Shown here in pieces: positions 1-64,000 of a DNA stretch of 64,000 nucleotides; within the stretch, counting starts at the first letter, position 1, and every line of letters starts with the position of its first letter. The notes under the pieces were generated by a model. That model searched no databases and was not told the DNA's origin. It saw nothing but the letters and a program-made list of their open reading frames with translations. A program made the translations under genes and the position numbers. Source of the stretch: Bifidobacterium ruminantium DSM 6489 (GTDB lineage Bacteria > Actinomycetota > Actinomycetes > Actinomycetales > Bifidobacteriaceae). Location of the stretch: NCBI RefSeq assembly GCF_000770925.1, contig NZ_JDTK01000004.1, positions 62,001 to 126,000 of the forward strand, in the 5' to 3' direction.

Positions 1-228
1 CAGCGCTCACAACGTCTGAAAGGTCGCATCACAACCCGCGGAAAGATCCTCCTGAAGAATAAGGCGGTGATTCTGGTGGATGACATCGTCACCTCCGGCA
101 CCACCATGCGCCGCTGCGTCGATGTCCTGTCCTCACAAGGCGCTGAAGTCGTCACGGTGCTTTCGTTGGCTCACACGCCTGCGGGCAAGCCAACGAAAGC
201 AGGGCGTCACTTTTCGTCGGAAATATGA
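1..228 (+). CDS. ComF-like phosphoribosyltransferase-family protein, C-terminal fragment (5' end outside window)
   Basis: The first reading frame is open from base 1 and ends at a TGA at 226-228, giving the last 75 residues of a longer protein. It contains a clear PRPP-binding loop, VILVDDIVTSGTT, at about residues 23-35, followed by a helix beginning MRRCVDVLSSQGAEV. This is the C-terminal half of a type I phosphoribosyltransferase fold. The short tail after the loop, without a purine or pyrimidine PRTase C-terminus, fits ComF family proteins, which are linked to DNA uptake or stay uncharacterised. The family call is an inference because the N-terminal zinc-ribbon region lies outside the window. 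Its end overlaps the convergent histidine kinase gene by 22 bases. Confidence 0.6.
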   Translation, partial: QRSQRLKGRITTRGKILLKNKAVILVDDIVTSGTTMRRCVDVLSSQGAEVVTVLSLAHTPAGKPTKAGRHFSSEI

Positions 229-1283
229 TATTTCGGCAGTGTTATCTCAAAATCCGCACCACGCGGATCATCTACGACGCGTACCGTTCCACCATGCAAT
301 TGCGCGGCCCAACGGGCGATTGACAGTCCCAGTCCGGTGCCTCCCGACTCGGTACCCGGGCCGGTTTTGCCTTTGACGAATCGACGGAAGATATCGGAAC
401 GCGCCTCTTGGGGAATCTGGGAACCGAAGTTGACGACGTTCGTCACGATCGTGCAGTAGCCCCTGTCCTCATGTGCCTCGATGAGCACCGAGGTGTTGTC
501 CGCGGAATGTTTGAGCGCGTTGGCGATGATATTGGTGAACAGCTGGCGTAATCTGTCCTGATCGCCCTCCATTTCGATGTCGTCGGGTACACGGACTTCG
601 ATATTGTGGGCGTGGCCGGCATCGGCGATTTCCAACGGTTCCACGGTTTCGTCGATGAAATCCGCGAAATTGAATTTATCGATTCTCAGACTTGCCGCGC
701 CGGCTTCCATACGGGACAGGTCAAGCAGGAAGGCGATGAGATCCGAGAGACGGTGTGTCTGGTTGAGAATGCTTTCCAAATTCGACGGGGTCGGTTCCAC
801 CACGCCGTCGGCCATGTTCTCCACCATGGCCTGCAATGCAGAGACCGGTGTGCGCAGCTCGTGGCTTACATTGGCCACCATATCCCGGCGCATCTGGTCG
901 GCATGCTGGAGTTCTTCGGCCATCTCGTTGAAGGACATGGCCAACTGACCGACTTCGTCGCGGTTGTTCTCATCGACATGCACGCGTACGGTGTAGTCGC
1001 CGTCCGCCATGGCCTCGGCCGCATCCCTCATTTCACGCAGGGGAGAGGTCAGTCCTCTGGAGAAGAAATAGGTGATGCTCAATGCCACTGCAAGGGTGAT
1101 CGGCATGGCAATCCAGATGCTCAGCTCCACTTTGAGCAGAAACCAAGCCATGATGAAGGCGATGAGGGTGGAGATGGTGATCAGCACGCACAATTCGACC
1201 TTGAGCGATGAAAACGAACCAATAGGGCGTTCGGTATCCAAAGCATTGACCGAACGCCCTGGTTTCGAATCGGTAGTATGCAT
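207..1283 (-). CDS. Sensor histidine kinase with a short two-helix membrane hairpin
   Basis: A 358-residue membrane histidine kinase. Two transmembrane helices (about residues 31-48 and 54-75) are joined by a loop of only a few residues, so there is no extracellular sensor domain; signals are probably read in or at the membrane. A HAMP domain follows (SPLREMRDAAEAMADGDY onward), then the HisKA dimerisation helix with the phospho-acceptor in VSHELRTPVSAL, and a HATPase_c domain with N-box (FTNIIANALKHS) and GTGLGLSIA G-box. The open frame extends upstream to 1397, but that would overlap the response regulator; I chose the ATG at 1283, 19 bases beyond the regulator stop, although its ribosome site is poor. 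It is co-directional with the regulator and glgB. The signal sensed is unknown. Confidence 0.85.
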   Translation of the reverse strand: MHTTDSKPGRSVNALDTERPIGSFSSLKVELCVLITISTLIAFIMAWFLLKVELSIWIAMPITLAVALSITYFFSRGLTSPLREMRDAAEAMADGDYTVRVHVDENNRDEVGQLAMSFNEMAEELQHADQMRRDMVANVSHELRTPVSALQAMVENMADGVVEPTPSNLESILNQTHRLSDLIAFLLDLSRMEAGAASLRIDKFNFADFIDETVEPLEIADAGHAHNIEVRVPDDIEMEGDQDRLRQLFTNIIANALKHSADNTSVLIEAHEDRGYCTIVTNVVNFGSQIPQEARSDIFRRFVKGKTGPGTESGGTGLGLSIARWAAQLHGGTVRVVDDPRGADFEITLPKYHISDEK

Positions 1284-1302
1284 ACCACCAAATACTAGCG
1301 CA

Positions 1303-2034
1303 TCACTTCTGCGGCTCCGGCGGTTCGAACGCGTATCCGACGCCATGCACGGTCCGGATGGTCTTCGAACCCAGCTTATGTCGTAGCGCCTTGACATGCG
1401 AGTCCACGGTGCGGGTGCCGGAGGCGTCCACCCAGTCCCATACCTCTTCGAGCAGCTTCTCGCGGGTGAGCACGGACTTCGGCTTGCGGGCCAGTGTGGC
1501 GAGCAGGTCGAATTCCGTCGGGGTCAGATGAACCTGCTTGCCGTCTACGGTGACGATGCGTTGGGCCGGATCGATCACTAACGAGCCGAAATTGAGCAGC
1601 TTCTCGTTTTCGGAGTTCTTGGCGATGATCTTGGCGCGATCCACACGACGGAGCAAAGCCTTGCAGCGGGCGATGAGTTCGCGCATGGAGAACGGTTTGG
1701 TCATATAGTCATCGGCTCCGGCTCCAAGACCGATGACCTTGTCGGCCTCGTCATCTCGTGCCGTGAGAATCAGCACAGGCACAGGACGTTCCGCCACGAT
1801 GCGCTTAGTGGCCTCAAGACCGTCCATCACGGGCAGCATGATGTCCATGATGACCAGGTCCGGACGAAGAGTGGACGCGGCCTGCACCGCGCTCGCGCCG
1901 TCGGAGGCCACGCGCGCGGTCCAGCCTTCCGCCGTGATGCGCTGCGCGATGGCCGTGGCCAGCGTCGGTTCGTCTTCGACCACCAGAACGGTATGCGGTT
2001 CCGTCGCTGTGGACTGTGCTGATGAGTTGAGCAT
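1303..2034 (-). CDS. OmpR/PhoB-family response regulator
   Basis: A 243-residue DNA-binding response regulator, partner of the adjacent histidine kinase. The receiver domain (about residues 15-130) shows the acidic pair in VVEDEPTLA, the phosphorylation aspartate in LVIMDIMLPVMDG, the conserved threonine in LILTARDD and the lysine in DYMTKPF. The winged-helix output domain (about 145-238) carries LTPTEFDLLATLARKPKSVLTREKL-type helices and the C-terminal hairpin TVHGVGYAF. AAAGGCGG lies 6-8 bases before the ATG. The gene begins 17 bases after the glgB stop, so glgB, regulator and kinase are probably one transcript. This suggests a link between the two-component system and glycogen or envelope state, but the regulon cannot be read from the sequence. 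Confidence 0.9.
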   Translation of the reverse strand: MLNSSAQSTATEPHTVLVVEDEPTLATAIAQRITAEGWTARVASDGASAVQAASTLRPDLVIMDIMLPVMDGLEATKRIVAERPVPVLILTARDDEADKVIGLGAGADDYMTKPFSMRELIARCKALLRRVDRAKIIAKNSENEKLLNFGSLVIDPAQRIVTVDGKQVHLTPTEFDLLATLARKPKSVLTREKLLEEVWDWVDASGTRTVDSHVKALRHKLGSKTIRTVHGVGYAFEPPEPQK

Positions 2035-2051
2035 GAAGTATTCCGCCTTTC

Positions 2052-4307
2052 TCAGTGTTCTGGCTTCAAGAATACTGCGCCCAATGCCGGGATGGTGATT
2101 TTCGCAGACCAGTCACGGGAATGGTATTCCCCTTCGACCGCCTCGAAAGTGCCATTGTGGATGTCGGATCCACCGTACTTCTTGTCGTCGGTGGTCAGCA
2201 CTTCGGTCCATCGACCGCCCTTGGTGAGCGGAACCTGATAGTCCTCCCATGCCTCGCCGGAGAAGTTTACGACGACGACCATCTGCTCCCCATCCTTGCC
2301 GATACGCACGAAGCTGAGCGTGTTGTGATCGGCGTCATCGCTGGTGAGCCACTGGAAGCCCGCGGGGTCGAAATCCTGACTCCACAATGCGGGGGACGCC
2401 TTGTACAATGCGTTCAAATCGGCAACGAGCCTCTGCACGCCACGATGGTCTGGCCAGTTGAGCGCGTCCCAATCGATCGAACCGTCGTGGTCCCATTCGC
2501 CGTACTGCGCCACCTCATTGCCCATGAAGGAGAGCTTTTTGCCAGGGTGAGCCCATTGGTAGGCGAACAGTGCGCGTACTCCGGCGTAACGCTGCCAATC
2601 ATCGCCTGGCATCTTGCCGAACAACGATCCCTTGCCGTACACGACCTCGTCGTGGCTGATCGGCAGCACGTAATGCTCGGAATAGGCGTACACCATGGAG
2701 AAGGTGATCTCGTTGTGATGCCACTTGCGGTTGATCGGCTCCTCATGCAGGTATTCCAAGGTGTCGTGCATCCAACCCATGTTCCACTTGAGTCCGAAGC
2801 CAAGGCCACCCGCGTCGGTCGGCGCGGTGACACCGGGGTACGCGGTGGATTCTTCGGCGATCATCATGATGCCCGGATTGTTCTTGTATGCGGTAGCCGT
2901 GGCCTCTTTGAGGAAGTCGATGGCTTCGAGGTTCTCACGTCCGCCATAGATGTTCGGATGCCACTGGCCCGGCTTGCGGCTGTAATCGAGGTAGAGCATG
3001 GAAGACACCGCATCCACACGCAAAGCATCGATATGATATTCATCCAGCCAGAAGCAGGCATTGGCGACCAGGAAGTTGCGTACTTCGCGGCGTCCGAAGT
3101 TGAACACGTAGGTGCCCCAATCAGGATGCTCGCCGCGGGTCGGGTCGGGATCCTCGTACAACGGGGTGCCATCGAATCTGCCGAGGGCGAACGCATCCTT
3201 CGGGAAGTGCGCGGGAACCCAGTCCATGATCACGCCGATGCCGGCGTCATGCATCTTCTCTACCAGATACTTGAAATCGTCGGGGCCGCCGAGTCTGGAA
3301 TCAATCGCGTAATAGCCGGTCACCTGATATCCCCACGAGCCAGAGAAGGGGTGCTCGGCCAGCGGCATGAATTCCACATGGGTGAAGCCTTGCTTCTGGA
3401 TGTAGGGAACCAACTTGTCGGCGAGCTCGCGGTAGTTGCTCACGTCTTTGCGCCAGCTGGAGGCATGCACCTCGTAGATGCTGACCGGTCCGTTGTGCGG
3501 ATTGGTGGCGGCGCGCTTGTCCATCCACGCCTTGTCGCGCCATGTGTGGGTGGATTCCACGACGATGGAGCCGGTATGCGGCGGAATCTCGTGCGAGCGT
3601 TCCATCGGATCGGCCTTCATGACCCATTCGTTGTTGGCGTTGAGGATTTCGTATTTGTAGATGGTCCCGGCCTCGACGCCTGGCACGAACAGCTCCCAGA
3701 CTCCGGAGGAGCCGAGCTCCCTCATGGCATGGGTGCGTCCGTTCCATCCGTTGAAGTCGCCGACCACGCGAACTGCATGGGCGTTCGGAGCCCATACTGT
3801 GAATGCGGTGCCGACCAGTTGCTCTCCCTTGGTCGCGTCGTTGGAGCCAAGGGGATCGTCATAACGCATCACGCGCGCGCCCAGCGCCTCCCAGAGACGC
3901 TCGTGTCGTCCCTCTCCGAAGAGATACATGTCCAGATCCCCGATGGTGGGCAGGTATCGATATGGATCGTCGGACACCACGACGGGGCCATCCTCGTATT
4001 CTGCCTTCACACGATAATCAGGGACGCCGAAACCATCGTCGGTGGCGATGGCCGGGACAAGTGCCATGAAAACGCCGTTGAATTCATGTACCGCCTGAGT
4101 CTGTCCTTTCTCGGTGATGATCGTCACGGTTTTTGCCAATGGACGTAGCACTCGGATCGTGACGACATCTTCGTGCCCGTCCGCGCCGAGATGCCCGCCA
4201 AGCACCTCGTGCGGATTGTAGAACGTACCGTTGCTCACCGCATCCAGGTCGCCCTGTGCAACAGGAACGGCAACGCTATCTTCTTTGATCTTGGATTCTG
4301 TAGCCAT
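2052..4307 (-). CDS. glgB: 1,4-alpha-glucan branching enzyme
   Basis: A 751-residue cytosolic GH13_9 branching enzyme, which forms alpha-1,6 branches in glycogen. After an N-terminal beta domain, a CBM48-like module is visible ([23 protein letters not shown]), then the catalytic barrel with [30 protein letters not shown] (nucleophile Asp), [12 protein letters not shown] (acid/base Glu) and [15 protein letters not shown] (third Asp), and a C-terminal all-beta domain ending FLKPEH. Length fits the actinobacterial two-N-domain type. The frame stays open upstream to 4406, but the ATG at 4307 begins the recognisable protein ([10 protein letters not shown]). No Shine-Dalgarno is present; instead TACACT lies 6 bases before the ATG, suggesting a leaderless mRNA. 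It is followed closely by a two-component system and is divergent from carD. Confidence 0.95.
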
Positions 4308-4313
4308 GGAAAA

Positions 4314-4319
4314 AGTGTA
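4314..4319 (-). promoter_or_regulatory. Candidate -10 box of a leaderless glgB promoter
   Basis: TACACT on the minus strand ends 6 bases before the glgB ATG, where the transcription start would be expected to fall on or beside the start codon. There is no purine-rich ribosome site between it and the ATG. No convincing -35 was found, so this is an inference from spacing. Confidence 0.4.
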
Positions 4320-4443
4320 AGCATGAAACGCTTGAAAAATGGCTCGTGTCGCGGTTTTTTTTGAAATTCCGGCGATTTTTGGGCAAGTCCAGACCTGATG
4401 GCACAATAATTCGGGTTTTGTGTAAGCATTTCACGGAGGATTC

Positions 4444-5040
4444 ATGGGTTATAAGGTCGGCGACATGGTCGTCTATCCACGTCATGGCGCTGCGAAGGTG
4501 GAGGCCATTACCGAGCGGACAGTCAAGGGCGTGACCCGTGAGTATCTGCAACTGTCGGTGCTTTCATCCGATGGGCTGGTCATCAATGTGCCGGTGGACA
4601 ACGCCAAGAAGGTCGGTGTCCGGGATATCGTCGGCGCCAAGGAGGTGGCGAAGGTCTTCGAGATCCTGCGCACTCCGATCATCGAGAAGGAGATGAACTG
4701 GTCGCGCCGGTACAAGCTGAACGTGGAGAAGATCGCCACGGGCGACGTCAATAAGATCGCCGAGGTGGTGCGTGATCTTTCCCAGCGTGATGTCGACGAG
4801 CACGGATTGTCCGCGGGCGAGAAGCGCATGTTGACCAAGGCCCGCAGTATTCTGACCTCGGAGATCGCGCTGTCCGAACATCTTGATGAATCCGAGGCTC
4901 AGCGTCTGCTTGATGTGAATCTTGGGTACGAGCCGCCGCGGCCGGGTGATGAGCAGCATCACACCGAGGCTCCGAAGGAGGCGGCCATGGACACCTTGGC
5001 GCGTGTTGAGGCGGAAAACAAGAAGTCCAAAAAGAAGTAG
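4444..5040 (+). CDS. carD: CarD-family RNA polymerase-binding transcription regulator
   Basis: A 198-residue CarD homologue. The N-terminal Tudor-like RNA-polymerase-interacting domain begins [22 protein letters not shown], the hallmark of the CarD/TRCF-RID family, and a helical DNA-binding domain follows (about residues 70-160, including [13 protein letters not shown] and [16 protein letters not shown]). The last 35 residues are a charged tail ending KKSKKK. In other actinobacteria CarD binds the polymerase beta subunit, stabilises open complexes at rRNA and other promoters, and is often essential. CACGGAGGA precedes the ATG at good spacing. The next gene, ispF, starts 8 bases later; carD next to isoprenoid genes is a conserved actinobacterial arrangement, although ispD, which sits between them in mycobacteria, is absent here. 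Confidence 0.92.
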
Positions 5041-5048
5041 GGACACTC

Positions 5049-5525
5049 ATGCGCATCGGTCAGGGATTTGACGCCCATCGGTTCGCATCCCATGACGCAG
5101 GCAAGCCTCTTTGGCTTGCCTGTTTGCTTTGGGACGGCGATGGCATCGAAGGCGATTCGGACGGCGATGTGGCGGCTCACGCGCTGATCGACGCGTTGCT
5201 TTCCGCGGCTTCGTTGGGTGATATCGGCATGCTGTTCGGTGTTGGGGCCGATTCGGCCGGCGCGGGTGCCCATGGGGACGAGATGCTTCGAAAGACGGTC
5301 GATCATCTGCATGATCATGGTATGCGGCCGGTAAGCGCCAGCGTGGTCGTCATAGCGAACCGCCCGAAAATCGGCAGACGCCGTGAGGAGGCCCGGCAGG
5401 CATTGAGCCGGGCGGTCGGTTGCGACGTCTCCCTGACCGCCACCACCACGGACGGCATGGGATTCACCGGCGACGGTCAGGGCATAGCGGCCATCGCCAA
5501 CGCGCTTGTGGAACCGATTATCTAA
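5049..5525 (+). CDS. ispF: 2-C-methyl-D-erythritol 2,4-cyclodiphosphate synthase
   Basis: A 158-residue enzyme of the non-mevalonate isoprenoid pathway; it cyclises CDP-methylerythritol 2-phosphate to MEcPP with loss of CMP. The metal-ligand motif appears at the start as GQGFDAHRF (Asp-x-His), and the third ligand His lies in DSDGDVAAHALIDALL. The C-terminal signature is ATTTDGMGFTGDGQGIAAIA. Length matches the family (about 157-160), although the segment between the two motifs is unusual (WLACLLWDGDGIEG instead of the common LGGVxI). It directly follows carD and is probably co-transcribed. It converges on the metal-transporter permease with only 14 bases between stops and no visible terminator. 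Confidence 0.93.
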   Translation: MRIGQGFDAHRFASHDAGKPLWLACLLWDGDGIEGDSDGDVAAHALIDALLSAASLGDIGMLFGVGADSAGAGAHGDEMLRKTVDHLHDHGMRPVSASVVVIANRPKIGRRREEARQALSRAVGCDVSLTATTTDGMGFTGDGQGIAAIANALVEPII

Positions 5526-5539
5526 TTCCTCATCCCGTC

Positions 5540-6376
5540 TTAGCGGCGTCGTACTGTTTCCGCTACTTTGGCGATAATCCAGAATATTGTGGAAATCGTC
5601 ACGATGACGAAGCTCGGGGGAGCGGGGAACATGGCGGAAACCACCAGTCCGCCCCAGATTGAGACCAGACAGATTATCGTGGCGGCTACCATCGCGGAGA
5701 ATGGCGAACGCGCGATGATATTGGCCGTCGCCGCTGGTGTGACCACCAGTGCGAAGACCAGCAGTGTGCCGACGGCGGGGACGGCGATGGTGATCACTCC
5801 CGCCATGATTGCCATGAAGCATATGTTCATAAGTCCTACGGGCACGCCTTTCGCCTGCGCCACCTGCTCGTCCAGCGAGCTGAACAGCAACGGGCGGTAG
5901 ATGACGGCCAATACGGCCAGCAGCAGAACGTCGAATATGGCGAATCCGACGATTTGCCCAGTCGTGATTGTCAGAATGGATCCGAACAATATCGACTGCA
6001 TTTGTTGGGATGCGGAACTGGACAACCGCGCGAAGAACAGACCCATGCCAGTGGCAAAGGCCAAGACGGTGCCCGTGGCAATCTCACGTTGCGAGGCCTT
6101 CTTTCCCAACGCGCCGATCACCAGGGCTCCGCCTAGGGCGAACGCGCCGAGACCGGCGCTGACCGGCAGTCCCAGCAATACCGCGCCCGTGGCGCCGGGC
6201 AACCCGATGTGCGCCAATGCGTGTGCGGCGAATGTGGAATGACGGGCGATGGTGAAGTATCCCATAATTCCGGCCGCAAGCGCGATGCATAATCCGGCGA
6301 GGAATGCGTTCGTCATGAATGGCGCGGTCAGTGTGCTCGCCCAGTCGGGGTCGAAGGAGAAAGCGGTTCCGTTCAT
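5540..6376 (-). CDS. Metal ABC transporter permease (ZnuB/TroC/MntB family)
   Basis: A 278-residue integral membrane protein with eight or nine hydrophobic helices, typical of ABC-3 permeases for Zn2+ or Mn2+. Family features include AHIGLPGATGAVLLGLPVSAGL and the conserved loop DEQVAQAKGVPVGLMNI, which contacts the ATPase. VGTLLVFALVVTPAATA matches the membrane segment conserved in this family. It starts 2 bases after the ATPase stop (TAA-TC-ATG), so the two are translationally coupled. With the binding protein encoded just upstream it forms a complete importer. The choice between zinc and manganese rests on the binding protein, whose third metal ligand looks like glutamate, favouring manganese. 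Confidence 0.9.
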   Translation of the reverse strand: MNGTAFSFDPDWASTLTAPFMTNAFLAGLCIALAAGIMGYFTIARHSTFAAHALAHIGLPGATGAVLLGLPVSAGLGAFALGGALVIGALGKKASQREIATGTVLAFATGMGLFFARLSSSASQQMQSILFGSILTITTGQIVGFAIFDVLLLAVLAVIYRPLLFSSLDEQVAQAKGVPVGLMNICFMAIMAGVITIAVPAVGTLLVFALVVTPAATANIIARSPFSAMVAATIICLVSIWGGLVVSAMFPAPPSFVIVTISTIFWIIAKVAETVRRR

Positions 6377-6378
6377 GA

Positions 6379-7242
6379 TTATGCCTCTTGTGTTTCGTGG
6401 TTGTGGTGGTGGAATTGGGCGATCTCCTCAGGCGCGTGGGCGTCGACGGTCATATCGTCCGGCTCGTCCTCGCTTGGGGTCACGAACATGTCGCCTTGAG
6501 GAGTGGTGACCACTTGTACCGTAGTGCCGTACAGATGGGTGAGCAGTTTCGAATCCAGCACTTCGTTCATGCTCGCATAGTGGGGGTGTCCGTCAAGCAG
6601 ATACACGGCTCCGGTGAGAATTGGCAGTAGCATGTTCAAATCGTGGGCCACGACCTGGATCGTCATGCCGAGTTCATGGTTGAGTTTGGCGAGCACGTGC
6701 ACGGTCGCGCGTTGACTGGCCAGATCAAGGTTGGCGAGTGGCTCGTCCAGCATAAGCAGTTGCGGGTCGGACACCAGCGCCTGCGCGATGGCGACGCGTT
6801 GACGCAGACCTCCCGAGAGCTCGGACAGGCGGTATGAAGCCTTGTCCCGCATACCGACGAAGGTCAACGCGTCGCGGACCTTGTCTTTTTGCCTGCGGGT
6901 GGTGGGGTGGATGCCGAATCTGGCTCCCGTCAAGCCCAGCATCACCGACTGCTCGGCGGTGATGTTCGATTCGATGTCGGAGGCGTAGCTTTGCGGCACG
7001 TATCCGATGCGATGATTCATGGTACCGGCTGGTTGGCCGAGCACGGTGATGCTGCCCTGCGCGATGGGAACCAGGCCGAGTTCGGCCTTCATCATGGTTG
7101 TCTTGCCGGCTCCGTTGGTGCCGACGATGGCGGTCACCGAGCCCTGTGGGATCCGGAAGGTTCCATGTTGCCAGATGGTGTTCCCGCCACGTGTCACGCC
7201 CGCGTCTTTGAATTCGATGCAGGTGGCTGCTTCGTCATGCAT
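6379..7242 (-). CDS. Metal ABC transporter ATP-binding protein (ZnuC/MntA type)
   Basis: A 287-residue ABC ATPase. Walker A is GTNGAGKTTM, the Q-loop region is RIGYVPQSYASD, the signature is LSGGLRQRVAIAQAL, Walker B is LLMLDEPLANLD and the switch His is in VVAHDLNM. The C-terminal tail is acidic and ends in a His-rich stretch, QFHHHNHETQEA, which could bind metal. I start at the ATG at 7242 because AAGGAGCGG lies just upstream; the open frame runs to 7311 but crosses the likely operator at 7289-7303. The gene is followed immediately by the permease. A terminator separates it from the upstream binding-protein gene, so ATPase and permease probably have their own metal-regulated promoter. Confidence 0.93.
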   Translation of the reverse strand: MHDEAATCIEFKDAGVTRGGNTIWQHGTFRIPQGSVTAIVGTNGAGKTTMMKAELGLVPIAQGSITVLGQPAGTMNHRIGYVPQSYASDIESNITAEQSVMLGLTGARFGIHPTTRRQKDKVRDALTFVGMRDKASYRLSELSGGLRQRVAIAQALVSDPQLLMLDEPLANLDLASQRATVHVLAKLNHELGMTIQVVAHDLNMLLPILTGAVYLLDGHPHYASMNEVLDSKLLTHLYGTTVQVVTTPQGDMFVTPSEDEPDDMTVDAHAPEEIAQFHHHNHETQEA

Positions 7243-7288
7243 GGTCCGCTCCTTGGTCGTTTGCTGAAGCAATTGTTCCAAATGGTGT

Positions 7289-7303
7289 TGACAATCATTC
7301 TCA
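7289..7303. promoter_or_regulatory. Palindromic Fur/Zur-like operator before the metal transporter ATPase
   Basis: TGACAATCATTCTCA fits TGAnAATnATTnTCA, with both six-base half-sites (TGA.AAT and ATT.TCA) perfectly inverted around a central base. This resembles operators of Fur-superfamily metal sensors, Zur in particular. It lies 46 bases upstream of the ATPase start codon, a suitable place to repress the promoter. No equivalent was seen upstream of the binding-protein gene. Confidence 0.6.
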
Positions 7304-7350
7304 ATAAGCATATGTTCCGCATGCTTCCGGGAATTGCGAAGTCAGATCGC

Positions 7351-7393
7351 GGAAAAAGAAACCGCCGACGAAGTATGTTTCGTCGGCGGTTTC
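7351..7393 (-). terminator. Rho-independent terminator of the metal-binding protein gene
   Basis: A 15-bp perfect stem (7358-7372 with 7379-7393, GAAACCGCCGACGAA) is followed on the minus strand by TTTTTCC. It lies 34 bases past the stop of the substrate-binding protein and upstream of the ATPase, so most transcripts of the binding protein should end before the ATPase-permease pair. Confidence 0.85.
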
Positions 7394-7426
7394 ATGGAAT
7401 TCCCAGTGATGGATACTGTGAACGAT

Positions 7427-8506
7427 TCACTTTCCCGGATCCGTCTGACCCGTGTTGTCCGGAGAGGTTCCGTCGGTCGTGGATTCGGAGCTCGATTTCG
7501 AACCGGAATCGGATTTGGCGTCGGATGGCTGTGTGTCGGAACCGGTTTCATCGGTCCCATCCGTGGCCTTGTCTTTCTCCTTGGCAATCTCCTCGTCCAG
7601 CGTCGTGATGAGATGGGTGGTCCATTCGATCAGATCTTTGCAGTCACTCGGCATCTGTTCCGAGATATCGATAACCGGCAGATCGGATTTGTGTGCGGTT
7701 CCGGTGATGATATTCGTGGCGTCACTGGTCTCCTGTGTGTTGTTGACCAGGAAGTCGGTGCCATGGTCTTCCAGCAGTTTTTGGAATTCCTGCAGATTCT
7801 CGGAAGAGGGCTGCGAGCCGTCCGCAGTGGATTGGGAGTATCCCTCAGGTGTTTTATCGGTGAGACCTATGTCGCTGAAAAGATAGTATGCGACAGGTTC
7901 AGTGGAAGCATAGGAGATGCCTTTGAGCGATTTGGAGGATTTCTCCATATCTTTTTCGAGTTTCAACTCCCGTTTGTTCCAAGCTTTGAGGCGAGCCGAG
8001 AAGTATTTCCGCTGTTTTGGCATGATGCGACTGTAGGTGTCGGCGAGTTCCTTCGCCATGGCGTTGCGCGCATCGCTCGAGAACCATAGATGGGGGTTGT
8101 CTCCCTCGACCGCGCCGACCATCTGCGCCGCGGATACAGAAACAGCATCCTTCCGTGGGGTCTTCGTAGCCCATGAATCATATCCGGCTCCGTTGGCCAC
8201 GATGACCTGAGCTTTGTCCAATACGTCCACATCCTTGGTTTTGGGTTCGAAGTCGTGGGCGTCTGTGGTGGTGGAGGAGAGGATGGATGTGACTTTGACG
8301 TGTGATCCCCCGATCTGCTCCGCCACGGAACCCCACTGGTTGATCGAGGCTACCACCTCGATCGGAGTGGTCTGCTCGGTCTTGGTCTCAGCTGGCTGCT
8401 GGTTCGGTTCCGTCTCGTCATTGGAGCATGATGCGGTGCCGAACGCCATGCATAGGGCGATTCCCGCGGCAAAGGCGTGAAGGAATGGACGCTGGTGCGA
8501 ATGCAT
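7427..8506 (-). CDS. Metal ABC transporter substrate-binding lipoprotein (ZnuA/PsaA family, manganese-type ligands)
   Basis: A 359-residue cluster-9 metal-binding lipoprotein. The signal peptide ends in a lipobox, GTASC, with Cys near residue 27. Likely ligands are His in TTTDAHDFEPKT, His in GDNPHLWFS, and Glu in SYASTEPVAYYLF, the position held by His in zinc-type and by Glu in manganese-type (PsaA-like) proteins; the fourth is probably an acidic residue in VIDISEQ. There is no His-rich loop. The last 50 residues are a low-complexity Asp/Ser/Thr-rich tail. The ATG at 8506 is preceded by AGGAAGAAGG; upstream codons to 8584 lack a plausible signal sequence. It belongs with the ATPase and permease downstream. 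Manganese specificity is an inference from alignment by eye. Confidence 0.88.
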   Translation of the reverse strand: MHSHQRPFLHAFAAGIALCMAFGTASCSNDETEPNQQPAETKTEQTTPIEVVASINQWGSVAEQIGGSHVKVTSILSSTTTDAHDFEPKTKDVDVLDKAQVIVANGAGYDSWATKTPRKDAVSVSAAQMVGAVEGDNPHLWFSSDARNAMAKELADTYSRIMPKQRKYFSARLKAWNKRELKLEKDMEKSSKSLKGISYASTEPVAYYLFSDIGLTDKTPEGYSQSTADGSQPSSENLQEFQKLLEDHGTDFLVNNTQETSDATNIITGTAHKSDLPVIDISEQMPSDCKDLIEWTTHLITTLDEEIAKEKDKATDGTDETGSDTQPSDAKSDSGSKSSSESTTDGTSPDNTGQTDPGK

Positions 8507-8647
8507 GTGGTTGTGCCTTCTTCCTGTGACGTCTCGGTCGTGTCCATCTCGTAAACACGTGCGCGACTTATGACTTGAAACCAAGATAGTCTACGTTACT
8601 TGTAAACGCCAATACGACGAACACGGGAACGAGAGGTGTGACCCATC

Positions 8648-9523
8648 ATGGCAGTGAGGATCGATGGCAGGGCGGTGTCCGCGGAAATCAAGAAGGATCT
8701 CGCCACGAGGGTCGAGACGCTGAAGGCGCGGGGAATCGAGCCGGGCTTGGGCACCATTCTGGTCGGCTCCGATCCGGGGTCGGTGAAGTACGTCGCAGGC
8801 AAACACGCCGATTGCGCCGAAATCGGCGTGAATTCGATCAAACGTGAGCTGCCCGAGGACGCGACCTTCGAGCAGATCGCCGAAACCGTCCGCGAACTCA
8901 ATGCTGATCCAGCCTGCACCGGTTATATCGTGCAGCTTCCACTTCCGAAAGGCGTCGACGAGAACGCGATCATCGATCTGATCGATCCGAGGAAGGATGC
9001 GGACGGCATGCATCCGTACAATCTCGGAGAGCTGGTCCTGCATGCGAAGGGTGATGTAACCACGCCTTTGCCCTGCACGCCCCGGGGCGTGATCGAGCTG
9101 CTTCGGGCCTATGACGTCGATCTGAATGGCAAGGAGGTGTGTGTGCTGGGACGAGGCATCACCATCGGACGCACCATCGGGCTGTTGCTCACGCGCAAAT
9201 CCGTCAACGCCACCGTCACGTTGTGCCATACGGGGACGAAAGACGTGCGCGACCATATGCGACGCGCCGACGTGATCGTCGCGGCCATGGGATCCGCCGG
9301 CTTCGTCAAGCCGGACGACATCAAGGAGGGCGCGGTCCTCGTCGATGTCGGCGTGTCCCGGGTGTTCGACGAGGAAGCCGGACGGTATCGGGTCAAAGGG
9401 GACGTTGACAAAGCATGCTACGAGAAGGTTTCGGCATACACGCCGAATCCCGGGGGAGTGGGACCGATGACCCGCGCGATGCTGCTGCAGAACGTCGTGG
9501 AGATGGCCGAACGTCGGGCTTGA
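8648..9523 (+). CDS. folD: Bifunctional methylenetetrahydrofolate dehydrogenase/methenyltetrahydrofolate cyclohydrolase
   Basis: A 291-residue cytosolic FolD, which interconverts 5,10-methylene-THF and 10-formyl-THF and produces NADPH. The catalytic domain shows [16 protein letters not shown] with the active-site Tyr-x-x-x-Lys, and [14 protein letters not shown]. The Rossmann domain has [11 protein letters not shown], then [16 protein letters not shown] (in place of the more common VGRSxxVGxPxxxLL) and [20 protein letters not shown], and the protein ends with [29 protein letters not shown] precedes the ATG. It is monocistronic, divergent from the metal-binding protein gene and followed by a terminator. 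Confidence 0.95.
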
Positions 9524-9542
9524 ATTTCCGGGATATGGTTTT

Positions 9543-9577
9543 CGGGCGTGTCGCATAGGGCGGCCCGCCCGTTTTTT
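9543..9577 (+). terminator. Terminator after folD
   Basis: CGGGCG (9543-9548) pairs with CGCCCG (9566-9571), with an extra GGGCGG/CCGCCC alternative pairing inside, followed by six T residues at 9572-9577. Confidence 0.7.
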
Positions 9578-9679
9578 GTGCAGGGTCCGCTGTAAGCTTG
9601 CGCAATGTGCGCGTATTCGCGTGCACGTATAACTGAAGAACGATTTTATCCATCCACTATTTTGTAAGAAACCACATTA

Positions 9680-11152
9680 ATGGCAGAGAACAATAACGAA
9701 GTCGCCAAGGTCGCCATCAACGACATCGGCACCGAAGAGGACTTCATCAAGGCAGTCGATTCCACCATCAAGAACTTCGATGATGGTGATCTGGTCGAAG
9801 GTACCGTCGTCAAGGTCGATCATGACGAGGTCCTGCTCGACATCGGCTACAAGACCGAGGGCGTCATCCCCTCCCGCGAGCTTTCCATCAAGAAGGACGT
9901 CGATCCTGACGAAGTCGTCGAGGTCGGCGACACCATCGAGGCCCTTGTCGTCACCAAGGAAGACAAGGAAGGCCGTCTGATTCTGTCCAAGAAGCGTGCA
10001 CAGTACGAGCGCGCCTGGGGCGACATCGAGAAGATCAAGGAAGCCGATGGCGTTGTCGAAGGCACCGTCATCGAAGCCGTCAAGGGTGGTCTCATCGTCG
10101 ACATCGGTCTGCGTGGCTTCCTGCCGGCATCCCTGGTCGAGATGCGCCGCGTCCGCGATCTGTCCCCGTACATCGGTCAGAAGATCAAGGCCAAGATCCT
10201 CGAGCTCGACAAGAACCGCAACAACGTGGTCCTCTCCCGTCGCCAGTACCTCGAGGAGACCCAGTCCGAAGTGCGCGAGACCTTCCTGTCCCAGCTCAAG
10301 AAGGGCCAGATCCGCGAAGGTGTCGTGTCCTCCATCGTCAACTTCGGCGCATTCGTCGATCTCGGTGGTGTTGACGGCCTGATCCACGTTTCCGAGCTGT
10401 CCTGGAAGCACATCGACCATCCGTCCGAGGTCGTCAAGGTCGGCGACAAGGTCACCGTCGAGGTGCTCGACGTGGATCTCGACCGCGAGCGCATTTCCCT
10501 GTCCCTGAAGGCCACCCAGGAAGATCCGTGGCAGCGTTTCGCACGCACCCACGTTCCCGGCCAGATCGTCAAGGGCAAGGTCACTAAGATCGTTCAGTTC
10601 GGTGTCTTCATCTCCGTCGAAGACGGCATCGAAGGCCTCGTGCACATCTCCGAGCTGGCCAACCGCCACGTGGAGAACCCGGAGACCGTCGTCAAGCCGG
10701 GCGAGGAAGTGTTCGTCAAGGTGATCGACGTCGATCTCGACCGTCGCCGCATCTCCCTGTCCCTCAAGCAGGCCAACGACTCCGTCGATCCGGCTTCCGA
10801 GGACTTCGATCCGGCTCTGTACGGTATGCCGGCAGAGTACGACGAGCAGGGCAACTACAAGTATCCGGAAGGCTTCGATCCGGCAACCAACGAGTGGATC
10901 GCTGGTTACGAGAAGCAGCGTGAGGAGTGGGAAGCCCAGTACGCCGCCGCTCACGATCTGTGGGAGCAGCACAAGGAGTTCGTCGCCAAGGAACTGGAGA
11001 ACGCCGAGGCTTCCGCAGCCGAGGACGGCCAAGCTCCGAAGGAAGCGAAGGTCGAAGAGGTGTCCAACTACTCCTCCGAGAGCACTTCCAACGGCACCCT
11101 CGCCGATTCCGATCAGCTCGCCGCTCTGCGCGACCAGCTGCTCGGCAAGTGA
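9680..11152 (+). CDS. rpsA: Small ribosomal subunit protein bS1
   Basis: A 490-residue S1 protein with four S1 RNA-binding domains, the usual number in actinobacteria: about residues 32-105, 120-190, 205-275 and 292-360. Repeats 3 and 4 are the most canonical (REGVVSSIVNFGAFVDLGGVDGLIHVSELSW and VKGKVTKIVQFGVFISVEDGIEGLVHISEL). The C-terminal 120 residues are acidic and aromatic (YDEQGNYKYPEGFDPATNEWIAGYE) and end DQLAALRDQLLGK, as in other actinobacterial S1 proteins. S1 helps recruit mRNA to the 30S subunit. The ATG lacks a strong Shine-Dalgarno. Codon usage is strongly biased (GTC, ATC, GAC, AAG), consistent with high expression. A terminator and coaE follow. Confidence 0.97.
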   Translation: MAENNNEVAKVAINDIGTEEDFIKAVDSTIKNFDDGDLVEGTVVKVDHDEVLLDIGYKTEGVIPSRELSIKKDVDPDEVVEVGDTIEALVVTKEDKEGRLILSKKRAQYERAWGDIEKIKEADGVVEGTVIEAVKGGLIVDIGLRGFLPASLVEMRRVRDLSPYIGQKIKAKILELDKNRNNVVLSRRQYLEETQSEVRETFLSQLKKGQIREGVVSSIVNFGAFVDLGGVDGLIHVSELSWKHIDHPSEVVKVGDKVTVEVLDVDLDRERISLSLKATQEDPWQRFARTHVPGQIVKGKVTKIVQFGVFISVEDGIEGLVHISELANRHVENPETVVKPGEEVFVKVIDVDLDRRRISLSLKQANDSVDPASEDFDPALYGMPAEYDEQGNYKYPEGFDPATNEWIAGYEKQREEWEAQYAAAHDLWEQHKEFVAKELENAEASAAEDGQAPKEAKVEEVSNYSSESTSNGTLADSDQLAALRDQLLGK

Positions 11153-11196
11153 TTTCCACTGAATCGGCTATAAGCCGTTTCAGGTGAATTCCTGAT

Positions 11197-11230
11197 CAAA
11201 GACCCCATGTCTAATGGCATGGGGTCTTTG
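11197..11230 (+). terminator. Terminator after rpsA
   Basis: A 13-bp perfect stem, CAAAGACCCCATG (11197-11209) with CATGGGGTCTTTG (11218-11230), closing an 8-base loop. The T run is part of the stem, so termination may be moderate. Confidence 0.7.
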
Positions 11231-11253
11231 CGTATGCGCCGGCGTATCGGACA

Positions 11254-11259
11254 TACAAT
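11254..11259 (+). promoter_or_regulatory. Candidate -10 box of a leaderless coaE promoter
   Basis: TACAAT lies 7 bases before the ATG at 11267 and just after the rpsA terminator. TTGCGT at 11228-11233 could be a weak -35 with a long 20-base spacer. No ribosome site is present, which together suggests a leaderless transcript. Confidence 0.4.
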
Positions 11260-11266
11260 GTCGACT

Positions 11267-11887
11267 ATGATTCGAATTGGTCTGACCGGAGGCATCGCTG
11301 CCGGCAAAAGCACCGTCGCCACGCATTTGCGTGAACTGGGCGCAGTGCTCATCGATTATGATGCGTTGGCGCGCAAGGCTGTGGAACCCGGAAGCGTTGG
11401 CCTACGACGGATCGTGGATCGCTTTGGGCCTGACGCGTTGGACAAGCAAGGCGGCCTCAACCGCCAGTGGATCGCCAGGCACGTGTTTTCCGGGCCGAAT
11501 GCCGAATCCGAGAGAAAGGCTCTTGACGACATCGAGCATCCCCTGATTTATGAACTCGCTTCTGCAGCCGAGCGGCATGCCCTTGCAATCAATCCCGATG
11601 CGGTCGTGGTGCATGACATCCCACTGCTGGCGGAAGTGATGGACGATCTGCCATTCCGTTTCGACCATATAATCACCGTCGAAGCTCCGGAAGACGTGCG
11701 GGTGGAACGCATGATGCGCACCCGCGGCATGAGCGAGCGCCAGGCGTTGGATCGGATCGCTCACCAGCCGTCCCGAAAAAAACGTGAGGAGATCTCGGAT
11801 ACGGTGGTCGATTCATCGCAATCCATGGAACGTATGTTCGAGTATGTTGATACGCTGATGCGGCAGTGGCTTTTGAATACGAGGTAG
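11267..11887 (+). CDS. coaE: Dephospho-CoA kinase
   Basis: A 206-residue P-loop kinase for the last step of coenzyme A synthesis, ATP-dependent phosphorylation of dephospho-CoA. It opens with MIRIGLTGGIAAGKSTVA, the CoaE Walker A, and includes LIDYDALARKAVEPGS, the lid-region IEHPLIYELA and DIPLLAEV. The C-terminal RVERMMRTRGMSERQALDRI and the DSSQSMERMF segment are also characteristic. An alternative ATG at 11258 would add three residues; I chose 11267 because it fits the -10-like TACAAT box and the family's usual N-terminus. It sits between rpsA and uvrB, a conserved actinobacterial order, and uvrB begins 3 bases after its stop. Confidence 0.93.
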   Translation: MIRIGLTGGIAAGKSTVATHLRELGAVLIDYDALARKAVEPGSVGLRRIVDRFGPDALDKQGGLNRQWIARHVFSGPNAESERKALDDIEHPLIYELASAAERHALAINPDAVVVHDIPLLAEVMDDLPFRFDHIITVEAPEDVRVERMMRTRGMSERQALDRIAHQPSRKKREEISDTVVDSSQSMERMFEYVDTLMRQWLLNTR

Positions 11888-11890
11888 ATT

Positions 11891-14002
11891 ATGGGATTCA
11901 ACATTGAACGTGTGAACAAACCGTTTGTGGTCAAATCGCCATACAAACCGTCTGGTGACCAGCCGAGGGCCATTGAAGAGCTGGCCACGCGCATCGAGAA
12001 CGGCGAGAACGACGTGGTGCTCATGGGCGCCACAGGCACCGGCAAAACGGCCACCACCGCATGGCTGATCGAACGACTGCAACGTCCGACGCTCATCATC
12101 GAACCAAACAAGACGCTCGCCGCCCAGCTGTGCGCAGAGTTCCGTGAGCTCATGCCTGACAACGCGGTGAGCTATTTCGTCTCCTACTACGACTACTACC
12201 AGCCGGAAGCTTACATACCGCAGACCGACACCTACATCGAGAAGGACTCCAACATCAACGACGATGTGGAACGTCTGCGTCATGCGGCCACGGCGAATCT
12301 TCTGACCCGCCGCGACTGTGTGGTGGTGGCGACGGTCTCCTGCATCTATGGCCTTGGCACGCCGGAGGAATATGCGGGTCGCATGCTGCTGCTCAAGGAA
12401 GGTCAGCAGATCGACCGCGATGACTTGCTGCGCAAGTTCGTGGCCATGCAATACAAGCGCAACGACATCGCTTTCACGCGAGGCACGTTCCGGGTTCGGG
12501 GAGACACGGTCGAAATCATTCCCGTTTACGAGGAGCTGGCCATCCGCATCGAATTCTTCGGCGACGAGATCGACCGCATCTCCACGCTGCATCCGTTGAC
12601 CGGCGATGTGATCGGCCATGAGGAGCAGGTGCATATCTTCCCGGCGTCGCATTATGTGGCCGGGCCGGAGCGCATGGAGCGTGCTCTGAAGACCATCCAG
12701 CAGGAATTGGACGAGCGCACCGCCGAATTGCGCAAGCAAGGCAAGGAGCTTGAGGCGCAGCGTCTCACCATGCGCACCACGTATGACTTGGAAATGCTTT
12801 CCCAGGTGGGCGTGTGCTCCGGTGTGGAGAACTATTCGAGGCATTTCGACGGCCGTGCCCCGGGCACGCCTCCACATACACTGCTCGACTTCTTCCCCGA
12901 CGATTTCTTGCTTGTCATCGATGAATCGCATGTCACCGTGCCGCAGATCGGAGCAATGTACGAGGGCGACGCGAGCCGCAAACGCACATTGGTCGAACAT
13001 GGGTTCCGTCTGCCGTCGGCCATGGACAACCGTCCGCTCAAGTGGCCGGAATTCCAGAAACGTGTCGGTCAGACGGTCTATCTGTCGGCGACGCCGGGGG
13101 ATTACGAACTCGGTCGGAGCAACGGTGTGGTCGAACAGATCATCCGTCCGACCGGTCTTGTCGATCCGCAGATCGATGTGCGTCCTGTGGAAGGCCAGGT
13201 CGATGATCTGCTTGCCGAAATCAAGGACAGGGTGGCGGGGAACGAACGCGCGCTGGTCACCACGCTCACCAAGAAGATGGCGGAGGATCTGACCGACTAT
13301 CTGTTGGAACGCGGCATCAAGGTCGAGTATCTGCATTCCGACGTGGACACGTTGCGGCGAGTCGAACTGCTGCGCGAACTCCGTGAAGGCAAGATCGACG
13401 TCATCGTCGGCATCAACCTGCTACGAGAGGGCCTCGATCTGCCGGAAGTGTCATTGGTCGCAATCCTCGACGCGGATAAGGAAGGTTTCCTGCGTTCCTA
13501 CCGTTCGCTCATCCAGACCATCGGCCGTGCGGCGCGAAACGTGTCCGGCACCGTCGTCATGTATGCGGACGACATCACCGAAGCCATGCGCAAGGCCATC
13601 GACGAGACCAACCGCCGCCGTGACATCCAGATTGCCTACAATAAGGAACATGGCATCGATCCGAAGCCGCTCATCAAGAAGATCTCCGATGTCAACGACA
13701 TGCTTGCCAAGGAGGATGTCGACACCCAGACATTGCTCGGTACCGGATACCGAAACGCGGACAAAGCCGGCAATTCGCATCTCGGCGTGCCGCATACCAG
13801 CAAGGAGGAATCCGGCAGGCGGCACGAGGAGATCCTCAAGGCCGGTCTTCCGGCGCAGGATCTAGCCGATTTGATCAGGCAGCTGTCCGAGCAGATGCAC
13901 ACGGCCGCCGAACAACTGCAGTTCGAGCTTGCCGCGCGTCTGCGCGATGAGATCCGCGACCTGAAGAAGGAACTCCGGCAGATGACTGAGGCGAGCAAGT
14001 AA
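11891..14002 (+). CDS. uvrB: UvrABC system protein B (excinuclease helicase subunit)
   Basis: A 703-residue nucleotide-excision repair protein which loads at lesions with UvrA and recruits UvrC. Walker A is [14 protein letters not shown] (about residue 48). The beta-hairpin for strand insertion is [21 protein letters not shown] (tyrosine-rich), and the DEAD-like box is [13 protein letters not shown]. Later motifs are [54 protein letters not shown] and QTIGRAARN. The C-terminal UVR domain (about 665-700) binds UvrC. It is probably co-transcribed with coaE. Stop to TerC start is 39 bases, in which a separate promoter for the next gene is likely. Confidence 0.97.
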
Positions 14003-14027
14003 CCGTCGCCCGGTCATACGGCATTCG

Positions 14028-14033
14028 TACCAT
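14028..14033 (+). promoter_or_regulatory. Candidate -10 box of a leaderless TerC-gene promoter
   Basis: TACCAT lies 8 bases before the ATG at 14042, within TACCATGG, which also occurs at the same distance before aroA and before the histidine phosphatase gene. There is no ribosome site and no clear -35. Confidence 0.35.
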
Positions 14034-14041
14034 GGTGAATC

Positions 14042-15025
14042 ATGGCTGAAACACCACTTGCTTTTGAAATCGCCACGTTCGCGGTGCTTGCCGTCTTCTT
14101 CGTGGTGGACTTGTTCGTAATCGGACGCAAGCCGCATGTGCCGTCCACCAAGGAATGCGTGCAGCATATCGCGTTCTTCGTGGTCATGGCGTTGATCTTC
14201 GGCGGACTCATGTGGTTCTTCGCGGGATCGAAGCCGGCCATCGAATTTTATTCGGGCTGGCTTACGGAATATTCGCTGAGTATCGACAATCTATTCGTCT
14301 TCGTCATCATTATGTCGAATTTTGCGGTGCCAAAACAGCTGCAGAAATTCGTGCTGTCCATCGGCATCACCATCGCATTGGTGTTGCGCGGCGTGTTCAT
14401 CCTCATCGGCGCGGCCATTATCTCCCGCTTCACCTGGGTGTTCTTCCTGTTCGGTGCATTCCTTATCGTCACCGCCATCAAGTTGGTCACCGGGGGAGAC
14501 GAAGATGAGGAATATCATGAGAATGGCTTGATTCGCGCATTGCGCAAGGTCATCAAGATCACCGATGAGTATGACGGAGAAAAGTTGCGTACCGTCAAAA
14601 ACGGTGCCAAGTATTGGACTCCGATGCTGATCGTCTTTCTGACCATCGGCACCACCGATGTGATGTTTGCCTTTGATTCCATTCCTGCGATTTTCGGTTT
14701 GACGAAGGATCCGTTCATTGTGTTCACGTCCAATGTGTTCGCGTTGCTCGGTTTGCAGCAGCTGTACTTCCTGCTCGGAGAGCTGCTCGACAAGCTGGTG
14801 TATCTGCCGCTTGGACTTTCCGTGGTTTTGGGCTTCATCGGCGTCAAGCTCATCATGGAGGCATTGCATGGCAACTCGCTGCCGTTCCTCAATGGCGGCC
14901 AGCCGATTTCCTGGGTTCCGGAAGTGCCCACATGGCTATCGCTTGTCGTTATCGTTCTTGCGATTGGTGGTGCGGCTTTGGCAAGTGTTATTAAGATGCG
15001 CACCATGAAAGCGAACGAAAAGTGA
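14042..15025 (+). CDS. TerC-family integral membrane protein (possible metal exporter)
   Basis: A 327-residue membrane protein with about nine hydrophobic helices. Two repeats of the TerC signature are visible: EYSLSIDNLFVFVIIMSNF (about residues 78-96) and TIGTTDVMFAFDSIPAIFGLT (about 203-222), whose buried acidic residues are thought to coordinate a metal. Between them is a cytosolic acidic loop, GGDEDEEYHENG. TerC proteins were named for tellurite resistance; characterised members (Alx, MeeF, YkoY) export Mn2+ or help metallate secreted proteins. The window also encodes a likely manganese importer, but the genes are 6 kb apart. The gene is followed by a terminator and the pyk control region. 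Substrate is unknown. Confidence 0.85.
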   Translation: MAETPLAFEIATFAVLAVFFVVDLFVIGRKPHVPSTKECVQHIAFFVVMALIFGGLMWFFAGSKPAIEFYSGWLTEYSLSIDNLFVFVIIMSNFAVPKQLQKFVLSIGITIALVLRGVFILIGAAIISRFTWVFFLFGAFLIVTAIKLVTGGDEDEEYHENGLIRALRKVIKITDEYDGEKLRTVKNGAKYWTPMLIVFLTIGTTDVMFAFDSIPAIFGLTKDPFIVFTSNVFALLGLQQLYFLLGELLDKLVYLPLGLSVVLGFIGVKLIMEALHGNSLPFLNGGQPISWVPEVPTWLSLVVIVLAIGGAALASVIKMRTMKANEK

Positions 15026-15042
15026 CAGTCCGGCAAACGTTG

Positions 15043-15067
15043 GGAGAATAGAGCTTTTCTATTCTCC
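15043..15067 (+). terminator. Terminator-like hairpin after the TerC gene
   Basis: GGAGAATAGA (15043-15052) pairs perfectly with TCTATTCTCC (15058-15067) around the loop GCTTT. There is no T tract after it, so efficiency is uncertain. Confidence 0.5.
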
Positions 15068-15074
15068 TACGAAA

Positions 15075-15090
15075 TTGTGAGCGCTCACAA
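15075..15090. promoter_or_regulatory. Perfect 16-bp LacI-type operator upstream of pyk
   Basis: TTGTGAGCGCTCACAA is a perfect inverted repeat with the central CG typical of LacI/GalR-family operators. It lies 109 bases upstream of the pyk start. In Bifidobacterium breve the LacI-type regulators AraQ and MalR1 are known to control central carbon metabolism; this site could bind such a regulator, which is an inference. No regulator gene of this family is in the window. Confidence 0.75.
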
Positions 15091-15198
15091 CACACCTAGT
15101 TCTGAGGTGGAAGTGGGCGCTTTTTGCTAGTAAGCTGTGCCATTGGAAACAGGGTCGTCAGATCCAAAATCAATATCAACAAGAATAGGCAGGCATTC

Positions 15199-16641
15199 AT
15201 GCGTAAAGCCAAGATCGTAGATACCATCGGTCCCGCTACCGAGTCCCTGGAAGGCATCACCAGCCTTGTCGAAGCAGGTATGGACGTCGCTCGTCTGAAC
15301 CGCTCCCACGGCACTCCGGAAGACCACCTCAAGGTCTACAACAACCTCCGTGCCGCCGCCAAGGCCACTGGCCGCAACGTCGCAGCCCTGGTTGACCTGC
15401 AGGGTCCGAAGATCCGCTGCGGTTGGTTCAAGAAGAACGCCGACGGCGAGGACAAGGTCCAGCTGACCGAAGGCCAGGAGTTCGTCATCACCACTGATGA
15501 CATCGAAGGCGACGAGCACATCACCTCCACCACCTTCAAGGGTCTCCCGGGCGACTGCCATGCAGGCGATCCGATCCTCATCGACGACGGCAAGGTCCGC
15601 CTCGAGGTCACCAAGGTCGAAGGCAACAACGTGTACACCAAGGTTGTCGTTGCCGGACCGGTCTCCAGCCACAAGGGCATCAACCTTCCGGGCGTCGCCG
15701 TGTCTCTGCCGGCTCTGACCGAGAAGGACGAAGAGGATCTGCGCTGGGCCATCCGCACCGGCGCCGACATCATCGCCATGTCCTTCGTGCGTTTCGCCAC
15801 CGACATCGACCGCGCCCACGAGATCATGGACGAGGAAGGCCGTCGCATCCCGGTCGTCGCCAAGATCGAGAAGCCGCAGGCTCTTGAGAACCTTGAAGAG
15901 ATCGTCAAGGCCTTCGACGGCATCATGGTCGCCCGTGGCGATATGGCCGTCGAGTGCCCGCTGGAAGAGGTTCCGCTGGCCACCAAGCGTTGCATCGAGC
16001 TGGCTCGTCAGTATGCCAAGCCGGTCATCGTGGCCACCGAAGTCCTCGGCTCCATGGTCAATTCCCCGGTCCCGACCCGTGCAGAGGCATCCGACTGCGC
16101 CAACGCCGTCCTCGACGGTGCCGACGCCACCATGACCTCCAACGAGACCGCCGTCGGCAAGTACCCGGCAGTCACCGTGAACACCATGAGCCGCATCTCC
16201 ACCTTCGCCACCGAGCATGGTTTCGACCGCATCCCGGAGCTGAAGAACCTGGATATGTCCTCCACCGGTGCCGTCTCTTCCGCCGCCGTCGACCTGGCCG
16301 ACAAGCTCAACGCCAAGGCCATCGTCGCCTACACCCAGACCGGTTCCACCGTGCACCGCGTGTCCCGTGAACGTCCGGCCACCCCGATCTACGGCATCAC
16401 CAACAACGAGCACACCTTCCACTGGCTGGCCCTGTCTTGGGGCACCGAGTCCTTCCTGCTCGATGAGGATTACCACGACAAGTCCCGCAAGGACCTGATG
16501 ATCTTCACCGATAAGATCCTGAAGGATGCCGGCAAGGTCACCGATGGCGACAAGATCGTCGTGCTGAGCTCCGCCCAGGGCGAGCACCAGCCGGGCCGCA
16601 CCGATTCCATCTACGTCCACACCGTTGGTGCCTGCGACTGA
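15199..16641 (+). CDS. pyk: Pyruvate kinase
   Basis: A 480-residue cytosolic pyruvate kinase, converting phosphoenolpyruvate and ADP to pyruvate and ATP, the ATP-yielding last step of the lower bifid shunt. The N-terminus MRKAKIVDTIGPATES and AGMDVARLNRSHGTPEDH give the substrate and K+ region (R-N-x-S-H). The catalytic lysine signature is VAKIEKPQALENLEEI, the Mg2+ ligands lie in GIMVARGDMAVE, and VIVATEVLGSMVNSPVPTRAEASDCANAVLDGADATMTSNETA follows. The C-terminal regulatory domain ends at VGACD. The frame is open from 15124, but the ATG at 15199 starts the conserved protein. It has its own promoter region, carrying the palindromic operator, and a strong terminator. Codon bias suggests high expression. 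Confidence 0.96.
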   Translation: MRKAKIVDTIGPATESLEGITSLVEAGMDVARLNRSHGTPEDHLKVYNNLRAAAKATGRNVAALVDLQGPKIRCGWFKKNADGEDKVQLTEGQEFVITTDDIEGDEHITSTTFKGLPGDCHAGDPILIDDGKVRLEVTKVEGNNVYTKVVVAGPVSSHKGINLPGVAVSLPALTEKDEEDLRWAIRTGADIIAMSFVRFATDIDRAHEIMDEEGRRIPVVAKIEKPQALENLEEIVKAFDGIMVARGDMAVECPLEEVPLATKRCIELARQYAKPVIVATEVLGSMVNSPVPTRAEASDCANAVLDGADATMTSNETAVGKYPAVTVNTMSRISTFATEHGFDRIPELKNLDMSSTGAVSSAAVDLADKLNAKAIVAYTQTGSTVHRVSRERPATPIYGITNNEHTFHWLALSWGTESFLLDEDYHDKSRKDLMIFTDKILKDAGKVTDGDKIVVLSSAQGEHQPGRTDSIYVHTVGACD

Positions 16642-16670
16642 GATTGAGATGCCGCTTTAGACGACTGTCC

Positions 16671-16713
16671 AACGGGTCTCCCGTCGAATTTCCGACGGGA
16701 GACCCGTTTGTTT
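16671..16713 (+). terminator. Strong rho-independent terminator after pyk
   Basis: AACGGGTCTCCCGTCG (16671-16686) pairs perfectly with CGACGGGAGACCCGTT (16693-16708), followed by TGTTT. The loop is six bases. Confidence 0.88.
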
Positions 16714-16789
16714 ATACGACATGCCGTGACAACGCCGTGGATTTGCCGTGGACCACGATGCTGTGCTATCCTGCCATAGTTGCGTGCAA

Positions 16790-16863
16790 GCCCTCGTATC
16801 CCAATTGGTAGAGGAAGCAGCCTCAAAATCTGCGCAGTGTGGGTTCGAGTCCCACCGAGGGCA
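16790..16863 (+). tRNA. tRNA-Leu(CAA), atypical with a short variable loop
   Basis: A 74-base cloverleaf. The acceptor stem GCCCTCG/CGAGGGC is perfect, with discriminator A at 16863. The T arm is GTGGG-TTCGAGT-CCCAC. The anticodon loop CTCAAAA (16822-16828) gives anticodon CAA, which reads UUG (leucine). The D arm has a three-base-pair stem (TCC/GGA) with the loop CAATTGGTAGA, like class II tRNA-Leu and tRNA-Ser. However, only five bases (GCAGT) separate the anticodon and T stems, so the long variable arm expected of bacterial tRNA-Leu is missing; the lowest anticodon-stem pair is C-U. CCA is not encoded. Leucine identity comes from the anticodon and A73 only. Confidence 0.8.
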
Positions 16864-16943
16864 CGTAAGAAATCAATATCAATCCAGGCCCAGGTTGGGG
16901 CACGTTAGGCCGGCTTTGGGCGTGACAGTGGAAAGAGACCGAC

Positions 16944-17708
16944 ATGGCTGCAGAGAAGACCGCGGAACCGGATGAAGTGCTCACCGATGAGGAACTCCAG
17001 GCTGCCGCGGAACCAGGACAGGAATCCACTGAAGGCAAGGCGTCCGGCCAGCGCACAGTCGTCGTTGCCGAAGATGAATCCGTGAACCGTATGGATCTGG
17101 TGGCCATGCTGGAAGACAATGGCTATGAGGTTGTGGGCGAGGCCGCCAACGGTGAGGAAGCCGTCGAACTGACCCGCAAGTTCCGTCCGAGCGTGGTGTG
17201 CATGGATGTCAAGATGCCTCGTATGGATGGCATCGAAGCCGCGGGCATCATCTGCGACGAGAATATCGCCCCTGTAGTCATGCTGACCGCGTTCTCTCAG
17301 TCCGATCTGGTCAAGAAGGCCACCGGTGCCGGTGCCATGGCCTATGTCACCAAGCCGTATGAGGAATCCAAGCTGCTGCCGGCTCTGGAAGTGGCCATGG
17401 GTCGATTCGCTGAGATCAACGACCTGTTGGACAATGTCGAACGCAGCGAATCCAAGTTGCAGGAGACCGAGGAACAGCTCAAGAAGACGGAAGAGCAGCT
17501 CAAGAAGGCCGAGGAGACGCTTGAGGAGCGCAAGCTTGTCGACCGCGCCAAGGGTCTGTTGATGGACAAGGCGGACTTCTCCGAGCAGGGAGCCTTCCGT
17601 TGGATTCAGAAGACCTCCATGGACCAGCGTATCCCGAAGAAGCGTCTGGCCATGGCCATCATCGCCAAGTACGGCGAGCAGAAGTCGGAAGCAGAGGATG
17701 AGCGCTAA
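16944..17708 (+). CDS. Response regulator with ANTAR RNA-binding domain (PdtaR-like)
   Basis: A 254-residue transcription-antitermination regulator. After an acidic 35-residue N-terminal extension comes a receiver domain (about residues 37-155) with AEDESVNRMDL, phospho-acceptor Asp in VVCMDVKMPRMDG, VVMLTAFSQ and VTKPYEES. A Glu/Lys-rich coiled coil (about 170-198, KLQETEEQLKK repeated) links to a C-terminal ANTAR domain (RKLVDRAKGLLMDKADFSEQGAFRWIQKTSMDQRIPKKRLAMAII). ANTAR proteins bind paired hexaloop RNA hairpins to prevent termination. It is orthologous in position to mycobacterial pdtaR, near polA, rpsA, coaE, uvrB and pyk. The partner kinase is not in the window. Its last 11 bases overlap polA. 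Confidence 0.92.
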   Translation: MAAEKTAEPDEVLTDEELQAAAEPGQESTEGKASGQRTVVVAEDESVNRMDLVAMLEDNGYEVVGEAANGEEAVELTRKFRPSVVCMDVKMPRMDGIEAAGIICDENIAPVVMLTAFSQSDLVKKATGAGAMAYVTKPYEESKLLPALEVAMGRFAEINDLLDNVERSESKLQETEEQLKKTEEQLKKAEETLEERKLVDRAKGLLMDKADFSEQGAFRWIQKTSMDQRIPKKRLAMAIIAKYGEQKSEAEDER

Positions 17709-20541
17709 CACACCAGCTGTGGCAGGCACTTCACGCGGAACGCTATTGGTCGTCGACGGCCATTCCTTGGCGTTCCGCGCTTTTTTTGCCTTACCCGTAG
17801 AGAATTTCAGTACATCATCAGGTCAGGCCACCAACGCGGTCTGGGGATTCGCCACCATGCTTTCGCAGGTGATCGATGCCGAACATCCAGACCATCTTGC
17901 CGTCGCATTCGATGTGAAGGGCGGCACGTTCCGCAACCAGATGCTGCCGCAATACAAGGGAACGCGCGATGCGGCCCCCGAGGATCTGCTTTCTCAGCTT
18001 CCGTTGATTCAGCAGATGCTGAAGGCCCTTGGAGTCACGTTCATCGAGAAACCCGGATTTGAAGGCGATGACGTGATCGGCACACTCGCCAGCATGGGCG
18101 ATCAGGACGGTTACCGGACATTGGTTCTGTCGGGAGACCGTGATGCGTTCCAGCTCATCAACGACAACATCACCGTGCTGTATCCGGGACACCACTTCAA
18201 GGATCTGAAGCATATGACCCCCGAGGCGGTGGAGGAGAAGTACCATGTGACGCCGGCCCAATATCCCGATCTGGCTGCGTTGCGAGGCGAGACGGCCGAC
18301 AACATCCCCGGCGTGCCGGGAGTGGGTGACGGGTTCGCGGCCAAATGGATCAACCAATACGGTGGTCTTGATCAGATCATCGAGCATGCCGACGAAATCG
18401 GCGGGAAAAAGGGCGAAGCCCTGAGGGAGAACATCGAGCAGGTCAAGCTGAACCGTTCCGTGAACGCGCTGGTTCGTGACCTCGATCTTGGCGTGACGGT
18501 GTCGGATCTGACCTTCGGACAGGTCGACGCCAACCAGCTTGACATCTTGTTCACCAAGCTTGAATTCGGTGTCAGAACCAAGAACCGTGTGTTGAGGACG
18601 TTCAATGCCGGCAAGGCGTCCGAGGTCGTGAGGGAGGCCAGCAGGCTCGAACTGCCGCATGTGGAAATCATCGACGGTCCGAATGAGCTTGAATCCTGGG
18701 TTCAGGCGCATCTTCCCGAACCACAGGAACACGCGCATGATCGGCATGAGCGGATCGGCATGATGTCGTCGCTCGGTTTCGAGATCGATGCGGAGGACCG
18801 TTGCTCGGATATGATGGCGCGGTCGTGGATCCTTCATGCGGAAGGCGTGTCAAAACCCGGGAATGCGTCACTCTCGACGGTGATGATCGCCTCGCATGGC
18901 GAGGCCGCCCGAATCAACACGTTCGACGAGGACATGCTGCGGTGCCTGCAGCGAATTCTTGACCGCTACCATCGGTCCATGGTGACGCACGGCTATAAAG
19001 AGCAGTCGCATCTGCTTGGCAGCGTCGGCGTGGAGCTTCCCGAACCACTGTTCGACACCAAGCTCGCAGGTTATCTAGCTCATCCCGATTTCCATGCTGA
19101 TACCTTGGAACAGGCGGCTGCACACTTCCTGGATCTGCATGTCGAGGCGCAGGACGATGGCGCGACGCAGGGGACATTGGATTTTGACGAGCCGGAAGGC
19201 TCCGATTCCAAGGACGATGAGAAGCTGCCGGCCCATGTCGCAATCGTGGGGCTTCTGGCCGATTATCTTTCCGGAGTCCTGGATGAGCGGAAGCAGTTCG
19301 GTCTGTTGGAATTCATCGAGATTCCGGTTTCCCATGTCCTGCACGGCATGGAGCAGGTGGGCGCGCAGGTGGACATGACGCGTCTGGAGCAGATGCGCGA
19401 ACAACTTGCCACGGATGCCAATCAGGCGCAGGAAACCGCTTGGCGGTTCGCGGGCGAGCGTGTGAACCTGCAGAGTCCCAAGCAGCTCCGGAAGATCCTG
19501 TTCGAGGACATGGGGCTGAAGCCGACGAAGAAGACTAAGTCTGGCTCGTACACCACCAATGCCGCGGCGTTGCAGACGCTGCGGGACCGTTCGTATGACA
19601 ACGACCGCGCATGCCAGTTCCTCGATGCGCTGCTTTTGCACCGGGAAAAGAACAAGCTCAAGCAGATCGTGCAGACGCTGATAGACGCCACGAACAGGCA
19701 TGATGGGCGCATCCACACCACATTCGAGCAGACTGTGGCCGCCACTGGGCGGTTGAGCTCCGTCGATCCGAATCTGCAGAACATTCCGAACAGGGATCCC
19801 GCAGGACGCGAGATACGTTCCGCGTTCGTACCGGGGGAGGGATTCGAATCTCTGCTCAGCTCCGATTACTCGCAGGTCGAGTTGCGCATCATGGCCGACC
19901 TTTCCGGGGACGAGGCTTTGATAGAGGCCTTCCGCTCCGGCAAGGACTTCCACAAATACGTGGCAAGCCTGGTCTACGGCATCCCCGTCGAGGACATCAC
20001 CTCCGACCAGCGAAGCCACGTCAAGGCGATGAGCTACGGACTCGCCTATGGTTTGAGCACGTATGGGCTCGCACAACAGCTCAAAATCAAGCCCAAGGAA
20101 GCCGAATCGTTGAAGAACCAATATTTCGCGACCTTCGGCAAGGTCCATGAATATCTTGAATCGTTGGTCTCGTCAGCACGTGAGAACGGATATACCGAAA
20201 CCATTTTCGGCAGACGCAGGTATTTCCCGGGTCTCAAATCGCCGAACCGCGCCATACGCGACGCGGCCGAGCGAGCCGCGTTGAACGCGCCGATCCAGGG
20301 GTCGGCGGCCGACATCATGAAGATCGCCATGATCCGCGCATACGGCTCGCTGCAGGAGGAGAAACTCAATAGCCGCATCATTCTGCAGATCCATGACGAA
20401 CTTGTGGTGGAGGTCGCTCCGGGCGAGGCCGAGAAGGTCACCGCTTTGGTGAAGGACGCCATGGAACATGCCGTCACCATGGCGGTTCCGTTGGACGTGT
20501 CCACGGGCATAGGATCCGATTGGCAGCTGGCCGCCCATTGA
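17698..20541 (+). CDS. polA: DNA polymerase I
   Basis: A 947-residue polymerase for Okazaki-fragment maturation and repair. The 5' nuclease domain (about residues 14-305) shows VVDGHSLAFRAFFA, GFEGDDVIGTLA and the helix-hairpin-helix TADNIPGVPGVGDGFAAKW. The middle 3'-5' exonuclease-like domain (about 320-510) lacks the DTET catalytic motif, so proofreading is probably lost. The polymerase domain (about 560-947) has motif A at SSDYSQVELRIMADLSG (Asp723), motif B RSHVKAMSYGLAYGL, where Tyr replaces the E. coli Phe762, and motif C QIHDELVVEV. The ATG at 17698 lies inside the ANTAR gene (11-base overlap), implying translational coupling between the regulator and polymerase. Confidence 0.96.
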   Translation: MSANTPAVAGTSRGTLLVVDGHSLAFRAFFALPVENFSTSSGQATNAVWGFATMLSQVIDAEHPDHLAVAFDVKGGTFRNQMLPQYKGTRDAAPEDLLSQLPLIQQMLKALGVTFIEKPGFEGDDVIGTLASMGDQDGYRTLVLSGDRDAFQLINDNITVLYPGHHFKDLKHMTPEAVEEKYHVTPAQYPDLAALRGETADNIPGVPGVGDGFAAKWINQYGGLDQIIEHADEIGGKKGEALRENIEQVKLNRSVNALVRDLDLGVTVSDLTFGQVDANQLDILFTKLEFGVRTKNRVLRTFNAGKASEVVREASRLELPHVEIIDGPNELESWVQAHLPEPQEHAHDRHERIGMMSSLGFEIDAEDRCSDMMARSWILHAEGVSKPGNASLSTVMIASHGEAARINTFDEDMLRCLQRILDRYHRSMVTHGYKEQSHLLGSVGVELPEPLFDTKLAGYLAHPDFHADTLEQAAAHFLDLHVEAQDDGATQGTLDFDEPEGSDSKDDEKLPAHVAIVGLLADYLSGVLDERKQFGLLEFIEIPVSHVLHGMEQVGAQVDMTRLEQMREQLATDANQAQETAWRFAGERVNLQSPKQLRKILFEDMGLKPTKKTKSGSYTTNAAALQTLRDRSYDNDRACQFLDALLLHREKNKLKQIVQTLIDATNRHDGRIHTTFEQTVAATGRLSSVDPNLQNIPNRDPAGREIRSAFVPGEGFESLLSSDYSQVELRIMADLSGDEALIEAFRSGKDFHKYVASLVYGIPVEDITSDQRSHVKAMSYGLAYGLSTYGLAQQLKIKPKEAESLKNQYFATFGKVHEYLESLVSSARENGYTETIFGRRRYFPGLKSPNRAIRDAAERAALNAPIQGSAADIMKIAMIRAYGSLQEEKLNSRIILQIHDELVVEVAPGEAEKVTALVKDAMEHAVTMAVPLDVSTGIGSDWQLAAH

Positions 20542-20597
20542 TCCGTTCGTATGTAACGGATGTCGGCTTGATACGCGGAATGAAGGAAGGCAGATAA

Positions 20598-21503
20598 ATG
20601 GCAACGTTGAAGCAGGTGGTGGATGTACTGGAGAAGCTGTATCCGCTGAAATATGCGGAACAGTGGGACGAGCCTGGGCTTATCGTGGGCGATCTCCGCC
20701 ATGATGTGCGCAACATCGCTTTCGCGGCCGACCCGTCCATGGCGGTGGTCGATCAGGCGATTGCTGATGGCGTCGATTTGCTGATCTGCCATCATCCGCT
20801 GTTCTTCCGTTCCGTGCATGCGGTGTCCGGACTGGGATTCCGGGGCGAGATCGTGCGCAAGCTCAATCTCGCCGGTTGCGCGTTGTGGGTCGGGCATACC
20901 AATGCGGATGCCGCCTATCGAGGGGTCGCCATGGCCGCGGCCGACGCGTTCGGATTGATCGACCAGCATCCACTGGTGCCCATCGACGATCCGAAGGCCG
21001 AACATCCGGTCGGACTGGGACGTGTCGGGCGGCTGCCGAAGCCCATGGCGTTGCGTGATTTCGCGCAGCGCATAGCCGATGCGCTGCCATATACCGAGCT
21101 GGGCGTGCAGGTGTGCGGCGACCTGGACGCGCCGATCGGCACGGTGGCGGTTCTGCCGGGTTCTGGCGACTCCCTGTTCGACGAGGTTCGCGCGGCGGGT
21201 GCTGACGTGTACGTGACCAGCGACCTCCGTCACCATCCGGTGACCGACGCCATAGAGCAGGCGCGTTATGAGGCGTCCATGCGTGCCGACGGAGTCGAAA
21301 TCGGACAGGGGGATCCGCAGATTCGTCCGATGTTCGTCAACACGCCCCATAGCGCCATCGAATCCATATGGTTCCAATACGCCATGGGCGACGTTCCCCG
21401 GGCGGTGTCCGAGGCTACCGGCGACATTCCGACCGTTCGCTGGATTTCCATGAACACCGATCCGTGGAATCTGGTGCTGCCATCCTGCGGACAGGAGCGT
21501 TGA
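20598..21503 (+). CDS. Nif3-like dinuclear metal-centre protein (DUF34, YqfO family)
   Basis: A 301-residue member of the Nif3/DUF34 family, sometimes annotated GTP cyclohydrolase 1 type 2. Metal ligands are recognisable: His-His in LLICHHPLFFRS, the aspartate in VGHTNADAAYRGVA, and a C-terminal His in VTSDLRHHPVTDA. The N-terminus KYAEQWDEPGLIVGD is typical (W-D-N/E-x-G-L). The biochemical role of the family is unsettled, so the enzyme name should be treated with caution. GAAGGAAGG precedes the ATG. It lies 56 bases after polA and 5 bases before a Nudix gene, so the three may be one transcript. Confidence 0.88.
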   Translation: MATLKQVVDVLEKLYPLKYAEQWDEPGLIVGDLRHDVRNIAFAADPSMAVVDQAIADGVDLLICHHPLFFRSVHAVSGLGFRGEIVRKLNLAGCALWVGHTNADAAYRGVAMAAADAFGLIDQHPLVPIDDPKAEHPVGLGRVGRLPKPMALRDFAQRIADALPYTELGVQVCGDLDAPIGTVAVLPGSGDSLFDEVRAAGADVYVTSDLRHHPVTDAIEQARYEASMRADGVEIGQGDPQIRPMFVNTPHSAIESIWFQYAMGDVPRAVSEATGDIPTVRWISMNTDPWNLVLPSCGQER

Positions 21504-21508
21504 GGACG

Positions 21509-22132
21509 ATGTCCGATATGACCGGCGTGGATATGTCATTGGACGAATCCGGTGATGGCGTGGACATGACCAAGCCAGCCACGGTGCTTAGCAGCGAGAA
21601 TGTGTACCAAGGCGCGATCTTCGGCGTCGAGGACATGAGGATCGCGTTGCCGATGCGCGGCGGCGGACGGACCGTGATCCGTCGACAGGTGATGCGCCAT
21701 GCGCCCTGCGTGGTCATGCTGGTGCATGATTGCTCCACAGACCGGTATCTGCTTGAACGGGAGTATCGCGTCGGTTGTGATGCGTTCGCCTACGGCCTGC
21801 CGGCGGGACTCATCGATGACGGCGAGGACGTCGATGCCGCGGCCCTCAGGGAGCTCCGGGAGGAGACCGGCGTGGAGCCGGAAGGCGCAGACGGCTGCGT
21901 CATTGACCATGTGGGGAGTTTCTACTCATCCGAAGGCATGACCGACGAATTGGCGAACATCATGGTGATGCATCTTCATCGGTGGCACAAAGGGGAGAAA
22001 CATTTCGACAGCGACGAGCACGTCGAATCGGCCTGGGTCTCATGGGAACAGGTGAAAGGCACGCGTATCACGGCGTCCAATTCGATAATCGCCATCCTGC
22101 ATGAGGAGATCCGCAGGATACAGCGACGATAG
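21509..22132 (+). CDS. Nudix hydrolase (ADP-ribose pyrophosphatase-like)
   Basis: A 207-residue Nudix protein with a full box at about residues 96-118: GLIDDGEDVDAAALREL then REETGV, matching Gx5Ex7REUxEExGU. YRVGCDAFAYGLPAGLID before the box (E-Y-R-x-x-x...P-A-G) is the hallmark of ADP-ribose and nucleoside-diphosphate-sugar pyrophosphatases, which cut X-DP into a sugar phosphate and a nucleoside monophosphate. Substrate is inferred, not shown. The ATG at 21509 is preceded by TTGAGGACG; the open frame begins earlier at 21368 inside the Nif3 gene. It is co-directional with glgX, which starts 86 bases later with its own promoter-like box. Confidence 0.88.
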   Translation: MSDMTGVDMSLDESGDGVDMTKPATVLSSENVYQGAIFGVEDMRIALPMRGGGRTVIRRQVMRHAPCVVMLVHDCSTDRYLLEREYRVGCDAFAYGLPAGLIDDGEDVDAAALRELREETGVEPEGADGCVIDHVGSFYSSEGMTDELANIMVMHLHRWHKGEKHFDSDEHVESAWVSWEQVKGTRITASNSIIAILHEEIRRIQRR

Positions 22133-22203
22133 CGTCGGGCGGATCCCGAATTGTAAAAACAATCGTCGGAATGATGGAAATGACGGATTCGTCCGGCAAA
22201 ACG

Positions 22204-22212
22204 TGCGATACT
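22204..22212 (+). promoter_or_regulatory. Candidate extended -10 box of a leaderless glgX promoter
   Basis: TGCGATACT (extended -10, TGn followed by GATACT) ends 6 bases before the ATG at 22219. No ribosome site is present between them. Confidence 0.45.
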
Positions 22213-22218
22213 TGAATC

Positions 22219-24363
<2,145 letters not shown>

Positions 24364-24385
24364 CGGTCGAGTGTGCGATTCGATG

Positions 24386-24426
24386 GGGAAGGGTCATCCG
24401 TTCGGATGTCCCTTCCTTTTTGTTTT
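24386..24426 (+). terminator. Terminator after glgX
   Basis: GGAAGGGTCATCCG (24387-24400) pairs with CGGATGTCCCTTCC (24403-24416), with one internal T-T mismatch, followed by TTTTTGTTTT. Confidence 0.88.
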
Positions 24427-24445
24427 CGCGTTTTCTTGCAGAAGG

Positions 24446-25615
24446 TCAGACTTCCGAGGCGAGTCGCGAGGAGGTTTCAGGAACGGTTTCACTGACTTCG
24501 GCGAGATCTTCGACGGAGTGTGGATGCTTGGTCTGTGTCAGAATGAGCTGCGTCTGCACGCGGTCGGCCTCGATTGCCGCGATTTGTCGTGAGAAGATGA
24601 TGAACCAGCCTAGGAACATCATGCCGGCGAGCGCTTCGACGTTCGTCAGGGTGTTGCGCCCGGACAGCCATTGGAAGCCCGCGAATGCGCCTATCACAAT
24701 GGCAAGATCGGAGATCACGTACACGACTTTAGAAAGTTGCGGCGCGAGCCAAGGCAGTGCGATCATTAGCACGCTCATCAGACAGGGCAGCCCTCGGGCG
24801 AACACATTGTGCAGGATCGGATGTGGGGTATATCGGAATGCGCCGATGCCAACAAAGGCGATTCCCGCAAGCGTCAGCATGATTGACAGCAGGAGGATTC
24901 TGATTCTGAAATGTTTCGGCGTGTCCTCCCTGTCGTCCGGTGAGAGGTACTGCATTTGCAGCCGATGTGTGGTGATGAGTTCGGAGATCGCGAAGTAGCT
25001 GATGATGACGATGCAGACGCCGGCCAACATCAATGTCGAATTGAACATGCGTGCTGCGAATGTGGTGCGGTCGCCCAGCTGGGAGAAATTATTGTTGTAC
25101 CAGTAGGGGTCGTCGGACGTCAGCCCTGCGATGCTGACGCCGGAAACCACGAAGAATGGCAGTAGGGATGCGATGGTTTTGGCGTTCATCAACTCCGCCT
25201 GGACGAATGTGACATATCCGACGACTCCTGAGATCGCGGAGCAGAGTACAGCCAGATATCCTTTCAGCGTACGCAGTCCCATCATGTCGCTGGCGATGGA
25301 AAGCATCATGAACGCTGTGACGAAGATGGTCGACGCATAGACCACCGACAGGGCAAATATTTCGAAGATTCGACGAATCGGAATGGTCCAGCCGCGTTTC
25401 AACGTCATCGAACGTGAATTGCGGATGTATCCCAAGCAGAATGAGATGACTCCGCATCCCGCGGTGATTCCCGCGCATACGGTGAACAGACGTTGGGTGA
25501 CACGCCAGATGGCGGGAGCGAACTGCAGGTACAGATTCATGGCTATCCATGCGAGAGCGGCGCATGCCATGAAGGAGATGATGCCCGACGATTCGGCCTG
25601 CTGATGACGTCCCAT
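24446..25615 (-). CDS. Polytopic membrane protein of unknown function
   Basis: A 389-residue protein with roughly ten hydrophobic segments spread along its length (for example ISFMACAALAWIAMNLYL, LPFFVVSGVSIAGL and LMSVLMIALPWLAP). Its general layout, with an extracytoplasmic segment DPYWYNNNFSQLGDRTTFAARMFNSTLML after the middle helices, resembles DUF998-type proteins, but I cannot confirm that family. The C-terminal 45 residues are polar and probably cytosolic. The ATG at 25615 follows GTCGGAAGGAAC, a good ribosome site, so I prefer it to an in-frame TTG at 25633. It converges on glgX. No motif suggests a substrate. Confidence 0.7.
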   Translation of the reverse strand: MGRHQQAESSGIISFMACAALAWIAMNLYLQFAPAIWRVTQRLFTVCAGITAGCGVISFCLGYIRNSRSMTLKRGWTIPIRRIFEIFALSVVYASTIFVTAFMMLSIASDMMGLRTLKGYLAVLCSAISGVVGYVTFVQAELMNAKTIASLLPFFVVSGVSIAGLTSDDPYWYNNNFSQLGDRTTFAARMFNSTLMLAGVCIVIISYFAISELITTHRLQMQYLSPDDREDTPKHFRIRILLLSIMLTLAGIAFVGIGAFRYTPHPILHNVFARGLPCLMSVLMIALPWLAPQLSKVVYVISDLAIVIGAFAGFQWLSGRNTLTNVEALAGMMFLGWFIIFSRQIAAIEADRVQTQLILTQTKHPHSVEDLAEVSETVPETSSRLASEV

Positions 25616-25738
25616 GAACGTTCCTTCCGACAACCGACATTCTAGTCTGACGTTGTCCTACCATACGCTACAATGGAAACTCGTGTTCATCCTTCGCATG
25701 CGGACGGGAATCATATCCGTGTGGGAAGAATGCATGAA

Positions 25739-25812
25739 CGGGCTGTAGCGCAGTTTGGTAGCGCGTCTGCTTTGGGAGCAGAATGTCGCAGGTTCAAATC
25801 CTGTCAGCCCGA
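25739..25812 (+). tRNA. tRNA-Pro(TGG)
   Basis: A 74-base cloverleaf with acceptor stem CGGGCTG/CAGCCCG and discriminator A at 25812. The D arm is GCGC-AGTTTGGTA-GCGC. The anticodon stem TCTGC/GCAGA encloses TTTGGGA, giving anticodon TGG. The T arm GCAGG-TTCAAAT-CCTGT closes with one G-U pair. C1-G72 and A73 fit bacterial tRNA-Pro. CCA is not encoded. A hairpin terminator follows within 8 bases. Confidence 0.95.
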
Positions 25813-25819
25813 CAAAAAG

Positions 25820-25860
25820 CCCGGAGTTCCAATGGTTTTGCCACTTGGAATTCCGGGTTT
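25820..25860. terminator. Bidirectional terminator between tRNA-Pro and the DUF4234 gene
   Basis: CCCGGAGTTCCAA (25820-25832) pairs with TTGGAATTCCGGG (25845-25857), 13 pairs with one G-T, followed by TTT. It serves the tRNA on the plus strand and could also end the leftward DUF4234 transcript only if that gene read through, since that gene ends at 25886. Confidence 0.75.
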
Positions 25861-25885
25861 CAATGATTGTGCGCACAAAAGGAAC

Positions 25886-26449
25886 TCAGATGCCACGCAT
25901 GTTGTAGTCGGCGCTCAGATCATTCATGGCATGCAGGATCTTGTATGTGTAGACCAACGGCCCGACGATGATCAACGTGCCGAGAACGCTCCATAGCCAG
26001 TATGTCGCGGCCGTCACGGTCACCGGCAAATGCCGGGCGGCCTGTTCGGTGCCGATTCGAGCGCTGAGACGATGGTTCCAGACAAGCCAGCCGATGCCGA
26101 AAGTCAGCCAGCCGACAATGAAGAACATGAGGCAATAGTGCATGGTGCGCTTGCCGTCGCGACGCGTGGCGATTAGGTTCAAGGTTTCCCCAACCTCACT
26201 CATCTGCCAAATGTCGTAGATGCCGAAAGTGATGAGACCAAGCAGCACGAATTTGAGCAGACCGCGTTTGGTACGCAACGCCGCTCCCGCCGGAACGGGA
26301 ACCGGAGCCATTGGCTGAGGCTGTTGAGCGGCAGGCGGATAATATTGCTGCGATGCGGACGCGTAGGGCTGCGGCTGCGGCACGGCCGCATTCGGTTGTT
26401 GGGGTTGCGGCACAGGCACATATGGCTGTGGTTGCTGTGGCGATGTCAT
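25886..26449 (-). CDS. DUF4234 domain membrane protein with Pro/Gln-rich N-terminus
   Basis: A 187-residue protein. The first 58 residues are a disordered Pro/Gln/Ala/Tyr-rich segment with repeated PQPQ and PYxx motifs. After LRTKRGLLKF come four hydrophobic helices: FVLLGLITFGIYDIWQM, HYCLMFFIVGWLTFGIGWLVW, then TAATYWLWSVLGTLIIVGPLVYTYKIL. LGLITFGIYDIWQMSEVGETLNLIATRRDGKRTMHY is the DUF4234 signature. Function is unknown. An AAGAAGAGAA tract precedes the ATG. It is monocistronic and divergent from aroA. Confidence 0.8.
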   Translation of the reverse strand: MTSPQQPQPYVPVPQPQQPNAAVPQPQPYASASQQYYPPAAQQPQPMAPVPVPAGAALRTKRGLLKFVLLGLITFGIYDIWQMSEVGETLNLIATRRDGKRTMHYCLMFFIVGWLTFGIGWLVWNHRLSARIGTEQAARHLPVTVTAATYWLWSVLGTLIIVGPLVYTYKILHAMNDLSADYNMRGI

Positions 26450-26631
26450 ATTCTCTTCTTTCTTCTATGCGCTCGCTCTTCTCCACATTGAGGTGAAAAA
26501 GAACGGACGTCGTCAAAGGACGCCTACACGCAATGATAGGCAGATGGGGAAGGAGTTGTATAGTTTGCATCCCATATGGATACCAGCATGTCGCTGACGA
26601 GATGGACACGTCTTTTTCCGCGGGTTTTGGT

Positions 26632-26637
26632 TACCAT
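26632..26637 (+). promoter_or_regulatory. Candidate -10 box of a leaderless aroA promoter
   Basis: TACCAT ends 7 bases before the ATG at 26645. The surrounding TACCATGG matches the TerC and histidine phosphatase boxes. No -35 at the usual spacing and no ribosome site were found. An in-frame ATG at 26636 overlaps the box itself. Confidence 0.35.
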
Positions 26638-26644
26638 GGGTCGC

Positions 26645-27988
26645 ATGGAAGCACTTCAAGAGAACCTATGGCCGGCACCGTATGCCGGCAAGCCGCTCAA
26701 CGCCACTGTGGTGGTGCCGGGTAGCAAATCCCTGTCGAACCGGTATCTCATTCTCGCGGCTCTCGGATCGGAGCCGGTGCGTTTGGTAGGGCTGCTGCGC
26801 TCGCGTGACACCGAGCTGATGATGGAGGCGTTACGTGCGCTTGGCGTCCGCTGTGAGGTTGATGTCGAAACTGATACGACGGTAACGGTGACGCCGCCAG
26901 CGGATGGCCACTTCCATGGCAATGCGAAAATTTACTGCGGACTTGCCGGCACGGTGATGCGTTTCGTGCCGGGACTTGCGATGTTCGCCGATGGTCCCGT
27001 CGATTTCGATGGCGATGAGCAGGCATATGCCCGCCCGATGAAACCGGTGTTGGATGGCTTGCGGCAGTTGGGCGCGACCATTGAATACCGCGGTGAAGAA
27101 GGCCGTCTGCCGTTCACAATCACTCCGCCCACATTTGATTCGGCCGTGCGCGAAACGCCGAATGTGGTTTCCATCGATTCGTCCGGCTCTTCGCAGTTCA
27201 TTTCCGGCCTGTTGCTGATCGGCTCGCGTGTGCCAGGCGGCCTTGAGCTGCACCATACGGGGAAAAAGACTCCAAGCCTGCCGCATATCCGAATGACGGT
27301 GGCCGATCTTAAAAGTGCTGGTGTGGATGCGATTGCAGATGAAGACGTTCATGTCTGGGGAGTCGCTCCGGGAACGGTTCAACTACCCGGACAGGTGACG
27401 GTCGAACCGGATTTGTCGAATGCCGCTCCGTTCCTGGGCGCCGCGTTGATCGCCGGCGGAACCGTGCGTGTGCCGCATTGGCCGGAAACCACCACGCAAC
27501 CTGGTGGTTTGCTGCCGGGGTATCTTGAACGCATGGGAGCGCAAGTGTCTTTCCCGGAAAAGAACGGCATCCGTTATTGCGAAGTCACAGGTGGACATGC
27601 CATCAACGGTTTGGGTGATTTCGATCTGACCGCTGCCGGTGAAATCGCGCCATCGCTTGCTGCGATTCTGGCTTTCGCCGACAAACCGACCAATATGATC
27701 GGCATCGGCCATTTACGCGGACACGAGACGAACCGTCTTGAGGCGTTGGTCAATGAAATCACGCGTATTGGGGGAGAAGCTCGTGAATTGCCGGATGGAT
27801 TGAAGATAACGCCCGTATCCGTGGGCTGCCTTCGACCGGCCGTGATGGAGACTTATGCCGATCATCGTATGGCCACATTCGCGGCGATGCTTGGCCTACG
27901 CATCAAAGGCATCCAAGTGAAGAACGTCGCCACGACGGCGAAAACCCTACCGAATTTCGTGGATATGTGGAATGGCATGCTTGTTTGA
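26645..27988 (+). CDS. aroA: 3-phosphoshikimate 1-carboxyvinyltransferase (EPSP synthase)
   Basis: A 447-residue enzyme of the shikimate pathway, transferring the enolpyruvyl group of PEP to shikimate 3-phosphate. The substrate-binding segment PGSKSLSNRYLILAALGSEP is near the N-terminus. CGLAGTVMRFVPGLAMF corresponds to the (L)GNAGTxxR PEP-binding motif, here altered to GLAGTVMR, and DSSGSSQFISGLLLIG is also family-typical. MMETYADHRMA-type residues appear as VMETYADHRMATFAAMLGLR near the C-terminus. The start is uncertain: the frame opens at 26576, with ATGs at 26636 and 26645; I prefer 26645. It is far from the aroC-aroKB-aroQ cluster at 53-56 kb. A very stable hairpin lies between it and convergent guaA. 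Confidence 0.93.
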   Translation: MEALQENLWPAPYAGKPLNATVVVPGSKSLSNRYLILAALGSEPVRLVGLLRSRDTELMMEALRALGVRCEVDVETDTTVTVTPPADGHFHGNAKIYCGLAGTVMRFVPGLAMFADGPVDFDGDEQAYARPMKPVLDGLRQLGATIEYRGEEGRLPFTITPPTFDSAVRETPNVVSIDSSGSSQFISGLLLIGSRVPGGLELHHTGKKTPSLPHIRMTVADLKSAGVDAIADEDVHVWGVAPGTVQLPGQVTVEPDLSNAAPFLGAALIAGGTVRVPHWPETTTQPGGLLPGYLERMGAQVSFPEKNGIRYCEVTGGHAINGLGDFDLTAAGEIAPSLAAILAFADKPTNMIGIGHLRGHETNRLEALVNEITRIGGEARELPDGLKITPVSVGCLRPAVMETYADHRMATFAAMLGLRIKGIQVKNVATTAKTLPNFVDMWNGMLV

Positions 27989-28054
27989 CTGATACGCAAA
28001 AGTGACATCGGAGGACGTTCGGTCCGTCTGACGAGAGCGGACTTGTTTCCGTAA

Positions 28055-28109
28055 CATAACGGAAGGGGCTTTCCACAAGAATGGTTTGTGGAAAGCCCCT
28101 TCCGTTATG
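28055..28109. terminator. Perfect 24-bp bidirectional terminator between aroA and guaA
   Basis: Bases 28055-28078 (CATAACGGAAGGGG...) pair perfectly with 28086-28109, enclosing a 7-base loop. It lies 66 bases after aroA and 15 bases beyond the guaA stop on the opposite strand, so it can serve both convergent genes. There is no long T tract; T-rich bases are inside the stem. Confidence 0.8.
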
Positions 28110-28124
28110 CGTCAAGCCTGTGGC

Positions 28125-29687
28125 TCACTCCCACTCGATGGTTGCCGGCGGCTTGGAGGTGCAGTCGAGCACCACGCGGTTGATCTGGCGGCATTCGTTG
28201 GTGATGCGCGTCGAGATGGTGGCCAGCACGTCGTACGGGATGCGGGACCAATCGGCGGTCATGGCGTCTTCGGAAGACACCGGGCGCAGCACGATCGGGG
28301 AGCCGTAGGTACGCTCGTCGCCCTGCACGCCCACGGAGTGCACGTCGGCCAGCAGCACGACCGGGCACTGCCAGATGTCGCGGTCAAGGCCGGCCTTGGA
28401 CAGTTCCTCGCGCGCGATGGCGTCGGCCTCGCGCAACACGTCCAGGCGTTCCTTGGTGATCTCGCCGATGATGCGGATGCCCAGACCCGGGCCCGGGAAC
28501 GGCTGACGCCACACGATCTCGTCCGGCAGGCCGAGTTCGGTGCCGATTGCGCGGACCTCGTCCTTGAACAGCGTGCGCAGCGGTTCGATGAGCTGGAACT
28601 TGATGTCCTTCGGCAGGCCGCCCACATTGTGGTGGGACTTGATGTTGGCCGCGCCGTCGCCACCGCCGGATTCCACCACGTCCGGGTACAGGGTGCCCTG
28701 TACGAGGAACTTGACTTCCTTGCCGGAGGCGCCGGCCTCTTCGATGACCTGGCGCTGTGCCTTCTCGAAGGTGCGGATGAACTTCTCACCGATGATCTTG
28801 CGCTTCTTCTCCGGCTCGCTCACGCCCTTCAGCGCGGTGAGGAAGTCCTCGGATGCGTCCACGGCGATGAGCTTGATGCCGGTGGCCTTGACGAAATCAT
28901 GCTTGACCTGCTCGGCCTCGCCCTTGCGCAGCAGGCCGTGGTCCACGAACACGCAGGTCAGCTGATCGCCGATGGCCTTGTGCACCAGCGCGGCGGCGAC
29001 GGCGGAGTCGACGCCGCCGGACAGGCCACAGATCACCTGTGCGTCGCCGACCTTCTCGCGGATCTTCGTCACCTGGTCGTCGATGATGTTGGATGCGTTC
29101 CAGTTGTCACCAAGGCCGGCGCATTTGTGCAGGAAGTTCTCGATAAGCTTCTGGCCCATCGGAGTGTGTTTGACTTCCGGGTGCCACTGCACGCCGTACA
29201 ATTTGCGGGATTCATCCTGCATGGCCGCGACGGGCGCGCCTTCGGTGTGCGCCAGAACCTCGAAGCCTTCCGGAGCGGTTTTGACCGCGACCCCGTGGCT
29301 CATCCAGGTGCTCTGTTCCACAGGGGATCCGTCGAGCAGCCCCTCGGCTTTGTCTATGGTGGTCTCCGTCTTGCCGTATTCGCCAAGGGCGGCTTTGTCG
29401 ACGTCCGCGCCCAACGCGTACGCCATGGCCTGGAAGCCGTAGCAGATGCCGAGCACGGGAACGCCGGCCTCGAACAGTTTCTTGTCGACGCGCGGAGCGC
29501 CGGGTTCGAACACGGAAGCCGGGCCGCCGGACAGGATGATGGCCTGCGGATCCTTGGCCAGCATCTCGTCGACCGGCATGGAATGCGGCACAAGCTCGGA
29601 ATAAACATTGGCCTCACGCACACGACGTGCGATCAGCTGGGCGTACTGGGCTCCGAAATCGACAACGAGCACAGGACCTGCAGCCAT
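28125..29687 (-). CDS. guaA: GMP synthase (glutamine-hydrolysing)
   Basis: A 520-residue enzyme converting XMP, glutamine and ATP to GMP. The N-terminal class I glutamine amidotransferase domain (about residues 1-195) starts [19 protein letters not shown] and has the nucleophile Cys in [16 protein letters not shown] and the catalytic His in [11 protein letters not shown]. The ATP pyrophosphatase P-loop is [17 protein letters not shown], and the C-terminal dimerisation domain ends in [26 protein letters not shown] precedes the ATG at 29687; nine further in-frame codons upstream lack support. It is monocistronic and divergent from xfp. It fits with xpt and a xanthine permease further along, which salvage xanthine to XMP, its substrate. 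Confidence 0.96.
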
Positions 29688-30139
29688 AACACTCTCCCTA
29701 CATATGAGGATCAAAAGCGGACAACGTTAACTGCTCCATTGTGGCGTTGCAAGAAGACATTGGAGACACGTGAGCATCATACGGGCGAATCTCACAATTG
29801 CTTACGCTCACTTGCTCAACACGCCGCGCGTGTATCCTATGAAACGAACGTTGGAAAAATGTGTTAACCGACTAAAAGCGTTGATATTGAGCCGTTTATC
29901 AATCTTTTTGATATCCAGTGAAGTGCGCACAAATGCCCCGATGAAATCTCACAATCATAAACAAAAAAGCAACATTTACACACACAGTCGCAAAAAAGAG
30001 AAAAAAGTCGCACCGCGCTCGTAATATGTGCAAGTGACTGGAAATGAGCCATGCCGCGTAACCGCAAGGTTTTAGGCATGACCCATGACCTAAGGAAATA
30101 AACAATCGCACATCACAGTGCAGGAGTACAGGAGTACAC
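29688..30139. promoter_or_regulatory. 452-base divergent control region between guaA and xfp
   Basis: No gene is visible. The centre (about 29900-30010) is unusually A-rich for this genome. TAATAT at 30022-30027 is a possible xfp -10, which would give a leader of about 105 bases. Half-sites resembling the pyk operator occur: TTACGCTCAC at about 29803-29811 and CGTGAGCAT at 29769-29777. A leader hairpin lies at 30050-30080. CAGGAGTACAGGAGTACAC, a tandem repeat of the ribosome-site block, immediately precedes the xfp ATG. Confidence 0.5.
30050..30080 (+). promoter_or_regulatory. Structured element in the xfp leader
   Basis: CATGCC (30050-30055) pairs with GGCATG (30075-30080), and inside it AACC pairs with GGTT around a GCAA tetraloop (30064-30067), with a GCGT/TTA internal loop. 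It lies 59 bases before the xfp start and has no T tract, so it is more likely an mRNA-stability or regulatory element than a terminator. Confidence 0.4.
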
Positions 30140-32617
30140 ATGACGAGTCCTGTTATTGGCACCCCTTGGAAAAAGCTGAACGCTCCGGTTTCCGAGGAAG
30201 CTATCGAAGGCGTGGATAAGTACTGGCGTGCAGCCAACTACCTCTCCATCGGCCAGATTTATCTGCGTAGCAACCCGCTGATGAAGGAGCCTTTCACCCG
30301 CGAAGACGTCAAGCATCGTCTGGTCGGCCACTGGGGCACCACCCCGGGCCTGAACTTCCTCATCGGCCACATCAATCGTCTCATCGCTGATCACCAGCAG
30401 AACACTGTGATCATCATGGGCCCGGGCCACGGCGGCCCGGCAGGTACCGCTCAGTCCTACCTGGACGGCACTTACACCGAGTACTTCCCGAACATCACCA
30501 AGGATGAGGCTGGCCTGCAGAAGTTCTTCCGCCAGTTCTCCTACCCGGGTGGCATCCCGTCCCACTACGCTCCGGAAACCCCGGGCTCCATCCACGAAGG
30601 CGGCGAGCTGGGTTACGCCCTGTCCCACGCCTACGGCGCAGTGATGAACAACCCGAGCCTGTTCGTTCCGGCCATCGTCGGCGACGGCGAAGCTGAGACC
30701 GGCCCGCTGGCCACCGGCTGGCAGTCCAACAAGCTCATCAACCCGCGCACCGACGGCATCGTGCTGCCGATCCTGCACCTCAACGGCTACAAGATCGCCA
30801 ACCCGACCATCCTGTCCCGCATCTCCGACGAAGAGCTCCACGAGTTCTTCCACGGTATGGGCTATGAACCGTACGAGTTCGTCGCTGGCTTCGACAACGA
30901 GGATCACCTGTCGATCCATCGTCGTTTCGCCGAGCTGTTCGAGACCGTCTTCGACGAGATCTGCGACATCAAGGCCGCCGCTCAGACCGACGACATGACC
31001 CGTCCGTTCTACCCGATGATCATCTTCCGCACCCCGAAGGGCTGGACCTGCCCGAAGTTCATCGACGGCAAGAAGACCGAGGGCTCCTGGCGTTCCCACC
31101 AGGTGCCGCTGGCTTCCGCCCGCGATACCGAGGCCCACTTCGAGGTCCTCAAGAACTGGCTCGAGTCCTACAAGCCGGAAGAGCTGTTCGACGAGAACGG
31201 TGCCGTGAAGCCGGAAGTCACCGCCTTCATGCCGACCGGCGAACTGCGCATCGGTGAGAACCCGAACGCCAACGGTGGCCGCATCCGCGAAGAGCTGAAG
31301 CTGCCGAAGCTGGAAGACTACGAGGTCAAGGAAGTCGCCGAGTACGGCCACGGCTGGGGCCAGCTCGAGGCCACCCGTCGTCTGGGCGTCTACACCCGCG
31401 ACATCATCAAGAACAACCCGGACTCCTTCCGTATCTTCGGACCGGATGAGACCGCTTCCAACCGTCTGCAGGCCGCTTACGACGTCACCAACAAGCAGTG
31501 GGACGCCGGCTACCTGTCCGCTCAGGTTGATGAGCACATGGCTGTCACCGGCCAGGTCACCGAGCAGCTTTCCGAGCACCAGATGGAAGGCTTCCTCGAG
31601 GGCTACCTGCTGACCGGCCGTCACGGCATCTGGAGCTCCTATGAGTCCTTCGTGCACGTGATCGACTCCATGCTGAACCAGCATGCCAAGTGGCTCGAGG
31701 CTACCGTCCGCGAGATCCCGTGGCGTAAGCCGATCTCCTCCATGAACCTGCTCGTCTCCTCCCACGTGTGGCGTCAGGATCACAACGGCTTCTCCCACCA
31801 GGATCCGGGTGTCACCTCCGTCCTGCTGAACAAGTGCTTCAACAACGATCACGTGATCGGCATCTACTTCCCGGTGGATTCCAACATGCTGCTCGCTGTG
31901 GCTGAGAAGTGCTACAAGTCCACCAACAAGATTAACGCCATCATCGCCGGCAAGCAGCCGGCCGCCACCTGGCTGACTCTGGACGAAGCTCGCGCCGAGC
32001 TCGAGAAGGGTGCTGCCGAGTGGAAGTGGGCTTCCAACGTGAAGTCCAACGATGAGGCTCAGATCGTGCTCGCCGCCACCGGTGATGTTCCGACTCAGGA
32101 AATCATGGCCGCTGCCGACAAGCTGGACGCCATGGGCATCAAGTTCAAGGTCGTCAACGTGGTTGACCTGGTCAAGCTGCAGTCCGCCAAGGAGAACAAC
32201 GAGGCCCTCTCCGATGAGGAGTTCGCTGAGCTGTTCACCGAGGACAAGCCGGTTCTGTTCGCTTACCACTCCTACGCCCGCGACGTGCGTGGTCTGATCT
32301 ACGATCGTCCGAACCACGACAACTTCAACGTCCACGGCTACGAGGAGCAGGGCTCCACCACCACCCCGTACGACATGGTTCGCGTGAACAACATCGATCG
32401 TTACGAGCTCCAGGCTGAAGCTCTGCGCATGATCGACGCTGACAAGTACGCCGACAAGATCAACGAGCTCGAGGCCTTCCGTCAGGAAGCCTTCCAGTTC
32501 GCCGTCGACAAGGGCTACGATCACCCGGATTACACCGACTGGGTCTACTCCGGCGTGAACACCAACAAGCAGGGTGCTGTCTCCGCTACCGCCGCAACCG
32601 CTGGCGATAACGAGTGA
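30140..32617 (+). CDS. xfp: Xylulose-5-phosphate/fructose-6-phosphate phosphoketolase
   Basis: An 825-residue thiamine-diphosphate enzyme, the key enzyme of the bifid shunt; it splits fructose-6-P to acetyl-P and erythrose-4-P, and xylulose-5-P to acetyl-P and glyceraldehyde-3-P. The N-terminus [14 protein letters not shown] and [18 protein letters not shown] is diagnostic. [11 protein letters not shown] and [32 protein letters not shown] are phosphoketolase motifs, with the ThDP-binding region [19 protein letters not shown]. The length equals known Bifidobacterium enzymes. A doubled GGAG ribosome site precedes the ATG. Extreme codon bias (CTG, ATC, GTC, AAC, CGT/CGC) marks very high expression. 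A terminator follows, then pta and ackA on the same strand. Confidence 0.98.
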
Positions 32618-32646
32618 GCCTAGGTCTTTTGGCCTGATTGCTTGAA

Positions 32647-32689
32647 ATGTCCCAAGGAAGCATGTCTTCCTTGGGACATTGTTTTATTC
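32647..32689 (+). terminator. Terminator after xfp
   Basis: ATGTCCCAAGGAAG (32647-32660) pairs perfectly with CTTCCTTGGGACAT (32666-32679) and is followed by TGTTTTATT. Confidence 0.92.
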
Positions 32690-32826
32690 GCGTAAGATGT
32701 TTTCTGGAAGCCCCCGAATCACGAGGACGATCCGATGATTGTTCCGCATTAGAATTGCTTATTGTGCGAACAACGCAGTATCGCACCCGTACATACGTAA
32801 TACGTACATACTGAACAGGAGACACC

Positions 32827-34497
32827 GTGAGTCTTACCAGCATCACCATCATCAGCCCGGAAGCGGCGAACGGCCGTAATGTCGTGGCTCTTGGAGTCGT
32901 CAAAACACTCGCCACGATTGGCGGGACCGGAGTGTTCCGTCCGTCGGTCTGTAGAAAAGACGCTTTTACGGATGTGCTTATCGGAGCGGCCAATGCCGGC
33001 CTGAACCGTGACCAGTGTGTCGGCGTGTGCCCCAAGCGTGCTCGTGAGGATAAGAATGGTTCCAGAGCCGACATCGTCGCCGCTTACACGCACGCCGTCG
33101 AGGCTGCGGATCCGGAGTTCATGGTGATCGTCGGCACTGACAGATCTTCCGTGAACGATCCGGCGATGTTCGCCTTCAACGCCGACGTGGCCGCTGATTT
33201 GCAATCGCCGGTGCTGCTGGCCGTGTGCACCATCAATCGCACGCCGTCGCAGGTCAGAGACACGGTCGAGGCATCCGCCAGGGTCATCGAGGAATCCGGC
33301 AGCAAAGTCGTCGGAGTGTTCATCACCGGTTGCGATGACACGCAGCCGCAACCGCTCCGGGGCTGCTTTGCGGATTATCCCGTGCCTGTCTGGACGCTGC
33401 CCGCCGTCGATTTCGATGAAGACGACGCGATCGCCAAAGCCGATAAGGCCTTCGCCGCGAATGTGGATGCCGACGAATTGATCAAGGCCATCAAAACGCC
33501 GTTCGATGCGCCGACGACGCCGTACGCTTTCCAGTACGGATTGCTTGGCAAGGCGAAATCGGATAAGAAGACCATCGTTCTGCCGGAAGGCACCGAAGAC
33601 CGTATCATTCGGGCGGCCGACTATCTGCTGGAACGCGACATCGTCAATCTGATCATCGTCGGCGACAAGCAGTCCATTCTCGCCCGTGGCGAGGAACTTG
33701 GCTTGGAATCGCTGTGCAAGGCCCAAATCCAAGCCAAGGATGATGAGGCTGTGCTGACGCCCATGGTGGCCAAACTGTGCGAGTTGCGAGCCAAGAAAGG
33801 CATGACCGAGGAACAGGCCCGCAAGCAGTTGGCCGACGAGAGCTATTTCGGCACGATGCTGGTGGTGATGGGTAAGGCGGATGGTCTTGTGTCAGGTTCC
33901 ATCAATTCGACGGCTAACACGGTTCGTCCCGCGCTGCAGGTCATCAAGACCAAGCCGGGAACGTCGTTGGTCTCCGGTGCGTTCCTGATGTGTTTCAGGG
34001 ACCATGTCGCCGTATTCGCCGATTGCGCCATCAACCTCAATCCCAACGCCGAACAGCTCGCGGAAATCGCCATCCAGTCCGCTGAAACCGCCAAGGCGTT
34101 CGGCATCGATCCCAGGGTCGGGATGTTGTCCTACTCCACACTGGGTTCTGGTAAAGGACCTGATGTGGAACTCGTGGAGAAGGCTACCTCCATCGTCAGG
34201 GAGAAGGCGCCGGATCTCGCGGTGGTCGGCTCCATCCAATTCGACGCGGCATGGTCTCCGACTGTCGCAGCCACCAAGGCCAAGGGCGATCCGGTCGCAG
34301 GACATGTCAACGTGTTCGTGTTCCCGGATCTGTGCGCGGGCAATATCGCGTACAAGGCCGTCCAGCGTTCCTCGGGGGCGGTGGCCGTCGGGCCGGTGCT
34401 GCAGGGACTTAACCGTCCGGTGAACGACCTGAGCCGTGGCGCCACCGTTCCGGACATCATCAACACCGTCGCGCTGACCGCCATCGAAGCCCAGTGA
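32827..34497 (+). CDS. pta: Phosphate acetyltransferase
   Basis: A 556-residue phosphotransacetylase linking acetyl phosphate and acetyl-CoA. The N-terminal region (about residues 1-215) is a shortened DRTGG/BioD-like regulatory module, with ISPEAANGRNVVALGVVKTLA in place of a canonical P-loop. The C-terminal catalytic domain (about 235-556) begins KKTIVLPEGTEDRIIRAADYLLER and contains VSGSINSTANTVRPALQVIKT, MLSYSTLGSGKGPDVELVEKA and VFPDLCAGNIAYKAVQRSSGAVAVGPVLQGLNRPVNDLSRGA. The start is GTG at 32827 with CAGGAGACACC upstream. With xfp before it and ackA 91 bases after, it partitions acetyl-P between acetate with ATP and acetyl-CoA. Confidence 0.94.
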   Translation: MSLTSITIISPEAANGRNVVALGVVKTLATIGGTGVFRPSVCRKDAFTDVLIGAANAGLNRDQCVGVCPKRAREDKNGSRADIVAAYTHAVEAADPEFMVIVGTDRSSVNDPAMFAFNADVAADLQSPVLLAVCTINRTPSQVRDTVEASARVIEESGSKVVGVFITGCDDTQPQPLRGCFADYPVPVWTLPAVDFDEDDAIAKADKAFAANVDADELIKAIKTPFDAPTTPYAFQYGLLGKAKSDKKTIVLPEGTEDRIIRAADYLLERDIVNLIIVGDKQSILARGEELGLESLCKAQIQAKDDEAVLTPMVAKLCELRAKKGMTEEQARKQLADESYFGTMLVVMGKADGLVSGSINSTANTVRPALQVIKTKPGTSLVSGAFLMCFRDHVAVFADCAINLNPNAEQLAEIAIQSAETAKAFGIDPRVGMLSYSTLGSGKGPDVELVEKATSIVREKAPDLAVVGSIQFDAAWSPTVAATKAKGDPVAGHVNVFVFPDLCAGNIAYKAVQRSSGAVAVGPVLQGLNRPVNDLSRGATVPDIINTVALTAIEAQ

Positions 34498-34588
34498 TAC
34501 GGGTGTTTTTGTAGCAAGCAGCGAGTATTCTAAGGATTTGGAAAGCCGCCTAGGCGGCACATCGATTAACACATGGAGGATGCCCACA

Positions 34589-35818
34589 ATGGCGAAAACC
34601 GTCCTTGTCATCAATTCCGGTTCCAGCTCTATCAAGTATCAGCTGGTTGATCTTGAGACCGGCGAAGGTATCGCTTCCGGTCTGGTCGAAAAAATCGGCG
34701 AACCGGTTGACGGCCACTACAAGCACGAGTACAACGGCGAAAAGCATGAGCTTGAGGAGCCGATTCATGACCATGAGCAGGGTCTGAAGCGTGTGCTCGG
34801 CTTCTTCGACGAGTTCGGTCCGAAGCTCGCCGATGCGGGCATCGTGGCTGTCGGCCATCGTGTGGTGCAGGGCGGCTCGATCTTCCCGAAGCCGGCTTTG
34901 GTCAACGACAAGACCATCGGCCAAGTCAAGGATCTCGCCGTGCTCGCCCCGCTGCACAACGGACCGGAGGCCAAGGGCGCCGAAGTCATGCGTGCCCTGC
35001 TGCCGGACGTTCCACAGGTCTTCGTGTTCGATTCCTCCTTCTTCTTCCAGCTGCCGAAGGCTTCCAGCACCTACGCGCTGAACAAGGAAGTCGCCCAGCA
35101 GTACCACATCCGTCGTTACGGCGCCCACGGCACCTCCCACGAGTTCATCTCCTCCGTGGTGCCGTCCGTCATCGGCAAGCCGGCCGAGGGCCTCAAGCAG
35201 ATCGTGCTGCACATCGGCAACGGCGCCTCCGCCTCCGCCGAGATCTCCGGCAAGCCGGTCGAGACCTCCATGGGTCTGACCCCGCTCGAGGGCCTCGTGA
35301 TGGGTGGTCGCACCGGCGACATCGATCCGGCTGTCGTCTTCCACCTGATCCGCAACGCCCACATGAGCGTCGACGAACTGGACACCCTGTTCAACAAGCG
35401 TTCCGGCATGATGGGCCTGACCGGTTACGGCGATCTGCGTGAAGTGCACCGCCTGGTCGAGGAAGGCAACGAGGACGCCAAGCTGGCTCTGGACATCTAC
35501 GTGCACCGCATCGTCGGCTACATCGGCAACTACACCGCCCAGATGGGTGGCGTCGACGTGATCACCTTCACCGCTGGTGTCGGCGAGAACGATGACGTCG
35601 TCCGCAAGATGGTCTGCGACAAGCTCGCTCCGTTCGGCGTCAAGCTGGACGAGAAGAAGAACGCCACTCGTTCCAAGGAGCCGCGCATCATCTCCACTCC
35701 GGATTCCGCTGTCACCATCTGCGTCATCCCAACCAACGAGGAACTGGCCATCGCCCGCAAGTCCGCCGCCATCGCGGAAGAAGGCAAGGACACCTACGGC
35801 AACGTCTTCACCAAGTGA
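34589..35818 (+). CDS. ackA: Acetate kinase
   Basis: A 409-residue enzyme which makes acetate and ATP from acetyl phosphate and ADP, the main ATP-yielding end step of bifid metabolism. Signature 1 is LVINSGSSSIKYQLV near the N-terminus; GHRVVQGGSIF and RYGAHGTSHEFIS carry catalytic His and Arg; LHIGNGASASAEISGKPVETSMGLTPLEGLVMGGRTGDIDP is signature 2, and TFTAGVGENDDVVR the adenine-site motif. The frame opens at 34538, but ATG 34589 follows ATGGAGGATGCCC and starts the conserved protein. Codon bias is strong in the second half. It follows pta in the same direction and ends with an inverted repeat. Confidence 0.97.
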   Translation: MAKTVLVINSGSSSIKYQLVDLETGEGIASGLVEKIGEPVDGHYKHEYNGEKHELEEPIHDHEQGLKRVLGFFDEFGPKLADAGIVAVGHRVVQGGSIFPKPALVNDKTIGQVKDLAVLAPLHNGPEAKGAEVMRALLPDVPQVFVFDSSFFFQLPKASSTYALNKEVAQQYHIRRYGAHGTSHEFISSVVPSVIGKPAEGLKQIVLHIGNGASASAEISGKPVETSMGLTPLEGLVMGGRTGDIDPAVVFHLIRNAHMSVDELDTLFNKRSGMMGLTGYGDLREVHRLVEEGNEDAKLALDIYVHRIVGYIGNYTAQMGGVDVITFTAGVGENDDVVRKMVCDKLAPFGVKLDEKKNATRSKEPRIISTPDSAVTICVIPTNEELAIARKSAAIAEEGKDTYGNVFTK

Positions 35819-35824
35819 GTGAAA

Positions 35825-35853
35825 GCCGCATTCCGCTATCCGAGGAATGCGGC
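35825..35853 (+). terminator. Terminator-like hairpin after ackA
   Basis: GCCGCATTCC (35825-35834) pairs perfectly with GGAATGCGGC (35844-35853). No T tract follows, so termination may be incomplete. Confidence 0.6.
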
Positions 35854-36005
35854 GGGCTCATGTGGCTAATCGCGCCGCCGCGACTGAAGCTCGACATCGT
35901 CGGCAACAGCCGCGGCAGCGCGATTTTTCTTTTGAAAAGAAAGTCGGTTTCCACCTGCTCACAAAGGGGTTGCTTGGTGATACGATACGACAGGTTGTTC
36001 GTGGC

Positions 36006-37856
36006 ATGCGCGACAAAAAGAGAGAATGGTTGGTGATTGTGGCTACCAGACGGCATTTTGTCGGTTTAGATGGGCTCAAGGGCATCGCCTTGATTGCGAT
36101 AGTGCTGTATCACTGCGACGAAGGCGCGCTCCACGGAGGATTTTTCGGGGTAGATGTTTTCTTCACCATTTCCGGATTCCTGATTTTCTCATCGTTGCTC
36201 AACCATATCGATTCGGGTAGAGGCCTCGGATTGGGGGAGTATTATCTCAAGCGCTTCCGTCGAATCTATCCCGCGTTCTTTATGCTGATTCCGATGACGA
36301 CGACCTTGGCTTGGTTTGTGAACAAGGACATGCTCGTCGGCATCCGAGACCAAATCATGACCGCGTTGCTGGGATGCTATAACTGGTATGCCATCAGTAG
36401 TGGAGCCAGCTATTTCTCCCAGATGAATCCGGACATGCTCCGGCATCTGTGGTTCATGTCGTTGCTGATGCAGTTCTATCTCATTGCCCCCTTTGTCGTT
36501 CTGTTGCTGCGCAGGATCATCAGCAGATGGGTGCCTGTGGCCATTCTGGCTGTCTTGGCTGTGGGAAGCGCGGTGTCCATGGGACTGCAATACCAGCCTG
36601 GCGCCGATCCCACTCGGGTCTACTTCGGTACCGACACCCATGCCATGGGATTGTGGTTGGGAGCCATGTTGGCCTGGATGCTGCCGATTATGCGCCGTGA
36701 ACGTGGGAAAAACATCGGTTCATGGATGGAACGGTTCCATACGGCATGGAACAGGATCGGTCCTGTGGCCGCGTTTGTCTCGCTGCTGGCCCTGCTTTGG
36801 ATGATGAGACATGTCTCCCAAGGTCCGGTGGCGTTCCGAGGTGGTATCTTCGTTGCCTCCCTGCTGGCCTTGGTGCTGATTGCCGGTTCCATACCATTCG
36901 GATCATGGATGCAGGATCTGCTGGTCTTCAAACCGCTCGCGTTCATTGGTCACCATTCGTATGGCATCTATCTGTGGCACTGGCCACTATGGCTGTTGGT
37001 CAAGGCCATGTTCCCGCAATGGGGAATGCGGGTGGATTGCATGCTGCTGATCACCGTGGTGCTGACAATTCTGTTCGCCATGCTCTCTTGGAAGCTGTTC
37101 GAGCGTCCGGTGATGCGGGGCGGGTTCGGAGCCTTGGTCGACATATCCGGCAAAGACGGAACCCGTGGAATCGTCAGAAGCTTCATAACGATCGTGATGC
37201 TGATCGCGCTATGCGGAACGGGCGGCTATGCCGTCATCCATGCGCCGGTGAGCACCAGTGTGGAACAGACGCTGGCCTCCAATGCCAGGATGCTGCTCGA
37301 ACAGGGGCGTCATGCCGATTGGAACCGGGCCAGGCCTCCGGCTCCGAGAAAGCCGATGCACAAGATGCCGGACGGTTCGCAGATGACCGCCATCGGTGAT
37401 TCGGTGATGCTTGCTTCCAGCAAAGGCCTGCAGGACATGTTCCCCAATATCATCGTGGATGCGGAGGTCTCACGTGCGATGACGACGGCTCAAGGGCTCA
37501 TCGACCAGCAGAAGTCACAGGGGAATCTGCGTCCGTGGGTGTTGGTGGGGCTTGCCACCAACACCGTGGTGACGGAAGACCAGCTTGACGCGCTGCATGA
37601 CGATATAGGCCCGGACCGGGTTCTGGTGCTTATCAACGCTCATGCCCCCGTGTCATGGGTTCCCGGCACGAATGACGTATTGAGGAACTACGCGAAGGCT
37701 CATTCCAACAATGTCGTATTGGTTGATTGGGACAAAGCCATTTCAGCGCACGCCGACGAGCTTGCCGGCGACGGCATCCATCCTGGCATGGCGAACACGA
37801 TTTACGCGCAGGCGGTCAAGGATTCGATTTCCGACTGGATCAAACAGGGGCACTGA
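36006..37856 (+). CDS. Acyltransferase-3 membrane protein with C-terminal SGNH domain (OatA-like)
   Basis: A 616-residue two-domain protein. The N-terminal half is an acyltransferase-3 membrane domain with ten or eleven helices, beginning FVGLDGLKGIALIAIVLYH (the conserved R/K-GI-A-hydrophobic-V-x-x-x-H) and FGVDVFFTISGFLIFSSLL, and including LRHLWFMSLLMQFYL. A linker follows the last helix (LIALCGTGGYAVIHAP), and the extracytoplasmic C-terminus (about residues 455-616) is an SGNH/GDSL-like esterase domain with Ser in MTAIGDSVML and the Asp-His pair in GDGIHPG. This layout matches OatA-type cell-wall O-acetyltransferases or exopolysaccharide acylases. The start is uncertain: ATG 36006 is chosen, though the frame opens at 35847. 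A strong terminator follows. Confidence 0.87.
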   Translation: MRDKKREWLVIVATRRHFVGLDGLKGIALIAIVLYHCDEGALHGGFFGVDVFFTISGFLIFSSLLNHIDSGRGLGLGEYYLKRFRRIYPAFFMLIPMTTTLAWFVNKDMLVGIRDQIMTALLGCYNWYAISSGASYFSQMNPDMLRHLWFMSLLMQFYLIAPFVVLLLRRIISRWVPVAILAVLAVGSAVSMGLQYQPGADPTRVYFGTDTHAMGLWLGAMLAWMLPIMRRERGKNIGSWMERFHTAWNRIGPVAAFVSLLALLWMMRHVSQGPVAFRGGIFVASLLALVLIAGSIPFGSWMQDLLVFKPLAFIGHHSYGIYLWHWPLWLLVKAMFPQWGMRVDCMLLITVVLTILFAMLSWKLFERPVMRGGFGALVDISGKDGTRGIVRSFITIVMLIALCGTGGYAVIHAPVSTSVEQTLASNARMLLEQGRHADWNRARPPAPRKPMHKMPDGSQMTAIGDSVMLASSKGLQDMFPNIIVDAEVSRAMTTAQGLIDQQKSQGNLRPWVLVGLATNTVVTEDQLDALHDDIGPDRVLVLINAHAPVSWVPGTNDVLRNYAKAHSNNVVLVDWDKAISAHADELAGDGIHPGMANTIYAQAVKDSISDWIKQGH

Positions 37857-37885
37857 GAGATCCCCGCATGAAGCAGGGCATATGA

Positions 37886-37920
37886 AAAATCCCCATCCCG
37901 ATTTATGGGATGGGGATTTT
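37886..37920. terminator. Bidirectional terminator between the acyltransferase and the purine permease
   Basis: AAAATCCCCATCCC (37886-37899) pairs perfectly with GGGATGGGGATTTT (37907-37920). Flanking A and T runs give a functional terminator on both strands, serving the convergent permease gene too. Confidence 0.92.
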
Positions 37921-37960
37921 CCGTATGTCGTTCCTTAGATAGGGAATGGCACCGTGAGGA

Positions 37961-39355
37961 TCAGTTCTCCTGATGCTGTGGGGCGGACAGGAAGTGCTCC
38001 TCGCTAGGCAGCACGGCATTGAGGATCACAGCCACCACGAATGACACCGCGATGCAGTTGGATGCGAAAATCGACTGGAACAGCGCAGGGAAATTGGCGA
38101 AGATGTCGCCGACCTGGGTGAAGCCGATGCCGATGGTCAGGCTCAGTGCCGCGATGGTGATGTTGCGCTGCGTGTATCCGGCCTCGGAAAACATCTGGAA
38201 ACCGGACAGGATGATGTTGCCGAACATCATGATGGTGCAACCGCCCAGCACAGCCTGCGGTAGGGAATTGAAAACCTCGGCGACGGCAGGGACGAAGCTG
38301 GCGATCACCAGAATCAGGCCACCGGAAAGAATCACTTTGCGGTTGACGACCTTGGTCATGGCGACCAGACCGATGTTCTGGGCGAACGAGGTGAGCGGAA
38401 GGCATCCGAACAGACCGGACACGGAGGAGATCAGACCATCGCCGGCGATCGCTCCAGCGGTCTCCTTGTCCGTGGGCTGACGGTCAAGACCGACCTTGGT
38501 GAGGGCCGCGGTGTCGCCAAGCACCTCAACGGAGGAAACCACATACAGCAGCGCGAAGGAGATGATCGCTCCCGGATCGAACTCAAGCTTGAACGGCATG
38601 AAATGCGGCACGGACACTACCTGCAGATTGGTGAAACCGGAGAAATCGACCTTGCCCATGACGATCGCGACCACATAGCCCACAACAAGTCCGAACAGCA
38701 CGGAAAGCTGCTTGGCGGTGCCCTTCATCAGCAGCTGGAACGCCAAGCACGCCACAAGCGAGATCAGACCGAGCGTCAGATTCTGCCAGCTGCCGAAGTC
38801 CTTGGCACCGGAACCTCCGCCGAAGCTGGTGGCGCCGACCGACAGCAGCGAGAAACCAATCGAGGTGACCACGATCGCCGAAACGATAGGCGGCACGAAT
38901 CGACGCCAATACTTTGCCGTCAGGCCAAGCACGACCTCCAGCAGACCGCCGAGCACCACGGCTCCGGCGACGGCGCCATAACCCTGATGCTGCGCGATCG
39001 ACATGGCGGCGGCGACATACGTGAAGGAGATGCCCGTGACCATGGGCAGACGGGAGCCGATCAGCCACACGCCATACAGCTGCAGGCATGTGCCCAAGCC
39101 CGCGACCAGCAGACCTGCCTGGATGATGGCGGCGGATTGCGCGGCATCCATCTTGGCGGCCGAGGCCACCAAGAAGATCGGCGCGAGATTCGCCACGAAC
39201 ATGGCCATGACATGCTGCAGGCCGAACGGAACGCCCTTCCAGAACGAGACCGGGGCGTCAAGGCTGCTGAGCGCCTCGAACGACACACCTTTCCCCGCCT
39301 TCTTGGTTTCTGTCTTCTTATCCTTGTCCTTTGCTGTTTTCTTCTCTTCGCTCAA
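37961..39355 (-). CDS. Xanthine/uracil permease family (NCS2) transporter
   Basis: A 464-residue NCS2 nucleobase transporter. After a lysine-rich cytosolic N-terminus, FGLQHVMAMFVANLAPIFLV opens the membrane domain with the conserved Gln-His of TM1. TM3 includes GSRLPMVTGISFTYVAAAM. In TM8, FALLYVVSSVEVLGDTAAL carries the conserved Glu, and GCLPLTSFAQNIGLVAMTKV after it is the NCS2 motif Q-N-x-G-x-x-x-x-T-x-V. About 12-14 helices are predicted. The downstream location of xpt's product pathway and the shared direction suggest xanthine as substrate. It follows xpt by 45 bases and probably forms an xpt-pbuX type salvage operon. Confidence 0.92.
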   Translation of the reverse strand: MSEEKKTAKDKDKKTETKKAGKGVSFEALSSLDAPVSFWKGVPFGLQHVMAMFVANLAPIFLVASAAKMDAAQSAAIIQAGLLVAGLGTCLQLYGVWLIGSRLPMVTGISFTYVAAAMSIAQHQGYGAVAGAVVLGGLLEVVLGLTAKYWRRFVPPIVSAIVVTSIGFSLLSVGATSFGGGSGAKDFGSWQNLTLGLISLVACLAFQLLMKGTAKQLSVLFGLVVGYVVAIVMGKVDFSGFTNLQVVSVPHFMPFKLEFDPGAIISFALLYVVSSVEVLGDTAALTKVGLDRQPTDKETAGAIAGDGLISSVSGLFGCLPLTSFAQNIGLVAMTKVVNRKVILSGGLILVIASFVPAVAEVFNSLPQAVLGGCTIMMFGNIILSGFQMFSEAGYTQRNITIAALSLTIGIGFTQVGDIFANFPALFQSIFASNCIAVSFVVAVILNAVLPSEEHFLSAPQHQEN

Positions 39356-39400
39356 CTGTTACATCCTCTCTCTTATGGTCGTTTGAGCGTCCGATGGAGG

Positions 39401-39982
39401 TCAGGAGCGGAACACGATGGAACCGTTCTCCGGATCCATCGATTCCACAATCGCCAGGGAATCGACGTCGTATCCCGCTTCGCGCAGATGGTCGCCACCC
39501 CCCTGGAAGCCTTTCTCCACCGCGATGCCGATGCCCTCCACCGTGGCGCCGGCCTTATGGCACAGTTCAATCAAACCTTGCAATGCCTTACCGTTGGCGA
39601 GGAAGTCGTCGATCAGCAGCACATGGTCGCCCTCGTTGAGATAACGCTTGGATACGATGACGGGGAATTCCTTCTGCTTGGTGAAGGAATAGACGGTGGT
39701 CGTGTACTGGTCGCCATCAAGGTTGATCGACTGCGCCTTCTTTGCGAACACCACCGGGACATTTCCGAAATAACGGGCCGCAACGCAGGCGATGCCGATA
39801 CCGGAAGCTTCGATGGTCAGGATTTTGTCGATGTTCTTTCCTTTGAAATGCTCGGCCCAGGCGGCTCCCATATGGTCGAACAGCTCGACATCGCACTGAT
39901 GGTTGAGGAACGCGTCCACTTTCAGCACATTGCCGGGCTTGACGGTACCTTGTTGCGCAATGCGCTCTTCAAGTTCCTTCAT
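39401..39982 (-). CDS. xpt: Xanthine phosphoribosyltransferase
   Basis: A 193-residue type I phosphoribosyltransferase converting xanthine and PRPP to XMP. It begins [29 protein letters not shown], diagnostic of Gram-positive Xpt, with [10 protein letters not shown] in the core, FAKKAQS and the PRPP loop [17 protein letters not shown]. The ATG at 39982 follows TAAGGGGTTTC; the upstream frame to 40066 has no similarity to the family. It is transcribed ahead of the NCS2 permease and divergently from pcrA. XMP feeds guaA, encoded elsewhere in the window. The leader was examined for a purine riboswitch and none was recognised. Confidence 0.94.
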
Positions 39983-40176
39983 GAAACCCCTTAGTAATAG
40001 GTAGTGTCCGCCGTGAGAAGACGGCGTGGAATGGCATACGGCGAACCGTATATAGGAGTTCAGCATACGCGCCTCAATTGACCGTGCGAGTCGTGTCCGC
40101 TGACCTGCTCATATGATAGATATGAATCCTACGAACAAATGTTTGAATGTGAGCGCGTGGAAGAAAAGAGGAATCA

Positions 40177-42828
40177 GTGGAACAGAGCATGGGTCCCGCG
40201 ATGTGCGATCCGCGGAGCCTGATAGAGGGACTCAACCCCCAACAGGAAGAAGCGGTGAAATACTACGGCCAGGCATTGCTCATCGGTGCCGGCGCAGGCT
40301 CAGGCAAGACCCGTGTGCTGACACGTCGCATCGCATGGCTGCTGGCGCATGGCTTCTGGGCAAGCAGCATCCTCGCCATCACCTTCACCAACAAGGCGGC
40401 CGCGGAAATGCGTGAACGTCTCGTGACTTTGGTCGGGCCGGAAGCCGAACATATGTGGATCTCCACCTTCCACTCCGCCTGCGTACGCATCCTACGCCGC
40501 GACGGCAAGGAAATCGGCCTTAAATCGGGCTTCTCGATTTACGACACCGCGGACAGCGAGCGACTGGTCAAACTGATCGCAGCCGACCTGAACATCGATA
40601 CGAAGCGGTATACGCCACGCATGCTGCTGGGCAAGATATCCGACTGCAAGAACGCGTTGGTTTCCTGGAAAGACCAGCTGAAAAAAGCGAACTGCGATTA
40701 CATCCCGGGACAGCGCGGATACCAGGTGAGCGCCGGCGACGTCGACGAACTGGTCGCCGTCGTCTACGCCGAATACCAGCATCGTCTGGCGCTCGCCAAC
40801 GCAGTCGACTTCGACGATTTGATCATGCGCACCGTGGAATTGCTCCAAACCTGCCCACAGGTGAGCGAATACTATCGGCACAGGTTCCGTTACATCTTCG
40901 TGGACGAGTATCAAGACACCAACCATGCCCAATATGTGCTCGTACGTGAATTGTCCGGCATCGATTCGGACGAACAGCCCGACCCGCAGGCGAGGGGAGC
41001 GGGCCGTGTGGGACCGAGCTGGATTACCGTGGTGGGTGATTCCGACCAATCCATCTACGCGTTCCGAGGTGCGGACATCCGTAACATCCAAGACTTCGAA
41101 CAGGATTTCCCGAACGCCAAAACCATCATGCTCGAACAGAACTACCGTTCGACGCAGACCATCCTCGACGCGGCGAACGCGGTGATCGCGAAAAACGAAA
41201 ACCGCAAGCCGAAGAAACTGTGGACGGCGCTTGGTCAAGGCGACAAAATCGTCGGCTATGCCGCCGACAACGCACAGCAGGAAGCCGGATGGATAGCGAA
41301 CGAAATCGCACGAATCCACACCGAGGAAGACGTCGCTTACCGTGACATCGCCATCATGTACCGAGCCAACGCGCAGTCACGTTCGCTGGAAGAGGCCATG
41401 ATTAACGCCAATCTGCCGTATCAGCTGGTCGGCGGCACCAAATTCTATGAACGTAGGGAAGTCAAGGACGCCATCGCGTATTTGCAGGCCATCGTGAATC
41501 CCGCGGATAATGTGAACGTGCGGCGTATCCTCAATGTGCCTAAACGAGGACTCGGCGCACGCGCGGAGGGATTGGTGGCCGGCTACGCGGACGCGCATGG
41601 CCTCACGTTCTTCGAATCCATTGAACAGATGGACCAGATTGAAGGCATGACAGGCCGTACCACCAAACCGTTGGGCGCATTCCGTGATCTGATGCACGAG
41701 CTGGCCGATTTCGCCAAGGAACATGATTCGAAACCATCCGAAGTGGTGGCCGAAGTACTGGACAAAAGCGGTCTTCTGGAGGAATTGCAACGTTCCGAGG
41801 ATCCGCAGGATGCTTCGCGTGTGGACAATCTTTCCCAGTTGCAGTCCGTGGCCGCCGAATTCGAGCAGAACACGCCGGATGCCACGTTGGCCGGTTTCCT
41901 GGAGACCACGGCATTGGTCGCCGACTCGGATCAGTTGCCGGGAGAGGGCGAGGATTCCGGCAAGGTCACGATGATGACCTTGCATACGGCCAAAGGTTTG
42001 GAATATCCGTATGTGTTTCTTACGGGTATGGAACAGGGTACGTTCCCGCACCAGCGTGCCATGGAGGACACCAGCGAGCTGTCCGAGGAGCGTCGTCTGG
42101 CATACGTGGGCATCACCCGTGCGAAGCGTCGGCTGTATGTGACCCGTGCGGCGGTGCGTGCCCAATGGGGGCAGGCCAATGACATGATGCCCAGCCAGTT
42201 CCTGGATGAGATTCCGGATGAACTCATCGATTGGAAACGTCGTGAGGCCGGTGTGGAGCGCATGCGCGCCAGCTGGGGAGATGACGACGAGTTCGGCGGG
42301 TGGGACGATGATGACGATTTCGGATCCACTTCCTTCGGCGGATCGATGTACGGATCGTCGACATACGGTTCCTCATCGTATGGTTCTGGTTCTCGCGGAT
42401 CGCATCCCACTTATGGGTCGTCTCATGGATCGCACAGCTCGTATGGTTCCGGACGGTCCTCCTACGGCTCGGGAAGCCGCCGTTTCTCTGGCGGATCGCA
42501 CTCTGGCTCGTCCTCATACGGTTCGTATGGCTCATCCCGGTCGTCATACGGCTCCGGCAAGCCCTCCGGCAAATCCGGTAAGGTCACCACGCGCCGCGCC
42601 AAGCCAAAGGATCTGACGAAATCGGCTCCGGCAAGTTCGTTGGACGGCAACAACGGATTGAGCATCTCGGATTTCCAGATAGGCGACAGAATCACCCATG
42701 ACCATTACGGTTTGGGAAAGGTCATCGAAACGCAGGACAAGGGCGCGAATTCGGTGATCACCGTCGATTTCGGCACGGATGGCGTCAAACGATTGCTGCT
42801 TCGTGTGGCGCCTATTGAAAAGCTCTGA
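40177..42828 (+). CDS. pcrA: ATP-dependent DNA helicase PcrA/UvrD with a Ser-Gly-Tyr repeat region
   Basis: An 883-residue superfamily 1A 3'-5' helicase for repair and replication-conflict resolution. Motifs: Q-motif GLNPQQEEAV, Walker A IGAGAGSGKTRVLTRRIAWL, Ia ITFTNKAAAEMRER, II FVDEYQDTN, III VVGDSDQSIYAFRGA, IV LEQNYRSTQTIL, V MTLHTAKGLEYPYVFLTGMEQG and VI RRLAYVGITRAKRRLYVT. Residues about 712-805 are an unusual low-complexity region with nine YGS units in Ser/Gly/Arg/His sequence, preceded by an acidic patch (DDDEFGGWDDDDDF). The protein ends with the PcrA-type Tudor domain that contacts RNA polymerase (FQIGDRITHDHYGLGKVIE). The start is GTG with AAGAGGAATC upstream. Confidence 0.95.
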   Translation: MEQSMGPAMCDPRSLIEGLNPQQEEAVKYYGQALLIGAGAGSGKTRVLTRRIAWLLAHGFWASSILAITFTNKAAAEMRERLVTLVGPEAEHMWISTFHSACVRILRRDGKEIGLKSGFSIYDTADSERLVKLIAADLNIDTKRYTPRMLLGKISDCKNALVSWKDQLKKANCDYIPGQRGYQVSAGDVDELVAVVYAEYQHRLALANAVDFDDLIMRTVELLQTCPQVSEYYRHRFRYIFVDEYQDTNHAQYVLVRELSGIDSDEQPDPQARGAGRVGPSWITVVGDSDQSIYAFRGADIRNIQDFEQDFPNAKTIMLEQNYRSTQTILDAANAVIAKNENRKPKKLWTALGQGDKIVGYAADNAQQEAGWIANEIARIHTEEDVAYRDIAIMYRANAQSRSLEEAMINANLPYQLVGGTKFYERREVKDAIAYLQAIVNPADNVNVRRILNVPKRGLGARAEGLVAGYADAHGLTFFESIEQMDQIEGMTGRTTKPLGAFRDLMHELADFAKEHDSKPSEVVAEVLDKSGLLEELQRSEDPQDASRVDNLSQLQSVAAEFEQNTPDATLAGFLETTALVADSDQLPGEGEDSGKVTMMTLHTAKGLEYPYVFLTGMEQGTFPHQRAMEDTSELSEERRLAYVGITRAKRRLYVTRAAVRAQWGQANDMMPSQFLDEIPDELIDWKRREAGVERMRASWGDDDEFGGWDDDDDFGSTSFGGSMYGSSTYGSSSYGSGSRGSHPTYGSSHGSHSSYGSGRSSYGSGSRRFSGGSHSGSSSYGSYGSSRSSYGSGKPSGKSGKVTTRRAKPKDLTKSAPASSLDGNNGLSISDFQIGDRITHDHYGLGKVIETQDKGANSVITVDFGTDGVKRLLLRVAPIEKL

Positions 42829-42963
42829 CGGCTTTTCCAATAGGCGTCCTTCGTGGCGGCGCCGTTGTGGGCTCATAACACGGATTGAGTGAAAAAACAA
42901 GTCTTTTCTTTCGGAGCATTTGTTGCGATAATCGGCGATGTTTGCTTTTCGAGAGGAAGAACC

Positions 42964-43362
42964 ATGCCAAGAAAACTGTTCGCCGCGATATCTCAGATTG
43001 TTCTGGGCGCGCTGATTGTCATCGCCCCGCAGACCTTCGCGCATGTGTGTGCCGTCAAAGACATGCCCATGGCATGCCACTACACCGCTCGGGTCGCTCT
43101 GGGACTGGGCGTCGTCATCGCATTGCTGGCAATAATCGGATTTTTCGCGCCAAGCCGGGTCAGGGCCGGATTGGATATCGCCAATGCCGTGCTGGGCGTG
43201 CTTGTCGTTCTGGTGCCGACCATGCTGGTAGGCGTATGCAGAGGCTCCATGATGCATTGCCATATGGTGACGATGCCGACGCTTATCGTATTGGGCGTGC
43301 TGCTGGCGGTGCTCGCAGCAGTCGCCGCATATCTCGATCTCAAGCCGGCAAAGCGTGGCTGA
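42964..43362 (+). CDS. DUF4418-family membrane protein with paired Cys/His/Met clusters
   Basis: A 132-residue protein with four predicted helices (about residues 8-26, 44-62, 70-90 and 103-125). Two polar clusters follow TM1 and TM3 and so should face the same side of the membrane: His27, Cys29, Met34, Met36, Cys38 and His39, then Cys92, Met96, Met97, His98, Cys99, His100, Met101 and Met104. This matches DUF4418, a family with no known function. The clusters could bind copper or another soft metal, or form disulfides; that is inference. GAGAGGAAGAACC precedes ATG 42964, so I prefer it to the GTG at 42889. It overlaps the next permease gene by 8 bases, implying one system. Confidence 0.78.
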   Translation: MPRKLFAAISQIVLGALIVIAPQTFAHVCAVKDMPMACHYTARVALGLGVVIALLAIIGFFAPSRVRAGLDIANAVLGVLVVLVPTMLVGVCRGSMMHCHMVTMPTLIVLGVLLAVLAAVAAYLDLKPAKRG

Positions 43363-44575
43363 CGTGCCGCATATCACCCTTGCGAAACTACCGCTGGCCA
43401 ATCTGCGTCGCAAACCATTCCGCACTTCGGCGCTTGTCATTGTGGTCGTCATGCTCACTGTGGCGTTCTATGGAGGCGCGCTGCTTTCCATGAACCTGAA
43501 CAACGGGTTGAACAGCATGCGGGAACGTATGGGCGCCGATCTGATGGTCACGCCGCAGAACACCGAGACCAAGGCGGAGGCCCTGCTTACGGGGAACGCT
43601 TCGAGCACGTTCTATTTCACCAATGACATCGGTGCTGAAGTCGCCAAGGCGGATGGCGTCTCCAAGAGCACGGTGCAGACGTACATTTCCTCGCTGGCGG
43701 CTGCCTGCTGCGACGAGAAAGTGCAGATCATCGGTTTCAACCCCGACACCGATTTCGTCATCACTCCCTGGATGGCTTCGCAGATCGATGGCACGCTCCG
43801 TCGGGGCCAGGTCGTCGCGGGATCCGGCATCAACGTGTCGACTGAAGGCACCGTCAAACTGTACGGGCATGAGTTTCCCGTGGCCGCGCAACTGGCCGAC
43901 ACCGGAACGTCGTTGGACAACTCCGTATTCGTGAATATGGACACGGTACCGGACATCATCTCCTACTCCGCCCGGACCGGACATGCGGCGATTCCTGAGA
44001 AATACGCAGGTAAGGCCGTGTCCGCCGTGCTTGTCAAGGTCAGGGATGGATATCCCGCCCGGCAGGTGGCCGCCAACATCGCCAAGGCCACGGGAATCAC
44101 AAGCCTGGGTTACGTGTATCCGGGAGGCATCACTGCGACCACTAAGGCGGATCTCAAAGCGATCATCCGCTATGCCGCCGTATTTGTGGTGGTGTTCTGG
44201 GCCATGGGTCTGATTGTGATGCTGGCCGTGTTCTCGTCATCCATGAACGAGCGCAAGCGCGAGTTCGCCGCGTACCGCATCCTTGGAGCAACCCGCGCGA
44301 CACTGGTGGGCATCATCGTCAAGGAATCGGCGATCATCGGCGTCCTCGGAGGATTGATTGGCATATCCTGCGCGTCACTGGCGGTGCTCCCATTCAACGG
44401 CCTGATTGCCGAAGAGCTGCAATTGCCCTATCTGCAGATAGGAGTCGGCAAGGTGCTGGTGCTGACGGCCGTCAGTCTGCTGTTCGCGGTGGCCACCGGC
44501 CTGATCGCCGTTATCGCCACCGCTGTGCGCCTATCCGCTCCACAGACCTATCTGACGTTGAGGGAGGGGGAATGA
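43355..44575 (+). CDS. FtsX/MacB-like ABC transporter permease
   Basis: A 406-residue permease with one N-terminal helix (about residues 24-47), an extracytoplasmic domain of about 220 residues, and three C-terminal helices around residues 270-395. The segment AVFSSSMNERKREFAAYRILGATRATLVGIIVKES is the FtsX-family coupling region. The extracytoplasmic domain contains an adjacent cysteine pair, Cys118-Cys119 (AAACCDEKVQIIGF). Start is GTG 43355, overlapping the DUF4418 stop; its own stop overlaps the ATPase start (ATGATG). Type VII (MacB-like) ABC systems often use mechanotransmission rather than transport through a pore. The substrate is unknown. Confidence 0.85.
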   Translation: MADVPHITLAKLPLANLRRKPFRTSALVIVVVMLTVAFYGGALLSMNLNNGLNSMRERMGADLMVTPQNTETKAEALLTGNASSTFYFTNDIGAEVAKADGVSKSTVQTYISSLAAACCDEKVQIIGFNPDTDFVITPWMASQIDGTLRRGQVVAGSGINVSTEGTVKLYGHEFPVAAQLADTGTSLDNSVFVNMDTVPDIISYSARTGHAAIPEKYAGKAVSAVLVKVRDGYPARQVAANIAKATGITSLGYVYPGGITATTKADLKAIIRYAAVFVVVFWAMGLIVMLAVFSSSMNERKREFAAYRILGATRATLVGIIVKESAIIGVLGGLIGISCASLAVLPFNGLIAEELQLPYLQIGVGKVLVLTAVSLLFAVATGLIAVIATAVRLSAPQTYLTLREGE

Positions 44576-45366
44576 TGGCGGAAGAGAGCATTTTGGAGAT
44601 TCGTGGGCTTACTCGCGAATTCGTGCGTCGGGGTGCGTCCTTCCCTGCGGTGGACGATGTGAGCCTCACGCTCGGTCCGGGCGAATTCTCGGCGATCGTC
44701 GGCAGATCTGGCAACGGCAAAAGCACGCTGCTCAACCTCATCACCGGATTGCTGAAACCTTCGGCTGGTTCGATCATTCTGGATGGCAGCGACGTGTCCG
44801 CTTCGGACGACAGACGGATGTCGGATTTGCGCAACCGCACCATCGGATTCGTCACGCAGATCCATACGTTGCTACCGAATCTCACAGCCATCGACAATGT
44901 GATTCTTCCCGCGGTGCTGCGCAGCGGTCCGTGGAGGGAGAAAGCCATCGTGGATGAGAGTCGGGCGACGGAACTTGTTGTGGACAGTGGACTTCCCGAT
45001 GTCATCCAGCCGGCTTCCGCACGGATGTTGTCCGCGCCGCAGTCCGACCATATGGTGCGGCGCGCGCAGATGTTATTGGATCAGGTGCTGGTAGGCGATC
45101 TCGCCTTTTGCTACCCGAAGGAGCTTTCCGGCGGCGAGATGCGGAGAGTCTCCATCGCCCGGGCATTGATGAACGAGCCGAAACTACTGATTGCCGATGA
45201 GCCTACGGGAGACTTGGACGCGGAAAACACTGCTGTGGTCATGCGATTGCTACGTCGTGTTGCGGATGATGGAACCGCGGTACTGATGGTCACCCACGAT
45301 CCGGATGCGCTCGAATACGCGGATCGCACCTACCGCATGGATAGAGGGAGACTGACGCTGATCTGA
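44572..45366 (+). CDS. ABC transporter ATP-binding protein (LolD/MacB type) with an internal insertion
   Basis: A 264-residue ATPase paired with the preceding FtsX-like permease. Walker A is VGRSGNGKSTLLNLI, the Q-loop FVTQIHTLLPNLTAIDNVILP, the signature LSGGEMRRVSIARAL, Walker B LLIADEPTGDLD and the switch His VTHDPDALEYAD. Between Q-loop and signature there are about 35 extra residues (from about 124 to 160) compared with LolD/MacB proteins. The insertion looks like a partial duplication of the helix before the signature (RATELVVDSGLPDVI and RRAQMLLDQVLVGDLAF). The gene overlaps the permease by 4 bases. With DUF4418 it completes a three-gene unit. Confidence 0.88.
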   Translation: MMAEESILEIRGLTREFVRRGASFPAVDDVSLTLGPGEFSAIVGRSGNGKSTLLNLITGLLKPSAGSIILDGSDVSASDDRRMSDLRNRTIGFVTQIHTLLPNLTAIDNVILPAVLRSGPWREKAIVDESRATELVVDSGLPDVIQPASARMLSAPQSDHMVRRAQMLLDQVLVGDLAFCYPKELSGGEMRRVSIARALMNEPKLLIADEPTGDLDAENTAVVMRLLRRVADDGTAVLMVTHDPDALEYADRTYRMDRGRLTLI

Positions 45367-45636
45367 TGGTCGTGACATGCTGATGAGGACCGGGTCGACG
45401 CGTCTCGTCCGTCCCCCATGTGTATGATTAGCGATTGGTGTGCGCCTGAAAAGGATGCGCACCGTCTGGAGTCTTAGCCCGTCAGTGGGTCGGCGGCCAA
45501 TCATGATGCCTGTCATCATGGGTCAAGCCGTTCGTGCATGTCACGAAGAAGCACTGGAGAGGCTGGCTCAGCGTGTGCCGGACAGCCGGCATGCGTTCCG
45601 TTCAGACAACGACAGAACAAACAAAGGATTAAACCA

Positions 45637-46263
45637 ATGACGAACGTTCAGCGTTCTCGCCGTCAGGTGCGCCTTTCCCGCGCCCTCGGCATCGCTCTGA
45701 CCCCCAAGGCTCAGCGTATTTTTGAAAAGCGTCCGTATGCTCCTGGTGAGCACGGCCGCACCCGTCGTCGCACCGAATCCGATTACGCGGTGCGTCTGCG
45801 TGAGAAGCAGCGTCTTCGCGCCCAGTACGGCATCTCCGAGAAGCAGCTTCGCGCCGCTTACGAGAAGGGCACCCATACCGCCGGTCAGACCGGCAACGCC
45901 ATGCTGACTGATCTCGAGACCCGTCTCGATGCTCTGGTTCTGCGCGCAGGCTTCGCCCGCACCACTGCCCAGGCCCGTCAGTTCGTGGTGCATCGCCATA
46001 TCCTCGTCGATGGCAACATCGTCGATCGTCCGTCCTACCGCGTCAAGCCGGGCCAGACCATCCAGGTCAAGGCCAAGAGCCAGACCATGGTTCCGTTCCA
46101 GGCCGCTGCCGAAGGCGTGCACCGTGACGTGCTGCCGGCGGTTCCGGGTTATCTGGACGTCAACCTGCCTTCCCTGAAGGCCACTCTGACCCGCAAGCCC
46201 GAGGCCGAAGAAATCCCGGTGCAGGTCAACATCCAGTACGTGGTCGAATTCTACGCCCGCTGA
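45637..46263 (+). CDS. rpsD: Small ribosomal subunit protein uS4
   Basis: A 208-residue S4. It starts MTNVQRSRRQVRLSRALGIALTPKAQRIFEKRPYAPGEHGRTRRR and lacks the cysteine zinc-binding N-terminus found in some S4 proteins. The S4 RNA-binding domain is LETRLDALVLRAGFARTTAQARQFVVHRHILVDGNIVDRPSYRVKPGQ. It nucleates 30S assembly on 16S rRNA. AAAGGATTAAACC precedes ATG 45637; the frame is open from 45538 without support. The 270 bases upstream hold no gene; TATGAT at 45423-45428 may be a -10, leaving a leader of about 200 bases. As in other actinobacteria it is apart from the alpha operon. Two inverted repeats follow. Confidence 0.97.
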   Translation: MTNVQRSRRQVRLSRALGIALTPKAQRIFEKRPYAPGEHGRTRRRTESDYAVRLREKQRLRAQYGISEKQLRAAYEKGTHTAGQTGNAMLTDLETRLDALVLRAGFARTTAQARQFVVHRHILVDGNIVDRPSYRVKPGQTIQVKAKSQTMVPFQAAAEGVHRDVLPAVPGYLDVNLPSLKATLTRKPEAEEIPVQVNIQYVVEFYAR

Positions 46264-46312
46264 TCTGGAACAACATACTGTAAAAACATACAGTTTAAGG
46301 ACATACAGCGTG

Positions 46313-46350
46313 AGCCTCGCAGCCGTCATGGTTGCGAGGCTTCTCGCTTT
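46313..46350 (+). terminator. Terminator after rpsD
   Basis: AGCCTCGCAGCC (46313-46324) pairs with GGTTGCGAGGCT (46330-46341) with one G-T pair, around loop GTCAT, followed by TCTCGCTTT. Upstream, ACATACTG/ACATACAG occurs three times between 46273 and 46308. Confidence 0.8.
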
Positions 46351-46397
46351 GTACGGGTCCTTTTCCGGCCGGCATGTCGTTTGGCCGATTACATAGG

Positions 46398-46403
46398 TAC
46401 CAT
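46398..46403 (+). promoter_or_regulatory. Candidate -10 box of a leaderless promoter for the histidine phosphatase gene
   Basis: TACCAT ends 7 bases before the ATG at 46411, again as TACCATGG. An alternative ATG at 46402 is in frame but overlaps the box. No ribosome site is visible. Confidence 0.35.
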
Positions 46404-46410
46404 GGAAGTC

Positions 46411-47085
46411 ATGTTGCTTCATCTTCACCTGGTCCGTCATGGACAGACGTTCTTCAACCGCTACAACAGGCTTCAGGGATGGTCGAATTCCCCGCTGACC
46501 GATGCAGGCCTCGCCGATGCTGACAAGGCTGCCGGCAAGCTCAAGGATATCGATTTCGCAGCGGCCTACTGCTCCGACACGACTCGCGCCCAAGTGACGG
46601 CGCGGCGAATCCTCGACATGAACGAGTCCGCGGGACATGTCCGTCCGCGACTGATCAGCGACATGCACTTTCGTGAACAGTTCTACGGCTATTTCGAAGG
46701 CCAGGACATGGGTGTGGCCTGGACCGCGGCCGGCGGCCCCCATGGCGCGAAGAACTATAACGACATCGTTTCCCGATATGGGCTCGCGGCCACCCGCGAT
46801 TTCCTCAAAGAGGCGGATCCATTCCATGATGCCGAATCGGATGCCGAATACTGGCGACGTGTGGAAGACGGCTTCGCGCTGATCGCAGGAAATCCGCTAC
46901 TTAAGGATGGCGACCATGTGCTGCAGATATCCCATGGCAATACGCTGTTGAGTCTCATGCACCGATTCGCGTCTGAAGGATATGATCTGAGCGAACGGCC
47001 CGCCAATGGATCGGTGACTTGTCTTGATTTCGATACGGACAGACCCATCGATCGCGCGGTGACGGTGGTTTCATACAATCAGTGA
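46411..47085 (+). CDS. Histidine phosphatase family protein (phosphoglycerate mutase-like)
   Basis: A 224-residue member of the histidine phosphatase superfamily. The catalytic motif is HLVRHGQTFFNRYNRLQGWSNSPLTDAG (Arg-His-Gly), with a second His in HVLQISHGNTLLSL. AYCSDTTRAQVTARRIL supplies the conserved phosphate-binding Arg. FREQFYGYFEGQ corresponds to the acid Glu region. The sequence is nearer to broad-specificity phosphatases (PhoE/GpmB-like) than to the glycolytic dPGM, which carries a longer insert. The frame is open from a TTG at 46381, with ATGs at 46402 and 46411; I chose 46411 from the N-terminal family alignment and the -10 spacing. Substrate unknown. Confidence 0.85.
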   Translation: MLLHLHLVRHGQTFFNRYNRLQGWSNSPLTDAGLADADKAAGKLKDIDFAAAYCSDTTRAQVTARRILDMNESAGHVRPRLISDMHFREQFYGYFEGQDMGVAWTAAGGPHGAKNYNDIVSRYGLAATRDFLKEADPFHDAESDAEYWRRVEDGFALIAGNPLLKDGDHVLQISHGNTLLSLMHRFASEGYDLSERPANGSVTCLDFDTDRPIDRAVTVVSYNQ

Positions 47086-47171
47086 GACCATTTGCCGCAG
47101 TCGGGACTTTTTACTAGTCTTATGCGGGTATTGTGTTCACGGACGACCGTGGAACTGAAAAGAGGTGCAGG

Positions 47172-47561
47172 ATGGGTGTTGGAGAGATTGCTGGCCTGAT
47201 CGCGGCGATTGCGTTCGCGGTTCTTGCCGGCTTCATGATTTACCCGTTAATCCGTCTCGGCAAGCTGTTCGATCAGATCGCCGAAACCGTCAAGGACACC
47301 GGAGACCATGCGATTCCGGCGCTTGACGAAAGCGTGACCACGGTGCAGCAGGTCAACAAATCGCTGGAGGATGTCAACAAGATCTCCGCCGCCGCTTCGA
47401 CCACTGCCAACAACGTCGGTGCTCTGACCGACCTGTACGGATCGTTCCTGGGCAAGCCCGTCATCAAAGTGGCATCCACCGTGTACGCATTGAAATCCAC
47501 CGCGCAGTCGTTCCTGAACAAGCGGAACATCAACCGCGCGGCAGATAATAAGGGGGAGTGA
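47172..47561 (+). CDS. DUF948-domain membrane-anchored protein
   Basis: A 129-residue protein with one N-terminal helix (VGEIAGLIAAIAFAVLAGFMIYPLIRLGKLFDQ) followed by an amphipathic, coiled-coil-like segment rich in Val, Thr, Asn and Asp (VTTVQQVNKSLEDVNKISAAASTTANNVGALTDLYGSFLGKPVIKVAS). This is the DUF948 layout seen in actinobacteria immediately upstream of alaS. Function is unknown; the fold resembles methyl-accepting-like or general stress YtxG proteins. AAAAGAGGTGCAGG precedes the ATG at 47172. The next small gene starts at its stop codon, so they are coupled. Confidence 0.82.
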   Translation: MGVGEIAGLIAAIAFAVLAGFMIYPLIRLGKLFDQIAETVKDTGDHAIPALDESVTTVQQVNKSLEDVNKISAAASTTANNVGALTDLYGSFLGKPVIKVASTVYALKSTAQSFLNKRNINRAADNKGE

Positions 47562-47797
47562 TGTTCAAGCGTCTCTTCTGGGTCTCCATCGGCGTGTGCG
47601 TCGGTGTCGTCGCCGTCACCAAGGCACAGGCCTATGTCAAGGCCAATACGCCTGATACAGCCCGTCAACTGTTGCTTGGGCCTGACCAGGACCATGTGAC
47701 CATGCGGACGCTTGAGGGTCTGGTCAACGAGTTCAACGCAGCGCGTCGAGCCCGCGAGGCCGAGCTCAACGCAAAATACTCGGACGGAACGAACTGA
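47561..47797 (+). CDS. Small single-helix membrane protein upstream of alaS (DUF6167-like)
   Basis: A 78-residue protein with one N-terminal helix ([22 protein letters not shown]) and a short charged tail ending [11 protein letters not shown]. Its ATG at 47561 shares a base with the TGA of the DUF948 gene; a GTG at 47558 would add one residue. A small helix protein in this slot between DUF948 and alaS is common in actinobacteria (annotated DUF6167), which is the basis of the name. No function is known. I am confident that it is a gene because of the overlap and membrane segment. Confidence 0.75.
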
Positions 47798-47886
47798 TCG
47801 CCGTTCCGCCTCACGGCATGTCCAAGCAATCGATCATACGTTTGGAAGACACCGGGTCTTCCGACAATAAAGGAGTTCAAATCCAC

Positions 47887-50565
47887 ATGCGCACTTCTGA
47901 AATCGCGAAGCGCTATCTCGACTATTTCGAACAGCATGATCATCTTGTCGTTCCTTCGGCATCGTTGATTTCCCCGAATCCGACCACCTTGTTCACCATC
48001 GCGGGCATGGTTCCCTTTATTCCGTACCTCATGGGCGAACAGACCCCGCCGAGGCATCGCATGGCCTCCAACCAGAAGTGCGTGCGTACCCTGGACATCG
48101 ATGAGGTCGGCAAGACCACGCGTCACGGCACCTTCTTCCAGATGCTCGGCAACTTCTCCTTCGGCGACTACTTCAAAGAGGAGGCCATCCACTACGCATA
48201 CGAGCTGCTGACCACACCTCAGGACAAGGGCGGCTACGGCTTCGACCCGGAGAAGCTGTGGATGACCACCTTCACCGATGATGAGGAAGCCCGGTCCATG
48301 TGGAAGAACGAGGGTGTCGACCCCGAACATATCCAGATCATGGGCATGGAAGACAATTTCTGGACCACTGGCGGTCCTGGTCCCGGCGGCCCGTGCTCCG
48401 AAATCTACGTCGATCGCGGACCTGCGTACGGCGTGGAAGGCGGCCCGATCGCCGATGAGAACCGTTACATCGAGATCTGGGATCTCGTGTTCGAGAACTA
48501 CGAGGTCGACAACGTCAAGTCCAAGACCGACCTGCACATCGTCGGCGAGCTCGAGAACAAGAACATCGATACCGGCGCCGGCCTGGAGCGTCTCGCATAC
48601 CTGATGCAGGGCAAGCAGAACATCTACGAGACTGACGAGGTCTTCCCGGTCATTGAAGCGGCCCAGAAGCTCTCCGGTCGCACTTACGGCGATGATGAGG
48701 CCATGGACGTTCGCTTCCGTATCGTCGCCGATCATGTGCGCTCCGCGTTGATGATCATGTCCGATGGTGTTCGCCCGTCCAACAACGGCCGCGGTTACGT
48801 GCTTCGCCGTCTGCTCCGCCGCACCGTCAAGGCCATGCGTGAGCTTGGCGTGACCGATCCGGTCATGCCGACCCTGCTGCCGACCTCCAAGGCTGCGATG
48901 GAGCCGAGCTACCCGGAGCTCAACGACACCTTCCACGATGTTTCCGAAGCCGCCTATGGCGAAGAGGATGCATTCCGCCGCACGCTCGAATCCGGCACGG
49001 AGATCTTCGACATGGCCGTGTCCAAGGCCAAGCAGGCGGGATCCGACCTGGTGTCCGGCGAGGACGCCTTCAAGCTGCACGACACCTACGGTTTCCCGAT
49101 CGAGATGACGCTCGAGATGGCCGCCGACCAGGGTGTGAAGGTCGACGAGGCGAAGTTCCGCGAACTGATGGCCGAGCAGAAGAGCCGTGCCCGCGCCGAT
49201 GCGCTGAAGAAGCGTCACAACGTGGATCTGTCCGTCTATGACGATTTCAAGAAGACCTTGGTCAAGCCGATCGACTTCCTCGGATACACCGACATGTCCG
49301 CGCGCGCCAAGGTTCTGGGCATCATGCAGGAAGGAAAGGGTTCCGTTCCCGCAGTCACAGGCCCGGCCAACATTGAGGTCATCCTCGATCGCACGCCGTT
49401 CTATGCGCAGGCAGGCGGCCAGCTCGCCGATCAAGGCGAGATTCTGTCCGATGACGGAGCGGTGCTCGAGGTCGATGACGTGCAGAAGCCGATCAAGGAT
49501 CTCATCGTGCACCAGTGCCGTCTGACCGAAGGCACGCTGGTGGTCGGCGCCGAGGTCAACGCCAACATCGATCTTGACCGTCGTGGCGCCATCGCCCGCG
49601 CGCATACGGCCACCCACATGGTGCATAAGGCGCTGCGTGAGGAACTCGGCCCTCAGGCCACCCAGCGTGGTTCCGAGGATGCCCCTAACAGACTCCGCTT
49701 TGATTTCCAGTGGTCCAGCGCGCCAAGCAAGGACGCGATGAATGCCGTCGAAGCCCGCGTCAATGAGAAGCTTCGCGAGAACCTCGCCGTCACCACCAAG
49801 GAGATGAAGTTCGACGACGCCATCGCGCTCGGTGCCATGCACCTCTTCGGCGAGAAGTACGGCGATATCGTGCGTGTGGTCTCCATCGGCGAGGACGGTT
49901 GGAGCCGTGAGCTCTGTGGCGGTACCCATATCGATCACGTCGGAAAGATCGGCGCCATCAACATCATGTCCGAAGCTTCGATCGGCTCCGGTGTCCGCCG
50001 TGTGGACGCCGTCGTCGGCCAAGGCGCGTATGAGTTCAATGCGCGTGAGCATGCGCTGGTTTCCCAGCTTTCCGATATGGTCAACGCCCGTCCGGACGAG
50101 CTCGCCGACCGTGTGAACACGCTGCTTGCCAAGCTCAAGGAATCCGATCGTCGTCTTGCGGCCATGTACGAGTCCCAGCTTGCGGCCTCCGTCCCGACCT
50201 TGGTGGCTGACGCGAAGGCATCCCAGGCTCCGGTCAAGGTCGCCAAGAAGAACGTCGGTCATTTTGGTTCCTTCGACGCGTTGCGCAAGACCGTGCTCGA
50301 TGTGCGTGGACAGCTCGGCGATGACGCGCCGGTCGTGGTGGCTCTTGCCGGTGTGAACGAGGACGGCAAGCCCATGGTCGCCGTGGCAACCAATGAGGCT
50401 GCTCGCAAGCAGGGCATCAAGGCCGGTGATCTGGTCCGTGGCGCCTCCAAGGTTCTTGGTGGCGGTGGCGGCGGCAAGCCGGACTTCGCACAGGGCGGCG
50501 GTGCGGACGCCACCAAGATCGACGAGGCTCTTGAGGCACTGGCGAACCAAGCCATGAAGGGCTGA
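47887..50565 (+). CDS. alaS: Alanine-tRNA ligase
   Basis: An 892-residue class II synthetase charging tRNA-Ala. It opens [28 protein letters not shown], with class II motif 1 around [15 protein letters not shown], motif 2 in [35 protein letters not shown] and motif 3 in [15 protein letters not shown]. The editing domain holds the zinc ligands in [14 protein letters not shown] (HxxxH) and [16 protein letters not shown] (CxxxH). The C-Ala domain ends [31 protein letters not shown] 47887 follows AAAGGAGTTCAAATCCAC; the frame also contains an ATG at 47818, which I consider less likely. It heads the alaS-ruvX-mltG group conserved in actinobacteria. A 1000-codon antisense open frame across it is a codon-bias shadow. 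Confidence 0.97.
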
Positions 50566-50575
50566 TCTTCCAAGC

Positions 50576-51031
50576 ATGGTTTGGCTTGGAATCGATTTGG
50601 GTGATGCTCGGGTCGGGCTTGCGCTGTCCGACCCCGAGCTCACCCTCGCACACCCCATAGGTAACATTCAGGTCTATGGGGATTACTTCCACGCGTTGGA
50701 TGAGGTCATCGACGTCATTGGGGACGAGTTGGTGGATCATGTGGTGATTGGTCTGCCGTTGCTGTTGAACGGCGAAGAGGGGAAGAGTGCCAAAAAGGCG
50801 AGGCGCTGGGCCGTCAATCTCGAAAAACGGCTGCATGCCGCCGTGGAGGACGAATCGTATTCGATAACGGATGTTCCTTCCATCGATTTGGTGGATGAAC
50901 GTCTGACCACAGTTACCGCGCATCATCAGCTGTTCGATGCGCATGTCGGCGGTCGTAGGCATCGGCCGATGATCGACCAGCAGTCTGCGGTGGTGATTTT
51001 GCAGACGGCGCTTGATCGAAACCGCAGATGA
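50576..51031 (+). CDS. ruvX: RuvX/YqgF-family putative pre-16S rRNA nuclease (Holliday junction resolvase-like)
   Basis: A 151-residue RNase H-fold protein. The N-terminal motif WLGIDLGDARVGLALSDPELTLAHP carries the first catalytic Asp and the family G-D-x-R-x-G-x-A. DHVVIGLPLLLNGEEGKSAKKARRWAVNLEK and DLVDERLTTVTAHHQL (D-E-R-x-x-T) complete the active site, with the last Asp in RRHRPMIDQQSAVVILQ. E. coli YqgF is implicated in 16S rRNA 5' maturation. It starts 10 bases after alaS and ends 13 bases before mltG, so the three are probably co-transcribed. Confidence 0.9.
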   Translation: MVWLGIDLGDARVGLALSDPELTLAHPIGNIQVYGDYFHALDEVIDVIGDELVDHVVIGLPLLLNGEEGKSAKKARRWAVNLEKRLHAAVEDESYSITDVPSIDLVDERLTTVTAHHQLFDAHVGGRRHRPMIDQQSAVVILQTALDRNRR

Positions 51032-51044
51032 GGACGAAAAACTA

Positions 51045-52226
51045 ATGACCGAAGATTTGGATGAATACTTCTCCGACAACGCGGAATGGGTCGAGACATC
51101 AGGAGGCGCGTCCGCCGATCCCGAACCGTCTCAACCCCCGAAATCACGACGTGACATACGCAAACGACGGGAAATGCGTCGCCGTCGCCGCATGGTGACG
51201 GTTGTCGCGGTCATCTCCGTCATCGCGTTGATAGCTGGCATCGGGTTTTTCGGCGTGGGCATGATCAGACATCTCAAGGCGGCCACGGCTTCCGATACAT
51301 CGCTCCAGATCGAGGATTACAAGGGGCCGGGAGACAAGGCCGTGACCTTCACCGTCAAAACCGGGCAGGCCACCGATCAGATCGCACGGAATCTGGTCAA
51401 GAAGGACATCGTCAAATCCGAATCCGCTTTCACTTCCGCGATTGCCGCGGCCAGCGCGACATTGTATCCGGGTGTGTATGCGTTGAAGACGCATATGAGG
51501 GCGGCCGATGTCGTTAAGATCCTCTCCGATCAGAGCAAAGCAGGCGGCTTCGCCGAAGTGAAGGCCGGCGAGAGGGTATCCGACGTCATCGCCAACGCCG
51601 CGAAAGCGTCCGGACAGGATGTCTCCGAATTCAAGGTGATCATCGATGGCGGAGGCAAGGGTATCCTTCCCGATGAGGCGAACGGAAAATTCGAAGGATG
51701 GCTTGAACCGGGCACATACGAGGTGCAGGGGAAATCGGCGGAGACGATCATCAAGGACATGGTGGACGCGCGCGTCGCCAAACTTGATGCTTTGAATGTC
51801 CCTGCCGGAAGCGAGCGGGAGCGCATCCTGATCATCGCATCCATCGCCGAATCCGAAGCCAACAACCCGGACGATTGCGGCAAGGTGGCACGTGTCATCC
51901 TCAACCGTATCGACCAGGATATGCCGTTGGGCATGGACAGCACCGTCGCATATGGCTTCGGTATCAACGGCAGCCAGCTGACGGACGAGCAGCTTCAAGA
52001 TGGCAGCAATCCCTACAACACGCGTGTCAACAAGGGATTGACTCCGACGCCGATCAGCAATCCGGGTGATTCCGCGATCCAGGCCGCCATGAATCCTCCG
52101 GAAGGCAAATGGCTGTATTTCGTCACCACCAATCTCAAGACGGGAGAAACCAAATTCGTGGAGACCGAGGACGAATTCTGGAAGATCCGCGACGAATACA
52201 AGAACAATAACGAAAACGCCAACTGA
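51045..52226 (+). CDS. mltG: Endolytic murein transglycosylase MltG (YceG-like)
   Basis: A 393-residue membrane-anchored enzyme that cleaves nascent glycan strands and so ends their growth. An acidic N-terminal cytosolic segment (about residues 1-30) and a run of arginines (KRREMRRRRRM) precede one helix (VTVVAVISVIALIAGIGFFGVGMI, about 52-76). A LysM-like region follows, then the YceG domain, with ILIIASIAESEANNPDDCGKVARVILNRI holding the catalytic Glu and LTPTPISNPGDSAIQAAMNPPEGKWLYFV near the C-terminus. ATG 51045 lies 10 bases after GATGAGGAC; the TTG at 51012 would overlap ruvX. It converges on the prepilin peptidase gene with 15 bases between stops. Confidence 0.92.
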   Translation: MTEDLDEYFSDNAEWVETSGGASADPEPSQPPKSRRDIRKRREMRRRRRMVTVVAVISVIALIAGIGFFGVGMIRHLKAATASDTSLQIEDYKGPGDKAVTFTVKTGQATDQIARNLVKKDIVKSESAFTSAIAAASATLYPGVYALKTHMRAADVVKILSDQSKAGGFAEVKAGERVSDVIANAAKASGQDVSEFKVIIDGGGKGILPDEANGKFEGWLEPGTYEVQGKSAETIIKDMVDARVAKLDALNVPAGSERERILIIASIAESEANNPDDCGKVARVILNRIDQDMPLGMDSTVAYGFGINGSQLTDEQLQDGSNPYNTRVNKGLTPTPISNPGDSAIQAAMNPPEGKWLYFVTTNLKTGETKFVETEDEFWKIRDEYKNNNENAN

Positions 52227-52241
52227 CGTTTCATATATTCA

Positions 52242-52712
52242 TCAGTGGAACATGCTGATTATGACGGCGATAGTCCCGGCGATGACAATGACCGGGACGA
52301 ACGGCGTTTTGCCGGCGAACTGAGTGTGCTTCTGCGGATCGAACCGTGTCCAAAAAGCCATCCAGAGCATGCCGATCACGGCGATCGCAAGCCACCAATA
52401 CACCATGGCGAACAACCCGAACATGCCTACGGAAAGTCCGATCATCAATGTCGAGGTGACATCGCCGAACCCCAAAGCCCTCGGTTTGATGAGCGCGAGC
52501 GAGCCCTGCAACGCTGCGGACAGTACTGCGAACAGCAGCGCCTGCAGCACCAGAAACAGCGAATTGAAGGCAATCGCGTACGCAGTATCCGTGATGATCT
52601 GCGCCAGGCATCCGAAGGCGATCCAGGCGCGCGGGACACGGCGTGACCGGATGTCCTCGATGCTGACGGCCGTTCCACAGAGCAGACTCGGCAGGCAAAT
52701 CATGTACCACAT
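52242..52712 (-). CDS. Type IV prepilin peptidase-like membrane protein (A24, TadV/CpaA size)
   Basis: A 156-residue polytopic protein. The two catalytic aspartates of A24 peptidases are identifiable in [15 protein letters not shown] and in [18 protein letters not shown] (the GxGD motif). It lacks the N-methyltransferase domain of large PilD enzymes, so it is the short TadV/CpaA form that trims Flp/Tad pilins. Five or six helices are likely. I start at ATG 52712; the open frame continues to 52793, overlapping aroC, which is improbable. No pilus gene is in this window, but a prepilin peptidase next to the aro cluster and mltG is also found in mycobacteria, so it may serve tad genes elsewhere. 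Confidence 0.85.
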
Positions 52713-52760
52713 ACCGTTAAGATAGTCCACGAATTGTATTTGGCAGAAAAAGGAGTTGGC

Positions 52761-53954
52761 ATGTTGCGCTGGCAGACAGCAGGTGAATCGCACGGCGAAG
52801 CACTAGTCGCCATGATCGAGGGACTGCCTGCGGGCATCCACGTCACCACTGAGGACATCGTTGGCGCATTGGCGCGTCGTCGTCTTGGATATGGCCGTGG
52901 CGCACGTATGAAATTTGAGCAGGATAAAGTCCGCATGCTCACCGGTGTGCGGTTCGGCCAGACTATTGGTTCGCCGGTCGCCATCGAGATCGCCAATACC
53001 GAATGGCCGAAATGGACCGAGGTGATGAGCGCCGATCCGCTCGATCATGACATTCCGCGTGAGGGGCGCAACGCCCCATTGTCCCGCCCTCGGCCGGGAC
53101 ATGCTGATCTGACCGGCATGCGCAAGTATGGCTTCGATGACGCGCGCCCGGTGCTGGAACGTTCCAGCGCACGTGAGACCGCGTCGCGTGTGGCGCTGGG
53201 AGAAGTCGCCAAGCAGTTCCTCGAACAGTCGCTCGGCATCCGCACCGTCTCCCATGTGCTGTCGATCGGCGGCGCGGGCATCACCGATCCGCAGAACGCC
53301 GTGCTGCCGAAGCCGGAAGATCTTGACGCCTTGGATGCATCCCCGGTGCGCACTCTGGACAAGACGGCCGAACAGCAGATGATCGCCCGCATCGATGAGG
53401 CCAAGGAGAATGCCGACACATTGGGCGGTGTGATTGAGGTCGTGGTGTACGGCGTTCCGGCCGGAATCGGTACGTATGTCGAATCGGATCGTCGTTTGGA
53501 TGCCGCGCTGGCCAGTGCCGTCATGGGTGTCCAAGCCATCAAGGGAGTGGAGATCGGCGACGGCTTCCTGGAGGCGATGCGCCCCGGATCGCAGGCGCAT
53601 GACGAAATGGTGGTCGGTGAGGATGGGCGCATCACGCGTCTGAGCAATCGCGCGGGAGGCATCGAAGGTGGCATGTCCAATGGCCAACCGATTGTGGTGC
53701 GTGCCGCGATGAAGCCGATTCCATCCATTCCGAAGGCTTTGCGGACCGTCGATGTCACCACCGGCGAGTCTGCGCAAGCCATTAACCAGCGTTCCGACAG
53801 CACCGCCGTTCCGGCGGCCGCCGTCGTGGCCGAGGCCATGGTGCGTCTCACCATCGCGCAATACGTGTTGGAGAAGTTCGGTGGAGACAACATCGCCGAA
53901 ACCAGACGCAACGCCGAATCCTATGTGGCGTCCTGGCCGGAGCATATGAGGTGA
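52761..53954 (+). CDS. aroC: Chorismate synthase
   Basis: A 397-residue FMNH2-dependent enzyme forming chorismate from EPSP, the last shikimate-pathway step. It opens [25 protein letters not shown], the first family signature, with [75 protein letters not shown], and [24 protein letters not shown] near the C-terminus. AAAAAGGAGTTGGC precedes the ATG at 52761. Its stop overlaps the start of aroKB by 4 bases, so the two are coupled, with aroQ following. Confidence 0.97.
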
Positions 53955-55591
53955 CCGCCCCTATGTCCGGAATGCGCAGACCTGTCGCCGTCATCATCGG
54001 CATGATGGGCGCGGGCAAGACCCGTGTCGGCAAGGAGGTGGCGCAGATGATGCATCTGCCGTTCGCCGACGCCGATAATGAGATCGAACGGGACGCGGGG
54101 ATGAAGATCCCCGAATACTTCGCGAAATACGGCGAACCGGAGTTCCGCAAGTTGGAAAGCGATGTCGTGCTTGACATGCTGGAGGACTTCGACGGCATCT
54201 TCTCCTTGGGAGGAGGGGCGCCGATGACGCCGTCCATCCGGCAGGGCCTCGCCGAATACATCGCGGACGGAGGCAAGGTCGTGTATCTGATGGCCGATCC
54301 GAAGGAGGCCATGGAACGCGCCAACCGCGGCGGCGGACGTCCGATGCTCGACGGAGACGCCAACGAACGGTGGAAGAAACTGTACAAGGAGCGCGACCCT
54401 GTGTTCAGGCAGGTGGCCAACGTGCATGTGCGCACCTATGGTCAGACCCCGCAAGTGGCCGCGAGAAAGCTGATGGAAATGATTGACCAGCGCATAGTTC
54501 ATATCACGGGCGCCACCATCGAACCATACGATGTGCGCATCGGCGAGGGCGTGATGAGCCAGCTCGCGCAGGTGCTGGGGGACAAGCCCTCCAAAGTGGC
54601 GTTGATCCACACGCAGCCCGTGCAGCGGCATTCCGACCGTGCGCGCACGCTGCTCCGACAGGCGGGCTACGACGTGCATGACATCGTCATTCCCGATGCG
54701 GAAGCCGGCAAGACGGTCGAAGTGGCTAATGGTATCTGGCAGCGATTGGGGGAGGAAGGTTTCACCCGATCCGATGCGATCGTCGGGCTTGGCGGGGGAG
54801 CCGCCACGGATCTGGCTGGTTTCGTTGCAGCGACATGGATGAGAGGCATCCGTTACGTCAATTGCCCGACTTCCCTGTTGGCTATGGTCGACGCCTCCAC
54901 CGGAGGCAAAACCGGTGTCAACACGCCGCAGGGCAAAAACCTCGTCGGCTCGTTCTATACGCCCGCGGGAGTGCTCGCAGACATGGGAACGCTTGCCTCG
55001 CTGCCGAACGACATCTTCATCGAGGGCCTGGGCGAGGTCGCCAAATCCGGATTCATCATGGATCCTGAGATCCTGCGCATCCTCGAGACCCATGCCGGCG
55101 AATTGCGTTCCTTCGACGGTGCGACGTTCCTCGATTCCGGGCTCAAGGACGTGCTGGCCGAACTCATCGAACATACCGTGGGCGTGAAGGCCTATCACGT
55201 ATCCGCCGACCTCAAGGAGGCCGGGCTGCGCGAGTTCCTCAACTACGGTCACACGCTCGGCCATGCCATCGAGAAGCTGGAGCATTTCCGCTGGAGGCAC
55301 GGCAACGCCGTTGCGGTTGGCTGCGTGTATGCGGCCGAACTGTCGCATCTGCTCGGCTACATCGACCAGGATCTGGTCGACTACCATCGTTCGCTGCTCG
55401 GCTCGCTCGGTTTGCCGACATCGTGGAACAACGGCAGCTGGGACGATGTGCTGGCGCTCATGCACCGCGACAAGAAGGCGCGCGGCAACAAGCTGCGTTT
55501 CGTCATCCTCGAATCGCTGGGCCATCCCATCCATCTTGAGAACCCGCCGGCGGATGCCGTCGAAGAGGCGTTCCGGCGCATCCAGCGATAG
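53951..55591 (+). CDS. aroKB: Bifunctional shikimate kinase/3-dehydroquinate synthase (fusion)
   Basis: A 546-residue fusion of two shikimate-pathway enzymes. Residues about 10-180 are shikimate kinase (AroK): Walker [18 protein letters not shown], shikimate-binding [32 protein letters not shown] and the lid [16 protein letters not shown]-type segment. Residues about 185-546 are 3-dehydroquinate synthase (AroB): [26 protein letters not shown] (NAD site), [42 protein letters not shown], and the zinc ligands in [12 protein letters not shown] with His of [12 protein letters not shown]. Start is GTG 53951 overlapping the aroC stop. In most bacteria the two are separate genes; the fusion is known in bifidobacteria. 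Confidence 0.96.
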
Positions 55592-55626
55592 AACGTAGGC
55601 GCGTAAACGAACATAAAGGAAGCGAA

Positions 55627-56076
55627 ATGACCAAAGTAGTGGTTGTCAACGGGCCGAATCTCGGCCGTCTTGGTGTACGCCAGCCCGACGTGTACGGCAA
55701 GCAGGATCTTGAGACCCTGCGCAGGATGTGCACCGAATGGGGCAAGGAACTGGGGCTTGACGTGGAGGTGCGCCAAAGCGATGACGAGGCCGAGATGATC
55801 CATTGGATGCATCAGGCCGCGGACGAGAAAACGCCGATCGTGATGAATCCGGCGGCTTTCACGCATTACTCCTATGGTTTGGCGGACGCCGCGCACATGG
55901 TGATCGACGAGGGACTGCCGCTTATGGAGGTGCACATCTCCAATCCGTCCGCGCGCGACGAGTTCCGCAAGCGTTCCGTGATTTCGCCGGTCGCCACCGG
56001 TACCATCACCGGTATGGGCTTTTTCGGGTACAAACTGGCTCTTGAGGCCGTCGCCCATTTGCTGAAGGAGCACTGA
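55627..56076 (+). CDS. aroQ: 3-dehydroquinate dehydratase, type II
   Basis: A 149-residue type II dehydroquinase, removing water from 3-dehydroquinate. It starts VVVNGPNLGRLGVRQPDVYGKQDLETL, with the catalytic Tyr in the flexible loop (VYG) and RQSDDEAEMIHWMHQA for the conserved Q-S-N/D-x-E motif. VMNPAAFTHYSYGLADA and VHISNPSARDEFRKRSVISPVATGTITGMGFFGYKLALEAV hold the remaining active-site residues, with His in the first. AAAGGAAGCGAA precedes the ATG. It lies 35 bases after aroKB and ends the aro operon, followed by a terminator. Confidence 0.95.
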   Translation: MTKVVVVNGPNLGRLGVRQPDVYGKQDLETLRRMCTEWGKELGLDVEVRQSDDEAEMIHWMHQAADEKTPIVMNPAAFTHYSYGLADAAHMVIDEGLPLMEVHISNPSARDEFRKRSVISPVATGTITGMGFFGYKLALEAVAHLLKEH

Positions 56077-56098
56077 AGCCTCTTGTCTCTATGATGTG

Positions 56099-56133
56099 AA
56101 GCCGGATGCCGATACACGGCGTCCGGCTTTTTG
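56099..56133 (+). terminator. Terminator of the aro operon
   Basis: AAGCCGGATGCC (56099-56110) pairs with GGCGTCCGGCTT (56118-56129), one T-G pair, followed by TTTG. Confidence 0.85.
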
Positions 56134-56169
56134 TATGACGATTGTCCCTTGATAGGATACAGTGGGATT

Positions 56170-56181
56170 GCAAACGTATGC
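56170..56181. promoter_or_regulatory. LacI-type operator candidate upstream of the alpha-amylase
   Basis: GCAAACGTATGC is a near-perfect inverted repeat with central CG, a LacI/GalR-family pattern. It lies 40 bases before the amylase ATG. Related sites occur upstream of ApuB, so one sugar-responsive regulator (a MalR-type protein is likely) may control both genes. Confidence 0.65.
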
Positions 56182-56221
56182 AGACCGCGAAAGCGGCATA
56201 TGACGAAGAGGTCAGGGGAAT

Positions 56222-57718
56222 ATGGGCGCAGTCGCAAGGAAGATCACGCGTGTAGTCGCAGCGATGGCATGCATCGCGGTATCGGTCGGCATTTCCGCCG
56301 TCACATTGCATGTGCCGACACGTGAGGACGACGGAGGCCGCTTCGATCCCGCGCGATACCGTAGCGACGTGATCGTCACCATGTTCCAGACCAATTGGCG
56401 GTCCGTGGCTCGCGAATGCAATGAGGTGCTCGGTCCCGAGGGTGTGGGATATGTGCAGGTATCCCCTCCGCAGGAATCCATCCAAGGCTCGCAGTGGTGG
56501 ACTAGCTACCAGCCTGTGAGCTACAGGCTCGATTCGAAGGAGGGCACCGAAGCCGAATTCAAGGATATGGTCCGTCAGTGCAAGGCGGCGGGCGTCGGCG
56601 TGATCGCGGACGCGGTCATCAACCACACCACCGGCGTCGACAAGACGAAGGGTACGGGCACTGCCGGAAGCGCCTACGGCAACAAAGGCGATTTCCCTGA
56701 AGCCGGATACGCCCCATCCGATTTCCATACGCCCTGCTCCATATGGACGTATCGTGACGCCGACAGCGTGTGGAACTGCCAGGTGTCCGGCCTGCAGGAT
56801 CTTGACACGTCGAACGGACACGTACGCGATGTGTTGTCAGACTATTTCGTGAAGCTTCTCGACTATGGCGTCGCCGGATTCCGTGTGGATGCCGTCAAAC
56901 ACATTCCACCGAAGGACGTGTTGGCCATCAAGAGACTCGTGGCGAAGAAATCCGGACGCTCCATGGATGACATCTGGTGGATGCAGGAGGTGATCGGAGA
57001 TAATTCCGAAGCCACCGAAATCCAACCGAAGAATTATCTCAAAACCGGACAGGTAAACGAATTCCAATACGCCTATCGCCTGAAATCCATGTTCTCCAAT
57101 TCATTGGCCGGTGGAAACCTGCCGATCGAAGACATTCCGCAGAACATCACCTCCAGCGGCAAAGCCAGCGTGTTCGTGACGAACTGGGACACCGAGCGCA
57201 ATGGCATGACGCTCACCTACAAGGATGGCGATGCCTACCATTTGGCGAACGCGTTCATGCTGGCCTACCCGTATGGCACCCCCAACGTGTTTTCCGGCTA
57301 CGAATTCCATGACGCTGACTCCGGTGCGCCGGACGCCACGAAGACCAAGGTGCCGGACGCCGACTGCTCGGAAGACTCTGGTTGGAGCTGCACCGACCGT
57401 TGGACGGACGTGCGCGGCATGATCGGCTGGCATAATGTCGCGGGTGACGCGCCTCTTGCCGATTGGCAGGATGACGGCGACAATGTGATCGCCTTCGGAC
57501 GTGGCTCCCGCGCGTTCATCTCCATCAACAATGACATGCACGCCCACACGATCACCTACCACACATCGATGCCGGCAGGAGAGTATTGCGATGTCTATGG
57601 TTCCGCCGATTGTTCCGGCGCCGTGCGCGTGCGTTGGAACGGCGACGTCACGTTGACGGTGCCCGCCGGCGGCGCGGTGGCCTTCCATGTCGCCGCCACG
57701 CCTCGCAGTATGCGATGA
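56222..57718 (+). CDS. Secreted alpha-amylase, single GH13 domain
   Basis: A 498-residue glucanase. An N-terminal signal peptide (KITRVVAAMACIAVSVGISAVTLH) is followed by one GH13 barrel closest to actinobacterial alpha-amylases (GH13_32). Key residues: nucleophile Asp223 in GFRVDAVKHI, acid/base Glu256 in WMQEVIGD and Asp323 in FVTNWDTERNG, where the usual NHD His is Trp. GVGVIADAVINHTTG is region I, and a short C-terminal beta domain ends at AFHVAATPRSMR. No starch-binding module or wall anchor is present, so the enzyme would be released or held by its uncleaved signal helix. It shares long identical stretches with the first domain of ApuB downstream, indicating duplication. GGGGAAT precedes the ATG. 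Confidence 0.92.
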   Translation: MGAVARKITRVVAAMACIAVSVGISAVTLHVPTREDDGGRFDPARYRSDVIVTMFQTNWRSVARECNEVLGPEGVGYVQVSPPQESIQGSQWWTSYQPVSYRLDSKEGTEAEFKDMVRQCKAAGVGVIADAVINHTTGVDKTKGTGTAGSAYGNKGDFPEAGYAPSDFHTPCSIWTYRDADSVWNCQVSGLQDLDTSNGHVRDVLSDYFVKLLDYGVAGFRVDAVKHIPPKDVLAIKRLVAKKSGRSMDDIWWMQEVIGDNSEATEIQPKNYLKTGQVNEFQYAYRLKSMFSNSLAGGNLPIEDIPQNITSSGKASVFVTNWDTERNGMTLTYKDGDAYHLANAFMLAYPYGTPNVFSGYEFHDADSGAPDATKTKVPDADCSEDSGWSCTDRWTDVRGMIGWHNVAGDAPLADWQDDGDNVIAFGRGSRAFISINNDMHAHTITYHTSMPAGEYCDVYGSADCSGAVRVRWNGDVTLTVPAGGAVAFHVAATPRSMR

Positions 57719-57723
57719 TGGGT

Positions 57724-57735
57724 GCAATCGTTTGC
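57724..57735. promoter_or_regulatory. LacI-type operator candidate
   Basis: GCAATCGTTTGC fits GCAAnCGnnTGC, shared with 56170-56181. It lies just beyond the upstream amylase stop and about 310 bases before apuB. Confidence 0.5.
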
Positions 57736-57904
57736 TTTTTGATGCTGTTTTTGCAAGCGATTTCTGCTTGAATTGCAAACTAGGGGGTGACGTTTGCAGA
57801 AACGGTTTGCAGTGTGGAAGATGAAAGATCGACTTATTCCAATGGGTCACGCTGTTTCATTGACATGTGCAGAAATCGTCATATAGCATATGACGATTCG
57901 GAGT

Positions 57905-57916
57905 GTGAACGTATGC
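57905..57916. promoter_or_regulatory. LacI-type operator candidate
   Basis: GTGAACGTATGC differs at two positions from the site before the upstream amylase. It lies 124 bases before the apuB start, close to where a promoter would be expected. Confidence 0.45.
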
Positions 57917-58040
57917 ATATTCATCGTCGAGTATATTCTGAATTATCCGCGTGGATGCAGATGACCATGGCGCATACGTTGCCGGTCGCGGCGCCTGCCA
58001 TGGGCGTTTGAACCGGCCTCATAGATGAGAACGGAGAACG

Positions 58041-61000
58041 ATGGTCGTTCAAACAAACCGTCCATTAGGCCGTGTGGTGGCGATGGGCGTCACCGCGGCC
58101 ATGGCGTGCGCTTCGTTGGTCGCGGCACCGATCGTGGCCCAGGCGCAATCCAAAACGCAGGCCAATCAACAGAAAGATGTCCAGGTGATTGCGTTCCAGC
58201 AGACGTGGAACACCATCGCCAAGGAATGCACCAACACCTATGGTCCGGAAGGTGTGGCCTATGTGGAGGTCTCGCCTCCGCAGGAATCCATCCAAGGCAC
58301 GCAGTGGTGGACCAGCTACCAGCCTGTGAGCTACAAGCTCGACTCCAAGCTGGGCACGGAAGCCGAATTCAAGAACATGGTTCAGCAGTGCTCCGCGGCA
58401 GGCGTGGGCATCATCGCCGACGTGGTGCTCAACCAGACCACCGGCGCCGACGTGGCCGCCGGAGACCAGAAGGGCGTGGCCGGCAGCGAATACAACGGCT
58501 CCACCGGCAGCTACCCGGGCTTCGCCTCCAAGCAGTACCCGGACGGCATCACCGCCGCCGACTTCCACAGCTGCACCAAGAACATCTCCGACTACACCAA
58601 TCAGAAGGAAGTTCAGGAATGCCGCCTGAGCTCCATGTGGGACTTCAACTCCGAAAGCGAGAAGGTGCAGGACATCCAGTCCGACTACCTAGCCTCGCTG
58701 TGGAACGCCGGCGTGCGCGGCTTCCGCATGGATGCCGTCAAGCACATCCACACTGACAGCATGAAGGCCATCAAGGAGAAGTTCGCCAAGAAAATCGGCA
58801 AGAACGCCAACGACATCTACTGGATTCAGGAGGTCATCGGCAACGCCTCCGAGGCCGCGGGCATCCAGCCGAGCAACTACGTGCAGAACGGCACCGTGAC
58901 CGAATTCGGCTTCAAATCCGAGATGAACCAGACCTTCAAGGACAAGATCGCCAACCTCAAGGGGCTGAGCGATCGCCTGAGCAAGGATCTCTCCTCCGAT
59001 GACGCCAACGTGTTCGTCACCAACTGGGACACCGCCCGCAACGAGGGTGCGCTGACCTACAAGGACGGCGCCAAGTACCAGCTGGCCAACGCGTTCATGC
59101 TGGCCTACGACTACGGCACCCCGCGCCTGCTCTCCGACTACAAGTGGGACGTCAACGACAACGGTGCACCCGGAGCGACCGTGACCTCCGTGCCCGACGT
59201 GGATATGGACAAGGCATGCTCCACCAACGATTCCGATTGGAACTGCGAGCAGCGCTGGACCTCCACCCGCGGCATGATCGCCTTCCGCAACTATGTCAAC
59301 GGCACCAAGGTCGCCGATTGGCAGGATGACGGCGGCGACAACATCGCCTTCTCCCGCGGAGCCAAGGGCTTCATCGCCATCAACAACGGCAAGAAGGACA
59401 AGGACGCCTCCTACACGACATCTCTCGCCGACGGCGAATACTGCAACGTGTACGCCACCATGGACTGCTCCAAGACCGTGACCGTCAAGGGTGGCAAGGT
59501 CGAGACCACGGTGCCGGCGCACTCCGCCATCGCCCTGTATGCCGGTGCTACCAAGGCCTCGCACCCCGCAGCCTCCGCCGCTACCGATCCGTCCGATCCC
59601 GACGTGAACCAGGAAGAGGATGACGCCCTGCCCGACGACAGAAGCGTCACCATCTACTACAAGCCCGCGAACGCCGAATGGAAGACCCCGAAGGTCCATT
59701 ACGGCCTCGGCAACGATTGGGAGCAGCCGGAAGCCGACATGACCCTCGACGCGCAGGGTTACTACACCGCCACCATCAACACCAAGGGCAAGGCGATCGA
59801 CTTCGTGTTCCACGACAAGGACACCGATGGTTGGGAGAACCCGAAGGGCGGCGGCAACTACCATGCCAACGTCGGCATCACCCATGTGGGCGTGAGCGAT
59901 CAGGCCGCAACCGTCGGCAATCCCGAATCCATCGGCGCCAAGACCCGTCTCGTCGTGCACTACAAGCCCTCCAGCGCCTCGGACAACCGCGGCGTGTACG
60001 TGTGGGGCACCGATGTGAACGGCGGCAACATGGACGCCAAGCACCACGCTTTCACCGGCACTGACTGCTGGGGCAAGGTCGCCGTGCTCAATTTCGACGG
60101 CAAGTACGACAAGTTCGGCTTCCTCGTCACCACCAGCGATTGGAACAAGTACGGCGCCGACCGTAGCGTCACCGTGAGCGCCGACGGCACCGCCGAGGTG
60201 TGGATCGACGGCACCAAGTACCCGGACCAGGGCGAGGCGACCACTGTCGAGACGCTTGATTCGGCACCGGCCGATTACGCCTGCAAGGCCAACACCGTCA
60301 AGGTGAAGGTGCACTACAACCGAGACGACGGCCTGTACTACAACGCCGAGGACACCAGCACCACTGTGCCGCAGTGGGATATCTGGACCTGGGCATCCAA
60401 TTGGAACGGCGGTGCCGCCACCTTCACCACCCATGACGATTGGGGCGAGATCGCGGAGTACTCCTTCACCAACTACACCTACTACAACAACGACGGCGCT
60501 TCCGATATCGGCATGCTGCGCCGTTACGGTAAGGACGCGTGGAAGGCCAAGGACCCGGACGACGCCGATCACAGGATCCCGTCCAACGCGCTCGTGTTCG
60601 ACGCCGACGGCAACGCCTCCGCCGAAGTGTGGCTGCTCGGCGGCGACGCCACGGTGTATACCTCCCGTCCGTCCCTCGGCGCGACCATGAAGTCCGCCGA
60701 GATCTCCGGCACCAACCAGCTGTCCGCCAAGCTCTCCAAGAAGGTCTCCACGGATGACCTGAAAGGCAAGGTCACCGTCACGGACGCCGACGGCAAAGCC
60801 GTCGATGTCAAGAGTCTCAAGGCCGACGGCACCAAGGTGATCATCACCGCCGACAAGGATCTGGACGTTCGCGGCAAGTACACCGTCGAGATCAAGGGCT
60901 TCGGCTCCCAGAACGCCATCGCCGGTTCGGTGGTCCGCACGGATGCCTTCGACAAGAAGTATGCCTACAGCGGCGAGGATCTGGGCGCCACATTCGCCAA

Positions 61001-63335
61001 GAAGCAGACCGGCTTCAAGGTGTGGGCCCCGACCGCCACCAAGGTCGAACTCGTCACCTACAAGTCCGCCGACCCGAATGCCGAGATCGATCAGACCATC
61101 GACATGACCAGTGAAAGCAAGGGCGTGTGGAGCGCCACGGTGAAGAAGCTCGCCTCCGGCACCGCGTACTCCTACAGGCTCACCTTCGCCGACGGCACGG
61201 TGAACACCTCGGCCGATCCGTACGCCACCGCGGCCGTCGCCAATGGCGAGCGCTCCGTGGTGCTCTCCAAGAAGGCCATGGGCAAGGCGGGCAAGCGCAT
61301 GCCGGCCTTCGGCAAGACCACCGACGCCTCCATCGCCGAGATGAACATCCGCGACTTCTCCATCAACCCGGCCTCCGGCATCTCCGCCGACAAGCAGGGC
61401 AAGTACCTGGGCGTGGTCGAATCCGGCACGAAGACCGCCAAGGGTGCGACCTCCGGCCTCGACTATCTCAAGTCGCTGGGCGTCACCCACGTGCAGATCA
61501 TGCCGATGTACGACTACGGTTCCGTCAACGAGACCGGCGACCTGAGCTACAACGCCCAGGGTGCGCAGAACTGGGGCTACGACCCGGAGAACTACAATGT
61601 GCCGGAAGGCTCGTATTCCTCCGATCCGAGCAACCCGAGCTCCCGCGTCACCGAGATGAAGCAGATGGTCAAGGGCCTGCATAAGAACAACATCCGCGTC
61701 ATCATGGATGTGGTGTACAACCACGTCTACAATGCCGCGAACCATTCGTTCAACAAGACGGTCCCGGGCTACTACTTCCGCTATGACGACAACGGTTCGC
61801 TCGTCAACGACTCCGGTTGCGGCAACGACACCGCCTCCGAACGTGCGATGATGCGCAAGTACATCGTCGACTCGGTGACCTACTGGGCGAAGAACTACAA
61901 CATCGACGGCTTCCGATTCGACCTCATGGGTCTGATCGACACCAAGACGATGCAGGAGGTTCGTGCTGCCCTCGACAAGATCGATCCGTCCATCATCGTG
62001 CTCGGCGAAGGCTGGGACATGAACTCCACGATGGACAAGAGCGAGATGACCATCCAGCCAAACGCCTACCAGGTCGCTTCGGACGGCACCAACAACGGCA
62101 TCGCGTTCTTCAACGACTCGATCCGCGACGGCCTCAAGGGTTCCGTGTTCTCCGACACCGACACCGGTTTCGTCTCCGGCAAGGCCGATCAGGAAAGCCT
62201 CATCGCCCACAACGTGCTCGGCTGCCAGTACGACGCCGACGCCTCCACCACCTGCTGGAACGGCAATGCGCAGGACCACTACGCGGATGCCGGTCAGGTG
62301 GTGAACTACGCCGAGATCCACGACAACATGACCCTGTACGACAAGCTCAGGAAGTCCGTGCCCACGGATGACGAGGCCACCACCGAGGCGCGCGCCAAGC
62401 TCGCCGATTCCGTGGTCTACCTGTCCGAAGGCATCCCGGCCATCCAGCTGGGCCAGGAGTTCCTGCGCACCAAGGGCGGCAACGGCGACAGCTATAACGC
62501 CGGTGACGAGGTGAACGCCATCGACTGGGATCGCACCACGCAGTATGCGGGCTCCGTCGACTACGTCAGGGGCCTGATCAAGCTGCGCAACAGGATCGCT
62601 GCCCTCCGCCAGACCAGCTACAGCGACATCAACGCCAGCGTGACCATGCTCAAGTCCGCCAACGGTGTTGTGGCCTATCAGGCGAAGGACTCCAGCGGCA
62701 CCTACGTGGTGATCTTCAACGCCAACAACGATGTCGCCGCCATCGATGGCGTCGAGGCCGGCAAGTACGAGGTGCTCGCCGCAAACGGCACCGTGTACGG
62801 CGACGACGACGTCAAGAGCGTCACCGTCCGCAAGGGCTCCGCATACACCGCTGGCGCACTGTCCGCCACCGTGCTCAAGGTCGCCTCCGCCGACGACGTC
62901 GTTCCCGTGATTAGCGGTGTGAACGAGTCGACGACCATCACCGTCGGTTCCAAGTTCGATCCGATGGCGGGCGTCTCCGCCACCGACGACATCGACGGCG
63001 ATCTGACCGACAAGATCAAGGTCGAGGGCACCGTGGACGCCAATAAGGTCGGTGACTACAAGCTGGTCTACTCCGTGACCAACTCCCGTGGCAAGACCAC
63101 GACCTTCACCCGCACGGTGCACGTCCAGAAGCAGGCCGTCACCCCGGCCGCCGATAAGAACAATGGCAAGATCAACGGCAAGGCCGACAATACAAAGGAA
63201 GACGCGGAGAAAAGCGCGGCGCAGAGCCCGGCAACAGGCTCCAACGTCGCCGGAATCGCCTTGGCCGTCATGGTGCTCGCCGTTGCGGCGGGCGTGTTGA
63301 TCGTCCTCCGCAGGAAGGAGGCCGGCGACCGATAA
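58041..63335 (+). CDS. apuB: Cell-wall-anchored amylopullulanase with alpha-amylase and pullulanase domains (ApuB-type)
   Basis: A 1764-residue exported enzyme acting on starch, glycogen and pullulan. A signal peptide (to about residue 35) precedes a GH13_32 alpha-amylase domain (about 45-500: Asp231, Glu264, and Asp330 in TNWDTARN). Then come a CBM25-like module (about 533-620) and two CBM41-like pullulanase modules (about 634-730 and 750-880), an Ig-like linker, a CBM48 module (from about 970) and a GH13_14 type I pullulanase (about 1090-1600: QNWGYDP at 1176, Asp1294, Glu1323, Asp1428). A DUF5011 Ig-like repeat (about 1617-1695), charged spacer, SPATG sorting-like motif, helix and RRKE tail end it. 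Upstream GGAGAACG sets the start. Module edges are estimated. Confidence 0.93.
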   Translation: MVVQTNRPLGRVVAMGVTAAMACASLVAAPIVAQAQSKTQANQQKDVQVIAFQQTWNTIAKECTNTYGPEGVAYVEVSPPQESIQGTQWWTSYQPVSYKLDSKLGTEAEFKNMVQQCSAAGVGIIADVVLNQTTGADVAAGDQKGVAGSEYNGSTGSYPGFASKQYPDGITAADFHSCTKNISDYTNQKEVQECRLSSMWDFNSESEKVQDIQSDYLASLWNAGVRGFRMDAVKHIHTDSMKAIKEKFAKKIGKNANDIYWIQEVIGNASEAAGIQPSNYVQNGTVTEFGFKSEMNQTFKDKIANLKGLSDRLSKDLSSDDANVFVTNWDTARNEGALTYKDGAKYQLANAFMLAYDYGTPRLLSDYKWDVNDNGAPGATVTSVPDVDMDKACSTNDSDWNCEQRWTSTRGMIAFRNYVNGTKVADWQDDGGDNIAFSRGAKGFIAINNGKKDKDASYTTSLADGEYCNVYATMDCSKTVTVKGGKVETTVPAHSAIALYAGATKASHPAASAATDPSDPDVNQEEDDALPDDRSVTIYYKPANAEWKTPKVHYGLGNDWEQPEADMTLDAQGYYTATINTKGKAIDFVFHDKDTDGWENPKGGGNYHANVGITHVGVSDQAATVGNPESIGAKTRLVVHYKPSSASDNRGVYVWGTDVNGGNMDAKHHAFTGTDCWGKVAVLNFDGKYDKFGFLVTTSDWNKYGADRSVTVSADGTAEVWIDGTKYPDQGEATTVETLDSAPADYACKANTVKVKVHYNRDDGLYYNAEDTSTTVPQWDIWTWASNWNGGAATFTTHDDWGEIAEYSFTNYTYYNNDGASDIGMLRRYGKDAWKAKDPDDADHRIPSNALVFDADGNASAEVWLLGGDATVYTSRPSLGATMKSAEISGTNQLSAKLSKKVSTDDLKGKVTVTDADGKAVDVKSLKADGTKVIITADKDLDVRGKYTVEIKGFGSQNAIAGSVVRTDAFDKKYAYSGEDLGATFAKKQTGFKVWAPTATKVELVTYKSADPNAEIDQTIDMTSESKGVWSATVKKLASGTAYSYRLTFADGTVNTSADPYATAAVANGERSVVLSKKAMGKAGKRMPAFGKTTDASIAEMNIRDFSINPASGISADKQGKYLGVVESGTKTAKGATSGLDYLKSLGVTHVQIMPMYDYGSVNETGDLSYNAQGAQNWGYDPENYNVPEGSYSSDPSNPSSRVTEMKQMVKGLHKNNIRVIMDVVYNHVYNAANHSFNKTVPGYYFRYDDNGSLVNDSGCGNDTASERAMMRKYIVDSVTYWAKNYNIDGFRFDLMGLIDTKTMQEVRAALDKIDPSIIVLGEGWDMNSTMDKSEMTIQPNAYQVASDGTNNGIAFFNDSIRDGLKGSVFSDTDTGFVSGKADQESLIAHNVLGCQYDADASTTCWNGNAQDHYADAGQVVNYAEIHDNMTLYDKLRKSVPTDDEATTEARAKLADSVVYLSEGIPAIQLGQEFLRTKGGNGDSYNAGDEVNAIDWDRTTQYAGSVDYVRGLIKLRNRIAALRQTSYSDINASVTMLKSANGVVAYQAKDSSGTYVVIFNANNDVAAIDGVEAGKYEVLAANGTVYGDDDVKSVTVRKGSAYTAGALSATVLKVASADDVVPVISGVNESTTITVGSKFDPMAGVSATDDIDGDLTDKIKVEGTVDANKVGDYKLVYSVTNSRGKTTTFTRTVHVQKQAVTPAADKNNGKINGKADNTKEDAEKSAAQSPATGSNVAGIALAVMVLAVAAGVLIVLRRKEAGDR

Positions 63336-63371
63336 AATCGCAATCGTCTGACTGTATTTCCTGAATTTCCG

Positions 63372-63410
63372 AAAGGCGGGACCGCGGAGCAATGCGGTCC
63401 CGCCTTTTCG
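63372..63410 (+). terminator. Terminator after apuB
   Basis: AAAGGCGGGACCGC (63372-63385) pairs perfectly with GCGGTCCCGCCTTT (63394-63407), followed by TCG. Flanking A and T bases complete the structure. Confidence 0.88.
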
Positions 63411-63443
63411 TATCACGATGGAACACGCCGCGTCTTGCGCCGC

Positions 63444-63452
63444 TGATAGACT
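63444..63452 (+). promoter_or_regulatory. Candidate extended -10 box of a leaderless pyrG promoter
   Basis: TGATAGACT (TGn plus TAGACT) ends 8 bases before the ATG at 63461. No Shine-Dalgarno is present, and the distance places transcription initiation at or beside the start codon. Confidence 0.45.
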
Positions 63453-63460
63453 GAAGTTCC

Positions 63461-64000
<540 letters not shown>

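Follow-up and report, generated by a model that had tools for sequence, protein, structure and literature searches.

A conserved unit of DUF4418 protein, MacB-superfamily permease and ATPase with reactive-looking cysteines in Bifidobacterium and other bacteria

The three-gene locus

Within the window, the whole 64,000-nucleotide stretch of Bifidobacterium ruminantium DNA that was analysed, three overlapping genes are read from the forward strand. The first (positions 42964 to 43362, ATG start) encodes a 132-residue DUF4418 protein with four predicted transmembrane (TM) helices (PF14387, E 1.9e-33), here called D; the second (43355 to 44575, GTG start) a 406-residue MacB-superfamily permease, P, with an FtsX domain (PF02687, E 6e-13); and the third (44572 to 45366, ATG start) a 264-residue ABC ATPase, A (ABC_tran, PF00005, E 4.4e-33). 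These open reading frames, their coordinates and the overlaps of 8 bases between D and P and 4 bases between P and A are as given in an earlier note on this DNA, as are the positions of four cysteines of D (C29, C38, C92 and C99) and of a vicinal pair in P (Cys118-Cys119). Upstream of D lies a palindromic operator-like site with the core CAAGNCTT (42892 to 42912, forward strand), recognised by comparing patterns across Bifidobacterium loci. In 19 of 20 Bifidobacterium loci the 120 bases preceding D contain a core of the form CAAGN[CG]TT[GT], as do 23 of 4000 random 120-base stretches from the same loci; the pattern was derived from those 20 loci themselves, a stricter version having first matched 4 of them.

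Co-occurrence of DUF4418 with one permease class

D and P are found largely in the same genomes. Among 23 Bifidobacterium genomes, ten carry both and 13 neither. A set of 396 genomes from the phylum contains 10 with both, 1 with P only and 385 with neither (Fisher p 5e-19, kinship not removed, with D matches below the cut-off, in G150 and G061, left uncounted), and 138 genomes of a second family comprise 26 with both, 5 with D only, none with P only and 107 with neither (p 2e-23, kinship again not removed). In that family the count of D genomes includes all 31 detected at E 0.001, of which 29 lie above the cut-off, and each of the 26 P genomes also has D, including one (G518) in which D falls just under the Pfam cut-off and was detected with a purpose-built profile. 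The five D genomes without P are those of the search as run, which the Fisher table follows; in one of them (G455) P was missed by the permease search, yet on inspection its locus L197 holds a P with the vicinal cysteines. Weaker FtsX matches, present in 300 of the 396 phylum genomes at E 1e-15, were classed as other families because a gap separates E 9e-55 from 4e-42.

The two genes are also closely linked, with changing gene order, in 18 of 18 Bifidobacterium loci and in 6 of 11 Thermoleophilia-type named loci, the available DNA of the other five (L084, L086, L088, L089 and L091) containing no D. In the second family, where 38 DUF4418 places were listed and wider stretches were taken for 33, D and P lie close together in 23 of these 33; the other 10 show no P, several of them being on short contigs. 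Among viral contigs, 109 stretches fitted a pattern and none was confirmed. A tblastn search of a plasmid collection with one DUF4418 query gave no match, and three DUF4418 loci in that collection were found through P. The co-occurrence of D and P rules out chance open reading frames or chance neighbours, and disposes of the possibility, raised in the earlier note, that DUF4418 homologues are found mostly without the transporter. D, P and A almost certainly constitute one functional unit, referred to below as D-P-A.

The DUF4418 protein and its cysteine loops

DUF4418 has been assigned no function in the literature searched, in which its sole mention is a line of an expression table, and within that literature the proposal of a candidate undescribed system holds. 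In an alignment of 41 D sequences, C29 and C38 each occur in 40 and C92 and C99 in all 41. These residues bound two loops, C29 to C38 (43048 to 43077, forward strand) and C92 to C99 (43237 to 43260, forward strand), in each of which a methionine stands two residues ahead of the second cysteine (M36 in 34 of 41 sequences, M97 in 37 of 41); H98, in the second loop, is found in 30 of 41. The structural model of D (mean pLDDT 71.9, pTM 0.63) has helices at residues 2-25, 37-61, 64-88 and 98-126, and because of these modelled helix positions both loops are predicted to share one membrane face, as the earlier note had supposed; neither of the contrary outcomes, cysteines that are not conserved or clusters on opposite faces, materialised. 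The distribution of Lys and Arg is a modest sign that this face is the outside, their mean number over the 41 sequences being 1.98 in the 6 N-terminal residues and 1.88 in the 8-residue middle loop, whereas the Cys loops average 1.54 (16 residues) and 1.24 (17 residues). Identity as an SPW repeat protein was rejected, the score of 28.8 bits falling below the cut-off of 31.5.

The permease and the ATPase

P belongs to the MacB superfamily (type VII), combining an FtsX domain and a MacB/LolE-like fold with an ectodomain between TM1 and TM2. Its model places a helix at residues 21-59, the ectodomain at about 60-260 and three long helices thereafter, and matches LolE (Z 21.8, rmsd 8.1 over 353 residues), HrtB (Z 17.6) and MacB (Z 15.8). 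There is no match to PF12704 (MacB_PCD) at E 0.001, yet the model aligns with the ectodomains of MacB and LolC/E. A, a paired ATPase of LolD/FtsE type, agrees with this assignment; its best NCBIfam models are LolD and FtsE, both below their equivalogue cut-offs (for LolD, 189.1 bits against 307.75). The residues of the P-loop, Q-loop, signature, Walker B and H-loop motifs are intact. The description of A as unusual is thus borne out only in part: its catalytic motifs are ordinary, and what is odd is a poorly conserved, variable insert ahead of the signature, present in four aligned Bifidobacterium copies and absent from four others.

These resemblances would suit an ordinary MacB-superfamily transporter that extracts a lipoprotein, peptide or heme from the outer leaflet and in which the cysteines are merely structural, the fold of P and the rank of LolD as top model for A both pointing that way. 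However, the superfamily fold says nothing of cargo, the LolD score is too low, the neighbourhoods described below are those of iron and sulfur, and the invariant outward cysteines, the conserved methionines and a TGA codon at C118 (see below) are left unaccounted for. Simple extraction is, on this evidence, highly improbable.

The vicinal Cys118-Cys119 (codons at 43706 to 43711, forward strand) lies in an ectodomain loop between strands 102-113 and 123-128, where confidence in the model is low. CC occupies the site in 73 of the 75 distinct rows of P's class that cover it, in keeping with the earlier emphasis on a vicinal pair in the external domain. A further 13 of the 88 distinct permease rows were left out of this count: nine (L201, L197, L211, L163, L157, L170, L156, L171 and L180) are gapped at the site because they end short, and four (L134 to L137) are CC-less members of the next permease class, from genomes that have no D. 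The two exceptions among the 75 are LG in a Methylocella permease, which has no D nearby, and TGA-Cys in genome G117. The CC of P is probably chemically reactive rather than structural.

A likely selenocysteine variant

G117 has P and no DUF4418 match, and its permease gene carries TGA at the first Cys of CC. The formate dehydrogenase of this genome also has an in-frame TGA, at its selenocysteine (Sec) site, and for this reason Sec at position 118 is likely, the permease then carrying a Sec-Cys pair in place of CC. A SECIS element was rejected as proof, since the hairpin past the TGA is no better than chance (z -0.54; 56 of 200 shuffles equally good) and, among the 388 in-frame 42-mers that the gene contains, 136 fold equally well. 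No tRNA-Sec or Sel genes were seen in 1.08 Mb of the approximately 2.3 Mb of G117.

Iron, sulfur and importer neighbourhoods

In Fusobacterium and some Actinomycetota, FtrD/FetBC-type iron clusters adjoin D-P-A. It directly follows a Fet-type cluster in Fusobacterium, L191, L193, L203 and L204 and lies beside one in L061; FtrD itself is adjacent in L112, L191, L203, L204 and L061, and L193 combines D-P-A with FetBC and FMN_bind. Most of the D-P-A loci examined lie outside a Fet-type cluster. The window genome has FTR1 and FtrD on contig 6 and D-P-A on contig 34, standing alone within the window, so that the shared cluster by which Fet/Sif systems are recognised is not seen here. The 18-kb stretch of this genome that carries FtrD and FTR1 showed no copy of the operator-like site, and an operator common to D-P-A and the FtrD cluster was discarded as a candidate. 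Across Bifidobacterium, FtrD is present in all 17 D-bearing genomes and D in none of the eight that lack FtrD (p 0.004); D is absent from 12 of the 29 FtrD-bearing genomes. According to PMC10783030 and PMC5449479, iron limitation makes FetA-D and SifA-E necessary, and in the former the C. jejuni authors call the function and substrate of FetBCD unclear.

Loops rich in Cys, Met and His could also gather Cu(I) or a similar toxic soft metal at the outer face, with P and A aiding its removal. DUF2318 (FtrD) proteins occur in a Firmicutes CsoR regulon (PMC4938975), and in Pelobacter a plasmid-borne cluster that includes a metal P-type ATPase has a DUF2318 gene adjoining an FtsX permease and an ATPase. 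That permease, however, fits the FetBC profile with a higher score than the P profile and lacks CC, its locus has no DUF4418, and no CsoR, CopA or CopZ gene lies beside D-P-A in the annotated loci. The resemblance of D to copper storage proteins (Csp, Z up to 12.9) was also rejected, being one among many four-helix matches that include invertase inhibitors, designed bundles, claudins and TARPs. A copper role is judged improbable; neither it nor lipoprotein or peptide extraction, both put forward in the earlier note, found specific support, and the neighbourhoods indicate iron, sulfur or a Cys-rich importer.

Outside the iron-cluster lineages, Cys-rich importers or sulfur-transfer genes adjoin D-P-A. 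Its Treponema neighbours include cysteine synthase and Rrf2, a rhodanese gene is next to D in L065 and L184, and TusA- and YedE-like genes are next to P-A in G117. A Cys-rich NMT1-type binding protein is present in 10 scanned loci, but was rejected as a universal partner: it has no match in the window genome, the importer being absent from the window, and at E 1e-25 it is matched in 2 of the 396 phylum genomes, of which one has D. Taken with the iron clusters, a role for D-P-A in acquiring iron and/or sulfur is plausible.

The thiol- and sulfur-related neighbours, together with the two Cys pairs of D and the CC (or Sec-Cys) of P, would also fit a thiol-redox module without metal transport, which would supply or recycle reducing power outside or isomerise disulfides, with disulfides, or a thiol that is exported (cysteine, for example), as cargo. 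In PMC10783030, the C. jejuni authors propose FetBCD as the likely source of reducing power for FetE/F. Against this, a Met two residues before Cys in both D loops fits a soft-metal site better, and no CxxC motif is present in D or P. Such a module seems rather unlikely, and the prospects of a metal relay as opposed to pure thiol redox are about even. The earlier suggestion of a soft-metal or thiol-redox role, in its broad form, gains from the Met-x-Cys pattern, from the apparent Cys-to-Sec swap in one copy and from a CC-less permease whose 17-kb locus has no DUF4418.

A proposed mechanism

In MacB-type ABC machines, ATP used inside the cell moves an ectodomain outside and there is no classical channel. 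P and A would form such a machine, in which cytoplasmic ATP drives motion of the P ectodomain outside. The vicinal Cys pair of P may swap a thiophilic species with the two outward Cys...Met-x-Cys loops of D, candidates being iron in thiolate-bound form or some other soft metal, sulfane sulfur, and electrons via disulfides, and the ATP-driven motion would give this exchange its direction. The partner could be FtrD/FetBCD/FMN-binding (Sif) iron uptake in Fusobacterium, some Actinomycetota and perhaps bifidobacteria, a Cys-rich NMT1-type importer in other lineages and a TusA/YedE-like sulfur pathway in another. D-P-A may well, with cargo and direction presumed, be a relay, powered by ATP and working outside the membrane, that handles thiophilic species and supports iron or sulfur acquisition. 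A bolder and distinctly tentative proposal is that it represents a new class of ATP-driven extracytoplasmic thiophile relay in several phyla, in which a MacB-type ectodomain bearing CC (or Sec-Cys) exchanges thiolate-bound iron, iron-sulfur or sulfane sulfur cargo with the DUF4418 loops and feeds Fet/Sif, Cys-rich import or TusA/YedE-like pathways. DUF4418 is now tied to one permease class, reactive-looking cysteines and iron/sulfur clusters, which makes it part of a testable transport unit in bifidobacteria, Fusobacterium, Treponema and others.

Comparison with known systems

LolCDE, MacB and HrtBA share with D-P-A the fold of P and the kind of ATPase; however, no equivalogue model was passed, and the CC of P and its DUF4418 partner set the unit apart. 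DsbB and VKOR are built of four TM helices and turn their Cys pairs outward, a layout also predicted for D. Unlike them, D has Met-x-Cys loops; it has no Pfam match to either, VKOR entries appear only at E about 2 (Foldseek), and many unrelated four-helix bundles match too.

Some lineages encode, next to D-P-A, NMT1-type importers that are relatives of the Sao proteins (SaoX, SaoP and SaoA), which Haft and Gwadz reportedly described in 2023 as a selenocysteine-rich ABC importer; the likeness lies in Sec/Cys chemistry around transport. These importers fall below the Sao cut-offs (SaoX 59.9-80.0 against 300, SaoP 86.3 and 92.7 against 295, SaoA 200 against 360), their binding proteins score somewhat higher with the SsuA family model than with SaoX, and D, P and A match none of the Sao models.

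FetMP-FetABCDEF of C. jejuni and bfeUO-sifABCDE of B. breve resemble D-P-A in combining an FtsX-type permease and an ATPase with a Cys-bearing membrane partner. However, D is not FtrD, and P is neither FetB nor FetC: P has CC and no MacB_PCD match, whereas the scanned FetB/C-like proteins match MacB_PCD, and the two kinds of permease are separated by profile scores and are both present in one locus. D-P-A can be regarded as a module related to FetBCD with a sharper chemical handle, namely a vicinal Cys pair that has a likely Sec version.

A conserved three-gene module

The genes for the DUF4418 protein (D, 42964-43362), an FtsX-domain permease (P, 43355-44575) and an ABC ATPase (A, 44572-45366) overlap by 8 bases (D/P) and 4 bases (P/A), and are carried on contig 34 of the 2.23-Mb genome. 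By ORF reading, a UvrD/PcrA-like helicase gene precedes the unit in the window; a helicase gene lies upstream of D in 18/18 named Bifidobacterium loci, within about 0.5 kb in 16. An NCBIfam scan gave no match for D, and all matches for P fell far under cut-off.

The pairing of D with P, together with their conserved residues, is well supported. Of 37 Bifidobacterium genomes, 17 carry DUF4418; it is absent from the 22 other genomes searched alongside them. A search with P across 23 Bifidobacterium genomes gave strong matches (at least 476 bits) in precisely the 10 genomes with D, the remaining matches reaching 31.3 bits at most. A phylum-wide set of 396 genomes contains 10 with D above its cut-off and 11 with a strong P (E of 9e-55 or lower, the next match being 4e-42), namely the same 10 and one further genome, G117. 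The 138 genomes of the G418 family include 31 with D (29 over cut-off) and 26 with P, every one among those 31; a 27th P was found on inspection of G455. Fisher p values for D against P, which still include the effect of relatedness, are 9e-7, 5e-19 and 2e-23 for the Bifidobacterium, phylum and family sets, respectively. D is contiguous with P-A in 18/18 named Bifidobacterium loci and lies inside the DNA covered around P-A in 6 of 11 Thermoleophilia-type loci. Outside the phylum, the module occurs in Treponema saccharophilum, Fusobacterium vincentii and Acetoanaerobium noterae. Gene order and orientation change between loci, the partners remaining constant.

Several variants were also observed. 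The annotated DUF4418 protein of T. saccharophilum (L111, 7771-7974), which adjoins P-A, has 67 residues and two of the four cysteines, resembling a minimal half-size form. In Thermoleophilia-type loci (L090, 11941-18531) a SurA-like foldase, together with long secreted Ig-like proteins, separates P-A from a second DUF4418 gene. A sister permease class lacking the vicinal cysteines (L134-L137, in G224, G414, G077 and G139; E about 4e-42 in the phylum search) belongs to genomes of the G105 family without DUF4418.

Conserved residues and predicted structure

Among 41 DUF4418 sequences, C92 and C99 are conserved in 41, C29 and C38 in 40, M97 in 37, M36 in 34 and H98 in 30; the two outer loops thus share the form Cys...Met-x-Cys. 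The predicted structure of D has four helices with both cysteine loops on the same face. That of P has the MacB-superfamily fold, in agreement with a profile comparison against PDB sequences (MacB, 1.4e-13), and its vicinal Cys118-Cys119 pair is placed in a loop joining two ectodomain strands, residues 111-120 being modelled at low confidence (mean pLDDT 56). This pair is retained in 73 of 75 distinct rows spanning the site. The Methylocella P has Leu-Gly there, and its 17-kb locus yielded no match to D. A keeps its motifs intact. Before the signature, an insert that varies in sequence is present in 4/4 aligned Bifidobacterium copies and 0/4 others.

A candidate Sec-Cys permease

In G117, which gave no match in a DUF4418 search, TGA replaces the first cysteine codon of the pair in P (L217, minus strand about 7310-8515, G117:C30), the second cysteine being kept and the remaining frame open. 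A formate dehydrogenase gene of this genome (L247, 6921) also carries an in-frame TGA, open for 829 codons before and 542 after, at what we take to be the selenocysteine site; G117 therefore most likely decodes TGA as selenocysteine (Sec). Judged from these codons, a Sec reading in P is highly probable, although no tRNA-Sec or Sel genes were found in the 1.08 Mb searched of about 2.3 Mb, and the hairpin 3' of the TGA is not better than expected, both of which count against it. The G117 permease is put forward as a candidate selenoprotein not described before, of MacB type and with a Sec-Cys pair. Sec-bearing transporter parts listed in a review include SaoX, SaoB, SaoP and YeeE/YedE; in its main text 'FtsX' is absent and 'permease' appears twice, each time for SaoP (PMC13188914).

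Genomic neighbourhoods and expression

Some loci are of an iron type. In Fusobacterium and in L191 the order is FtrD (a DUF2318 protein), two FetBC-like permeases, ATPase, FMN_bind, D, P, A; L203 and L204 read FMN_bind, P, A, D, whilst in L193 the contig ends before FtrD is reached. In L061, FetBC-like permeases, D, P, ATPases and FtrD are joined by ResB and NapC/NirT genes. FetBCD and SifBCD relatives matter for iron (PMC10783030, PMC5449479). FtrD is present in 17/17 Bifidobacterium genomes with D, and D in 0/8 without FtrD (p 0.004); 12 have FtrD without D. The majority of D-P-A loci examined stand outside Fet-type clusters, and in B. ruminantium the FtrD and FTR1 genes sit on contig 6, apart from the module. 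A Pelobacter plasmid cluster (L115, 5509-7839) holds a DUF2318 gene, an FtsX permease without the cysteine pair and an ATPase, adjoining a heavy-metal P-type ATPase and a metal-sensitive regulator.

A palindrome lies upstream of D (window 42892-42912). Its core, CAAGN[CG]TT[GT], which was derived post hoc from the same 20 Bifidobacterium loci once a stricter pattern had fitted 4/20, occurs upstream of D in 19/20 of them versus 23/4000 random stretches. The 18-kb stretch of B. ruminantium that carries FtrD and FTR1 gave no such site, which weakens simple co-regulation with D-P-A. In B. longum GT15 exposed to TNF-alpha, expression of a DUF4418 gene drops (log2 -2.24), as does that of the next permease gene (-2.12; PMC7701253); the discussion there lists the same permease as upregulated, contradicting its own Table 1.

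NMT1-type binding protein genes occur near D-P-A at 10 loci, adjoining it in L068 (3500-4642), L111 (about 6607-7695) and L214 (12749-13837). Four cysteines common to the G418 (L068) and Treponema (L111) proteins suggest a thiol- or metal-binding ligand. Sulfur-type neighbours, chosen by eye and not weighed against their frequency beside other genes, comprise TusA/YedF-, YedE/TsuA- and TusB/TusC-like genes adjoining P-A in G117 (matches below cut-offs), similar ORFs in G105, DsrE-like ORFs adjoining D in G171 (ORF reading), rhodanese genes adjoining D in L065 and L184, cysteine synthase and Rrf2 genes in Treponema, and SufU adjoining D in L208.

Proposed mechanism and relation to known systems

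MacB-type machines couple ATP to ectodomain movement rather than to a channel. Since D and P both bear conserved thiols, and one P probably a selenol, the model needing fewest assumptions is an ATP-driven exchange, in which the cysteine pair of P would pass thiophilic species or disulfides to and from the loops of D, and which may serve iron or sulfur acquisition. Within the literature text accessible, the term DUF4418 was found only in the expression study (PMC7701253), and the FetBCD/SifBCD sections available contain no description of a further permease with DUF4418. When compared with the selenocysteine-rich Sao importer, the three NMT1-type binding proteins scanned score slightly to clearly better with the SsuA family than with SaoX; the two importer permeases scanned match SaoP best and the one ATPase SaoA, every one of these scores being below cut-off. 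D-P-A itself is regarded as a module of the MacB superfamily that has an unusual thiol site and a membrane partner of its own.
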